DNA from: Haliotis asinina
Lineage: Eukaryota; Mollusca; Gastropoda; Lepetellida; Haliotidae
Assembly: GCF_037392515.1 (NCBI RefSeq)
Contig: NC_090295.1
Coordinates: 30,606,501 to 30,670,500 of the forward strand
DNA: 64,000 nt
Reading direction: 5' to 3'
The first letter of the stretch is position 1. Each line of letters opens with the position of its first letter. Positions 1 through 64,000 of this stretch are shown piece by piece. The translations under genes and the position numbers were made by a program. The notes below the pieces were generated by a model. It did not search any database. It saw only the letters and a program-made list of their open reading frames with translations, and was not told the origin of the DNA.

Positions 1-1500
1 ATGGGCTTCAAGACGATGTACGACATGCCCATGTGCACTGGCATGGCAAGCTACATACGCCTGCGTGTCATGCCGAGTGTCCCGTGCGTCGCCAACACCA
101 TCAGTGCGTTATTTCTTGGTTAATCATGTGTACATGTCTGATGCGACTTTCAGTATCTTATATTCATTAGAAAGAGCATTTCAATTCGCTTCTGGTGGTG
201 TATGGCATGTGCATGTGCGACGTTGAGCAAAGATGCTAGGCATGTCCGTAGGTAATGCCGCTTGTCCGTTCCGTCGCAACGGCGCCGGTAGCGGAAGTAG
301 ACTTTCGTTCTAATTTCGTTATCCCTCGTTGGATTTCTAATATCTATGATTCATTTGAAAGGTCTCTTCATGGGGTTTCTGGCGATGCATAACATGCACG
401 TCTGCAATGCTGTGCACAGCTGCAACCGTCTGCATATAGTGCCGCTTTTCTATCCGGCTTGACTTCCGCCGCCGACTCATGTCGACCCCACCAATAACCC
501 CTTATAATATCTCTCTCCTTTCGAAGATCGCTAACATCTATAGTGCATGTGAAAGCCCATGCAAATGGGCTTCAAGACGATGTACGACAAGCCCATGTGC
601 ACTGGCATGGCAAGCTACATACGTCTGCGTGCCATGCCGAGTGTCCCGTGCGTCGCCAACACCATCAGTGCGTTATTTCTTGGTTAATCATGTGTACATG
701 TCTGATGCGACTTTCAGTATCTTATATTCATTAGAAAGAGCATTTCAATTCGCTTCTGGTGGTGTATGGCATGTGCATGTGCGACGTTGAGCAAAGATGC
801 TAGGCATGTCCGTAGGTAATGCCGCTTGTCCGTTCCGTCGCAACGGCGCCGGTAGCGGAAGTAGACTTTCGTTCGAATTTCGTTATCCCTCATTGGATTT
901 CTAATATCTATGATTCATTTGAAAGGTCTCTTCATGGGGTTTCTGGCGATGCATAACATGCAAGTCTGCAATGCTGTGCACAGCTGCAACCGTCTGCATA
1001 TAGTGCCGCTTTTCTATCCGGCTTGACTTCCGCCGCCGACTCATGTCGACCCCACCAATAACCCCTTATAATATCTCTCTCCTTTCGAAGATCGCTATCA
1101 TCTACAGTGCATGTGAAAGCCCATGCAAATGGGCTTCAAGACGATGTACGACAAGCCCATGTGCACTGGCATGGCAAGCTACATACGCCTGCGTGTCATG
1201 CCGAGTGTCCCGTGCGTCGCCAACACCATCAGTGCGTTATTTCTTGGTTAATCATGTGTACATGTCTGATGCGACTTTCAGTATCTTATATTCATTAGAA
1301 AGAGCATTTCAATTCGCTTCTGGTGGTGTATGGCATGTGCATGTGCGACGTTGAGCAAAGATGCTAGGCATGTCCGTAGGTAATGCCGCTTGTCCGTTCC
1401 GTCGCAACGGCGCCGGTAGCGGAAGTAGACTTTCGTTCTAATTTCGTTATCCCTCATTGGATTTCTAATATCTATGATTCATTTGAAAGGTCTCTTCATA
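1..1500. repeat. Satellite array 1a, 564-bp period
   Basis: The same sequence restarts at 1, 565 and 1,129, giving an exact 564-bp spacing with only scattered substitutions. The first unit is cut by the window edge, so the array extends to the left. Within each unit, one segment (about 240-420 in the first) resembles the 178-bp unit that takes over after about 1,480, so the long unit looks like a composite that includes one short unit. Short reading frames recur once per unit, but they simply follow the repeat and no known domain is visible in them; I do not regard them as genes. Confidence 0.93.
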
Positions 1501-2110
1501 GGGTTTCTGGCGATGTATGACATGCACGTCTGCAATGTTGTGTATAGCTGTCCAGATTTGATGCCGCATGTTAGTTCCGTCGCAAAGGCGCCGGTAGCGG
1601 AAGTAGACTTTCGTTCTAATTTCGTTATCCCTCATTGGATTTCTTATATCTATGATTCATTTGAAAGGTCTTTCCATGGGGTTTCTAGCGATGTATAACA
1701 TGTACGTCTGCAATGTTGTGTATAGCTGTCCGTATGTAATGCCGCATGTTAGTTCCGTCCCAACGGCGCCGTTAGCGGAAGTAGGCTTTCGTCCTAATTT
1801 CGTTATCCCTCATTGGATTTCTTATATCTATGATTCATTTGAAAGGCCTTTCCATGGGGTTTCTAGCGATGTATAACATGCACGTCTGCAATGTTGTGTA
1901 TAGCTGTCCAGATTTGATGCCGCATGTTAGTTCCGTCGCAAAGGCGCCGTTAGCGGAAGTAGACTTTCGTTCTAATTTCGTTATCCCTCATTGGATTTCT
2001 TATGTCTATGATTCATTTGAAAGGTCTTTCCATGGGGTTTCTAGCGATGTATAACATGCATGTCTGCAATGTTGTGTATAGCTGTCCGCATGTACTGCCG
2101 CATGCTATTT
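1470..2110. repeat. Satellite array 1b, 178-bp period
   Basis: Near-identical units restart at about 1,474, 1,652 and 1,830, a spacing of 178 bp, and the last unit decays after about 2,050. Each unit contains the GGCGCCGKTAGCGGAAGTAG block and the CCCTCATTGGATTTCT block that also occur in the 564-bp units. The change of period inside one continuous array suggests that the 178-bp module was amplified out of the longer unit, or the reverse. Confidence 0.92.
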
Positions 2111-3010
2111 CCGTGTCAACGGATCGGTAATCGGAAGTTAATTTCGTTGATAATTTTTATATCGTTTTCTCGTTCCTAAATGTCCATAATGCGTATGAAT
2201 GCCCTTTCAAATCACATGTACATATACAATGGTTTTTGGAGAGGCTACACACGTCCGTATATACCGCCGCTTTTCGCGTCTACGGCCTTTCAATGGCGCA
2301 TTTGCTCTCGTGTTGCCTTATTGCGTCTTTTTTGCTTCTAACTGCAGCACTCTAGTCTGTAGCATACATTTTTTGGTATCATTAGAAAGCTCTTCTGGTG
2401 ACGGCAACAATGGTGTAAGCAGATTTCATCTATTCTGAAAATTGTAAAGTATATTGCACAATTTGTTCGAAAAAATAGTCGTTTTTTACTGTACTTTTTA
2501 AAAAAATACTATGTAACTTCTTTTCTAAAAGTCAGATGTCAAATGGTCAGATGGTATTGCCAGAAAGCCCATTTAATGGCGGAGGTACATGCAAAATTTC
2601 GTTCCTCTATCTTTTCAAATAAAGTAAATCTAAACTTTTTAAAATGTGTACTATCGTCAGGTGAAAGTTTAACTATCCAACGTATTTACGTACTTTTCTA
2701 CACAAGGGGAACCCGAGCCAGCTTGGCCACTGCTCGGAAAATGCCTACGTTCCCCGGGCACGAACGTAGACGGGACGGGAACGGAACGGCGATGCGGAAA
2801 TTGCGACGCTGCCCTCTACGTCTGCCCACGGAGGTTGGAAAGTATCAAGGTTGTGCATAGGGGGATAATTCCGACCTCCACCATGATCAAGCACTTGGTT
2901 GACGTGGTGGTTAGCGTGAGCAACGGCGCGCGACGTTGTTCATACTATTCATCATTCGTTCTGCCGAAGACGCTCGATCCATAAGCGGCCATGGTGTAGC
3001 AAAACGGAAA
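2110..3010. other. Non-coding flank between satellites 1 and 2
   Basis: From 2,110 to about 2,440 there are still faint, strongly diverged echoes of satellite 1. After that the sequence becomes AT-rich (2,440-2,700) and then GC-rich (2,700-2,990). No domain, RNA gene or transposon end was recognised. Open frames here are under 110 residues and of random-looking composition. Confidence 0.6.
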
Positions 3011-3033
3011 ACTATCGAGTCTTGACAGGGGGC

Positions 3034-5715
3034 TCAATGGCGAGTTTGCGAGAAGCAGAACGATATGCTGGTGTTGCATAGCAGGCGAGGGGACGATCCC
3101 GAGAGGAGAGTCGATGATGGTGAAACGGTAGCTGGCGCAGGCAAACCCGTTCGAGTCTTGATTTGCCCGTGAGCAAGTGTAGACTCTGCTGACTTTTGCC
3201 TACAGATGGGTGATAGTGTCGGAAGCAGATCGACATGCTGGTGTTGCATAGGAGGCGAGGGGACGATCCCGAGAGGAGAGTCGATGATGGTGAAACGGTA
3301 GCTGGCGCAGGCAAACCCGTTCGAGTCTTGATTTGCCCGTGAGCAAGTGTAGACTCTGCTGACTTTTGCCTAGAGATGGGTGATAGTGTCGGAAGCAGAT
3401 CGACATGCTGGTGTTGCATAGGAGGCGAGGGGACGATCCCGAGAGGAGAGTCGATGATGGTGAAACGGTAGCTGGCGCAGGCAAACCCGTTCGAGTCTTG
3501 ATTTGCCCGTGAGCAAGTGTAGACTCTGCTGACTTTTGCCTAGAGATGGGTGATAGTGTCGGAAGCAGATCGACAGGCTGGTGTTGCATAGCAGGCGAGG
3601 GGACGATCCCGAGAGGAGAGTCGATGATGGTGAAACGGTAGCTGGCGCAGGCAAACCCGTTCGAGTCTTGATTTGCCCGTGAGCAAGTGTAGACTCTGCT
3701 GACTTTTGCCTAGAGATGGGTGATAGTGTCGGAAGCAGATCGAAAGGCTGGTGTTGCATAGCAGGCGAGGGGACGATCCCGAGAGGAGAGTCGATGATGG
3801 TGACAGGGTAGCTGGCGCAGGCAAACCCGTTCGAGTCTTGATTTGCCCGTGAGCAAGTGTAGACTCTGCTGACTTTTGCCTAGAGATGGGTGATAGTGTC
3901 GGAAGCAGAGCGACAGGTTGGTGTTGCATAGCAGGCGAGGGGACGATCCCGAGAGGATAGGCGATGATGGTGACAGGGTAGCTGGCGCAGCGAACCGGTT
4001 CGAGTCTTGATTCGCCCGTGAGCAAGTGCATACGCCGGTGATTTTACCTAGAAGCAGGCGATGTCTCAGCCACGAAGCAGGCAAAACACTGGTGTTGCAC
4101 AGAGGTTGAGGGGGCGACCTCGTGACGAGAGGCGATGATGGTAAAACGGTAGCTGGCGCAGGCAAACCCGTTCGAGTCTTGATTTGCCCGTGAGCAAGTG
4201 TAGACTCTGCTGACTTTTGCCTAGAGATGGGTGATAGTGTCGGAAGCAGATCGAAAGGCTGGTGTTGCATAGCAGGCGAGGGGACGATCCCGAGAGGAGA
4301 GTCGATGATGGTGAAACGGTAGCTGGCGCAGGCAAACCCGTTCGAGTCTTGATTTGCCCGTGAGCAAGTGTAGACTCTGCTGACTTTTGCCTAGAGATGG
4401 GTGATAGTGTCGGAAGCAGATCGAAAGGCTGGTGTTGCATAGCAGGCGAGGGGACGATCCCGAGAGGAGAGTCGATGATGGTGAAACGGTAGCTGGCGCA
4501 GGCAAACCCGTTCGAGTCTTGATTTGCCCGTGAGCAAGTGTAGACTCTGCTGACTTTTGCCTACAGATGGGTGATAGTGTCGGAAACAGAGCGACAGGTT
4601 GGTGTTGCATAGCAGGCGAGGGGACGATCCCGAGAGGATAGGCGATGATGGTGACAGGGTAGCTGGCGCAGCGAACCGGTTCGAGTCTTGATTCGCCCGT
4701 GAGCAAGTGCATACGCCGGTGATTTTACCTAGAAGCAGGCGATGTCTCAGCCACGAAGCAGGCAAAACACTGGTGTTGCACAGAGGTTGAGGGGGCGACC
4801 TCGAGACGAGAGGCGATGATGGTAAAACGGTAGCTGGCGCAGGCAAACCCGTTCGAGTCTTGATTTGCCCGTGAGCAAGTGTAGACTCTGCTGACTTTTG
4901 CCTAGAGATGGGTGATAGTGTCGGAAGCAGATCGACATGCTGGTGTTGCATAGCAGGCGAGGGGACGATCCCGAGAGGAGAGTCGATGATGGTGAAACGG
5001 TAGCTGGCGCAGGCAAACCCGTTCGAGTCTTGATTTGCCCGTGAGCAAGTGTAGACTCTGCTGACTTTTGCCTACAGATGGGTGATAGTGTCGGAAACAG
5101 AGCGACAGGTTGGTGTTGCATAGCAGGCGAGGGGACGATCCCGAGAGGATAGGCGATGATGGTGACAGGGTAGCTGGCGCAGCGAACCGGTTCGAGTCTT
5201 GATTCGCCCGTGAGCAAGTGCATACGCCGGTGATTTTACCTAGAAGCAGGCGATGTCTCAGCCACGAAGCAGGCAAAACACTGGTGTTGCACAGAGGTTG
5301 AGGGGGCGACCTCGAGACGAGAGGCGATGATGGTAAAACGGTAGCTGGCGCAGGCAAACCCGTTCGAGTCTTGATTTGCCCGTGAGCAAGTGTAGACTCT
5401 GCTGACTTTTGCCTAGAGATGGGTGATAGTGTCGGAAGCAGATCGACAGGCTGGTGTTGCATAGCAGGCGAGGGGACGATCCCGAGAGGAGAGTCGATGA
5501 TGGTGAAACGGTAGCTGGCGCAGGCAAACCCGTTCGAGTCTTGATTTGCCCGTGAGCAAGTGTAGACTCTGCTGACTTTTGCCTACAGATGGGTGATAGT
5601 GTCGGAAGCAGATCGACATGCTGGTGTTGCATAGCAGGCGAGGGGACGATCCCGAGAGGAGAGTCGATGATGGTGAAACGGTAGCTGGCGCAGGCAGACC
5701 AGTTCGAGTCTTGAC
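3034..5715. repeat. Satellite array 2, 170-bp period with higher-order units
   Basis: About 16 units of 170-171 bp are arranged head to tail. Most are one common type. A distinct pair of variant units (with GCGAACCGGTTCGAGTC and with a GTCTCAGCCACGAAGCAGG segment) recurs at about 3,900-4,150, 4,580-4,830 and 5,090-5,350. The spacing between pairs is 681 bp and then 511 bp, that is four and three units, so there is a higher-order repeat of variable length. The overlapping long frames on the minus strand arise because 170/171 is not a multiple of three and the unit lacks stops in several frames; they are not evidence of a gene. Confidence 0.95.
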
Positions 5716-6780
5716 AGGAGACTCTAGGTCGATTTGGTGGTAATTGTTCATGATTTGCCGTGTCAAATCTTTGCGATTCCCTAAGGTGTGGCATATGGGA
5801 AATGAGCGGTTTATTGCTGTAGTGTCTACAGCTACGTGAGACATCTACTTGATGGGTAGATGCGACGGCATGACATGCCAGACGGACATTGACGTTTTGT
5901 TATGCATGTTGATGTAAAGCGTAGTGTGTGTTGTTCACGTGTAGCAGCTCAACTGCCAACAGTACTTGAAGAACCACGACCTCCTTCCTACGTCGACTCA
6001 AGTGTGCCTTCACAGCAATCAGACTTTGGAATGAAAGTTGTATCCTTCCAGGTTTCATGATTTGTATGATACATTTGTGTTAACATATTTGAGGTATCTG
6101 TCCATTATGTACGGCAATTGTATGGGTATTCAATAATTCGTGAGCTATGGTTATCATGGTGCATGCTAAATTAAAAGAACAACCTAACGCTGTTCCCTTC
6201 TAATCCAAACCATTAACCTCCAATCAAAGTAACATAAAATTAAAACGGAAAGTCCACGTCCTTCTCTCTACACCAAATCACTAACCCATTCCGAATTAAC
6301 CTAAATGACATAACCTTAAAGCTAAAATCATCAATACCGACAATGTTAAAACTAATCCGCTAACCCAAACCTAAATGACATAAATTTAAAGCTAAAACCA
6401 TGAATACCGCGGTGCGCATAACTGAATAATAAACACTGACAATGACAGAACGTAAAACTGGAGATAAACGCCAAACTAAAAGGACAAAAGTAACACCGCC
6501 TAAACCACTTAACCCCAAACCAAAAACATTAAATTAACGTGAAAAAATTACCAAGAGAGAGAGAAGGTGACTACGAAACTCAAACATTACCAACTCAAAC
6601 CAAAAACACCTAACACCACTAATAAAAAACTAAAAGCGCGAAATAAACAAAGTAGGTGGAAAAGGGTAGATGATGTAACCCTTGACCCAAGTGAAATGGT
6701 ATACTTGCATCAAGGTCTACAAAGTCAGTCGTTCGGCCGAGGCATTGATAATATGTTACCGGGTGAAGGTGCCATATTTT
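5716..6780. other. AT-rich spacer with degenerate short tandem repeats
   Basis: No gene is recognised. At 6,290-6,420 a segment of about 65-80 bp (CTAACCCAAACCTAAATGAC, then AAAGCTAAAA and ATACCG) is present twice in tandem with changes. The stretch 6,170-6,560 is strongly strand-biased: rich in A and C, with almost no G or T runs. At about 6,780 it passes straight into satellite 3. Confidence 0.6.
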
Positions 6781-6789
6781 CAATGCCTA

Positions 6790-9700
6790 CAAACTGGCCC
6801 GGAAAAATTGTCTTTAATTCCAGCTGGTGTGATGCTTAGTACCGGGTTTCCATGTTTGCCGATAGTTTGATGTTGCATGGAAATGTAGCCTTGGCATTGT
6901 CTTTAATTCCAGCTGGTGTGATGCTTAATGCCGGGTTTCCATGTTTGCCGATAGTTTGATGTTGCATGGAAATGTAGCCTTGGTATTGTCTTTAGTTCCA
7001 GCTGGTGTGATCCGTACTCCCGATAGTTTGATGCTGCATGGAAGTTGTTTGATGTTGTATGGAAATGTAGCCTTGGCATTGTCTTTAATTCCAGCTGGTG
7101 TGATGCTTAGTACCGGGTTTCCATGTTTGCCGATAGTTTGATGTTGCATGGAAATGTAGCCTTGGCATTGTCTTTAATTCCAGCTGGTGTGATGCTTAAT
7201 GCCGGGTTTCCATGTTTGCCGATAGTTTGATGTTGCATGGAAATGTAGCCTTGGTATTGTCTTTAGTTCCAGCTGGTGTGATCCGTACTCCCGATAGTTT
7301 GATGCTGCATGGAAGTTGTTTGATGTTGTATGGAAATGTAGCCTTGGCATTGTCTTTAATTCCAGCTGGTGTGATGCTTAGTACCGGGTTTCCATGTTTG
7401 CCGATAGTTTGATGTTGCATGGAAATGTAGCCTTGGCATTGTCTTTAATTCCAGCTGGTGTGATGCTTAATGCCGGGTTTCCATGTTTGCCGATAGTTTG
7501 ATGTTGCATGGAAATGTAGCCTTGGCATTGTCTTTAATTCCAGCTGGTGTGATGCTTAATGCCGGGTTTCCATGTTTGCCGATAGTTTGATGTTGCATGG
7601 AAATGTAGCCTTGGTATTGTCTTTAGTTCCAGCTGGTGTGATCCGTACTCCCGATAGTTTGATGCTGCATGGAAGTTGTTTGATGTTGTATGGAAATGTA
7701 GCCTTGGCATTGTCTTTAATTCCAGCTGGTGTGATGCTTAATGCCGGGTTTCCATGTTTGCCGATAGTTTGATGTTGCATGGAAATGTAGCCTTGGTATT
7801 GTCTTTAGTTCCAGCTGGTGTGATCCGTACTCCCGATAGTTTGATGCTGCATGGAAGTTGTTTGATGTTGTATGGAAATGTAGCCTTGGCATTGTCTTTA
7901 ATTCCAGCTGGTGTGATGCTTAATGCCGGGTTTCCATGTTTGCCGATAGTTTGATGTTGCATGGAAATGTAGCCTTGGTATTGTCTTTAGTTCCAGCTGG
8001 TGTGATCCGTACTCCCGATAGTTTGATGCTGCATGGAAGTTGTTTGATGTTGTATGGAAATGTAGCCTTGGCATTGTCTTTAATTCCAGCTGGTGTGATG
8101 CTTAATGCCGGGTTTCCATGTTTGCCGATAGTTTGATGTTGCATGGAAATGTAGCCTTGGTATTGTCTTTAGTTCCAGCTGGTGTGATCCGTACTCCCGA
8201 TAGTTTGATGCTGCATGGAAGTTGTTTGATGTTGTATGGAAATGTAGCCTTGGCATTGTCTTTAATTCCAGCTGGTGTGATGCTTAATGCCGGGTTTCCA
8301 TGTTTGCCGATAGTTTGATGTTGCATGGAAATGTAGCCTTGGTATTGTCTTTAGTTCCAGCTGGTGTGATCCGTACTCCCGATAGTTTGATGCTGCATGG
8401 AAGTTGTTTGATGTTGTATGGAAATGTAGCCTTGGCATTGTCTTTAATTCCAGCTGGTGTGATGCTTAGTACCGGGTTTCCATGTTTGCCGATAGTTTGA
8501 TGTTGCATGGAAATGTAGCCTTGGCATTGTCTTTAATTCCAGCTGGTGTGATGCTTAATGCCGGGTTTCCATGTTTGCCGATAGTTTGATGTTGCATGGA
8601 AATGTAGCCTTGGTATTGTCTTTAGTTCCAGCTGGTGTGATCCGTACTCCCGATAGTTTGATGCTGCATGGAAGTTGTTTGATGTTGTATGGAAATGTAG
8701 CCTTGGCATTGTCTTTAATTCCAGCTGGTGTGATGCTTAGTACCGGGTTTCCATGTTTGCCGATAGTTTGATGTTGCATGGAAATGTAGCCTTGGCATTG
8801 TCTTTAATTCCAGCTGGTGTGATGCTTAATGCCGGGTTTCCATGTTTGCCGATAGTTTGATGTTGCATGGAAATGTAGCCTTGGTATTGTCTTTAGTTCC
8901 AGCTGGTGTGATCCGTACTCCCGATAGTTTGATGCTGCATGGAAGTTGTTTGATGTTGTATGGAAATGTAGCCTTGGCATTGTCTTTAATTCCAGCTGGT
9001 GTGATGCTTAGTACCGGGTTTCCATGTTTGCCGATAGTTTGATGTTGCATGGAAATGTAGCCTTGGCATTGTCTTTAATTCCAGCTGGTGTGATGCTTAA
9101 TGCCGGGTTTCCATGTTTGCCGATAGTTTGATGTTGCATGGAAATGTAGCCTTGGCATTGTCTTTAATTCCAGCTGGTGTGATGCTTAATGCCGGGTTTC
9201 CATGTTTGCCGATAGTTTGATGTTGCATGGAAATGTAGCCTTGGTATTGTCTTTAGTTCCAGCTGGTGTGATCCGTACTCCCGATAGTTTGATGCTGCAT
9301 GGAAGTTGTTTGATGTTGTATGGAAATGTAGCCTTGGCATTGTCTTTAATTCCAGCTGGTGTGATGCTTAATGCCGGGTTTCCATGTTTGCCGATAGTTT
9401 GATGTTGCATGGAAATGTAGCCTTGGTATTGTCTTTAGTTCCAGCTGGTGTGATCCGTACTCCCGATAGTTTGATGCTGCATGGAAGTTGTTTGATGTTG
9501 TATGGAAATGTAGCCTTGGCATTGTCTTTAATTCCAGCTGGTGTGATGCTTAATGCCGGGTTTCCATGTTTGCCGATAGTTTGATGTTGCATGGAAATGT
9601 AGCCTTGGTATTGTCTTTAGTTCCAGCTGGTGTGATCCGTACTCCCGATAGTTTGATGCTGCATGGAAGTTGTTTGATGTTGTATGGAAATGTAGCCTTG

Positions 9701-12700
9701 GCATTGTCTTTAATTCCAGCTGGTGTGATGCTTAATGCCGGGTTTCCATGTTTGCCGATAGTTTGATGTTGCATGGAAATGTAGCCTTGGTATTGTCTTT
9801 AGTTCCAGCTGGTGTGATCCGTACTCCCGATAGTTTGATGCTGCATGGAAGTTGTTTGATGTTGTATGGAAATGTAGCCTTGGCATTGTCTTTAATTCCA
9901 GCTGGTGTGATGCTTAATGCCGGGTTTCCATGTTTGCCGATAGTTTGATGTTGCATGGAAATGTAGCCTTGGTATTGTCTTTAGTTCCAGCTGGTGTGAT
10001 CCGTACTCCCGATAGTTTGATGCTGCATGGAAGTTGTTTGATGTTGTATGGAAATGTAGCCTTGGCATTGTCTTTAATTCCAGCTGGTGTGATGCTTAGT
10101 ACCGGGTTTCCATGTTTGCCGATAGTTTGATGTTGCATGGAAATGTAGCCTTGGCATTGTCTTTAATTCCAGCTGGTGTGATGCTTAATGCCGGGTTTCC
10201 ATGTTTGCCGATAGTTTGATGTTGCATGGAAATGTAGCCTTGGTATTGTCTTTAGTTCCAGCTGGTGTGATCCGTACTCCCGATAGTTTGATGCTGCATG
10301 GAAGTTGTTTGATGTTGTATGGAAATGTAGCCTTGGCATTGTCTTTAATTCCAGCTGGTGTGATGCTTAGTACCGGGTTTCCATGTTTGCCGATAGTTTG
10401 ATGTTGCATGGAAATGTAGCCTTGGCATTGTCTTTAATTCCAGCTGGTGTGATGCTTAATGCCGGGTTTCCATGTTTGCCGATAGTTTGATGTTGCATGG
10501 AAATGTAGCCTTGGCATTGTCTTTAATTCCAGCTGGTGTGATGCTTAATGCCGGGTTTCCATGTTTGCCGATAGTTTGATGTTGCATGGAAATGTAGCCT
10601 TGGTATTGTCTTTAGTTCCAGCTGGTGTGATCCGTACTCCCGATAGTTTGATGCTGCATGGAAGTTGTTTGATGTTGTATGGAAATGTAGCCTTGGCATT
10701 GTCTTTAATTCCAGCTGGTGTGATGCTTAATGCCGGGTTTCCATGTTTGCCGATAGTTTGATGTTGCATGGAAATGTAGCCTTGGTATTGTCTTTAGTTC
10801 CAGCTGGTGTGATCCGTACTCCCGATAGTTTGATGCTGCATGGAAGTTGTTTGATGTTGTATGGAAATGTAGCCTTGGCATTGTCTTTAATTCCAGCTGG
10901 TGTGATGCTTAATGCCGGGTTTCCATGTTTGCCGATAGTTTGATGTTGCATGGAAATGTAGCCTTGGTATTGTCTTTAGTTCCAGCTGGTGTGATCCGTA
11001 CTCCCGATAGTTTGATGCTGCATGGAAGTTGTTTGATGTTGTATGGAAATGTAGCCTTGGCATTGTCTTTAATTCCAGCTGGTGTGATGCTTAATGCCGG
11101 GTTTCCATGTTTGCCGATAGTTTGATGTTGCATGGAAATGTAGCCTTGGTATTGTCTTTAGTTCCAGCTGGTGTGATCCGTACTCCCGATAGTTTGATGC
11201 TGCATGGAAGTTGTTTGATGTTGTATGGAAATGTAGCCTTGGCATTGTCTTTAATTCCAGCTGGTGTGATGCTTAATGCCGGGTTTCCATGTTTGCCGAT
11301 AGTTTGATGTTGCATGGAAATGTAGCCTTGGTATTGTCTTTAGTTCCAGCTGGTGTGATCCGTACTCCCGATAGTTTGATGCTGCATGGAAGTTGTTTGA
11401 TGTTGTATGGAAATGTAGCCTTGGCATTGTCTTTAATTCCAGCTGGTGTGATGCTTAGTACCGGGTTTCCATGTTTGCCGATAGTTTGATGTTGCATGGA
11501 AATGTAGCCTTGGCATTGTCTTTAATTCCAGCTGGTGTGATGCTTAATGCCGGGTTTCCATGTTTGCCGATAGTTTGATGTTGCATGGAAATGTAGCCTT
11601 GGTATTGTCTTTAGTTCCAGCTGGTGTGATCCGTACTCCCGATAGTTTGATGCTGCATGGAAGTTGTTTGATGTTGTATGGAAATGTAGCCTTGGCATTG
11701 TCTTTAATTCCAGCTGGTGTGATGCTTAGTACCGGGTTTCCATGTTTGCCGATAGTTTGATGTTGCATGGAAATGTAGCCTTGGCATTGTCTTTAATTCC
11801 AGCTGGTGTGATGCTTAATGCCGGGTTTCCATGTTTGCCGATAGTTTGATGTTGCATGGAAATGTAGCCTTGGTATTGTCTTTAGTTCCAGCTGGTGTGA
11901 TCCGTACTCCCGATAGTTTGATGCTGCATGGAAGTTGTTTGATGTTGTATGGAAATGTAGCCTTGGCATTGTCTTTAATTCCAGCTGGTGTGATGCTTAG
12001 TACCGGGTTTCCATGTTTGCCGATAGTTTGATGTTGCATGGAAATGTAGCCTTGGCATTGTCTTTAATTCCAGCTGGTGTGATGCTTAATGCCGGGTTTC
12101 CATGTTTGCCGATAGTTTGATGTTGCATGGAAATGTAGCCTTGGCATTGTCTTTAATTCCAGCTGGTGTGATGCTTAATGCCGGGTTTCCATGTTTGCCG
12201 ATAGTTTGATGTTGCATGGAAATGTAGCCTTGGTATTGTCTTTAGTTCCAGCTGGTGTGATCCGTACTCCCGATAGTTTGATGCTGCATGGAAGTTGTTT
12301 GATGTTGTATGGAAATGTAGCCTTGGCATTGTCTTTAATTCCAGCTGGTGTGATGCTTAATGCCGGGTTTCCATGTTTGCCGATAGTTTGATGTTGCATG
12401 GAAATGTAGCCTTGGTATTGTCTTTAGTTCCAGCTGGTGTGATCCGTACTCCCGATAGTTTGATGCTGCATGGAAGTTGTTTGATGTTGTATGGAAATGT
12501 AGCCTTGGCATTGTCTTTAATTCCAGCTGGTGTGATGCTTAATGCCGGGTTTCCATGTTTGCCGATAGTTTGATGTTGCATGGAAATGTAGCCTTGGTAT
12601 TGTCTTTAGTTCCAGCTGGTGTGATCCGTACTCCCGATAGTTTGATGCTGCATGGAAGTTGTTTGATGTTGTATGGAAATGTAGCCTTGGCATTGTCTTT

Positions 12701-14620
12701 AATTCCAGCTGGTGTGATGCTTAATGCCGGGTTTCCATGTTTGCCGATAGTTTGATGTTGCATGGAAATGTAGCCTTGGTATTGTCTTTAGTTCCAGCTG
12801 GTGTGATCCGTACTCCCGATAGTTTGATGCTGCATGGAAGTTGTTTGATGTTGTATGGAAATGTAGCCTTGGCATTGTCTTTAATTCCAGCTGGTGTGAT
12901 GCTTAATGCCGGGTTTCCATGTTTGCCGATAGTTTGATGTTGCATGGAAATGTAGCCTTGGTATTGTCTTTAGTTCCAGCTGGTGTGATCCGTACTCCCG
13001 ATAGTTTGATGCTGCATGGAAGTTGTTTGATGTTGTATGGAAATGTAGCCTTGGCATTGTCTTTAATTCCAGCTGGTGTGATGCTTAGTACCGGGTTTCC
13101 ATGTTTGCCGATAGTTTGATGTTGCATGGAAATGTAGCCTTGGCATTGTCTTTAATTCCAGCTGGTGTGATGCTTAATGCCGGGTTTCCATGTTTGCCGA
13201 TAGTTTGATGTTGCATGGAAATGTAGCCTTGGTATTGTCTTTAGTTCCAGCTGGTGTGATCCGTACTCCCGATAGTTTGATGCTGCATGGAAGTTGTTTG
13301 ATGTTGTATGGAAATGTAGCCTTGGCATTGTCTTTAATTCCAGCTGGTGTGATGCTTAGTACCGGGTTTCCATGTTTGCCGATAGTTTGATGTTGCATGG
13401 AAATGTAGCCTTGGCATTGTCTTTAATTCCAGCTGGTGTGATGCTTAATGCCGGGTTTCCATGTTTGCCGATAGTTTGATGTTGCATGGAAATGTAGCCT
13501 TGGCATTGTCTTTAATTCCAGCTGGTGTGATGCTTAATGCCGGGTTTCCATGTTTGCCGATAGTTTGATGTTGCATGGAAATGTAGCCTTGGTATTGTCT
13601 TTAGTTCCAGCTGGTGTGATCCGTACTCCCGATAGTTTGATGCTGCATGGAAGTTGTTTGATGTTGTATGGAAATGTAGCCTTGGCATTGTCTTTAATTC
13701 CAGCTGGTGTGATGCTTAATGCCGGGTTTCCATGTTTGCCGATAGTTTGATGTTGCATGGAAATGTAGCCTTGGTATTGTCTTTAGTTCCAGCTGGTGTG
13801 ATCCGTACTCCCGATAGTTTGATGCTGCATGGAAGTTGTTTGATGTTGTATGGAAATGTAGCCTTGGCATTGTCTTTAATTCCAGCTGGTGTGATGCTTA
13901 ATGCCGGGTTTCCATGTTTGCCGATAGTTTGATGTTGCATGGAAATGTAGCCTTGGTATTGTCTTTAGTTCCAGCTGGTGTGATCCGTACTCCCGATAGT
14001 TTGATGCTGCATGGAAGTTGTTTGATGTTGTATGGAAATGTAGCCTTGGCATTGTCTTTAATTCCAGCTGGTGTGATGCTTAATGCCGGGTTTCCATGTT
14101 TGCCGATAGTTTGATGTTGCATGGAAATGTAGCCTTGGTATTGTCTTTAGTTCCAGCTGGTGTGATCCGTACTCCCGATAGTTTGATGCTGCATGGAAGT
14201 TGTTTGATGTTGTATGGAAATGTAGCCTTGGCATTGTCTTTAATTCCAGCTGGTGTGATGCTTAATGCCGGGTTTCCATGTTTGCCGATAGTTTGATGTT
14301 GCATGGAAATGTAGCCTTGGTATTGTCTTTAGTTCCAGCTGGTGTGATCCGTACTCCCGATAGTTTGATGTTGCATGGAAGTTGTTTGATGTTGTATGGA
14401 AATGTAGCCTTGGCATTGTCTTTAATTCCAGCTGGTGTGATGCTTAGTACCGGGTTTCCATGTTTGCCGATAGTTTGATGTTGCATGGAAATGTAGCCTT
14501 GGTATTGTCTTTAGTTCCAGCTGGTGTGATCCGTACTCCCGATAGTTTGATGTTGTATGGAAGTTGTTTGATGCTGTATGGAAATGTAGCCTTGGTATTG
14601 TCTTTAATTCCAGCTGGAGA
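6790..14620. repeat. Satellite array 3, hierarchical 89/93-bp array
   Basis: Two related subunits, A (89 bp) and B (93 bp), build larger units: A+B = 182 bp, A+A+B = 271 bp and A+A+A+B = 360 bp. The starts of the repeat MFADSLMLHG frame run 6941, 7212, 7572, 7754, 7936, 8118, 8300, 8571, 8842, 9202 and so on to 14460. They read as blocks of 360+4x182+271 = 1,359 bp, sometimes with an extra 271. The order 1,359/271/1,359 gives a 2,989-bp super-period (7,212, 10,201, 13,190). Units inside the array look essentially identical by eye, while those after about 14,340 carry several substitutions, as expected of homogenised interiors and diverged edges. Each A subunit contains the inverted pair TTCCATG...CATGGAA. 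Confidence 0.97.
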
Positions 14621-14629
14621 GAAAGCGAA

Positions 14630-15010
14630 GACACTGCCTTTGTGATTCTTAGCGTTACTACAGGTCACCCTCACACAAGATAAACACAATCACATCACAT
14701 CACTACATTGTCTGGAATTGTGCCGTGACTGGTGTCATGTTTGCAGAAGCACTTGTCGGGGTGGGACACACAAGCTTGGCTCTGATGCTTTGATGGTAAT
14801 GCCTAATCCGTGAGTTTCTGAGTGAGAAGCCAATCAAAGTGGCGGCAATTACGACTGAAAACACCAATCATTGACTCGTTGTTTTATCCCATAACTGAAC
14901 GAGATGAGTGAGTCGTGTCAGGCTTAAGCTAACAACAGGTCTTAATCCATGAACGATTGATCCCGTGAGTTCAATGCAGAGCTCAGTACAAACACGTATC
15001 AATGACCCAG
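14630..15010. other. Unique sequence upstream of the SGNH-like gene
   Basis: Non-repetitive sequence between satellite 3 and the TATA box at 15,013. No open frame of note and no recognised element. It is the natural place for upstream control sequences of the gene at 15,119, but I see no specific binding site that I would name. Confidence 0.5.
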
Positions 15011-15012
15011 GC

Positions 15013-15020
15013 TATATATA
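15013..15020 (+). promoter_or_regulatory. Putative TATA box of the SGNH-like gene
   Basis: TATATATA lies in GC-richer surroundings about 100 bp before the ATG at 15,119. A start of transcription about 30 bp downstream (near 15,045) would leave a short 5' leader. The placement is what one expects of an RNA polymerase II core promoter, but it is inferred from spacing only. Confidence 0.5.
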
Positions 15021-15118
15021 CTTAGCAGTCAGATACGAGCATCACGGCACTTGTGCTGATATTATTTGACACAACTCATTGTCAGAAATCGTTTTTGAAG
15101 ACTAACTTCATTCAAGTC

Positions 15119-15685
15119 ATGGCCTGCGCACTTTTTGAAGCTCCTGTTTCAAAGCCACTGCACTTTGCCATCCTGGGGCATAGTTTCGTGCGGCGACTTG
15201 TTCAAGTCTGTCCCCCTCCACATGGCATCCTCACTACCGTGCGTGGGATCGGAGGGGCGACCGTCGCTCGGATGAAAGCTGAGGTGGATGCCCTTGATGC
15301 AGCTTTTCAGGGCATTGTGTTCTTTCAAGTGGGAGAGAACGACGTGTCGGCCTCTACTGATCCTCGGGACCTGGTCGAAGACCTGCTGGATCTTCTGGAC
15401 TACCTTCGGTGGAAACGGCCAGGCTCCAGGGCGGTGATAGGGAGTCTGTTTCCGAGGGTAAAACCAAGGAACATGACGGTCTCTGCCTACAAGCGGAAGG
15501 TGGAGGAGGCGAACCGGCGCTTGAAGAAGATGTTGCGACGCCGTCTGGATGCCACCCTTTGGGAACACAGCCAGCACATGAGGATGGGACCTGCGCTGCT
15601 AGCCAAGGACGGCGTACACCTGACACCAAAAGCTAATGGGCAGTTCTGGCTTTCAATTCGTAAGTGTATGTGTAGGTATGTTTAA
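15119..15685 (+). CDS. SGNH/GDSL-hydrolase-like protein, 188 aa
   Basis: SGNH hydrolases are small esterases/lipases with four conserved blocks, and they also occur as accessory domains in some retroelements. Visible here are block I-like ILGHSFVRRL near residue 20, a glycine block RGIGGATVARM near 45-55, block III VGEND near 80 and a block V-like DGVHLTPKANGQFW near 165-180. The catalytic Ser (GHS) and the Asp/His pair (DGVH) are therefore plausible. I chose ATG 15,119 because it has a good context (GTCATGG) and begins just before the domain; the frame upstream of it is open only from a non-ATG codon. GTAAGT at about 15,660, after LSIR, is a good splice donor, so the last residues may be intron. 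Codon use is GC-rich, unlike the surrounding satellites. It could be a host gene, or a hydrolase ORF left by a retroelement. Confidence 0.65.
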   Translation: MACALFEAPVSKPLHFAILGHSFVRRLVQVCPPPHGILTTVRGIGGATVARMKAEVDALDAAFQGIVFFQVGENDVSASTDPRDLVEDLLDLLDYLRWKRPGSRAVIGSLFPRVKPRNMTVSAYKRKVEEANRRLKKMLRRRLDATLWEHSQHMRMGPALLAKDGVHLTPKANGQFWLSIRKCMCRYV

Positions 15686-15688
15686 TCA

Positions 15689-15837
15689 CACTCACTCACT
15701 CACTCACTCACTCACTCACTCACTCACTCACTCACTCACTCACTCACTCACTCACTCACTCACTCACTCACTCACTCACTCACTCACTCACTCACTCACT
15801 CACTCACTCACTCACTCACTCACTCACTCACTCACTC
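15689..15837. repeat. (ACTC)n microsatellite
   Basis: About 37 uninterrupted copies of the tetramer follow the SGNH-like ORF directly. A frame across it reads as THSLTHSL repeats, which is meaningless as a protein. The same tetramer forms the tail of the LINE 3' end at 29,200 and a short tract at 40,985-41,027, so the tract may have been seeded by a retroposed tail. Confidence 0.97.
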
Positions 15838-15854
15838 GCGTGATATCAAATAAG

Positions 15855-16795
15855 CTGTTTTGCATCCCGCCGCACGCACAGGCTTTGGCTTTGGGTGGCT
15901 TTAAGGGTGGGAAAACATAACGGCAGCCACACGTGTCGCACATGACGCGAAAGTCAAGACACAGGGCTTACGACCCATGTCGAAGACAAAACCCTGGGGT
16001 CGATGTACGAAACATGACAAGTACCTACAGCGTGAAAAAATTGCCATAAATCGGGATAAATCGGGCTTAAAAGCGCCCCGGCGTCGAACCCGGTAAAGAT
16101 TTGTCACTTCTGATGTTACCACCAGATAGCCCTGGGGACCAGCTTCACGTCGATGTGAAACCTGTCAATAGGATGTGAATATTCAACGTTCGAGTGACGT
16201 TTAAAAGATGCTCTCCGAGTAAGGCTTTTGTCTTGGTAAAATTACAGGTCTATAACAGATGGGAAAATGGGCGTGGACGCCCAACCAGGCACCCCATGTC
16301 GACCCCGTGATAACCCCAGGTGCTTCATGCACGTGGCCGAATTTTCATGTATGATATGTGTGCAGTATGTCTCTTTCTCCCGGGATGGGACAATTAGTGA
16401 ACGCAGGATGCATAGATCAAACCCTGGTGATATCAAATCTGAGCTGTTTTGGCCTCCGTTACGCGCACGGGGCTTAGCTTTGGGTGGCTTTAAGGGTGGG
16501 AAAACATGACTGCACCCGCATGTGTCGCACATGACGTGAAAGCCAAGACACAGGGCTTCCGATCCAGAGTCAAATCAAAACCCTGGGGTCGATGTACGAA
16601 ACATGACAAGTACCCGCAGCGTGAAAAGCTGCCAAAAATCGAGTTACATCGGACTTTAAAGCGTCCCGACGTCGAACCTGTCGACGGCAGGTCATTTCTG
16701 ATGACACCGCCAGATAGCCCTGGAAACCAGCTTTACGTCGATGTGCAACATAGGAATGGGCCGTGCATGGTCAGCGCCCAGGCGGCCGTTAAGTG
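15855..16795. repeat. Direct duplication of an unknown approx. 310-bp segment
   Basis: The segment 15,865-16,175 recurs at about 16,445-16,755 with clear but incomplete identity. Shared blocks include GGTGGCTTTAAGGGTGGGAAAA, CAAAACCCTGGGGTCGATGT, ACGAAACATGACAAGTACC and CCAGATAGCCCTGG. Between the copies lies about 270 bp of unrelated sequence. The level of divergence implies an old duplication or two insertions of one element. I do not recognise the family, and no long frame is shared by both copies. Confidence 0.8.
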
Positions 16796-16826
16796 ACGGC
16801 ACCCTACGTCTCTTGCTCCCTGATAT

Positions 16827-19018
16827 AGGCCTTATAACAGATATACAATGTGGTTTCCATAAAAACAGAAGTACTGTCGATCACTTAGTGCGTTTAGAAT
16901 CATTTGTTAAAAACGCACTTATCAATAAACAACATGCTGTGTCTATCTTTTTTGATCTCGAAAAAGCGTATGACACTACTTGGAAATATGGTATTTTAAA
17001 AGATTTATATGACTTTGGATTGCGAGGCCGTTTGCCTCAATTTATATGCAACTTTTTAAAAGACAGACAATTTCAAATCAGAGTGGGTTCAACCCTGTCT
17101 GATCATTATAATCAGGATCAGGGTGTTCCACAAGGCAGTATTTTTGTCTGTTACACTCTTTAGCATTAAGATTAACAGTTTATCCAAGGTTTTAAGTGAT
17201 TCAATAGATGGATCACTTTTCGTGGATGATTTTAATATTTCATGTCGCGGTAAAAATATGTATACTATTGAACATCAAATGTAGTTGTGTTTAAACAAAA
17301 TAAATAAATGGTGTCTCGAAAATGGATTTACATTTTCTCCATCCAAAACTAATTGTCTACACTTCTGTAGAAAGTATAAGCAACATAAGCACCCAGAACT
17401 GTTTTTAAATGGCACTCCCATCAAAGTTGTCAAGGAGGCCAAGTTCTTGGGTATAATATTCGATCCCCATTTAACTTTTCTTCCACACATTAAGTACCTC
17501 AGGAATAAGTGCTGGAAGGCACTGGATCTATTAAAAGTTGTTTCCAATTCTAAGTGGGGAGGGGATCAAGCTACCCTCCTACACCTCTATCGATCACTGC
17601 TTCGTTCGAAACTTGATTACGGTTCTGTTGTGTATGGTGGAGCCTGCAAAAGCAACCTAAAACTGTTAGATTCAGTCCATCACCAAGGTCTAAGACTTTG
17701 TCTTGGGTCCTTCAGAACTTCTCCTGTTGACAGTCTATATGTTGAGGCCGATGAACCATCACTTTCACAACGACGTTTAAAGTTGTCTTTACAATACATT
17801 ACCAAATTATATTCTAATGACTCTAACCCTGCCTATAACTGTGTTTTCGATCCCCTTTATGAGGATTTGTTTAACAAAAAGTCTTCACTTGTTCCACCTC
17901 TTGGGCTCAGAATAAAGCCGTTTATTGCTGCTGCTGGTATTGAGCTGGACAACGTAGCTCCTTTCCGTCTTCTTTCCTCTCCCCCTTGGCAGTTCGTTAG
18001 GCCACAGGTTGACCTAACTTTAACTAAATTTAAAAAATCAGAAACGAATGAATTACAATATAAACAAGAATATCATCAATTGAAACATACATATAACAAT
18101 TACAAATCCTTATTTACAGATGGGTCCAAGGACGGTGGCACAGTTGCTTGTGCCACTGTCATTGGATCCAGAACAATATCTTCTAGATTACCAGATTGCA
18201 GCTCTATTTTTACAGCTGAAGCTAACGCCATATTAACAGCTCTTAAATATATTGAAAGACACCCGAAACGTAAACAGTATATAATATATTCCGACTCTCT
18301 TTCTTGCCTTCAGGCTATTAAAAATATTTCTTGTAAACATCCACTTTTAATTGAAATTATTGAATTGTATAATAATCTTGCTACTGGCCAATACGACATC
18401 GTCTTCTGTTGGTTACCCAGCCATGTAGGTATTTCTGGGAATGTGATGGCCGATCTTGCTGCCAAGGCGACACTCAACAAGTCTGTGACACCACTTCGTA
18501 TTCCATACTCAGATTTTAAACCTACTATTAGATCTTATATCCATGATCTGACGCAAAAGAAGTGGGACACCCAAGTGGGTATAAATAAATTACATGCAAT
18601 AAAACCCTACATTGGTTACACCTACTTGGGTTGTCAGTCCAGATTTGAAGAGGTCATTATGCGGCGATGTCGTATTGGCCACACAAGATATACACATGAA
18701 TACCTTTTGAAAGGTGAGGATCCTCCGTTCTGCATCCCTTGTGATGAAAGAATCACGGTCAAGCATATCTTGCTTGACTGTGTTGAGTATTCCATCACAA
18801 GGGGTCAGTATTTTAATTCACAAACTATGAAGGATCTTTTAAACAGTGTTAGTCCTCATTTAATTATTGCATTTTTAAAGGAATTAAATTTGTTAACTGA
18901 ACTGTAAATAGATAAATATTTTAAAATTGGAAGATGAAATTTGTAACTCAAATCGTTAGTGGCTGTACCCTCAAAGGGGGTTGGAGTACCTAAAAACAAT
19001 TGTTCTCCTGAGAGGGTA
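16827..19018 (+). mobile_element. LINE copy A (I/Nimb-like), 5'-truncated
   Basis: The copy begins inside the reverse transcriptase, at the LITDIQCGF block also found in copies B and C, so the endonuclease and ORF1 are absent. RT motif A (FDLEKAYDTTW) is at about 16,955, VPQGS at about 17,125, and the active-site FVDDF at about 17,220. The frame shifts near 17,150 and meets a stop at 17,282, so the RT is not continuous. The 3'UTR runs to 19,018, where the DNA transposon copy 1 begins. By comparison with copy B the 3'UTR should continue (GTACGTAAGTCC), so the tail has been lost or displaced. Confidence 0.9.
17285..18907 (+). pseudogene. LINE copy A: ORF2 thumb, RNase H and C-terminal zinc region
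   Basis: A 540-residue open stretch. Residues 1-70 are the end of the RT palm and the thumb (FLGIIFDPHLTFLPHIKYL). An RNase H domain follows at about 278-410 with all four acidic positions visible: LFTDGSKDGG, TAEANA, YSDSLS and GNVMADLAAK, plus WLPSHVG. After it comes a Cys/His-rich tail (CRIGHTRYTHEYL...CIPC...HILLDC). RT plus RNase H on one polyprotein fits the I, Nimb, R1 and Loa groups; I favour I/Nimb. It cannot act alone because the RT upstream is broken and truncated. Confidence 0.88.
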
Positions 19019-20772
19019 CACAAGAAAAAAAATGGTGATTTACAAAAATTTACAAAATGTAAATGTCATATTTACAAATATTTACAACGATTGTAAAGGT
19101 GATGTTTACAAGGCTTGTAAACTTTTGTAAATTTAGGAAGGATTTTACCACTACTTCTTTCAATTTTGCCATTTCTGGAGAATCCCCATGAATCTGTATA
19201 CGTGTACTTACTAATTTATTATTTTTTTGTTCTGTTAGAGTTCTTACTGTTGATATGCATAATAGATCTTGCATGTGACATATTTATTCATGAAAACTGA
19301 ATGGAATAATGGAAAAGAATAAGCCATAATTTGTATAGTCCATTTGTGCTTTATATCAATGCATGGTGCATGAAAACATGAAAGTTGATGTATACGGCCA
19401 GCATTGATCTATATACCAAGTACTTGTGACTGTTAAAACAGATGTCTTGCCTTTGTTCGAGATCATCATCCCAAGCTCATTCCGGTGATTTTACCACTCT
19501 GCTCCGTGGGAACTATATGCATTCTCTAAATAACACCTGTCACTAGACCTTTTGTGTTGGTGCTCATTAACGGTGTTATGCAATTGGCGTATTCAAGAAA
19601 TCTCATAAACATGTCAATAGATAATTGGTTGTGATGTCAGTATGTGTGGATTGGAGCAAATACTCAAATGAATTAATACAAATCATTGGGTAACAAGATT
19701 TATACAATCATTTACAAGAAGTATGTTACAGAATATTTAAATGGTGCGTGCCGGTCTATCATTTGTTTGTTTACATTGTATACATTGTTTACATTGTTTC
19801 GGCTTACATAATTTTGTAATTTATCATTCATACATAAAACATAACTTACATAACTGTACACTCTGTTTTGGATTTGGTAACTTTCGCAAATATAAGAAAT
19901 TCTTAAAGTGCTACACAATCATACATCATCAGTGTCAACAGTGATAGTTCACTTTATACACAACTGACTCAACAAAATGGGAAAAAACTTTTCCATACTC
20001 TGTCATGGTCTTCCTTTCTGCTTGAAGATGTTTTTTGTCTTTAGTCTATGGTTACTTCGGTGAGCATCCATAATTTTACAATCAAGACACCAAAAATAAT
20101 TATCTTACCAATAACATTCTCATAAATGCTCTATATTAATACAATTAGTTTGTATGTGTGGAATGCACTTTACAAAGGTAAATAAACCAAAGTTCTAATA
20201 CAAGATTATCATATGACAAACCACGAGGTTAATTCTGCAATCATATTTAGTATCAAATCTAAAAGAAGAAGTGACGAAGAGGTAGGCAGATCTTAACATG
20301 GACAGATTATTAAGATCAGATAATTCACTATTTCCATATAAGATTGTCTTCAAGCTTTACCCATGTTTGTAATGCAAATTTATGTACATATGTGACAACA
20401 CATGCTGCATTTAAATTTTGTATTGTTTGTTGTATGGTACCGGTGTCGATATAAAGTGTAAAGCTGTTCACAATCCCATTTCATTTTTTTTCAATAAAAA
20501 ACAAACACAATAATTAAGCACAAAAAATTAGATGTGTAAATCATTCCCTCTGCAGGTGATGGCTGTGTGGGATTAGTTAAACGACCAAACCCAGTTGAGC
20601 ATGCCTTATAATCCTCTTACTCTTAAAATAAACAACTTCAGTCCAAAGAGGATATCACTAGTGGGATTATTTGGCTGATTTGAGTTAGTGTTTTGATAAC
20701 GCTTAGTCTTGATGAACAATAGTCTATTTCAACAACATGGTCAATTGGTAAAATTCATATTAAAGTGACATA

Positions 20773-21135
20773 CCTTTATTTACATGTTTCACAAACCGTT
20801 GTGTACGAGTGCACTGTCCATGGTATTTCTTGGTTGGAGAAGTTACAGAGAGGAAGAGTGACTCAAAGTAATTTGATGACCTATTGAGATCTAAATACAT
20901 ATATGAACACCCGTTTGGAAAATGCAGTTGATCAGTGCACCCCAACATACGGACATTTTTGCTGTCGTGAATTTGAGACTTTACATCTACAAAGCCGTTC
21001 AGAATGTCTGTCAGCGATATTTCTTCAGAGGGCACATTCAGCTCAGGTGAGTATATTGCAGATGACGCAAGTATATTATTTGTAAAATCAGTAAGGCAAT
21101 CCTGATGACGCCATGTGTTCCTTCAGCAGCATGGT
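20773..21135 (-). other. Exon-like open frame in DNA transposon copy 1
   Basis: An open frame of about 120 residues (through NNILASSAIYSPELN, then VPSEEISLTDILNGF) ends at a consensus donor (AAATAAAG then GTATGT, near 20,773). The frame is also recognisable in copy 2 at about 53,090-53,220, where it carries substitutions and a stop. No known domain is visible. It could be an exon of the element's own protein or a captured host exon. Its composition (balanced, with Cys and Trp) looks more like protein than noise. Confidence 0.35.
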
Positions 21136-21849
21136 TGTTGAGAAATCTTACACTCAAGACTACCATATCATTTAGCAGTGAGCTCAATACACAGAGTCGT
21201 GAAATTTCCCTGCCATTCAGTAAGTGCTTAGTATATTGAATCACGATATGAGAACAACAGCCCGACTAATTGGCTGATCAAAGGTTTACTACATGTCATA
21301 AATATCCTTCCTGGGACTTAATAAGGCTATGGGGGTGGAATATATTCCCCAGGTAACACCAGCTGGTTTTTCTGTGGTTGAGCTGAAGGATTACCTGTTG
21401 CATGTAATTTAAATTATAATGTATAATTAGTATAAGACTGATTTTGGACGTATTCTTACAGACGTAAAACGTTCTGTTTTATGTTTATCAAAAACAACAA
21501 TGACGGAGCAATACAGACTAATCCCAGTATTTATGCATATACGTATTTTGGGTTCCAATATCACACGTCATTATATGGATGGAATAGTGACCTTAATAGA
21601 TATATCCTTTTCAAAATCGCTGAGGCATTTCAAAATCAAATTTAACACAAATATATTTTAAAAACTAAATTGATTGTTTATCTTTTTGTAAATGTTTGTA
21701 ACGTTTTCAGACAGGAAATTCTTATACGATGTTGTATTAGCAGTAATTCGACTTTATTTAAGACTTTAGTTGTAATACCTGCTAGTCATTTTGTTAGGTT
21801 TTTCAAAATGCTAACTGCATTTTTCCCATGAATGTACTTTCACAGACAA

Positions 21850-23310
21850 CTGTGAGGCAGGCTCTACGGAATGCTGAGTCTGTAAGAGGAATAACCCTAA
21901 ATCCACAACAGATGTAAGAATATAATTTAATATGATTTAAATACAGTAACTGCAAGAGTTTCAATGCATTAAACCATTCAACAAGTAAAACTTCTGGTGT
22001 TTCTACAATAACCTCGACATAAATTTATCTTCATTGTGCAATAAATTTTGAATTGTATTTTTTCAGGTTGGAAACAGGACAGAATAAGGACGCTAAGGCA
22101 GCTCTCCCTGTTATTCCGCACGCTGAGTTTCAAGGTATTGCAGTTCTGCTTAATGCTCTGTCCTATATGCATCAGTGCACAACAAGAAATGAGCACAACC
22201 TACTGTCATATAAATAAGAATGCTCATTTCTTGAGCTCCAAACGTGACTTTTGTTGCACAATAAAATTATGCAACAAAATGTGATGTTCAAGGGCGATTT
22301 TGTTCAACCGTTTGAATTGGTTGCATGTGTTTGGTGACGATTTCTTGTTATAATTCAGTAATCACTCTATAATATATGTCAGTTTTATTGAAACATAAAG
22401 TTTCTGTCAGGGTATTGTATCTTGTTTGTTGCAGTGGCTATGACAAGATGTTTGCAGACAAAAAAGGAAACCGTCTCAAGAAAGAAAAACAACCAAAACA
22501 AACACATGAAAACCAATTTAACTAGCTTTCGGGAATCAAGAATTAGATGAAACTGTTTTAAGAGGATGCACTATGTAACTTAGCTTACCATCAATTAACA
22601 AGGAAGAAGGTATGTTAATCGATGAATCTCAACTGAGATGATATCAAGGCATTAGACCTTGTTAATTAATGAACCCTTACTGGCATGACTTGCTCATCAA
22701 TGAACAAGGGATTAGGCCTTGTTATGTGTTGAGGCTTTGTTCAAGGCTGGGAGATACAGTAACAATCACCCCCCAGTATTAATCCTAGTCTGTCGTACAG
22801 ACCCTGAAGTATATATATCCAAGAAAACCCACGCAAGTCTAGAAAATATGGCAAGTCTAGAAAATATGGCAAGCCTAGATTTCCTTAGCTTCAGAAAATG
22901 AAGAAAGTCTCAGGGCTCCATTTCAGTATTTTTTTCACTATGAACGTTTTTCAGTGAAATATGTTCATTTCAGAGACTAGCTGTTAGACTATATTAATAT
23001 GTGTGATCTTTCAAAGGAGAAAAAAAGTTGTACCATACAACACCTGTGTTCTAATGCACTAAATACACAAGTATAAATAATACTTGCTATGGGATTATGA
23101 GAATAACCATTGATTCTATTTTCACATTGGTTTACCATTCACTTAATGCAAATATAATCATATTGACTGTTTTCTTCAGAAATCGAGTCGAAGGGATGCG
23201 ACAGGCAGACCTGCCGAGCCATAAGAAAGCAAAATATGAACCAGTATTAAAGGATGCAGAACTACAATGCTACCTCATTGTTTTTTATTGTATATTTGAT
23301 AATAATGTGT
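21850..23310 (+). other. Exon-like pieces in the internal segment of copy 1
   Basis: Four short stretches are bounded by splice-like signals. 21,848-21,913 ends at a GTAAGA donor. 22,067-22,130 starts after TTTTTCAG and joins it in phase (reading ...NPQQ/MLETGQNKDAK...). 22,437-22,510 starts after GTTGCAG (GYDKMFADKKGNR). 23,181-23,309 starts after TTCTTCAG (NRVEGMRQADLPSHKKAK) and runs to a stop. They are rich in Lys, Gln and Arg. No family was recognised. They lie almost wholly in the part that copy 2 lacks, so they may belong to the ancestral full-length element. Confidence 0.35.
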
Positions 23311-24039
23311 AACATATTTTCCCTAAATTTGTAAATGGAATGTTTTTGTATGAAGTTTAATCTTCCTCTTTCTTGTTGTAATCTGTAAATAAACATCTAG
23401 TGTAAGCTTCACGCTGTCTATTTGTTCTGGGATAATTTAATTAGCATGAAAGACGGGAGTATTATAAAAGTGAAACAAATTCCGCATTATAGAATACCAT
23501 TTCCATCAACAGTGCAGTATTGACCATGGAGCACTATCAAGCGAACATCAAATTTATTTCAATGTTATGATATGCTAAATTCCTTCTTCACGCGTCATAA
23601 ACCAAATTCAGCACATTACAATTTTCACCATCCAAACAACCAACTCCTCGGTGCATTATCGCGATGATGACACTGCAAGATGTCAAACCAGCCTACAACT
23701 CCTCAGAAACAATTTCAAAATGTTTTTTTATCCAATTTTTGTATCCAATAAAGATGCAGCAGAGTAGCGAGGGCAATTGAAGCAGTGTGACTCGTCACAT
23801 CTCAAATATGGTTCCTATGCCATATGAATAAAATGACAATGCACAAAGTCGAACGAAGGCCATTCTGTGTTTTTACAGGCACAAGGTGGATAAGAACTTA
23901 CTAGTATTTGGCATGACCACTATTGATCACGAGATAAAAAAACCCCAAGAACATATCAAATATCAACATGTCAAATATTCCACCACTATAAGTACTAGTA
24001 ACATATATTCCACTATATCAGTTCTGCTGTTTGTAAGAA

Positions 24040-25265
24040 AATAAATAAAATTACAAGCGTACAATCGCGATTCAGAAGTGTTGTACAAGGGAGCCTATAT
24101 AGAGTATTGTAGAGTATCCCTGGTTGTACTTGGACTTTCGTCCCTCGTAACGAAGCCCGCGGGAGACCAAACCCTGTCATAGCTGGTGGATGTGCACTCA
24201 AGTGTAACGACGGCTACCGATTGTCTGCTTCATTTGCTGATACGCCGAAGGCTCATAAGGTGTGGCCCATAGTGTATTCAAAAAGATGATGTGTGTGATG
24301 GGCATTTTAGAAGTATGGCGAGTCACAAGAAAGTAAGATTCTTTATGGATAACAACTTTTTGCATTGTATATGATGCGTCGTTTCAGTATGGATTGATAT
24401 ACCGTTGTCAAACAAAATCATATACACTGTGTTGTTATCCATAAAGAACGTATGTAGAGATGTTGGGTTTTGTAAACCCATCTCTGAATTTGCGTTCGAT
24501 CCAATCAAAGATCATCTCAGTAGAGATGGTGAACTACTGGAAATTGTAATACAAGTACAAAGCAGGACTTGAAACTGACAAGTTTTTGCACCAGTTTCCG
24601 TGAGATCCAGTCATCCGAGAAAAACGGATGTAGTTTCTTTGCAACACATAGATATAAAAACATGTCATATGTACAGTTATCACACCTACTGAGTTACATG
24701 TGGCTGTGACAGGACTCGGGTGCATGAGTCATCAATCAATTTATTTTGTTTATGCGTATAGCCTGATAGGTGTTAAGTTTAAATGGCATGTGGTCAATGA
24801 TTGAAGCTGTGTATTGCATATTGTCTTTAGCAGACAGGCAGACATATGTATAGGTGTCAATAAACCAGACATTAAGCTTTTTCTGTGATAGAGGCTGCTT
24901 CTTACAATCAACATGTTTTTTATGTAATGAGTAGATTATTTACTTGTTTGTGTACACAACCAAGATTAGACTACTGCTCACTATCTCATACTCCGGGCAT
25001 ACATACTGTTTCAAAGGAACCTATTCACTGCGCGTTATGGACGCAGCGCAGAACAACTGTTGAAACAACTTCTTCCCCCAGCAGTGGGGGAAATTTGGTG
25101 AATCGCTTGAACTCAGAATTCGCGCGTTTTTTTTCCATCACATTTCTTTTCTTTATAGGTTGAATTGGCATTTTTTATGATTAATTTTGTTTCGGTAACT
25201 GCGTACCAAAATGTATCAGAATCTGCAAAATTGTGTTTTCCTTTTTTATGTGACCTTTTAGAAAG
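24040..25265. other. Sequence private to transposon copy 1
   Basis: This stretch has no counterpart in copy 2, where the flanks are joined by only about 100 bp of different sequence. It contains a perfect 18-bp inverted repeat (24,339-24,356 and 24,431-24,448) with a 74-bp loop. No coding domain was seen. It may be a separate small insertion or original element sequence that copy 2 lost. Confidence 0.5.
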
Positions 25266-26254
25266 TTTCTTTACATGAGATAACCTATCAAAATAATACA
25301 ACATATCCATAATGCCCTATGTTCCAGGATCGTCAGTTCTGTCTGGAGGTCTTGATGTTTCTTTTTCTTTGGGAGCAGTGTCTGGCCAGCACTATGTTGC
25401 ACCATGTTCAGTTTATTAATTTGCGTCTCCAGACCAGCATGAAATGTAGCAGTATGTGTTAACTGCAACTAGCCCGTGTACAACAGGTGTAGTCCCACGA
25501 AGCCTAAAATTATTCAGTTAGGTACAGTTTATTCGGCTCATGGGACTTCATGCCTCAATGAATTTATGGGATTATGGTGGATTGTTGCTTGGCTGACCAC
25601 AGAAAGGAAGAATCAACATAAACAACAAAAATCAAATATGATTGTGAAATATTTGAAAAGGTGACCTATCAAATCTGTATCACTGGTACTATTGGTAAAG
25701 GTTGAATCGACCACATGATTCATAGCAACATATACTGTCATGTGTTATGTTATCACAACACAATCTCTATCATTTAGCATATTATCAGAGGTGACAAGGT
25801 GATATTGTTTATGGTTATCGGTATTCACTGTTCCCAAACACAAAATAAGTGGGATACTGAGTTGGAATTCTTTTCTAAATAGCTTGTGCATAGTGAAAGC
25901 GACACCCATGCATCTTCACTCCACCGAACACTGTAGTAAGAGCATCAGCATCCTACCTCTAACAGAGTGAGCCCTGTCCACTGAACAGTGGTCTGTCCCA
26001 CTCTTATTTCACGCCCAAATTACCTCTTTAATTATGTCGAGGGGTCAAACTGTAATTAGCTTTTGGGATTTATTAGGTGTGAATTTGAGGCCTTGCAGAC
26101 CATTTTACCATCACCCACCAGTTATCTCCCCTTGTGGATCTTTACAAATTGTAAATGTCTTGTAAACATCATCTTTCCAAAATTGTAAATGTCTTGTAAA
26201 CATCATCTTTACAAAAGATTTACAAGCTTGTAAAGGTGAACATTTTTTCCAGTG

Positions 26255-28410
26255 TAGGTTGTTAGCATCGAGATAGAGTAGATGAGTCAAAGGCTTCTTC
26301 CGATTGTAGCCTTCCACATATTTGTTATTCGCTTTGGCATAACGTTTCAATACCATGGAAATACTGCTGTGTAACCTTTTCTCAATAAACAGATGCATAT
26401 CATAATCTGTGAATAATCACTCACTCCACACCTGTTTTCTCCAGTAAGGCATCCCACGATAGCCCAGGACTTGAATAATACAATGCGGGGTCCAGCCTGT
26501 ATTGTTTCGAACACGTTTTTCTAAATATCTCAAAAACATCAGCCAGCAACAACATGTCCGTTTTCAAATATAAATCATGGTAATCATCTAGATTCTCACA
26601 GCCCAGTTTTTCCCACACGTTTTTTGCGTGTTTGTAATCATCTTGCGAGACAGACATGTCAGTCAGCTTGCTATAAAAGCGGTCAGTATGAGGTAATTTT
26701 GTCTCATTAAAATTAGACCAGTCATCCATATATTCATACAGGTAAATACCCTTACGTAGCAGCAAAGCTCTAGTTTTCTCTTCTGTGTAACGATTAGTTA
26801 TAGCTGAGTTGTCTGGGTTATTACAGGATATGTTGCCTTCTACCTTTGAAATAGCTTGCATAATCAAGTGTGAATCATACCCACGTAGATTGTGAAATAC
26901 CACCGGGATATGAATAAGTTTAGGATTTATTCTTAACTTCAAATTACACTCATTGTGAGCTGCACCTCTGTATTTACCAGTAATGTGGCAGTGGTCTCTA
27001 ACTGAATCACCATTCTGAGGTTTACAACATACATGACAATGCATGCTTTTGTTGTGGGCTTCCCGATCTGCGCACTGGTGTTTTGTTGCACAATATTTTC
27101 TTGATCTCTTCCTCTTCATGTTGTAAAGCCTTTAGAAATTTCCCAGCCGTCTCTGGGGATCTATAAATAACAGGAGGGTTAGTTTGGCCATCACAACAAA
27201 CAACCACATACCCAAACCCACATGCCTCATGGTGTTGAAGTTTTTGTGTGAAACTTTTATTAGTGGATTGAGCTACTGTATCGATTGGTTTAATGATAGC
27301 GTAGGTAATGTATGGTACTGGCATCTGATTTTTGTGGTTGATAAATTTCAAGATATTGTTGTTTTCTCTTATCATATTGATCTGTACAGCTGTCTCCCCT
27401 ACACCTTGCCAATCATCCCTGTGTGAATCGAGCAGATCGGCCCTAGAAAACCTGTGAAGGCACCTTTCACAAAAGTGTTTCTTTACCCCATGTTTCGATT
27501 GATCATACAACAGTCTGCTAAAATTCTTAATCCATGTGCAGTGATATTGTTCACCTTGTTGTATCGCCCATCCTTATACAATAAAGGACCTATCCTGTGC
27601 ACTATTACTTTTTCACTGTCATGTCCGAATACATTTATAGCTAAGTCTGGATTTTGATCCGGATAACTGGAAAGTCTGTCAGAATTTTTTACAGCAGGAA
27701 CCTTATCGCTATCCTCATACAATTTTTACCACAGTTTTTAACATTAACCATAGTGTGTTTGTTCTTAAAATACTCAGGAAGTGGTAAGGAGGATCCACCT
27801 TTCAATGGTTTATAGTTTGCTATATCCAGGTAGATCATATTAATCTTATCAACAACCCAACCACACCCCCTGTTAGTGTAACGTTTTAATGTTTCTCGAA
27901 TTTTCCCAAATGATCTGTCTATAGAAGAGTTGATAGTATCTGGATGTATTGTAACTTCTTGATGACCTCTGAAGTAAACATTGGTCTGGTCAGTTGTTTC
28001 ATTCTAGTGTCATCTTTAATGTGAGTTGAAAGTTAATACCTCTTAAATCTTTCAGTTCTTCATTCACTTTATCAAATACCAATTGTTTTATATCTTCAAC
28101 GTCTATGTTCCTTTGAACTTCCATCTTCCAACCTCTCAAATATTTTCCTATAGCACCCTCAGTCGGTGTGAATTGTAATTCTATAGGTTGTTGTTCCTTT
28201 AGTAATTCGATGAGCTCAGACTTCCTTATATGGGAATACCCTCACATTCCACAGTCACAAGCTTCCTTTATTAGCTCTTTCACAGTAGGTGTTTTTTGAT
28301 ACTTTAAACCTAATAAATTTAGTAACTCACGTTTCCTCATACAAGAATAGCCTCTCAATCCACGTTCACGTGCCTGCTTTTTCAACTCATGCACTGTAAC
28401 CATGTTAGAC
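26255..28410 (-). mobile_element. Polinton/Maverick-type PolB fossil 1
   Basis: Minus-strand pieces resemble protein-primed DNA polymerase B of Polintons and related virus-like elements. They include an HNH/endonuclease-VII-like Cys/His cluster (about 27,000-27,060), an exonuclease-type region (about 26,430-26,900) and the polymerase block LYLDANNL at about 26,270. The fossil is broken, with several breaks, and is cut off at 26,254 by the large DNA transposon, whose end lies directly in the polymerase motif. Downstream polymerase sequence, capsid and integrase were not found in the window. It appears old. Confidence 0.8.
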
Positions 28411-28414
28411 AGGC

Positions 28415-29190
28415 ACGGGTTTATCCACTATTGCACAGTTGTGCATTGTGACTTCGTATCCCACCAGTTCAATAAACATTATTTCAACATTTATATTTAA
28501 TCATATAGGAGTTGGCTTGTTGATAACCATTGCAGAGCCGTGTTCCTGTATGTACACCGTTGCTATGCTGTTGTTTACCCAGGACAGTGTGTTCATATAT
28601 GAATGCTGGTGGTGTTGTGCTATACCCCATGGGGCTTTGTCCCCACACATTTAAACTGGAATTATTTTATAGGTATACCATCGTGGGGGGTTTCCCCACA
28701 CCTCAGTAAATTTATATGTGAATGTCTTTGGCAGATGAAAAGTAGTTGTATGATTAGTCTCAGATGTGGTGTACCCTTTGGTTTTCCCTGCAAATTTGCA
28801 GGCGATTAGGCCATGTGAGCCAAAATCACTATTCCCTATACTACTCATGAAAGTACAAGTGTTCTTTTATTTTTTTCCAAGTTTCTTCACAAGGTATGAA
28901 TTGCACTGAGTGAAATTATGGACACACACTGGTACTGTGTTCCCTTATTCGGCACTATGAGTATATATTATGATGAATATAATGACTTCATTGTCACATT
29001 CATGGGCGGATCCTGGTGTTTTGAAAGGGAAAACCCACTGACACCCTCACCTCCACCCTTTGGCCCTGCAAACACAAATCATCAATCTTCTTATATCAGC
29101 TTCAAAAAGGAGATTTCGAACCCCCTATACACCAGTGGCAGTTATATATATATAACTGGCAGTGAGGTATGTACGATGTAGAAAGACAAT
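28415..29190. other. Intergenic stretch with no recognised feature
   Basis: Between the PolB fossil and the LINE 3' tail I see no domain, RNA gene or transposon end. A short motif (CCCCACACMTYAGTAAATTT or similar) recurs loosely at about 28,640-28,720. Open frames are below 90 residues. Confidence 0.5.
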
Positions 29191-29750
29191 AACCTTGTAC
29201 TCGTGAGTGAGTGAGTTAAGATTTAACGTCACATCGGCAATATTGCAGTCATATCGTGACGAGAACAATTAATTATAAAACTACAAATAAATTAGTAGCA
29301 CATACATTGTAAAACCCTGTCAACGAAGGACAGTAAAACTAACTAGAATATCACAGAGTAGAATCTAAAACTAGTAAATAGACCTAAAACAATGCATCTA
29401 TAGAGGACAGTACAATATAAAAATGAGCTATAGGTTGCTAACAACTGAAGGTAAATCACCATACTAGGACCATGGGGACTTACAGTACATTTGCTTCCTG
29501 CAAGGACCCTAGTTGGATTTACATCATCCCTTCAGATGTTAGCAATTTAGATAAATCTAGCCATAAAGTAAAAATACACTTATTCTACAATTAAAAAGCT
29601 GGAAAACTGAAATTTACTCCAAATGTTTGAGGACTTACGTACCCTCTCAAGAGGACAATTGTTTTACAGTACTTCAACCCCTGTTGATGGTACAGCCACT
29701 AACGATTTGAGTTACTAATTTAATCTTCCAATTTTAAAATATTTATCTAT

Positions 29751-32666
29751 TCACAATTCTGTTAACAAATCTAATTCCTTTAAAAATGCAATAATTAAAT
29801 GAAGGCTAATATTTTTAAAAAGATCCTTCATAGTTTGTGAATTAAAATACTGATCCCTTGTGATGGAATACTCAACACAGTCAAGCAAGATATGCGTGAC
29901 TGTGATTCTTTCATCACAAGGGATGCAGAACGGAGGATCCTCACCTTTCAAAAGATATTCATGAGTATATCTCGTATGGCCAATACGACATCGCCGCAAA
30001 ATGACCTCCTCAAATCTGGACTGACAACCCAAGTGGGTATATAACCAATATACGGCTTTATTGCATGTAATTTATTTACACCCACCTGGGTGTCCCACTT
30101 CTTTTGCATCAGACCACAAATATACCATCTAATTGTAGCTTTATAATCAGAGTATGGAATAAGAAGTGGAGTCACAGCTTTGTTGAGTGCTGCCTTGGCA
30201 GCAAGATCAGCCATTGCGTTGCCAGAAATGTCTACATGGCTTGGTAACCAACAGAAGACGATGTCGTATTGGCCAATAGCAAGATTATTATACAATTCAA
30301 TTATTTCTATTAAAAGTGGATGTTTACATGACAGGTTTTTAATTGCCTGAAGGGCAGAAAGAGAATCGGAATAGATAATATACTGTTTATGTGTAGGATG
30401 TTTTTCAATATATTTAAGAGCCGTTAATGTAGCGTTTGCTTCTGCTGTGTAAATAGAAATGTTATCTGGTAATCTGAAAGATATTGTTCTGGATCCAATG
30501 ACAGTGGCACAAGCCACAGCGCCACCATCCTTGGACCCATCTGTAAATAAAGATTTGTATGTATTATTGTTACTTTTTAATTGATGATATTCTTGTTTAT
30601 ATTGTAATTCATTTGTTTCTGATTTTTTAAACTTTGTCAGTGTTAGGTCAACTTGTTGCCTCACTAATTGCCAGGGAGGAGAAGAAAGAAGACGGGAATG
30701 AGATATATTCTCCATCTCAATCCCAGCAGCAGAAAAGTATTGTTGGATTCTTATCACAAGAGGAGGAACAAGTGAAGTTTTATTATTATACAAATCCTCA
30801 TACAGAGAATTAAAAACGCAGTTGTGAGCAGGATTGGATTCATTTGAATATAACTTTGTAATATATTGTAAACACAATTTGATACGGCGAAGTTTCAAAG
30901 ACGGCTCATCGGCCTCAACGTAGAGACTGTCAATGGGAGATGTTCTGAAAGATCCAAGACATAGCCTCAGACCTTGGTGATGTACAGAATCTAATAGCTT
31001 TAGGTTGCTTTTGCAGGCTCCACCATACACAATGGAACTGTAATCAAGTTTTGATCGAACCAGAGATCTATATAAGTGAAGGAGGGTAGTTTGGTGCCCT
31101 CCCCACTTTGAATTAGAAACAACTTTTAACAAATCAAATGAGCGCCTTCAGGAAATGGCATCGTGTAATCAGAGGTACTTAATATGAGGCAGAGAGGTCA
31201 GAAGTGAGTCAAAGATTAGACCAAGAAATTTAGCCTCCTTCACAACTTTGATGGCCATGCCATTTAATGATAATTTGGGGTCTTTATGGGGTTTGTATTT
31301 CCTACAAAAATGCATACAATTAGTTTTAGTTTTAGAAAATTTAAACCCGTTTTCCAGACACCATTTATGAATTTTGTTTAGACACAATTGTAACTGTCTC
31401 TAAATAGTTCGCATATTTTTACCACGGCAAGAAATATTAAAATCATCCACAAATAATGATCCATCAATTGAATCACTTAAAACCTTTGAAAGACTATTTA
31501 TTTTAATACTAAATAGAGTGACCAACAAAACACTGCCTTGTCGGACACCCTGATCCTGATTATAATGAGCAGACAGGGTTGAACCTACGCGGATTTGAAA
31601 TTGCCTGTAGGTTAAAAACTGAGATACAAAGAGAGTCAAATGACCTCTCAAACCAAAATCATGTAAATCGTGTAAAATGCCATGCTTCCAAGTAGTATCG
31701 TAGGCTTTCTCAAGATACAAAATATAGATACTGCGTGTTGTTTGGTGATAATAGCATTTTTGACGAAGGATTCTAAACGCACTAAATGATCAATAGTACT
31801 TCGATTCTTCTGAAAACCACACTGAATATTGGTAATGAGGTTATTGGTTTCCAGATACCAAATTAATCTGTTATTTACCATTCGTTCCATGGTTTTACAG
31901 ACGCAGCTGGTTAAAGATATCGGTCTGTAATTTGATGGATCCGTGTGATCCCGGCCAGGTTTTGGTATTGGCACAACAATGGCATTACGCCACGAAGGAG
32001 GAAAAATTCCAGACATCAATATTTTGTCAAATATGTCTAAAAGTGTGACCAGACATGGTTCAGGTGTTTTAATAGTTGGTAATGAATATTGTCATCACCC
32101 ACTGCAGTGTCATGGGCTTGATCAAGAGCAGTATGTAGCTCATGTAATGAAAACACTTCATTATAGTCCTCACCATTATTGGAATTGAAATTAACTTTTG
32201 TCTTTTCCTGTTGTTTTTGGTAACTCTGAAATTCAGGGACATAATTTGCCGAGGAAGAACTTTTTGCAAGAGTTTCGCCAATTCTATTTGCAATGTCCGC
32301 TTTGTTAGTGACTAATTTGTCACCATCTTTAAGATGGTGAACAGCAGATTTTGAACCTTTGCCTTTTATTCGCTGAACCATGTTCCACACCTTAGACATA
32401 GGTGTACGTGAATTAATTTTTGAAACACAGATCCTCCAAGATTGGCGCTTGTTTTGCTTATACGTGTGTCGTACCTTCCCACTAGTGATTTTAACATTGT
32501 TGAAGTTAGGAACAGTAGGATGTCTGTGAAAATATTTTTCTGCTTCCTTCCTACGTTTTCTTGCGTGTTTGCACTTGTCATTAAACCATGGTTTACGAAT
32601 ATGAGGAGTTGCAGAGGAGTTAGGAATGGTTTGATCCGCAATTTCATTCAGTTGTATTGAGAACAT
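29751..32666 (-). pseudogene. LINE copy B: RT, RNase H and zinc tail of ORF2
   Basis: The linker (32,666-32,037) is followed by RT blocks VPIPKPGRDHTDPSNYRPIS (about 31,960), LEKAYDTTW (about 31,710) and FVDDF (about 31,450), then the thumb to about 31,170. From 31,132 a 394-residue stretch holds the end of RT and an RNase H domain with LFTDGSKDGG, TAEANA, YSDSLS and GNAMADLAAK. A Cys/His tail follows to 29,751. At least five interruptions separate these parts (near 32,030, 31,700, 31,390, 31,150 and 30,000). The VPQGS position reads VRQGS. It closely resembles copy A in the RNase H part. Confidence 0.88.
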
Positions 32667-32747
32667 CAGGATGGGATCTGGTACATAACTGAAGTGATCA
32701 GGTGTTAATTTTTCAACGCATAATTGTTCATATACAGGCCAATTTGC

Positions 32748-33449
32748 CTAAGCGAAACTCCACCGCGATGAAGGTGGATTGTCATCTGGTGTTATAGATT
32801 CCAGGAGAGTAGGGAAGTGATCGCTTCCACAAAGGTCATCATGTACAGACCATTCAAATTCGGTGTAAACATTCGCATCTGTGAGGGACAGATCAAGTGA
32901 AGAATAGGTTCCAGTGGCAGTGTGTAAATAGGTGCTGGATTCATCATTAAACACACATAAATTATTATCAGAAATAAAATCTTCAGTGACCTTGCCTTTA
33001 TTGTTTGCACTTGTACTTCCCCATAGAGGGTTGTGCCCGTTTAAATCGCCCATGATGATACAAGGCTTCGGTAGCTGATCATACAGAGTCTGAAGATCAG
33101 ATTGTCTGAGGGAAGATGATGGTGGAATGTATAAAGAGCACAGTGTAAGTGTAATATGCAAAGTTAGTCGAATAGCAACGGTTTGAAGATTAGTTTTTAG
33201 ATGAACAGCACTATGGGTGATGTTCTGTCTTACTAATATACTAGAATCTCCAGTCACTTTATCTCCTGGAGGAGAAAATGAATGGTAACTGATGTACTGC
33301 CGTAAATCAAATGAATCGGTATGCTTAAGACAGGTCTCTTGTGGACAGAATGCTGAAGGTTTAAAATCCTGGACTAACAACTGTATCTCATGAAAATTCT
33401 TTCTAAGCCCTCTGCAATTCCATTGGACTATATTAGATGAATGACTCAT
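32748..33449 (-). pseudogene. LINE copy B: apurinic-type endonuclease domain of ORF2
   Basis: This 233-residue stretch begins MSHSSNIVQWNCRGLRKNF, the usual start of ORF2. Endonuclease landmarks in order are NCRGLR, QETCLK (catalytic Glu), YIPPSS, IIMGDLNGHNPLWGS (Asp/Asn), and the terminal SDHFP. All key residues are present, so the domain itself looks whole. It stops at 32,748, before the RT, so the polyprotein is interrupted. This domain nicks the target DNA to prime reverse transcription. Confidence 0.88.
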
Positions 33450-33508
33450 GGAGGTTCAATGGGTGATCTCGCACGTGAGCGTGATGACGCAGAACTCCTC
33501 ACAGAACT

Positions 33509-34567
33509 CTACGATAATGGAGTTACATCCATGTCCATAGCACTGTAGGTGTTGTGGACAGGTACCTCGGATGAAACGGGATTCCAGGGAGATTGGTTTC
33601 TATTTAACTTTTTTCTACTACTTTTTGTGCTTTTTCCACTGGATGGTTGTTCCACGATTGGTTGCGTCTGACTTTCAGCCTGAGCAGTAGAAGATGAAGT
33701 CGATGTTTGGCTATCAACCATGATGACAGGTGGTATTACAACAGGTTATTCCGAATTGATCCAAGTCAAGTCCGTCGGACATGAAACAGACGAAGTTGGA
33801 GACGCCTTAGAAACAGCATTAGCATATGTGAATGTGGACTGAGATGTGGATTGAGAGCCTAGTTGAGAAGTCAATAGCTTCCTGGCTTCTCCAAAAGTAA
33901 TGTTGTTCTCACATTTTAGTTTTAGGATTTTTGATTCGGTTTGTCAAACAGGGCAGGATTTGGATGAGGCCATCTGTTGGCCACCACAATTTGTACAGTG
34001 CAATGCTTGTTGACAGTCGGTATAATCATGATTATCGCCACAGCGTTGACAAACTTCTGACAGTTAAAGCATCGGAGTGGAGCGAGGACATACATCTCCA
34101 CTCTGATGTTGGCATAACCAGCTTTGATAGAGTGTGGTAATGAAGATCTGGCAAACGTAAACAAGTACGTATTCGTTGGTTCTATTGTTGGATCTTCCTT
34201 CCTCCGAGTAAAACGTTTAACAGAAGACACTCCTTGTTGTTTTAATTCATCAGTTATTTCCTGCTCCGACATACCAGACAATCACCGGAATATTGGCAAA
34301 TTTAGTGATGGATAACAGATTGAGGGATTGTTGTTTCCTCACACATTCTACCAGTAGGGAGCCAGAGCACAGCTGGGTGACATGCTTCACCTCGCCACAA
34401 TGTCCATGAATAGCCTTAGAAATGGCAAGGGGGTTCAGTTTAATTGGTAAGTGGTCTTCAGCTTCTGTCACGATGAATCGAGCCCAGGAGTCAAAATCTG
34501 GAATACTCTCCTCAGAGGAAATTGATTCTAGATGCCTGCGTTTTGAACCAGTGTGATTATGAGCCAT
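33509..34567 (-). pseudogene. LINE copy B: ORF1 (Gag-like, CCHC)
   Basis: ORF1 of I-group LINEs is an RNA-binding protein that forms the ribonucleoprotein. The start at 34,567 (MAHNHTGSKRRHLESISSEE) lies just after the 5'UTR. A region resembling the RRM-like/zinc-knuckle part follows (SVKRFTRRKEDPTIEPTNTYL, then LRCFNCQKF at about 34,070). The remaining knuckles are scrambled here compared with copy C, where three are visible. The frame is broken at about 34,270 and again after 33,930; the Ser/Thr/Gln-rich end reaches 33,509. Confidence 0.8.
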
Positions 34568-35269
34568 GGTGACATATATATAAATTCAACAACCCTGCTC
34601 CCCACCCACCATGGAGTGTCAACAGGGACGGTGTCTAACTGCATCGGATTTCCAGCATGCAAACACCAGGGATACAGGGTTGCTATACTCAAGCAAATAT
34701 GACTTGAATAGCAATACTTGTTTACTAAAACGAATGCTAGGCTGGTTCTGCCCATAACAACTATTTAGAAACAGACAGTATTCAGCGGTCAACATCGCCA
34801 GATTGGCCCATGAGCCACCGCCTTCTGGCATAGGACTCTAGGTAAACGGATAGTATATAAGTTCAAATACAACAACAGTCAGTTTCAGAAAAATGAATAA
34901 TAACATGCAATAGGTGCATTAATAATGTTGTCCATGCGCAGGGCATGGCGTGACCAGCCGATTGATAGAACCGGGCCAGTTCTACCACCCGTCTAGGTGA
35001 AGTAAGGGCCAAAGTGGTGTGTTGGGCAACAGGAACACAGTTGCAGGGTCCTATTGCCCTCAACCACCAGGATCCCCTCCTCCACCGACACAGGGCTGCA
35101 ACCCACGGTAAACCGGTTGGTGGACCAAATATACCCCGGGTCCACAACGGGGGAGTTGGCGAGCTCTTGGCATTACCCAGCACCCACCACGAGGAGGTGG
35201 CTCGCCACGGGTGCCTTGTACTTGTGTGTTGAATTCCACAGGAGATATCGCTTGAGTGAGACCATACGT

Positions 35270-36371
35270 TCTCCTAATCCCCTCTTTCCAAATCATCACA
35301 ACACAACACAACACAACACAACACAACACAACACAGTTTAATGGAATATGCCTGTGACTTGTATGACCTATTTATTTTGCAACTTGGTATAGATTGTACC
35401 TCTCTCGTATACAAAGAAATGATTGCATACTTAACTGACATATAATGATATACATACTGAAACCCAACACATAAAAACAGAGATAAAAACTCTTACAGAA
35501 ATACTCTGGACAAAAGCATTACAGTACAAATCGGTGGATTTCAAAACTGGAAGAGAAACATAGCAACTTGAACTACATTGAAGATCGTTATTGAAAACAT
35601 ATAATGACACAGGCAGATTATAATTGCTTACCAGACCAACATATTTTACAAGCCCCCGCCCCCCACAGGAATATACAATATTTTACCTTACCAGACCAGA
35701 TGAATACAACCTACAGCTTTATGTGATATAGGAAGACGTAAATGTTCTAATGGCTTGCCAGCCCATAGCTTTTAGCTATACATTTCATACAGGAAATGCA
35801 ATATTCTATTGGCTTTCCAATCCATTACGTTCAGATATACATGTCACACTGAAACGTGCAATATTCTAATAGCTTGCCTGCCCCCAAAAGAACAAACTCA
35901 TGCGGTATTATAATGGCTTGCCAGGGCAATAAACAAACATGAAGCCTCACTGAGAACAGGTGCAATATTATAAAAACATGCCAGGCAATGAACAAACATG
36001 AAGCTTACAGCTTTTTTATATTCATTCATCTTCACTCCCACGAACCACCAGTCAGTTTGAATACCTGAAACTTTAAAATATAACTAATCACACATACACC
36101 TTATTACATAATATGATATGCATAGCAGAAGCTTAATGATGTTTGCACAAGTGAGAGAACGAATTTAAATTCACCAACCTAGTATAAAAACTTAATCAAC
36201 ACCACCTGGCGGAATTGCCAGTCACGTGACTCTAGTTACACACCGCTAGCAGAAAGCAATTTCCCACTAATTCATACTTCAAAAGTTGTTAATTTCATGT
36301 ATCTCCTAATCTCCTCGTTTCACATCTCAAAACAGCACAGTTTAATGGAATACGCTTGTCACTGGTGAGAC
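35270..36371. repeat. Direct repeat pair with (ACAAC)n expansion in one copy
   Basis: A segment of about 70-100 bp occurs at 35,270-35,366 and again at 36,302-36,371: TCTCCTAATCYCCTC, then CACAGTTTAATGGAATA, then CTTGT. The first copy contains a run of about seven ACAAC units (35,297-35,334) where the second has only a short A/C-rich stretch. The intervening sequence also holds loosely repeated 60-70-bp motifs (GCAATATTCTA with GGCTTGCCA) at 35,690-36,000. No gene lies between them. Confidence 0.6.
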
Positions 36372-37178
36372 ATGCAAAGAAAGTCAAGGGAAAGTGAAAC
36401 TTACATCCATTGCTCCAAACTATCTTTAACATATCCATCTTTAGCTTTTTCGCTACTCCATCGTCCATGACGTTAAAACATTCTGCCTGGTAATCCGTTA
36501 TTTGCAGCATTGTTGCTCCATCGACATGCAAGCTCAGCAAACCAAACTGTTTTATGTTATCAACGTAAGGACGTAAAGCATCAGTGAATATCTTTCTTAA
36601 TTTTGTATATGATAAAGGAACATTTGAAAATTCCTTTTCAATAGCAGCCATATGAAGATAAAGTTCTAAATAAGCTACTGGACAAGGTTTCGTATGTGTG
36701 CAACCTATAACAACCCATGCATCATCTCTGTAAGTATCTATCGTGTATTTTATCATCATACAAGCGTTCAAGAATAGCTACCGTAAAAGGTTCTTTCTTA
36801 ACTATACAGCTTTAGCCTACTTTTTCTTAGCTGCTTCCAAGACATTGTTGACTAAACCGTTCTCAGAAGCCCTAAACTGGAATGCGCATAACGCAAGCCA
36901 TAAAAAGCTTTCAACACATGTAAAAGAATTTCACTTTGTTGAATTACTGATACACGATATAATGTACAATGCAACGGCAATATAGGTAAATCACAAGAAA
37001 TCTGATTACATATCGCCCACCTTTTCCAGGCAGCAAATCCGTACAGACAATTTCTGTTTGTCGATTCAGCTCTTGCTCCAAACAACACCGATGGAATGTC
37101 ATCAGCCAGTGCTTTAACATTTTCCGGGAGATCACTCAACACGTCTATGTACACATGTTGGAAAACCTCTGTAAACAC
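36295..37178 (-). mobile_element. XerD-like tyrosine recombinase fossil
   Basis: Minus-strand pieces resemble the tyrosine recombinases, often labelled xerD homologues, that are abundant in mollusc genomes: an N-terminal core-binding part (LFGARAESTNRNCLYGFAAW, about 37,080) and a catalytic-domain part (CPVAYLELYLHMA and PLSYTKLRKIFTDALRPYV, about 36,560-36,690). A splice-acceptor-like sequence precedes the first piece at about 37,165. It could derive from a Crypton or a DIRS-like element; the window shows neither element's other parts. It is broken and looks old. Confidence 0.7.
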
Positions 37179-37269
37179 ATACAGCTTAAATTAATGAAAA
37201 TCAGTAAACAGATCAAGTATATCAAAATCTAAATCTTTCTGACCGAACAAATTCCTTTCTATCCTAGAT

Positions 37270-37430
37270 TCAACATATGTCATATTTGGGATTGCACTTT
37301 CTTAGTAAAGTACAAATTCTAGTACTTTTTTCGGTTGAGTCCCATCCGGGATTCGAACCCGCACCCTCAGAGTCAGGCACCTAATCGCCAGCACACAAAG
37401 TCAGCCGCCTAGCCCGCTCAGCCACCGCGA
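37270..37430 (-). repeat. tRNA-derived SINE with class II tRNA-like head
   Basis: On the minus strand the tRNA-like head has an A box (TGGCTGAGCGGG, 37,413-37,424) and a perfect B box (GGTTCGAATCC, 37,349-37,359). A long variable arm between them fits a Leu/Ser-type tRNA. The acceptor stem pairs poorly, so it is not a working tRNA gene. The body continues to about 37,270 with an AT-rich tail. RNA polymerase III would be expected to transcribe from the boxes. Confidence 0.7.
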
Positions 37431-37566
37431 CTTCCACAAAATGAAAGTCGGACAACTGGTAGTCTAGACTGCGTACTTTGTGTACCCCTCTGATGAGTGT
37501 AAATTGGCACGGCTCCCACGGCCGAAAGCTATGATTACACGATGCCATTTAGAAAGTGGTCAAATG

Positions 37567-37666
37567 CAACATATGTCATATTTGGGATTTCACTTTCTTA
37601 GTAAAGTACAAATTCTAGTACTTTTTTCGGTTGAGTCCCATCCGGGATTCGAACCCGCACCCTCAG
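37567..37666 (-). repeat. Second, truncated SINE copy
   Basis: This 100-bp segment repeats 37,271-37,370 almost exactly (B box included) at an offset of 296 bp and stops before the A box. It is either a 5'-truncated second insertion or a local duplication. The near identity favours a recent origin relative to the LINEs nearby. Confidence 0.75.
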
Positions 37667-38663
37667 AATTTTATACCCGAAAGCAATCAAATCAATGATA
37701 AATTGTGACGCGCCAATTTGACACCAAAAACCCACGTTCTGCTTGAACCTGCCCTTGACAGTTATTTCTGACATACCCTGTTCGAACTCAGTGAGGAGAA
37801 CTGATCTCAACATCAACACAATGAGAATACTTAACTGACACATCTTGACTATTTGTTGCCTGGGTTCGAGATTCCGCCTGTGACCCCCCTGGTTTGTGGT
37901 GTGCTGACGTTGTAGGGAGAGTCTCGTCGGTAGTGAGAGAACACACCGTAGGTGAAGCATGAACCTGACCTTTTTAACGAAAACGATGAGTAGGCTGGCT
38001 GGACAGCAAATGGAACGGGCCAAGTGACCTTTCGAAGAGTGGCAACTGACCTAGATGTACGGAGTGCGGTGACCGGTGTGCTCACGTTTGGCGAAGTTTC
38101 CTGACTGCCTTGTTCTCAACCGAAGTAATCCTTTTGTCATAGTCAGAATCATGAGGGTGAGCGAGTGAGGGAGTTTGATCCTGTTAGTCGCCTCTTATGA
38201 CAAGCATGGTAGTAGATATAAACTTCATTCTACAGCACAGACAATAGATACTGTGTCAAAACAATGGTAAAACAATGCGGTAATTAGCTAAAACAATAGC
38301 CCATATCCCTCATTCCTCATCCCACCTCCAAAAAATCCCTCATTTCATGCTCCAATTAGCAAAAAACAATGAAACCACTGACCGTCAATCCCTCATCACT
38401 CATTTTATCCCTCATCCCTCATATGACCCACATTTCATCACAAAATAGCCACACGTGACAGTCATTAGCTTCATTAGGCGTATTGATGTATAATATCACC
38501 ATGATGAAAAGAAGTTTATGATTTTAATGAGAAATTATCAATGGATGTTTCACGCTATAGTTGAAATGGTGGTTATTTGTTACAAAACGATTGGAATGCT
38601 GCCTATTCAAATAAGTTGTTTACAGAACAGTCACGACAGGGTGGCATGACAGGTTGATACGGT

Positions 38664-38702
<39 letters not shown>

Positions 38703-39040
38703 ATATATATATATCTTCGTTGATAGGTGTGCTCATGCTCTCAACCATCTACCATCACTACTTACAGAAATATTATTCATTTAATGCTAAAAAAACAGAG
38801 CTCAAACTTAAAATTGGAAACAGTAATAACAACTTTCACTTCACTTTCGATCGACTGTTTGGATCACTTTCCATTCAAAAGTCGGGCACTAGCTCTAGAG
38901 TAATTTTGCAGATCGACGGCATGCCAAAAAAGTTATCTAATATTTGATTAATGTCGATGCAATTGTGGAGCTTCACCGATTCCAAGAAGAATTCCAAGAT
39001 AACTTATAGAAGGTAATTATGTACAGTGGATATTTCAGTT
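37667..39040. other. Intergenic with simple repeats
   Basis: No gene recognised. 38,280-38,430 is a pyrimidine-biased stretch of loosely repeated CCCTCATTYCTCATCC-like words. 38,667-38,698 is a (CT)n tract running into (TA)n at 38,700-38,713, i.e. a compound microsatellite. The frames from 38,654 cross these tracts and are not coding. Confidence 0.7.
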
Positions 39041-39043
39041 TCT

Positions 39044-40376
39044 CTATTTCATTTTTGTATAATTATTTGTGCACTTTACCTCATCAAAAAAGTCTGTTAT
39101 GTGATGTAATAATTCATGAGCAACGGTATACTCTTCCTGACTAATATTTTCATCAGACAAAGAACTGAAGAAGGATGCTTGGGAGGGTAAACAAGTCTCA
39201 TTCAATTTTCCCCAGTCATCCATGTATTCATAGGGAAAGGGAAGTTTCCTTGTTAACATGTTTCCATGATGGGGAAGTGTTCTTTTAAATAGACAAATGA
39301 ATCGACGCCTTTGATCATTTGGTTTCGAGTCAGTGCATCTAATGAACTTTGCAGAAACTTGTAACTATCCAAAACGACCAAATTGTTATCTATGTAAACG
39401 ATAAAAAAACTGTTCTGAGTTGTGAGGGATGACTGTAATGTCTCTGTCCCCAAAGTGTTGTGCTACTTCAAGTGAGAATCATAACGTTCAGAGTTATGAA
39501 GCATGACAACCACTTTCTTGCGTAACTGAAAATTCAGGTTACATCGATTATGCAAAACTTGCCGAAAACGTCCTGTCAGGTGGTCGTGGTCTAACACTCG
39601 ATCAGTGCCTAACAGTTCACCGCACAAACCACAATGAGCAGCATTGGCGATGGTTATCTTATCTTGGTCAGTGAGCTGCATGGGTTTGATAGAATCCAAC
39701 AATCCAAGTCTGGATGTTGTCATAGTCCCTTAAAATACTTTTAATAAAATGCTCAGCTGCCTGTTCTCCTACATAACTTTGTAAGGTTTAGAGTAGTATT
39801 CCTCCGTGCACACCACTTTCTAAGCATAAGCACAAGGTACATGTTTACTGAGGCGTGAACTACCTGGGCTGCTTTCTGGAATGAGCAAGGACTCAAAATC
39901 AGCTACGATAACAAACTTGACTCTTTCTGTTTTACTTTGCGAACATAAGCCAAACTGATATACAGCATCCTCCGGGTTAGGCATAACGACTCTTTGTGCT
40001 TTGTCATAACAGTAGTCTTCATGCTTATCCAAGCATTGTTGTGATGTATAACACCAAAGACATTTGCGACAGATGAACTGAGTGCGGTTATTACGTTGCT
40101 TGTTTCTGACTAACCCACTCAAACTGATAATGAGACAGTTTTGTGTATTTGGTTTAACGTCTACGTCCATGGGTTCATGTTCTTCTAAACCTATGATTCC
40201 TTCAAAATCATCCGACTCATTTCTTGTGAAAGCAACAACAAATCAATCTTCCTGTTTTCATCTACATCTAGCAGATTGTTGATGTACATTGGATACAAAG
40301 TATTATCTTCAAACCCATATATGTTGATACTCAACTCATTGACTTCTTCCAATCGAGGAATTTGTTTGAAAGTCAT
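39044..40376 (-). mobile_element. PolB fossil 2 (Polinton- or adintovirus-like)
   Basis: Minus-strand fragments cover the same region as fossil 1: an HNH-like Cys/His cluster (CGLCGELLGTDRVLDHDHLT, about 39,590-39,640) and the YEYMDDWGKLNETCLPS block (about 39,190). The sequence is clearly different from fossil 1, so it is a separate lineage rather than a duplicate. It is broken, with several breaks. No terminal repeat, capsid or integrase is visible. It appears old. Confidence 0.75.
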
Positions 40377-40384
40377 GAATGGGT

Positions 40385-40515
40385 TCCATGTAACGTTCCA
40401 GCATGTCTACATGAACGCCCCAGTATGTCTACATGTAATGTTCCAGCATGTATACATGTACCATTCGAGAATGTCTACATGTAACGTTCCTGTATGTCTA
40501 CATGAATGCTCAAGG
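40385..40515. repeat. Short degenerate tandem repeat, about 30 bp
   Basis: About four imperfect units of the form GTAACGTTCCAGCATGTCTACAT, in which the core ATGTCTACATG recurs every 28-34 bp. No role is apparent. Confidence 0.75.
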
Positions 40516-41586
40516 AGGGGAAAGGAATATCTGCTTGACAGAAGAGGGAAAAGATGTCACCTCGCCTCAACTGTAGTTCATATTATTTACATTTGTAGGA
40601 GTTAATAGTCAAAAACAAATAACTGAGTCATTAGTTATGCACAAACACATCGTAACTGAATGTTATTTCTTCATAAAATGCAATGATCCACGGCTGAACA
40701 CTACAGTATTTTTAGTAATATGTTTCACAAATATGCTAGCATCAATTCATTAGTCATCTGCTTGGATTCAGGAAATTAAATTTAGAATTCGAAAGCGGAC
40801 TATATTATGATATGTGTATTTCATAATTGTATATTCTATCATACAAATATACAATTTGTCTTCCTCGAATTTTGTCTACGTCGTGCTGAATCGTTCAGTT
40901 AAATATCTGTTCGATATCATTATCATTATCATTAAATCATCATAAATCTATACTCTGTTTTAGTCACAATATAGCTGATCTTAAATCTTAACTCACTCAC
41001 TCACTCCCTCATTCACTCACTCACTCTCAAGTCTACCTAATGATTGATGCATAGCCTATTTCAATGACGACGTCGCACGTTTACACTGGACTTTGCTCTT
41101 GGGGAATTCAAGAGGAACGTGGACACCATGGGTTTACGCTGGTCTGTTGTTGAGTATGGCTAATTATCACAATTTTGACCAGTCAGAGGAATGTTATATT
41201 TCAGTTTGGAAGATACTGGTTAATGGATACAGTTTGACCAATCAAATGCCTAGTCCAGCATCGCATACATTTTATCTGAATGCCAACTTTGAAGCAAATC
41301 TCTAAATCATAAGTAGGTCGAGGCACGTCGCAAGCCTGGTGACTCTTTGTCAGGCCCCGAATTCTCGAAACGAACTTCAGTTTTTACTCAGTCTCAAACA
41401 GAGACAATTTCAAACAGTGGAATATTTAACTCAGATGCATTTTAAATTCTACCATGGCTATGTGAAATGCGTGAATTTGATTGGTCAATCAATAAAAGTA
41501 GACACTATCAATTTCGATTGAAAATGCGCCTGTTTTCATGGCGAACGTATACAACACTGCCGGACTACTTCCGCTTGACCACCAAC
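40516..41586. other. Intergenic; truncated LINE/SINE tail near 40,975
   Basis: No gene recognised. At 40,978-41,027 the sequence CTTAAATCTTAACTCACTCA with further ACTC units matches the terminal 3' end of LINE copy B, so it marks an extremely truncated retroposed copy. The 550 bp after it, up to the start codon at 41,587, would contain the promoter of the Crypton-type gene; I cannot name an element in it. Confidence 0.55.
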
Positions 41587-41596
41587 ATGGCGGATG

Positions 41597-41824
41597 TGTA
41601 GTGATTTCCTACTTCACTATCGGTTTATGCACCTAGTAGAGTCGGTCGCAGATGCCACCGGGCGAATATGCCTACTAAACTGAGGGAAATGATTCAACCT
41701 GACAGCTAGTCAACATACTCACGGTAATGGCTTCCACGAACTCTGGCTGGTGATCGGCAATCTCCGGCACCTTCCCCTTGGGTCATGACCTCGGGGCGTC
41801 CGGCGCACAGCTCCGATCACCACA
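41597..41824 (-). repeat. LTR (3' in element orientation)
   Basis: A 228-bp terminal repeat, TG...CA bounded, next to the polypurine tract. It reads the same as the copy at 46,712-46,939. Confidence 0.9.
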
Positions 41825-42404
41825 CCCCCCTCCGTTTTCAAGGCTCCTTCCCGCGGATTTCATAGCCATTAAACCCCTCTTACCGAGGTAATCACTGAGG
41901 GGCTACCTTTGAAAACATCTTGCCCTGGGGGAACGGTCCTGGTTCCCCCCCTCAAAGGCCAGTTCCTTTCACCGCCCACAATGCGTAAGCAAGTCCTTAT
42001 GTCTCCGGGTCCACACGCTCTTCGAGTAGACCTAGCCATTCCCCAACCTTTCCATAGGCTGTGGTTTTGAGTGTTCTCCAATGACTCTTTAGTGGAAGGG
42101 AAAAGTGACAGTCCTCACAGTTCATCGCAGACTCTTTCACACCCTCCAACTGTCTCACTGTCTGGGAAAACTGATAGCACACACAATTTATTGTTTATCA
42201 TTCTTTGATTGGGTCCCGTCCTTGTTACGGGACAACCAGCCACACACACTCTCTCCTGAGGGTAGGCTGAGTCAATCTGCACACTTGTTTTTCTCCCCAC
42301 ACCTCTTCTTTCAGGTGTTTTGGGTTACACCCCCTCCCCTCTGGGGGTGCAAACGTCAGACCTTCTCACACCCCACCTCTGTGCGGGGTGACTCCCCAGG
42401 CTTC

Positions 42405-43282
42405 TCACCACCAGAACAGCCGGGTGGCGTTCTCAGTCGCCGCCCTCAGGAAGTCCTTGGTGGTCATCCCTCTGGCTTCGGCGACCAAGTCCCCCACCAA
42501 GCACAGCAGCGCCGGGGAATTCCTCCTGTGTCCCTCTGGGGGCATATATGGGGAGTCCGTCTCTGCCAGCAGGCGGTCCAGGGGGACAACTCTCAGCCCC
42601 GCCACTTGGTCACTGTTAAACCCCCATACCTGTCCCGCGTAGCCGAAGTATATGTTCGGGAATGTCCTCAGCCACTCCAGGACCGTCTCTTCACCCCCAG
42701 AGAAGCAGTGGAGAAACAGCGGCTGTTCTGAAGGCAGATAGGTGAGCAGGAGTTCCATCATTCGGGCGTACGTCGCCATTGCCTCCTCGTCTCCATTGGG
42801 CCCCCTGATATGTATGACTACCGGCCTCCCTGCCGGTACGTGAGGTAGCAACTCCTTCAGAGTTTGTTCTTGTTTCTTCCACTCCTTGGCTGGAACGGAG
42901 TGGTCCAAGCCGATTTCTCCCACGATGCAGGCAGCTGCCTGAAGACGTCGTCGGTGAGGGCCTCCACCTTCTTGGGGTGCAGCCCCACAGCGGTCCTATA
43001 CCGGGGGTCGGCACTGACCTGGCTTGGGTAAGTGGGGGGATCACAATAGACTTCCACCCCCCAGACCGGAAGTCGTGCCATCCTGTGATCCACTTCAGGA
43101 GCAGCTTGCAGTAAGTCTGGGGTAGTTCCCAGGGGTGCTGCTCCGAAGGTAGCTTCCCACGTCCAGTCTAAGTGGAAGTGGGAATCCACTAAGTGTTCCA
43201 TCGAAGCCAACACCTGGGCCTCGCCCTCCTGCATCGGCCCCAATGTCGATGACCCTTGAACGATAGCCTCTGCCGCCACCAC
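42405..43282 (-). mobile_element. TatD-type metal-dependent nuclease region of the LTR element
   Basis: Downstream of Gag, the minus strand encodes a TatD-family region. Landmarks of that metal hydrolase family are visible in order: the HxH motif in DSHFHLD (about 43,170), AVGLHPKK (about 42,970), GEIGLD (about 42,915), VIHIRG (about 42,810), FLHCFSGG (about 42,700) and ETDSPYMPPEG (about 42,550). TatD proteins are 3'-5' DNA exonucleases or related hydrolases. Finding one in the place where pol would be expected is unusual. The region is nearly whole. Confidence 0.8.
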
Positions 43283-43571
43283 TCTTCACATTCACCAACC
43301 TCTTCTCCGGGGTCACCCCAAGTCGCCCCATCCGTCTGGACAGCCCCAGTCTCCTCCTCCACCTCTCCCCCCTTTTCTAAAAGTGGGGTACTGTCGGTCT
43401 CGGCACCAGCATGTGGTGGCCATGGCGGCAAACCCGGAGTGTCTAGTCCTGAATTACTGTGGGCTACACTCACAGTGCACTCCTGGTCCTGACTGATGCC
43501 GCCAGTGTCTGGTGGCCAGGGAGGCAGACCCTTAACCTTATCTGTATCCTTCTGGGGGCGAGCCACCGGGT

Positions 43572-45696
43572 CTATGTGCTCGTCCCCTGGCCGTTTAACG
43601 GGTTGTCTGCAAAGGACACTGTCGTGGCTACCGGTGAGCCACTTTTTAACTGTGGGCAGGCAGCCTTGAAGTGGTCGGTGTCCCCACAGTTAAAACACTC
43701 CTGCGATTTCCCTGGGCTGGGCGTACGGGAGCGTGATTTCGTGCTCTCCAGCTTCCTCACTGCAGTTGTTAGCTCCTGCACTGAGTGTACCAGCTGCGAT
43801 ATTTCCGACTTGACACACTTCACCTCCTTGTGCAATGTTCCAATCTCAGTCTCCATTAGTGAGACTCTCTTCGCTAAATCTGTTACCACCTGTGCGCTGT
43901 TGTTGGTACCCCCCTCACACCTGCGAGAGGTACGTACCTCCCTTGGTGGCTCTTCAGGCTCCTCTACTGACACTGTCAGCAACTCCCGACGGGGTTTACT
44001 ATCAGGTGCCTGGGAATTGTGTTGATAATGCCTCACCGCTTCTATTGCATCTTCCAGTGAGGTGGGTTTGAGGTTGTAGATTAAGTTCCCTGCTTCCCGG
44101 TTCTCGCACCCCATGCAGAACCTAGTTACGGTCTCCTGGTCAACAAAGTCCTCTGGAAGACCTGGGAACGCTCGGGACGAAGTAGCTACTAGTCTCTCTG
44201 CCCAAGCTTCCAGTGACTCGCCTGGCTCCTGTTTTAGGGATTGGAATCTCAATCTTGCTGATAGTGGAGGCTCAACTATGCCAAATCTCTTCTGTAGCTT
44301 TTCCATCATCTGCCCATAGGACAAGTAGGGGTCCCTCAGCTGACATGTGGTGAAGAAAGCACTTGCCTCCGCCCGCACACAGAAGCACAGTTGACAAAAG
44401 CTTGTCTTCTTCTGACCATCCTTCTCTTTCTGCCAACTTGTCAAACTTCAGCCTGAACGGCGCCCAAGCCTCCTTCCCGTCATAGCTCAGTGCTGAAGAG
44501 GCTATCCGGGATCCCCCTTGATCTGCCGGGCGGGGTCCCTGGTTCCGCCGTCCTCTAGGGGTGCCCGGGTACATTTCGTCCTGTTGGTGCTGTATTGCAC
44601 CCTGACGGGGCTCCTGCCTCCTATTTCGCCGGCCCTGTCCCCCCATAAAGGGCTCTGCCGTGCCATCCTGGCCCTCTTCTTGCTCTGCCAGTCCAGGCCC
44701 TGAATCCCGGTGAGGCAGGATGACTCCACACCCCAGTGCCTCACCCGGGGGTACATAGCACGCTGACTTTTTAGCATTCCGCTCCTTGATCATATCAGTT
44801 ACTGAGCCCATACCCATGCACTGGATATTGGTGTCTGCCTTCTCTGCTCGGGCTTTCGGGCGAACATCCCTACCCCTAGCCTCCCCTTGTGATAGTCTCG
44901 GCTTTGCTGCATTCCCCACTTGGGGCAGGGTGGGAGTTATGGGTTCTGACTTCAACCCCCAGGTCGCCCTTGACTTCCGACTCGGTCTATCCACCCCTTC
45001 CTCCCGGGGTCTATCAAAATCGTTCCCCCTGTATGGGCCATCCCTGCACTCCTCTTCTGGGTAACCTGACGATTGACAGTCCCTAAAGGTCCTCACAGAC
45101 TGGTCCTCTGACCTTTGCTGTAAGAGGGACATTGCTGACATCATGTCTTCCTTGTCGGCTGACCACCTCTTGTCCATGTTCTCCAAGACATGCATCATCT
45201 TGTCATACTTCTGTTCAGTCTCCAGCATCTGAGAGGCTGTCTCCTCACTTCTGCGATCTAGGCCTTGCATGGTGTTCATCATTTTGGCGAACACCACTGC
45301 TAATCCCTCGGGTGTTCCTTGCCTCCGCCCCGGGGGGCTGCCACCGGCACACTCCTCCCCACCGGACAAATGGCCCTGATGGTCGGCGTCATCACCCTCA
45401 CCATCAGCCTCTTGGGAACGCCCAGCTATGTCCCCTGCCTCTGACTCGTCGGCCTCTCCGCCAGACGCAACCTTCATAGGGTGTGGGTTTCGCCTATGGT
45501 CATTGGGCTGAAAGTCCAATACTGCCCATATGTCACTCTCCCCTCGGAATTCCTCCATAGCAAACACATCTTCCCTAGACACATTATATCCTTGCTCTCT
45601 TATATCTGTTAAACGCCCTATTTGTCTTTCTGACAGCCCTTTGTTTCTCATGTCTGCAGGCATGTCAAAGTTCACCCTTATCCTCCGGCAAAACAT
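43572..45696 (-). mobile_element. Gag region of the LTR element
   Basis: Over this stretch the minus strand encodes a long charged N-terminal part, a retrotransposon-Gag-type helical region (about 43,950-44,350, with the words LQKRFG, ESLEAWAERL and TRFCMGCENRE) and a CCHC zinc knuckle of the form CFNCGDTDHFKAACP at about 43,690. This is the classic layout of a Ty3/Gypsy Gag that packages element RNA. The part is close to whole. Confidence 0.8.
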
Positions 45697-46426
45697 GGTT
45701 ATTGTTAAATGAAATCACCAGAGTATATCACTGCTAAAACTAATAAATAGTTATACTCTCTCCCGGAGCGAAGGGAAAGAGCAATTAAGCAAACTACTCC
45801 CCTTAATTCTAAAGAGGCGATTGTTAACACACTACAAGCAGTGTTAATATATAACAGCGTAAGTAAGCGTGAAGCGTACAAATACTGCCACACGAGTTGT
45901 GCAATTAGGATGTAAATGTCTTACAACAGTTTCTACCACAATGCAATCCGCTGAAAGTGCACCGCACACCACTGTCTACAAGCAGCCAAGCAACGAAATG
46001 CACTTACCCCGGTCGCTTGTGCATTCAATCCGGTTCCTAGAGTGTCACATCCAATCCGAATAGAATCCGAAGCACATAAATCCACAAATGAAAAATATGT
46101 CCGGCGGTTCACCGTCCTTTACACACAAAGTCCACACGTGACTTGTCCATGTTCAATGTCAACACACTCTCTCCGGAAGAATATTGCGGCACTTCCTCCC
46201 GCACATGCGCAGTAAGAGGCACGAGGCAGCACAGTGCGCAGAAACAGCAATTTCCAATTTAATCGTAATTTTTCACTATAAGCCACCCCGAAAGCTATGT
46301 ACCTATAATAAATTGGTAGATAACTAGCCCCTGACAGAGAGAAAAGGTTAGCGCTGTTTCCCTATCGCTGCACCCAGCCACTTGGTTGGGAGACCAATAG
46401 GTCTTCCCCCCTCCCGTCCACGTGTG

Positions 46427-46450
46427 CCCCCCCCCCCCCCCCCCCCCCCC
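46427..46450. repeat. Poly(C) tract, 24 bp
   Basis: An uninterrupted C run inside the LTR element, flanked on both sides by CACGTG-type words (CCACGTGTG before, CACGTGGG after). It may be prone to length error in sequencing. Confidence 0.95.
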
Positions 46451-46711
46451 ACGTGGGTAGCTAGCTAAGCGATAAAATCTCCACTTAAAGGAAATTTCCC
46501 ACCAAATGCCACCTAATCCTCTCCGCCAACAGTCCGGAGATAATGAAAAACCACCTTTGGTCGCAATAAAAAGGCTAAACTTGCCGAATTACGCCAACAA
46601 GGCGTTAGACCATGTGACCTCCCAAGCGCGGGAAAACCGAGACTTGGGCGGCTATGGTCCGATGGGCGAAAAAAGTTATTTCTCGCCCAGTTTCGGTGTT
46701 CACAGCGCCAC

Positions 46712-46939
46712 TGTAGTGATTTCCTACTTCACTATCGGTTTATGCACCTAGTAGAGTCGGTCGCAGATGCCACCGGGCGAATATGCCTACTAAACTGAGG
46801 GAAATGATTCAACCTGACAGCTAGTCAACATACTCACGGTAATGGCTTCCACGAACTCTGGCTGGTGATCGGCAATCTCCGGCACCTTCCCCTTGGGTCA
46901 TGACCTCGGGGCGTCCGGCGCACAGCTCCGATCACCACA
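46712..46939 (-). repeat. LTR (5' in element orientation)
   Basis: A 228-bp terminal repeat. The internal sequence next to it starts with a TGG-type primer-binding candidate. The GATG target duplication follows at 46,940. Confidence 0.9.
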
Positions 46940-49375
46940 GATGTAAACATCGCAGACGCGCTTGATGTCGGTATATTTTCAGTCGGCAGTTTTGCAGACG
47001 TATATGGCCCAGACCTGGACGAATTTGATGATGATGATGAGTTTGACTCAATCCTGGCAAACCTAACCAATTCAGGTGAATTGACCCTCGAAACCTTATT
47101 ATAACAACATTTTGGATATAAATCAGTTTGAAAGAGTTCGTCTGCTAAGAGATCAGTCAGAAAAACATCTCTCTTTTTTAAATATTTGTAAATATTTCGT
47201 TACAACATAACATAAGTACGTAATCATTTTCAACCTCGTTTATTCTCAGAAATAACAGAAAGTGCCATACCAGGACAGAATAAATATGCACCTAATGATG
47301 AGGAAACAACTGTTAGCGATGGGAACATAAACACGGGTAGGAAGTTATGGAAGTAATGAAAAACATAACAGTCCGGAACTATTAAAAAAACGCAAACAAC
47401 TTATTATAAGATTTTACGAGCTTTGTTTACAATGTTAAAATGGGGCCTGCAAATTAGTGCAATGGGCCAGCTGATTAAGATAGCCAACACAATAGATCTA
47501 CACTTGTATCTCGTGAATGGATTGGGTTTTTTTCTTTGTTATTTTCTTTCAAAATAAAAACCCAGTAAATTATTCCCACAGACACAAGAGATGAGAGACA
47601 AACAACTTTTTGGCAAAGCTGCTGCCGCTTCGCAACAATTGATGAAGCTAACTTGGACTCCATTTTTTTGGATGGCCGACCCAAATCAACCCTACGGACA
47701 ACACACTGGGGTGTTAGGATTTTTCAACGTGGGCGCAAAAGTCATAAAAACATGCATTAAACCTTGTCTCGAAAACAGAATAATACGATTATTTCCTCCT
47801 TAATTGTGAGAGAACCTCATACCATATAAGCTTCCATTATATCAATTTTTAAACACAATCACTCTTTATATGCCCAACCATAAACAAACAATATTGAACA
47901 TTGCACAAAGCCTTGTAAATAGTCCTATTTATGGACAAGATGACATCAAAATGTGAAATAAGTGCCTACCTGGTAAAGAGTATGTTTGTTTCCATTTAGA
48001 ATGGATAACACATCATGAGATATCCATCAAGTTTGAAGCACTTCCCAAAGAAAAACTGGCGTCACACCTCCGACACTTTTATGCAGAACTTCGCACTAAA
48101 CATGGCAAATTCTACTCGAAGTCTTCTTTCGTCGGAATCCGATCGGCGATTCACAGGCATCTGAGATCTCCACCGTTTGAAAGAAACATCAATATTTAGC
48201 AGGACATTGAGTTCCATAGTGCTAACAATGTTTTCACAGGAATGCTAAGAAAAATTAAAAAACTTGGTCTAGACAATGCACAACACCACGAGCCCATCTC
48301 ACAGGCAGGTCTCGCAAATATTAGAAGTTCTCTATCTGTTGACACACCAGTTCAGTTGCAGAAAAAGGTGTGGTTTGATTTGACTTTGGGCTTTGGTCGC
48401 AGGGGAAATGAAAATCAGCGTGATTTGACGATGGATTCATTTGCTGTTGAATCCGACGATGTAGGTATGGAGTATATAACAATGACACACTCCGATTCCA
48501 CCAAAAATCATCCCGGGGGGTTGCATGATAAGTTCCAGGCGAAACCCCGAATTTACGCCACTTACACTGCACCATGCCCAGTTGCTTCCTTCAAAAAGTA
48601 CATTGCAAAATTGAACAAGCAGAATCCCGCTTTCTACCAACTTCCTCGGAAGAATGTCACTGCTGGCGATCCATGCTGGTACACATTGAAACCACTTGGC
48701 CACAACACTCTGTCAGAAATGATGAAAACCATTTCAAAAGAATGCCAGGTTAGTCGCATTTACACCAATCATTGTGTTAGGGCCACCACTATCACTCTCT
48801 TGTCGCATGCCGGGGTAGAGGCACGATAAATCATCAAGCTCACTGGTCACAAAAATCAACAGTCCTTGATGAGTTACAACACTGACTCGTCGGTCAATCA
48901 GAGAAGATATTCTCCAATTCTGCAAGGTTCACATTCGACAGTCGGTACTTTAGCTTCCTCAACTGTCACCTCAAATTCAAATTTCAATCTCGCGCAGAAT
49001 GTAAATACTGCCTCGTCCACCTCCTTCCAAATTTCAAACTGTAACGTCACGGTAAACAATTTTTTCCAGGAATCTAATAAGGTCAGACCAGTCCATTATC
49101 GTGTTGGGAGAGGGTTATCCAAATAGACTGGTTTCCGTTGTATTTAGATTTGTTTATCTGAACCAAGCTGTTAAGCATTAAATTATTGCAATGTATAGAC
49201 AGTTGTTTGTTTTCTGTAGACAATACGTTTTAGGTTACGATGTATGTTAATAAATACGAAAGGCACCTATTATACCTTTCACAGACGAGTTCAATTCGCC
49301 TCTCGCGCCATGCCGGATTACGCAGTGCCTTCCGCGGAAGGAAGGAGTTCGATTTTAAATCGGTTATGGTAGAAT

Positions 49376-49533
49376 GGAGATAAACGTACTGTGTTGGAAA
49401 ATTAGATGAATGTTATGCGGAATTGATAGTCTCCGGAGACTATCAATACGCGTGAGGTTTCAAATGATTAATTTAGAGACTATCAATTCTGCATAACATT
49501 CATCTAATTTCCCAACACAGTACGTTTATCTCC
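49376..49533. repeat. Long hairpin: 58-bp inverted arms with nested palindrome
   Basis: The arms at 49,376-49,433 and 49,476-49,533 are reverse complements with two mismatches over 58 bp. The loop side includes the palindrome ATTGATAGTCTCCGGAGACT running on to ATCAAT (49,422-49,447), so two alternative stems are possible. It lies about 250 bp after the Crypton-type gene. It looks like a foldback/MITE-type element or a structural 3' end. No target duplication was clear. Confidence 0.85.
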
Positions 49534-49840
49534 TAAATATATACGTTCAAACAACTTAGGCATTCAATTCACCAAGCTCTATTTTCTACTATATTTGAGT
49601 TTAATACCTGTTTCAGTTCATGCGTTTTCTCAATTTAAGTTAAAACTCTAAATTCAAAACTCAGACTTAAGCCTGTTCCGAGGAATTGGGGCCCGGTCTC
49701 AGAAGTCTTACTTGGCGGTTGCGCAATTTGGAAGCAGCATTATGTTTAATGAATATATGCTTGTCACAGGAAATCTGGAACAGGGTGCAAGCTGTACCCC
49801 GTCTCGCACATCGGAAGTTGGCGTTCACAAAGAGAACCAG
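49534..49840. other. Spacer before transposon copy 2
   Basis: No gene or element recognised. It ends with the CAG target duplication (49,838-49,840) of the large DNA transposon. Confidence 0.5.
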
Positions 49841-50416
49841 CACTGGAAAAACAGTTCACATTTATAAGCTTTTACCTTCTTTGTAAAGACGATGTCTACA
49901 ATATATTTACAATTTTGGAAAGATGATGTTTACAAAACATTTAAAATTTGTAAATATCCACAAGGGGAGATAACTGGTGCGTGATGGTAAAACGGTTCAC
50001 GAGGCCTCAAATTCACACCTAGTAAACCCCAAAGGCTAATTACAGTTTGCCCACATGACATAATTAACGAGGTAATTGGGGCGTGAAACACGAGGGGTAG
50101 GATACTGGATGCTGATGCTCTTACTACTGTGTTCGGTGAAGTGAAGATGCATGGGTGTTTCTTTCACCATATACCAGCGGTTAAGAAAAGAATTCCGACT
50201 CGTAAACTTTTTATGTTTGGGAACAGTGAATAACAATAACCATAAATAATATCACCTTGTCACCTGTGATAATATGCTAAAAATACAGATTGTGTTGTGA
50301 TCACATAACACAAGGAAATATATGTTGCAATAACTCTTGTGGTCGATCCAACCGTTACTAATACAACCAGTGATACAGATGGGATAGATCACCTTTTAGT
50401 AGGTTTCACAATTATA

Positions 50417-51932
50417 TACTGAACATCATTGAAAACGCACCACCCCTAAAATTGTGGATTTCTAAGAGCAGAAGTGAGCAATCTATGTAAATTTTACATA
50501 TTTGTGTAGACCAATGTTTGATAAAGAAAAGAAGCAAAAAACAATCAAGCAAAACAGTGAAGATTTAATGCAGCTGACAATGAAATAAAGATGGGGTCAA
50601 AATGGAAAGTCAGTAGCGTGTATGACCCCCGTTAGCAGCAACACAAGCTGTGCAACGTCTCCTCATTGAACGGATAAGTCTCTGAATAAAGTCCTGAGGC
50701 ACTGCATTCCACTCTTGCTGCAAGGCATTGTCGAGTTCCCCAAGGTTGTTGATCTGCGGACGACGTGCGAGGCGTTGGCCGATGTAATCCCACAAGTGTT
50801 CGATGGGTGACAAATCTGGTGACAATGCAGGCCAATGAAGTAGAGGAATGTTGTTGTTAGCCAGATACTGTATCGAAACACGTGCAGTGTGGGCTCGTGC
50901 ATTGTCATGTTGAAATGTGTGCAGATCTTGATGCTGGTGAAAGAAGGGAACGACGTTGTTCTGAAGAATGTTGTCACGGTAGTAAACGGCATTCACTCTG
51001 CCACGACAAACAATCAGAGCGGTTCTGTGGTGATAACTTATCCCTCCCCACACCATAATGCTGTCTCCACCCCACCGATCGGTTTGCACAACACAATCCT
51101 GATGATAACGTTCACCCCGTCGACGCCATACCCATAGACGCCCGTCAGCATTTCGCAAGTGAAAACGCGACTCGTCGGAGAACACCACACCATGCCAACG
51201 TCGTAACAACCACACACGATGCTGTTCAGCCCATTGTCGGCGTTCACGGCGATGCCTGTCAGTCAGGATGGGTCCAACGTAAGGGCGTCGACAACGTAAC
51301 CCTGCCGCACGGAGACGGCGTCGGACGGTGGAAGCGCTGATCAAATCACGTCGACCCTGGACAGCGTTGGCGGTTCTGGCAGCGGGCAAGGTTCGATCCC
51401 GAATATGGCGCCGTACAATGTCTCGATCTTGACGAGGGGTGGTAACACGTGCCTGACCTGGGCGTTGCCGGTCCCTGCTGGTTCCTGTTTGTTGGTATCT
51501 GTTAGCAAGCCTCAGAATGGTCGAATGATGACACCCAAATCGTCGTGCAATGTTTCTGCTTGAAGCGCCGACCTGCAACATACCCAAGGCCTGTTCTCGT
51601 TCCTCTGGTGACAATCTTGGCATGGCGAAAAAACTTTACTTACGAAAGTACTGCGAAAATGAGAACGGTTTTGTGCCGAAGGTCATATATACCCCTGAAC
51701 AGCATGCTTTCTGCATGCAATTTGTGCCCTTCGTGTGTGATGTGCATGAATTTTGTTGTTTTCATGTGATGTGTTCGATGATGTGTTCGAACGATCCGTT
51801 TTTTACTGTAGAGCGTTATTTACGATCTAGTGTGTTATTATCAAAATTCCCACCATTAATTTTCCATTTCCAAAGGATTCTATTGCCTTATTTCAAAATT
51901 TACAGGTGGTGCGTTTTCAATGATGTTCAGTA
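50417..51932 (-). mobile_element. Tc1/mariner element, apparently complete
   Basis: Terminal inverted repeats begin TACTGAACATCATTGAAAAC at both ends and continue to CGCACCACC, flanked by TA (50,415-50,416 and 51,933-51,934). The total is 1,516 bp with one long transposase frame. The matching point in transposon copy 1 (about 25,636-25,642, CAAATATGATTGTG) has no insertion, which shows the element landed after the two large copies separated. Confidence 0.92.
50610..51623 (-). CDS. Tc1-type transposase, DD34E, 337 aa
   Basis: Catalyses cut-and-paste movement of the surrounding Tc1 element in the nucleus, binding the inverted repeats with an N-terminal paired-like helix-turn-helix domain (MPRLSPEEREQALGMLQVG; ARRFGCHHSTILRLANRY, residues 1-45) and a second HTH (about 65-115). 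The DDE triad is visible: FSDESRF (about 150), FQHDNARAHTA (about 241) and SPIEHLWD. Exactly 34 residues separate the second Asp from the Glu, the DD34E signature of Tc1. The length of about 340 is normal, and the ATG at 51,623 gives the standard start. The frame is open throughout, so the protein may be functional. It is arginine-rich, with a possible nuclear signal before the catalytic domain. Confidence 0.93.
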   Translation of the reverse strand: MPRLSPEEREQALGMLQVGASSRNIARRFGCHHSTILRLANRYQQTGTSRDRQRPGQARVTTPRQDRDIVRRHIRDRTLPAARTANAVQGRRDLISASTVRRRLRAAGLRCRRPYVGPILTDRHRRERRQWAEQHRVWLLRRWHGVVFSDESRFHLRNADGRLWVWRRRGERYHQDCVVQTDRWGGDSIMVWGGISYHHRTALIVCRGRVNAVYYRDNILQNNVVPFFHQHQDLHTFQHDNARAHTARVSIQYLANNNIPLLHWPALSPDLSPIEHLWDYIGQRLARRPQINNLGELDNALQQEWNAVPQDFIQRLIRSMRRRCTACVAANGGHTRY

Positions 51933-53830
51933 TATATTTGATTTTTACTGTTTCTGTTGACCGCAACAATAATCATAATCCCATAAAATTATTGAGGCGT
52001 GAAGTCCCATGCAGCCTAATGAACTGTTCCTACCTAACATACTATTTTTAGGTTTCGTGGGACTACACTTGTTGTACATGGGCTAGTTGCAGTTAACATA
52101 GTTAACATAACTAAAACAATAACTAAACAATAACTGGAATGGAACAACATGACAGACATGTGCACAGGACAAATAACAGGTTGGAGGGTTGGCATGGGAG
52201 GTTCGAGTAACTTGTTGGAAAGGCCCATCCCAATGGTGGATGATAATAATGAGATGATAAATTTCATTTTGATCCGGAGACGCAAATCAATAAACTGAAC
52301 TTGGTGCAATATAGTGCTGGCCAGACACTGCTCCCAACGAAAAAGAAACATCAAGACCTCCAGAGACAACTGCCCACCCTGGAACATAGGGCATTATTGA
52401 TATGTTGTATTACTTCGGGTATCTCGTGGAACGAAACTTTCTGAAAATAATGTAATATATGTAATATGAATTGTGACTCTGTACTGATATTGAGAAAGAT
52501 ATTACTGAACAATCAGAACTGAATGGAATGTAATGGAATATGTTTCTAGTAATAATAGTGGTAGAATATTTGGCATATTGGTAGCTCATATAATGGGTTT
52601 TTTTAATATCGTGATCAATAGTGGTAACACCAAATACTAATAAGTTATTATCCACCTTGTGCCTCTTAAAACACAGAATGGCCTATGTTCAACTTGCAGC
52701 TCATGCAAAAATATTGTATTTACAAATTTGGGGAAAACATGTTACACATTATTATCAGAGATACATCAAAACAATCAAAACCACAAAATATGAATGTTAA
52801 CTTGCTTCGTGAAATTACACGCAACATGTCATCCTTCAGCGTAACCATAACTTAGGGAAGATATTCCACCCCATAGCCTGATTAAGACCTGGGAAGGATA
52901 ACATGTAATAAATAATTGATCATCCAGTTAGCCGGGCTGTTGTTCTCACGTCGTGAATTCAATATACTAAACAGTTACTAAATGCAGGGATACTCTACAT
53001 CTCTGTGTATTGAGCTCCCTGCTAAATGATATGGTAGTCTTGAGTGTAAGAGTTCTCAACAACCTTGCTGCTGAAGGAACGCATGGCATCATCAGGATTG
53101 CCTTACTGATTTTACAAATGATATACTTGCGTTATCTGTAATATCCTCACCTGAGCTGAATGTGCCCTCTTAAGAAATATCGCTGACAGACATTCTGAAC
53201 GGCTTTGTAGATGTAAAGTCTCAAATTCACGATAGCAAAAAATGTATTTATGTTAGAGTGCAATGATTAACTGCATTTTACTATATATGTTCATATATTT
53301 ATTTATTCATATATTTATTTAGGTATCAAATCATAAGCTTCTAGCTTGTTTACCAATACATTTGTCTTCACGATTAAATATGTTTCAACCATTTATATAC
53401 ATATTACATCTAACTTCCCCCTTCTAAATATTCCATACAAAGAGGTAACAAACTAATTGTAGCAATATGGAACATTTATGAGGATGTTACTGTTAAGTTA
53501 ATTATTTTTGGTGTCTTGATGGTAAAATTGTGGATGCTCACCGAAGTCACCACAGACTAAAACAACAACATCTTCAAACAGAAAGGAAGACCATAACAGA
53601 GTATGGAAAAGCTTTTTCCCATCTTGTTGGACTTTAAAGTCAATTGTGTGTGAAATGAACTATTATTGTGCACACTGATGATGTATGATTGTGTAGCACT
53701 TTATGAATTTCTTACATTTACGCAGTTACCAAATGCAAAGCATAGTGTACAGTTATTTATGTTATGTTTTATGTATGAATGATAAATTTACAATGTATGT
53801 GCGCCGAACATAAACGAGCACACACGCACG

Positions 53831-53880
53831 CTCTCTCTCTCTCTCTCTCTTCTCTCTCTTCTCTCTCTCTCACACACACA
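53831..53880. repeat. (CT)n/(CA)n microsatellite
   Basis: Interrupted CT tract followed by a short CA tract inside transposon copy 2; copy 1 has no such tract at the matching point (about 19,780), so it expanded after the copies separated. Confidence 0.85.
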
Positions 53881-54111
53881 CCATTTAAACATTCTGTAAC
53901 ATACGTCTGGTATAGGATTATACTAATCTTTTAATTTATTAATTCGTTTGAGTATTTGCTCCAATCCACACTTATTGACAACATAGCCAATCTACTGACA
54001 CGTTTGTGAGCTTTCGTGACTACGCCAACTGCATAACACCGTTAATGAGCACCAACACAAATGGTCTTGTGACAGGTGTTACTCAGAGAATGTAGAGAGT
54101 TAGAGTGGTAA

Positions 54112-54940
54112 TATGCACCCAGACGACATTAAGAGATGTGGTTTTATTTAGACTCACCATACATGGGAACGGAACTGGACCAACAGAATTGGAGACTTTA
54201 TGACAAGGAATAATTTATCTTATATTCATAATCTTAACAGTGATATAGAAATTCTTTCTAGAGCTATGCAAAAAATTGTATTTGACGATTATGTACTGAC
54301 GCGGAACAATCGGGTTAAATTCGACTTCACACAAAATGGAAGGAATAAGTTGCGTATCTGAATATCTAAATCTGAATATTCTGCTGAGGAATATCTTAAA
54401 TACCTCGTGCCCACAGGAGTGCCCTTGCTAAGTTCCGGACTGGAGTGGCCCCGCTTCAGATTGAGACCGGGACGCTATGAAAACATCCCACTGTGTGGAA
54501 GACGTTGTTTTAATTGCCCTAATGAGATTGAAGAGCTCCACGCCCTACTAAACTGCCTACTGTACTGTGAAAGAGAGACTGCTTAATGACTGTCTGTCCT
54601 ACTTTTAACATGTTATCTGACTGTGATAAATGTCATTATATATTATCAAGTCCAAGTGTGATGTTTGAAACGGCCAGAACCTGTCACAACATTCGTTTTG
54701 AAAGAAGTATTTTGTACAATTAACTTTTACCTTTTCATATTGTATTGTATTGTATATATGCATTTTAATATTTATTGCAGACTTTTTTTGTTTATTTTTT
54801 TGCGTGTATATTTTAGTGTCTCTCATAAATCTAATACAAGATTGGTCGTATACAATTTCATTTTGTCAGATTTTATGTTGAAATGAATTTTATTTGTATA
54901 CGAGTGAGACGTTAATAAAGATTTCTTCCTCATGGGATAA
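54112..54940 (+). mobile_element. 5'-truncated LINE fragment of a second family
   Basis: About 830 bp inserted in transposon copy 2; the uninterrupted site is kept in copy 1 at about 19,487-19,491 (reverse strand GTGGTAAAATCACCGG). The coding part ends with a Cys/His tail (PRFRLRPGRYENIPLCGRR, then CFNCPNEIEELHALLNC) at about 54,450-54,580, as at the C-terminus of many LINE polymerases. The 3' part is AT-rich and ends near an AATAAAG signal at 54,915. The family differs from copies A-C. Confidence 0.7.
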
Positions 54941-55506
54941 AATCACCGGAATGAGCTTGTGTTGATGATCTAGAACACAGGCAAGACGTCTGTTTAATGG
55001 CACAAATATTCGGTATATAGGTCAATGCAAGCCGCATACATTAATGAAGTGTGTGAGACTTGTTTAATATACCTTTCTTATTCTCCTTTCTGTAACAACA
55101 AAATTCTGCTTCACGACCATTACGCCATGGCACGGGATCAGTTTTAACACATGTAATACAGCCTGTTCAGTCAGTCAATGGGTCTGGCACATTCTTGTTT
55201 AGTTCATACTGTGGGTTACTTTTAATTACTTGAACAGTGAGAGGGGAGAAATGAAGCATATTTTTTTAAATGCTTGCCATACTAGCAGTAAAAAGAACAG
55301 TCAATATAAATTCGTGACTCCTAGAACAAGGAGGATGCAGATGAGTGTTTTCAGGATTGGTTCCTAGTTGGATATAGGACATTGGACATAGGACAGCGAA
55401 AAGAAAACACACAACACATGATCAACTTTCATCTCTGCGTGCACCAGATGCAGTTGCATTGATATAAAGCACAAACGGACAATACAAAATATAGCTTATT
55501 CCTGCA

Positions 55507-57062
55507 CTTATCATGAGTAAATATGCCACATGCAAGATCCATTATGCATATCAGCAGTAAGAACTCTTAAAGAAATAATGAAATAGTAAGTCTACAGGAT
55601 GGGGATTCTTGAGAAATGACAAAATTGAAAGAAGTAGTGGTAAAGTCCTTCCTAAATTAACCAAACTTTACAAGTCTTGTAAACATCACCTTTACAAACT
55701 TGTAAATGTTTGTAAATATGACATTCATATTTTGTAAATTTTTGTAAATCACCATTTTTTTTCTTGTGCAGGAACCGCTGTAGCATTGGAAGTAGCGCCT
55801 CGCGAGATTTACAGGCCTCATTGTGCTTGATTGCTTTTCACAAAGTTCTTTGGCTCATCCATCATGATAGCATCACGATATAATCTTGCGATGTGCAGGA
55901 ATAGTTTGCCTTCAAGTGTTTTCTGATTAATGCTACAGGTCGAAGTATAAGTTGTATGACCAAGCTTACAAAAGAGCTTGGGACGTGACAATCACCATCA
56001 AGCTCATATAGTCGCCACGTACAAATGGAGAATGATATAACACTATACTTATGTCCTGGAAATTCCAAAGGGGTTTGAAAACAAAATACTTTTCAAATCA
56101 GCCTGTAATTATAGCCAGCTTAAAATTGATTCAAAATATATTTTTCAAATCTAAATCAATATTGTGACCTTAATTGACACGGATAATTTCTAATCACCAA
56201 ATCCAAAGAAACAAACATTGATAGTAAGGTTAAACCTGCTCACGAAGTAAAGGTAGCATGATGTGCTTGTTAACTGTATATTCACTTATCATGAGTAAAT
56301 ATGCCACATGCAAGATCCATTATGCATATCAGCAGTAAGAACTCTTAAAGAAATAATGAAATAGTAAGTCTACAGGATGGGGATTCTTGAGAAATGACAA
56401 AATTGAAAGAAGTAGTGGTAAAGTCCTTCCTAAATTAACCAAACTTTACAAGTCTTGTAAACATCACCTTTACAAACTTGTAAATGTTTGTAAATATGAC
56501 ATTCATATTTTGTAAATTTTTGTAAATCACCATTTTTTTTCTTGTGCAGGAACCGCTGTAGCATTGGAAGTAGCGCCTCGCGAGATTTACAGGCCTCATT
56601 GTGCTTGATTGCTTTTCACAAAGTTCTTTGGCTCATCCATCATGATAGCATCACGATATAATCTTGCGATGTGCAGGAATAGTTTGCCTTCAAGTGTTTT
56701 CTGATTAATGCTACAGGTCGAAGTATAAGTTGTATGACCAAGCTTACAAAAGAGCTTGGGACGTGACAATCACCATCAAGCTCATATAGTCGCCACGTAC
56801 AAATGGAGAATGATATAACACTATACTTATGTCCTGGAAATTCCAAAGGGGTTTGAAAACAAAATACTTTTCAAATCAGCCTGTAATTATAGCCAGCTTA
56901 AAATTGATTCAAAATATATTTTTCAAATCTAAATCAATATTGTGACCTTAATTGACACGGATAATTTCTAATCACCAAATCCAAAGAAACAAACATTGAT
57001 AGTAAGGTTAAACCTGCTCACGAAGTAAAGGTAGCATGATGTGCTTGTTAACTGTATATTCA
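55507..57062. repeat. Tandem duplication, two 778-bp units
   Basis: 55,507-56,284 is repeated as 56,285-57,062 with no difference that I could find. Each unit contains the last approx. 262 bp of transposon copy 2 (with its TTTACAA motifs), the CAG flank and about 515 bp of flanking sequence. Both junctions share CA (GCACTTATC, TTCACTTATC, ATTCAAATG), i.e. 2-bp microhomology. The short minus-strand frame present in both units has no known domain. Confidence 0.95.
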
Positions 57063-58290
57063 AATGTTTGATACTTTAATATACGACACCCACCGTCATA
57101 TAGCTATAAGGTTACTGAGGGCACGATCACACAAGAAACAAATAATATGCGGCAATGTGTTTTATCAAATGTAACTGATTTTTTTAAAGAGCTTGTTAAC
57201 CCGACGTTCAACTGAATATAGCTGTTGATATTTATCGCAAGAAATATATGATGTACTGCTCACTGATGATGGCTGGCTTTATCATCAGGCGGTTGGCACT
57301 TCGGTCTGACGTGAAACGTGTGGCTGAGCTGGTCACAACAAAACAAAGAAGGGTGGAACCTATCCCTCGAATATCTCAATAAAGCCTTTGAGATGGTGGG
57401 CAGGATTATTTGTGAGCAAAAATATTTTAAGAGATCAAAGATCAGATTAAAGGTATACACACCTGATATTTTTCATAGTGCCAGTGTTATCATTAATAAT
57501 AATATGTGCATTTCCATTGCGCCAAATTCCAGTCACGAGGTGAATGCCCATAGCGCTAACAAAGCAGGCATATTATTACCATTTTCTGCTGGGCAAACAG
57601 AGGTAATTTTGAACAAACTCACTTGCCCAAGGCGAGACCACATGCGTCATGTGCTTCGTTGTGGGGCAGTCCTAGACATTCTTAGGCGTTAAGCTTCCGG
57701 CCACCCATATCAAAGTGACGTATCCGTTACGACGTTATATGCAACATTCTGGCGTGCACCTCACAAGAAATCACATTGGTATCAGTAACCGACCATAATG
57801 TCAATATCTGGTGTAAACACCTACAGTAACATCCCTGACTCAATTCCTTACTGACTCGATTAGATTAGATGCTCATCTGAATGTTATCCTGGACGAGCAC
57901 AGTGAAACCGGTTTAAGTTCATGCGACAGCAAGAAGCCACTCGCGTGCGCATTCATGTCACTAATAATGAATTAACTTGACGTGACGTTAAAACCCCGGT
58001 TACACCTATCCTGATATGTATAATTCGTTTGTACAAACAATGACATACTATTACACGAAATCATCTGTTGACATTTTTGCCGTTTTCGAAGTCATCGACA
58101 ACGAGACTTCTCAAGTTGGGTTAGGCGTGGTAGAGAAGATGCATTACCACCAGATGATAGTCATGACGTTGGTGGGAACAGCAGTATGAAAACGTCAACG
58201 GAGAAACGTTTTAATACTTACTATTCACAATAACTTTAAACTTTTGAGACCTTTTTATGAAATTCTGATGTTGAGACCAAGAAAAAAGCA
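57063..58290. other. Intergenic, nothing recognised
   Basis: There is a 124-codon open frame at 57,318-57,692, but it shows no domain and begins in ordinary-looking sequence. No repeat or RNA gene was found. Part of this stretch should hold upstream exons or the promoter of the acetyltransferase-like piece if that is a real gene. Confidence 0.5.
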
Positions 58291-58292
58291 AT

Positions 58293-58781
58293 ATGATGTT
58301 TCCTCCTGCACTGAAAACTCAGCTTTGCATACTTCCATTAACTGATATATCCCTGAATGGCGTCGAGGAATACAATGCAAAGATACATACAGACAAGAGA
58401 ACTACTTACCTCTACAGGTGCACCATTGCTAGAGCGGCGACTATCTATGTAGTCTTAGATAAAAGTTTTGATGACGTCATCTGTTATGGTGTTCTTCAGA
58501 AAACCAATGAGGGATGGAACCTGGGACCAACGTACGCTGATAATGATGAAGTGGGATACGAAATTTTCAGAACACTTTATGATGGAGACGTCATGGTTGT
58601 GTATCCATACGCAGGGAATCACGCGGCGATTGCCTTATATAGAGAAACTGGATTTACCTATGGGCATACGTTTACTTTGCTGTACTCAAAGAACCCTCTG
58701 AAAATTCCAGTCGAAAAGGTATATTCAGTGGCTGGTGCCCCTTTTGAACCAATGACGCTACATGTCCAAGATCACCCTTAG
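58293..58781 (+). CDS. GNAT-type acetyltransferase, C-terminal part, 162 aa
   Basis: Resembles the two-part GNAT proteins (YitH / Acetyltransf_18 type) that use acetyl-CoA. Visible words are PLTDISLNGVEEYNAKIH, YLYRCTIARAATIYVVLDK, VICYGVLQKTNEGWNLGPTYADNDEVGYEIF, then VMVVYPYAGNHAAIALYRETGF, and a C-terminal AGAPFEPMTL. Family members usually have about 120 more residues before this; they are absent, so this is the last exon or a truncated copy. CACTGAAAACTCAG at about 58,305-58,318 could be a splice acceptor, in which case coding starts at about 58,319 and the MMFPPALKT start is not real. The frame is otherwise open to a TAG at 58,779. Moderately sure of the family, less of the gene being alive. 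Confidence 0.6.
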   Translation: MMFPPALKTQLCILPLTDISLNGVEEYNAKIHTDKRTTYLYRCTIARAATIYVVLDKSFDDVICYGVLQKTNEGWNLGPTYADNDEVGYEIFRTLYDGDVMVVYPYAGNHAAIALYRETGFTYGHTFTLLYSKNPLKIPVEKVYSVAGAPFEPMTLHVQDHP

Positions 58782-59050
58782 GTTATGGAGATTGAACGTT
58801 ATTGCGTAAAGGTATCCATTCGATGGGTGAAAAATGTATTTGCAGACTGCATCTATGCCTTGGATGAATGAAGTCTATTTACGAAATAATGGTCAACAGC
58901 AGTTACATATCCAGGGGTAAGGACTCAAATCAAACACTCCACAATCTGATTGAACCCGTTTTTAATTTTAGGGCGTGGTCTAAAAACCTAATACCACCTG
59001 AATGCGCTTCCTTTCTCAAGACAATACAGAGGCATACCCAAAATCAAAAG
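58782..59050. other. Downstream flank of the acetyltransferase piece
   Basis: No second gene seen. A short frame (58,868-59,137) runs into the decayed Tc1 remnant and is not supported as coding. Confidence 0.4.
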
Positions 59051-59500
59051 TATCATGTCAACTTAGTTTATTCCATGCCATTCCATTCTGGTGTCCCCTA
59101 CAGTGATGTTGCTGGGACAGTGCTGAAAGCTGAGTAAAACCATGCTTACTCACTCTTCCATTGTGGTCCAAAAAGACAAAACGACGTCTATGTTGACGTG
59201 TAAATTGCACCACGTGTGCCTCCAGGATGTTGTCATCGTGGCAGTGCCAACCGTGTAAATCATAGATGGTCTGCCAACCACAGTGATCCAATCCTTCTCC
59301 ATTACTGAGCTATTAGCCAAAAGTTCTTCTGTGTTATGATAACATCATTCCTTCTACCCTGCACTGCAACAGTCCGAGGTAAACCCTGAAACATCCGAAT
59401 ACGCAACGTTTGTCCAACTATGATTGGTCCAACGCCGCCGTTCCCGTCGCCAGCGACGTACCTGACGATGCGGCAGTCGTGAGTCGTGAGACCAAACAGA
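59050..59500 (-). mobile_element. Decayed Tc1/mariner transposase remnant
   Basis: On the minus strand, DNILEAHVVQFTRQHRRRFV followed by FLDHNGRV (59,165-59,230) matches the second-Asp region of Tc1 transposases (DNIL...P/QF..QH...F..DNAR). Further upstream WTNHSWTN and YSDVSGF (about 59,380-59,420) match the FSDESRF region. The frame is shifted and both catalytic blocks are altered (HNGR for DNAR, SDVS for SDES). It is much older than, and a different lineage from, the element at 50,417. Confidence 0.65.
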
Positions 59501-59529
59501 AGATCTCATGACGTATTCAGATGTGGGGT

Positions 59530-59920
59530 TGCACCGATTAGACTTTAAACTGGGTGATACACGAACGTGATCGTCAATGAGTCATGTGTTTTAATTTACC
59601 AACTGTGAAGAAGATGAGATGCATGTATTGCTTCAATGCCCTGTTTATAATGATCGTTTATTAACAATGTTTCCACTAAATGTAATGATAAGTGGCATGA
59701 TGGCAATCTACAAGATGGTGATGTTAAGTTTTATCCTGGCCGGCCTTAATGTTGTACATGTAAGTGCCCAAACCTGCAAAGCCATCTAAATTTACGTAAG
59801 GATATTATATACCATAAAGTGCTTTTACCTGTGCATATTATTCATTTAATGGGTTTTTTTTTCAATTGTATTTTAGTAAATGTACTTTGTACATTTTTAG
59901 TCTCTCATAATTCCAGAAAC
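59530..59920 (+). mobile_element. LINE 3' tail remnant, same type as 54,112
   Basis: The word series EDEMHVLLQCPVYNDRLL can be read at about 59,604-59,660, the same Cys/His tail position as in the 54.1-kb fragment. The AT-rich 3' part shares GTATTTTAGT and TAGTCTCTCATAA-like words with it. It is heavily decayed; the boundaries are approximate. Confidence 0.5.
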
Positions 59921-60950
59921 GAATAGCCTAATTATAATAACGTTTATGTAACGTAGCGGACCATCTATTTGTCTGTCAAAATAGTTGAGGGAATGTCAAA
60001 TGATAGTGTTGAAGTGAAATTTGGAAAGATTTCTTGTGGACATGAATGTGATCGGCGGAATAGTTCATTATTGGTGTTTGAAATCAGATGAAAATATTTA
60101 TGAGCAAGGCTTATTGTTGTTTTAATATTTTTGACATTACAAGACGTAGGCGTTTAAAAATAAACGATGGTAAGTTATTGGCGTGCATGACCCAACGTCG
60201 TCCTGACGCAAAATTGATGCTAGCTTGGACACTAACCACGATGTCAATAGTCGACTCTATAGGTCGTATGACCATATTTACAAGATTGCTTATATACCCT
60301 TATCGGTGCATTAATTTCAGATTAGAAGTAAATGTTACCAAATATAAATTTCAGATATTTATTTCATTGTTGTTGTTTCTTTTTTCAAATATGCACATTC
60401 AGTGGATGGGGCTTGATTAATGCTGGTATGTATATAAGATAAATTACATGAAGAAAGGTGACAAAGTGAATCTGTATCTGAAGGTTACATGACCCATGAA
60501 CGTGATATCTGAGAAACCTTTAACCTTTTTCTGCTGGATTCGGCAACTCTTGCTTAATACAGACACGTTTCAATGACACACATGTTAGTCAGTTACATGC
60601 TAGTCAGTCGATATGTTCCAACAAGTCGCTATGAACTTTTACTCCAAGGATATTCCGAATGATAACTAATGGTGGTGCTACCAAATGTATTCAATCCCTT
60701 TTTGTCTCTAATCTATAGGATCTGAATGAAATCTGCAGGCCCAGTTTGTTTAAGTCAACCCAGTAAAAACAAAATAAACTACATTGTGCCTTGCTCCACA
60801 CTGTTTCCATGAAATTAATAAACGAACACTATGGGGCAACCAGAAATTTGTATTTTTAGTCAAGACTGGTTTTGTCATTCCTCTACCCATAGCGCTGACA
60901 TACCAGAAAGTAGAACTGTTAGGTACCGGAACGTGATGATTCATGGATGG
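59921..60950. other. Intergenic, nothing recognised
   Basis: AT-rich sequence with one 110-codon frame (60,088-60,420) that shows no domain. No repeat was matched elsewhere in the window. Confidence 0.45.
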
Positions 60951-61529
60951 TTCACCACCCATGAACGGCCACCTTCTCGTGGTGGGTGCTTGGTAACGCT
61001 GAGAGCCGTTCACCCCCGTTGTGGACCCAGGGGAACCCGTTTGTCGTGGGTTGCGGCCCTGTGTCGGTGGAGGAAGGGAACCTTGTGGTTGAGGGCAATA
61101 GGGGCCTGCAACTGTGTTCCTGTTGTTCTACACACCACTTTGGCCCTGACTTCGCCTAGACGGGTGGTCGAATGGGTCCGCTTAAACCAATCGGCAGGAC
61201 ATGCCAAGCCCTGTGCGTGGATTATTCATGTAATTGCATACATTTGAAATAAAGTTTGATTGTTTGATTGACTTTGTATTGTTTCAATTTTGGCCTTGGC
61301 TTTTCACTCACATAACACTTTTGGATTTGAAATGATGTTATGAACTTTGCCTAGAGTCTCATGCCCAGAAGGCGGTGGCTCATGGGCCAATCTGATGGAT
61401 CGATTAATTTTCTATTAATCTTCTGCTGGCGAATACGATTTCAGTATTCTTGGTGCTGATAGTCGGAGACCATCTGGTGTATAGGATTGTCCATTCGAGT
61501 CGGTGGAGGTAGGGGAGCTGGGATGGTGA

Positions 61530-62600
61530 ACTTTCTATTATCAACCATTGCTCAACATAAAAAACATAAACGAGCACTAGATGAATGTGTGTCCTCTGAT
61601 GAGGACAGCACCACAAACAGGTATCCAAATACATGGAGTAGATTCTACTGACGGTGAACCGCCAAAACTAAATCCATTTGCGACATCAAAAGCAATTTAT
61701 TGACTTGTTGATGATGTTAGCTGTTAGAAAAATTAGATCAGGGTTTCTCCTCATAGAGTGTAAAATGGCAAAACAATCTGCTACCCTCATTGCCACAAAA
61801 CAGCTCACCAATACTGAAGTTTCAGTTTCTCCGCACAAGTCTCTGAACAGTAGCAAAAGGCATTTTGAGAGACAGAGATCGCTGGTTTGCCCACATGAGT
61901 TTAAAGAAAACAGTTACTGAACTGCAAAATCAAGGAGTCACTCGTGTTAAACGATTCACGTTTAAGAAAAATGGAGAAACTTTAAATACCAACACATACT
62001 TAATTTCTTTTTCACAACCCCAACACCCAGAGTACATAAACGCTGGATATTGTAACATCGAAGTGGAACAGTATATTCCAAACCCACTTCGTTGTTACGA
62101 GTGTCAAAAGTTTGATCATGGTGCCCAATCCTGTAGGAATCGTGCAACACGCTATTGATGTGGTAAAGATGATCATGAAGGTTCTGACTGTTTGTCTTCT
62201 CCAAAATGTGTCAATTGTCTTGCAGATCATATGTCTTCGTCAGAGTCATGTCATAACTGGAAACGTGAACATGACACTGTCAAAATCCAAATCCAAAAGA
62301 ATGTCAGGTATCATGAGGCAAAACATTTAATAAATGTAGTCTCCCCTCAGCCATCAGGTGTACTATATTCTGCAGTTGTTGCTCGCAAACAATATCTCCT
62401 GTTGTGAAAAATGCCAAAAAGTAGATTACAGACACAAATCTGATCGAGTACAAAAGGAATCACGTGATCCTGTACAAACACATAGAAAGTTTCAACTTTT
62501 AGAAGACATGGACGCCTCTCCTCATTGCCATGCGCGAAATAGAAGCAGTTCGCCTCTGAAGGGGAAAAGTCTGTCCCCAGTACTACCCCCTGCTATTAAA
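61530..62600 (+). pseudogene. LINE copy C: ORF1 with three zinc knuckles
   Basis: The Gag-like ORF1. The best preserved part (about 61,880-62,330) reads GVTRVKRFTFKKNGETLNTN, then LRCYECQKFDHGAQSCRN, then a CGKDDHEGSDC knuckle and CVNCLADHMSSSESC, i.e. three CCHC-type motifs in a row. Equivalent knuckles in copy B are largely destroyed, so this copy is the better guide to the family. It is interrupted by stops (for example at 62,156) and shifts. It binds element RNA in functional relatives. Confidence 0.8.
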
Positions 62601-64000
62601 TGAACAATAACTCCTTAATCCAACGGAATTGCAGAGGACTTAGGACCAATTTTAATGAAGTACAATACTAGCACATGACTTTAAACTATCAGCATTTAGT
62701 TTTCAAAAAACGTACTTCAAACAAAATGATAAGGTTGAGTTGCGTAAATACCATTCTTATCATTCTTTTTCACCCCCTGGTGACAAAACTACTGGTGGAT
62801 CTTCCATATTGGTGAGACATGGTATTATTCATAGCCTTGTTCCTCTTAAAACCAATCTTCAGGTTGTTCCTGTTTGTCTTACTTTACATATAACTTTTTG
62901 TTTTTGTTCCTTGTATATCTCTCCTTCTTCCTTTCTTCACCAGACTCATCTTCAAGATTTATTTGACCAATTACCAAAATATTGTATCATAATGGGTGAA
63001 CTCAATGGACATCGCCCATTATGGGGAAGTCCTGGTACCAACAGTAATGTGAAAGTTCTTGAAGAGTTTATATCTAATTATAATTTATGTACATTCAATG
63101 ATGGCTCTGACATATATTTACACCCTGCAACGGGAACATATTCTTCTTTAGACCAGTCACTCACTGATTCAAACGTTTATAATTTGAATGGTCAGTTCAT
63201 AATGATCTTTGTGGTTGTGACCATTTTCCAACAGTACTTACAGCAATTAGCCCTTCCGATGATGCGCCTGTAACAAGACGGAATTTTTCCAAGGCCAATT
63301 GGTCCTTATTTCAGGCCACCTGCCTTGAAGAACTTAAGCCAGACATTTTCATGGATGTACCTGATCCAATTAAAATGTTCTCGGACGAACTAGAACATAT
63401 AGCTGATGAAACTATTCCTCAGTCCTCTGTAAACCCGCACATCAATAAACCATGGTATAATGATGAATGCAAACAGGCTAGGAAAACGTTACTTTTTGAC
63501 CATATTTGGATAACGCAACATTTCCCACCTTCATAGCGAAAATCCATATTTGTTCCTATTCCAAAGCCTGGCAGGGATCATAAAGATCCATCAAATTATC
63601 GACCTATTTCCTTAACTAGTTGCGTTTGCAAAACCATGGAGCGAATGGTAAATAATCGCTTAGTTTGGTTTTTGGAAACCAACAATCTTATCACTGATAT
63701 ACAACGTAGGTTGCGTAAAGACCGAAGGACAATTGACCACTTGTGTCGTTTTGAATCATTTGTTAAAACATTTTTCATTAAAAAACAACATGCAGAATCA
63801 AACTTTTTGATTTTGTAAAAGCATATGGTACTACTTGGAAGCTTGGTATTTTTAAAGATTTACACTCTTGGGTTGAGAGGTCGTTTGCTTCAATTCATAT
63901 CTATTTTCTTAACTGACAGACAGTTTCAAGTACGTGGGGGTCAACTCTCTCCGACTACTTTCATCAAGATTAGGGTGTCCCACAAGGCAGTATTTTGCTG
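62600..64000 (+). pseudogene. LINE copy C: ORF2 endonuclease and start of RT
   Basis: ORF2 begins near 62,602 (NNSLIQRNCRGLR). The endonuclease domain extends to about 63,270 with SFSPPGDKTTGGSSILVR, IIMGELNGHRPLWGS (Glu where copy B has Asp) and the altered end CDHFPTV-like. The linker is mostly deleted. RT blocks PSNYRPISLTSCVCKTMERM (about 63,590) and LETNNLITDIQ (about 63,675) follow to 64,000. The protein is not functional. Confidence 0.82.

What the first reader, a model, noticed from the sequence alone, without database searches (positions are those of the whole stretch)
41597..46939. LTR element that carries a TatD-type nuclease domain and no visible pol
The element has identical-looking 228-bp LTRs, a GATG target duplication, primer-binding and polypurine candidates, and Gag, but where reverse transcriptase and integrase should be it has a TatD-like region with the family's metal-binding landmarks in order. 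Gag-only, pol-less LTR elements are known (TR-GAG type). A captured TatD nuclease in that position is, to my knowledge, not a standard family. TATDN-like genes are common in mollusc annotations, and some may really be such elements. A nuclease might act in cDNA processing or host defence; that is speculation.
Basis: partly seen in the sequence, partly recalled or inferred. Interest (0 to 1): 0.87.

Follow-up and report, generated by a model that had tools for sequence, protein, structure and literature searches.

The report
Abalone retrotransposon family encoding TatD nuclease
The stretch is a pol-deleted copy of an abalone LTR retrotransposon family whose full-length members carry, after the usual genes, their own TatD-type nuclease gene that selection has preserved, a combination with signs of being present in other invertebrates too.

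Summary
In detail: 41597-46939 (minus strand) is an LTR element with 228/228 identical LTRs, GATG target duplication, gag, a real TatD domain (Pfam 5e-29) and no RT or integrase. The interpretation changes: TatD did not replace pol. LTRs 96% alike flank three 10,947-bp Ty3/Gypsy elements in the same genome (Haliotis asinina): gag, pol (PR-RT-RH-IN-PHD; open in two of the three), then a third ORF of 793 aa (zinc finger, helical domain, TatD). The window copy lost pol and the front of ORF3 by a private deletion; its frames are broken. TatD lies 229-701 nt before an LTR of this family at 13 places, is under purifying selection (dN/dS 0.07-0.22), keeps the metal ligands, and homologues with finger and TatD occur in bivalves, sea urchins and a hemichordate. 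A second Gypsy lineage also has TatD after integrase. A gag-PR-TatD form with one shared junction has at least three copies. One copy deleted TatD. Searches of the held library found no TatD in retroelements. Its role is inferred: trimming RNA/DNA replication intermediates is my best guess (about 0.35). Closest precedent: rotifer LTR elements with a DEDDy exonuclease ORF3.

The parts
41593..41596 (.). target-site duplication GATG, left
   Evidence: same size at 6 of 6 other LTR pairs
41597..41824 (-). 3' LTR, 228 nt
   Evidence: identical to the other LTR; 41 matches in the genome incl. these two
41825..41839 (-). polypurine tract candidate (GAAAACGGAGGGGGG)
   Evidence: sequence; GAAAACGGAGAGGGG in other copies
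42405..42995 (-). TatD domain, C-terminal part (GEIGLD, H, H, ETDSPY)
   Evidence: Pfam PF01026 5.1e-29; motif positions
42857..43285 (-). TatD domain, N-terminal part (HFHLD, GLHP), in another frame
   Evidence: aligns to ORF3 residues 515-619; no Pfam match by itself
43346..43360 (-). deletion junction joining pol N-terminus to ORF3; 15 nt shared imperfectly by both parents
   Evidence: only this copy spans it
43361..43593 (-). remnant of the pol N-terminus, before the protease
   Evidence: ORF 43189-43689; matches the full-length copies
43593..43599 (-). GTTAAAC, candidate -1 frameshift site in the gag/pol overlap
   Evidence: window; full-length copy; function inferred
43572..45714 (-). 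gag with PNMA-like capsid and CCHC knuckle; in two frames (44272-45714 and 43572-44447)
   Evidence: 714-aa single frame in two full-length copies; Pfam
46700..46710 (-). primer-binding site candidate TGGCGCTGTGA
   Evidence: sequence; tRNA-Ser assignment recalled, genome check not answered
46712..46939 (-). 5' LTR, 228 nt
46940..46943 (.). target-site duplication GATG, right

Best explanation
The window holds a recent, non-autonomous insertion of a Ty3/Gypsy LTR retrotransposon family of Haliotis asinina whose full-length members (10,947 bp) encode gag, pol with a C-terminal PHD finger, and a separate third ORF (793 aa) made of a C2H2-type zinc finger, a helical domain and a TatD nuclease. 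Shown: structure, copies, target duplications, selection, conserved metal ligands. Inferred: (1) the copy lost pol when reverse transcriptase jumped between a 15-nt imperfect repeat in pol and ORF3, probably from two co-packaged RNAs of different subfamilies, since the right side is far more diverged than the left; (2) it was copied and inserted by proteins of autonomous relatives; (3) ORF3 is an accessory nuclease of the family: the zinc finger holds nucleic acid and the TatD barrel trims RNA or DNA 3' ends, or RNA in RNA:DNA hybrids, of the element's replication intermediates before integration. Confidence: family architecture 0.95, deletion derivative 0.95, active nuclease 0.8, that particular substrate 0.35.
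Against: No enzyme assay, expression or particle data. One copy lost TatD yet has an intact-looking 3' LTR, so TatD is not needed in cis. The window's TatD is frame-broken. Nothing shows which substrate is cut. Several compared copies carry stops or deletions, so their dN/dS includes decay after insertion; that pulls values up rather than down.
Confidence: 0.8

Rival explanations
1. Counter-defence: the ORF3 nuclease destroys host small RNAs or other nucleic acids that silence or sense the element, rather than processing its own cDNA.
For: Accessory ORF with a putative nucleic-acid-binding finger and a nuclease under strong selection; lineage-restricted presence; the protein could act in trans, so deleted copies tolerate its loss.
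Against: No target known; dN/dS is low rather than showing the fast change expected of an arms race.
Confidence: 0.25
2. Host-genome role: TatD resolves R-loops or nicks at the target or at transcribed copies, or the PHD finger and ORF3 together choose chromatin for insertion.
For: TATDN2 resolves R-loops (PMC12709183 passages); the pol of this family ends in a PHD finger, as do 117 of the 120 pol relatives listed, by my count of their Pfam column.
Against: No insertion-site preference was tested beyond the duplications of 7 copies.
Confidence: 0.15
3. One-off capture: a host TatD gene was picked up by one pol-less element, without a role.
For: The window's own deletion is private.
Against: TatD at the same place at 13 sites; a second Gypsy lineage too; ORF3 relatives in several phyla; purifying selection.
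Confidence: 0.02
4. The pol-less TatD elements are a successful parasite class in their own right, kept because TatD helps them in cis.
For: C3:52.5, C4:7.7 and C13:27.3 share one identical PR-ORF3 junction, so that deletion form multiplied; pol was lost or gutted at least three times with TatD kept.
Against: A deletion must stop short of the 3' LTR anyway; C13:52.85 lost TatD; no excess over chance was tested.
Confidence: 0.15

Closest known systems
Bdelloid rotifer LTR retrotransposons Vesta/Juno with DEDDy exonuclease or GDSL ORF3 (Rodriguez, Kenefick and Arkhipova 2017, PMC5408684; passages seen)
   Same: LTR element with an enzymatic, non-envelope ORF3 after pol, catalytic residues largely kept; a 3'-5' exonuclease in that place
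   Different: Another nuclease fold (DEDDy, not TatD); the passages report no zinc finger-helical module, though a Cys-His-Cys motif is noted in two of them; that paper found no significant departure from neutrality within genomes, here dN/dS is 0.07-0.22; TatD has 0 occurrences in that text
Phalaenopsis Ty3/Gypsy with AlkB m6A demethylase ORF (PMC9289625; passages seen)
   Same: Gypsy element fixed an extra nucleic-acid enzyme ORF
   Different: Plant, 25 kb, demethylase, not a nuclease
TR-GAG, LARD and BARE-2 type non-autonomous LTR elements (recalled, no call)
   Same: LTR element lacking RT and integrase, moved in trans
   Different: Window copy also keeps TatD and is a single deletion event, not a gag-only family
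Animal TATDN2 and bacterial TatD/YcfH
   Same: TatD barrel with HxH, E, H, H, D
   Different: 48 of 50 ORF3-type rows form a branch without any of the 26 bacterial rows (support 95/79, below the starred level); sea-star 'TATDN2' P0048 shares the finger-HWR-TatD make-up but fell among bacteria in that tree, and L006 fell beside a long bacterial branch; no vertebrate TATDN sequence was in the tree

Membership tests
Ty3/Gypsy LTR retrotransposon | pol order PR-RT-RH-IN with Gypsy-type domains | tested here: met
   full-length copy; the window copy itself lacks RT/IN and belongs by LTR, gag and junction
Ty3/Gypsy LTR retrotransposon | LTRs with TG..CA and short target duplication | tested here: met
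   (4 bp)
Ty3/Gypsy LTR retrotransposon | placement in a named clade (Mag, C-clade and others) | not tested
   no reference RT set was used
TR-GAG-type gag-only element | gag as only ORF, a multiplied family | tested here: not met
   TatD present; junction unique to this copy
TatD nuclease (PF01026) | profile match and metal ligands HxH, E, H, H, D | tested here: met
TatD nuclease (PF01026) | nuclease activity | not testable with these tools
   needs purified protein
LTR elements with enzymatic ORF3 (rotifer type) | separate enzymatic ORF between pol and 3' LTR | tested here: met
   in full-length copies
LTR elements with enzymatic ORF3 (rotifer type) | homology to DEDDy or GDSL ORF3 | tested here: not met
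   only TatD matched ORF3 in Pfam
Retrovirus-like element with envelope | env-like ORF3 | tested here: not met
   ORF3 matched TatD alone, no envelope family

The most novel reading that the evidence does not exclude
An undescribed, animal-wide lineage of Ty3/Gypsy retroelements (molluscs, echinoderms, hemichordates) whose integrase ends in a PHD finger and whose third gene is a zinc finger-TatD nuclease, kept over hundreds of millions of years as a dedicated replication or counter-defence enzyme; a share of the genes annotated as TATDN2-like in invertebrate genomes are copies of this gene, and some (for example the 447-aa ORF at C12:21.19 Mb, with no pol found upstream) may be domesticated.
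Probability: 0.6. Interest if true: 0.78.

Novelty: new variant of a known kind. Interest (0 to 1): 0.66.

Why it matters
The fixation of extra conserved domains in LTR retrotransposons is considered rare (PMC9289625, passage). A nuclease kept there by selection points to a step of the replication cycle, or of the conflict with the host, that gag-pol alone does not cover, and near-identical copies with an open ORF3 make this testable. It also warns that TATDN2-like gene models in invertebrates may be mobile-element genes; one is listed among the non-Hox genes of the giant squid Hox cluster, beside a pogo-transposon-derived name (PMC6962438, one passage; its sequence was not examined).

Tried and rejected
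Rejected: TatD in the place of pol; a gag-only family; TatD as contamination or chance ORF. Bacterial rows named Sedimenticola or Thiodiazotropha with ORF3-type TatD (P0021, P0031) are probably clam host DNA in symbiont assemblies, since P0031 shares contig length and assembly name with a Gypsy pol (P0166); this is inferred.

Led nowhere: viral and genome contig scans gave 1 and 80 loci (best 80 of 581), matching the TatD part only at 26-36% identity, because the patterns chosen were general TatD motifs; the neighbourhoods of these loci were not read. Nothing on the helical domain's fold: the structure searches were filled by the TatD barrel and that domain was not predicted alone. The BFVD search gave one giant-virus protein with E under 0.001. 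The tree has no vertebrate TATDN1/2/3 row, so the origin of the captured gene is open; 1 of 77 rows dropped out (P0040); B_P0104, L026 and L006 are long branches. The tRNA check of the PBS and the search for an empty site did not complete. Of the 41 LTR places, 26 were read at least in part and 15 were not: one search asked for more letters than remained. Of the three single LTRs brought in and read late, C4:15.81 is solo within 1.5 kb on each side, C6:52.64 and C4:10.10 have gag behind them and their far ends were not read. In one search only 99 of 2818 candidates were scored, so RT counts are lower bounds.

Other species' layout rests on equal contig lengths only: 4 of 61 ORF3-type rows equal one of 118 pol rows, 0 of 74 control rows; at 400 other offsets the mean was 0.165 and the maximum 3. 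The control wrongly included P0048, an ORF3-type row; rows without contig length (P0248, P0254, P0231, P0240) and P0001 were left out; the lists showed 120 of 320, 120 of 755 and 22 of 22.

Literature: searches (TatD or TATDN2 with retrotransposon, LTR, transposable element, reverse transcriptase, domesticat*, transpos*) returned 4, 8, 9 and 7 papers; judged from listings, and from passages in three of them (searches's companion listing), none seems to describe TatD in a retroelement. PHD in Gypsy integrase: searches; the Ginger paper PMC2836005 (passages) has PHD in a Ginger transposase; CR1 PHD was seen only as a reference title; PMC3286476 and PMC3601003 had nothing to the point. Most subscription papers are missing from the library, and Repbase was not searched.
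Full report
What is there. The element lies on the minus strand of the window, which is C16:30606501-30670500 of a 1.143-Gb assembly. The organism is taken to be Haliotis asinina: a protein filed under that name sits on a contig whose length, 55,702,281, equals contig C14. The LTRs (41597-41824, 46712-46939) agree at 228 of 228 positions and are flanked by GATG. Gag shows a PNMA-like capsid and a CCHC knuckle, the 3' half a TatD domain at 5.1e-29, and no RT or integrase. Gag occupies two frames and the pol/TatD region three, so three frame breaks are present although the LTRs are identical; I infer that the breaks were in the copied RNA, or arose very recently, or are assembly errors.

The family. 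The LTR finds 41 places. Six further pairs compared all have 4-bp duplications. Three (C14:16.45, C14:3.11, C9:12.53 Mb) are 10,947 bp with identical LTRs. They code gag (714 aa, seen whole in two), then after a -1 step over a GTTAAAC heptamer pol with protease, RT, RNase H, integrase and a C-terminal PHD finger, then after the pol stop a 793-aa ORF3 ending in TatD. In the C9 copy a stop splits pol near the start of integrase. TatD was found by profile in 26 rows of the genome. Fourteen rows, at 13 places, lie before a same-strand LTR; counting the nearest row of each place the distance is 229-701 nt, nine of them 587-590 nt. The other 12 rows have no such LTR within 20 kb; they include host-type exons and the L006, L044 and L026 loci. 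Of 12 places with an RT of this family, TatD is detected by profile at 8; one has degenerate fragments (C1:10.78), one has ORF3 with the middle, TatD included, deleted (C13:52.85), one shows only an ORF3 start in the 3 kb read (C4:58.43) and one has no ORF3 in the stretch read (C2:39.88).

How the window copy arose. Its left part matches a full-length copy at 94.3% over 3,604 aligned columns, its right part matches ORF3 at 84.8-86.4%, and the two overlap by 15 nt. The shared stretch is imperfect, 13 of 15 by eye. A search with the junction hits 31 other places, all on one side only, so the deletion is private. It removed PR, RT, RH, IN, PHD and the zinc finger-helical part of ORF3. The two sides differ in age: dS to the full-length copy is 0.34 in gag and 0.74 in TatD, the LTR differs by 4%, and over its whole length the right side is nearest to the gag-PR-TatD copy at C3 (88.3%). 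I infer a template switch between RNAs of two subfamilies. Other deleted forms exist: C3:52.5, C4:7.7 and C13:27.3 share one identical protease-to-ORF3 junction, so that form multiplied; C10:19.89 lost most of pol by yet another deletion. I infer that these moved with enzymes supplied in trans.

How widespread. ORF3 homologues covering 97% or more of the finger-to-TatD query come from H. rubra, Saccostrea, Ruditapes, a sea urchin (Diadema), a symbiont-named assembly and unnamed sources; Argopecten, a hemichordate (Ptychodera) and Lytechinus rows aligned over about half the query by BLAST, but the Argopecten and Ptychodera rows carry the finger in the alignment. By my count 117 of the 120 pol relatives listed carry a PHD finger. 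Four ORF3 proteins share the exact contig length of a PHD-bearing pol, one of them also the assembly name; this is indirect evidence for the same layout in other animals. In H. asinina a second, distant lineage also has integrase followed by TatD: L044 with RT, RNase H, integrase and a finger-bearing TatD ORF, L006 with the integrase C-terminus. One copy each of three related families without TatD (RT 49-53%) showed no PHD finger in the pol tail by eye; two of the three have a zinc-finger ORF after pol, one at significant, one at marginal score. In the tree 48 of 50 ORF3-type rows group apart from bacterial TatD (support 95/79), all five Haliotis rows together at 100/100.

Mechanism. Shown: an accessory gene, selected, with an intact active site. 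From known biology: E. coli TatD is a 3'-5' exonuclease on ssDNA and RNA, TATDN1 and TATDN3 also cut AP sites, and TATDN2 is an RNA 3'-exonuclease and endonuclease on R-loops (PMC12709183, passages). Inferred: ORF3 trims RNA or DNA ends, or RNA in hybrids, during cDNA maturation; counter-defence is the main rival.

Novelty. Extra enzymatic ORFs in LTR elements are known, including a DEDDy exonuclease (PMC5408684, passages). TatD in that place was not found in the held library, nor in the mollusc LTR survey PMC6238403, where the word does not occur. I file it as a new variant of a known kind.

Noticed in passing
L042:1838-2593, L043:2457-3974: Related Gypsy families of the same genome (RT 51% and 49%) carry a zinc-finger ORF directly after pol (C2H2 1.2e-8 and a marginal 0.013), without TatD; the finger may be older than TatD in this ORF.
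   Followed up: partly
L026:8244-9584 (C12:21.19 Mb): A 447-aa open frame with finger and helical part (29%) and TatD (33%) but no pol found in 8.2 kb upstream; possible domesticated copy.
   Followed up: partly
41396-41596 and 46944-47143: With the element left out, the flanks read as one frame starting ATGGCGGATGTA for some 57 codons: the insertion may sit in the start of a gene or of another mobile element.
   Followed up: partly
15026-15685 (+): A GDSL lipase ORF (6.5e-11), a domain also known from retroelements (PMC5408684 passages).
   Followed up: no
3012-5899 (-): Overlapping open frames built of a repeated unit of about 170 bp.
   Followed up: no
48200-48829 (+); 50610-51635 (-); 32748-33455 (-): DUF3504 ORF, Tc1/mariner-type transposase and LINE-type endonuclease: the window is rich in mobile elements.
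   Followed up: no
P0048: Sea-star protein named TATDN2 has a finger, an HWR motif region and TatD like ORF3, so that name covers element-like proteins.
   Followed up: partly
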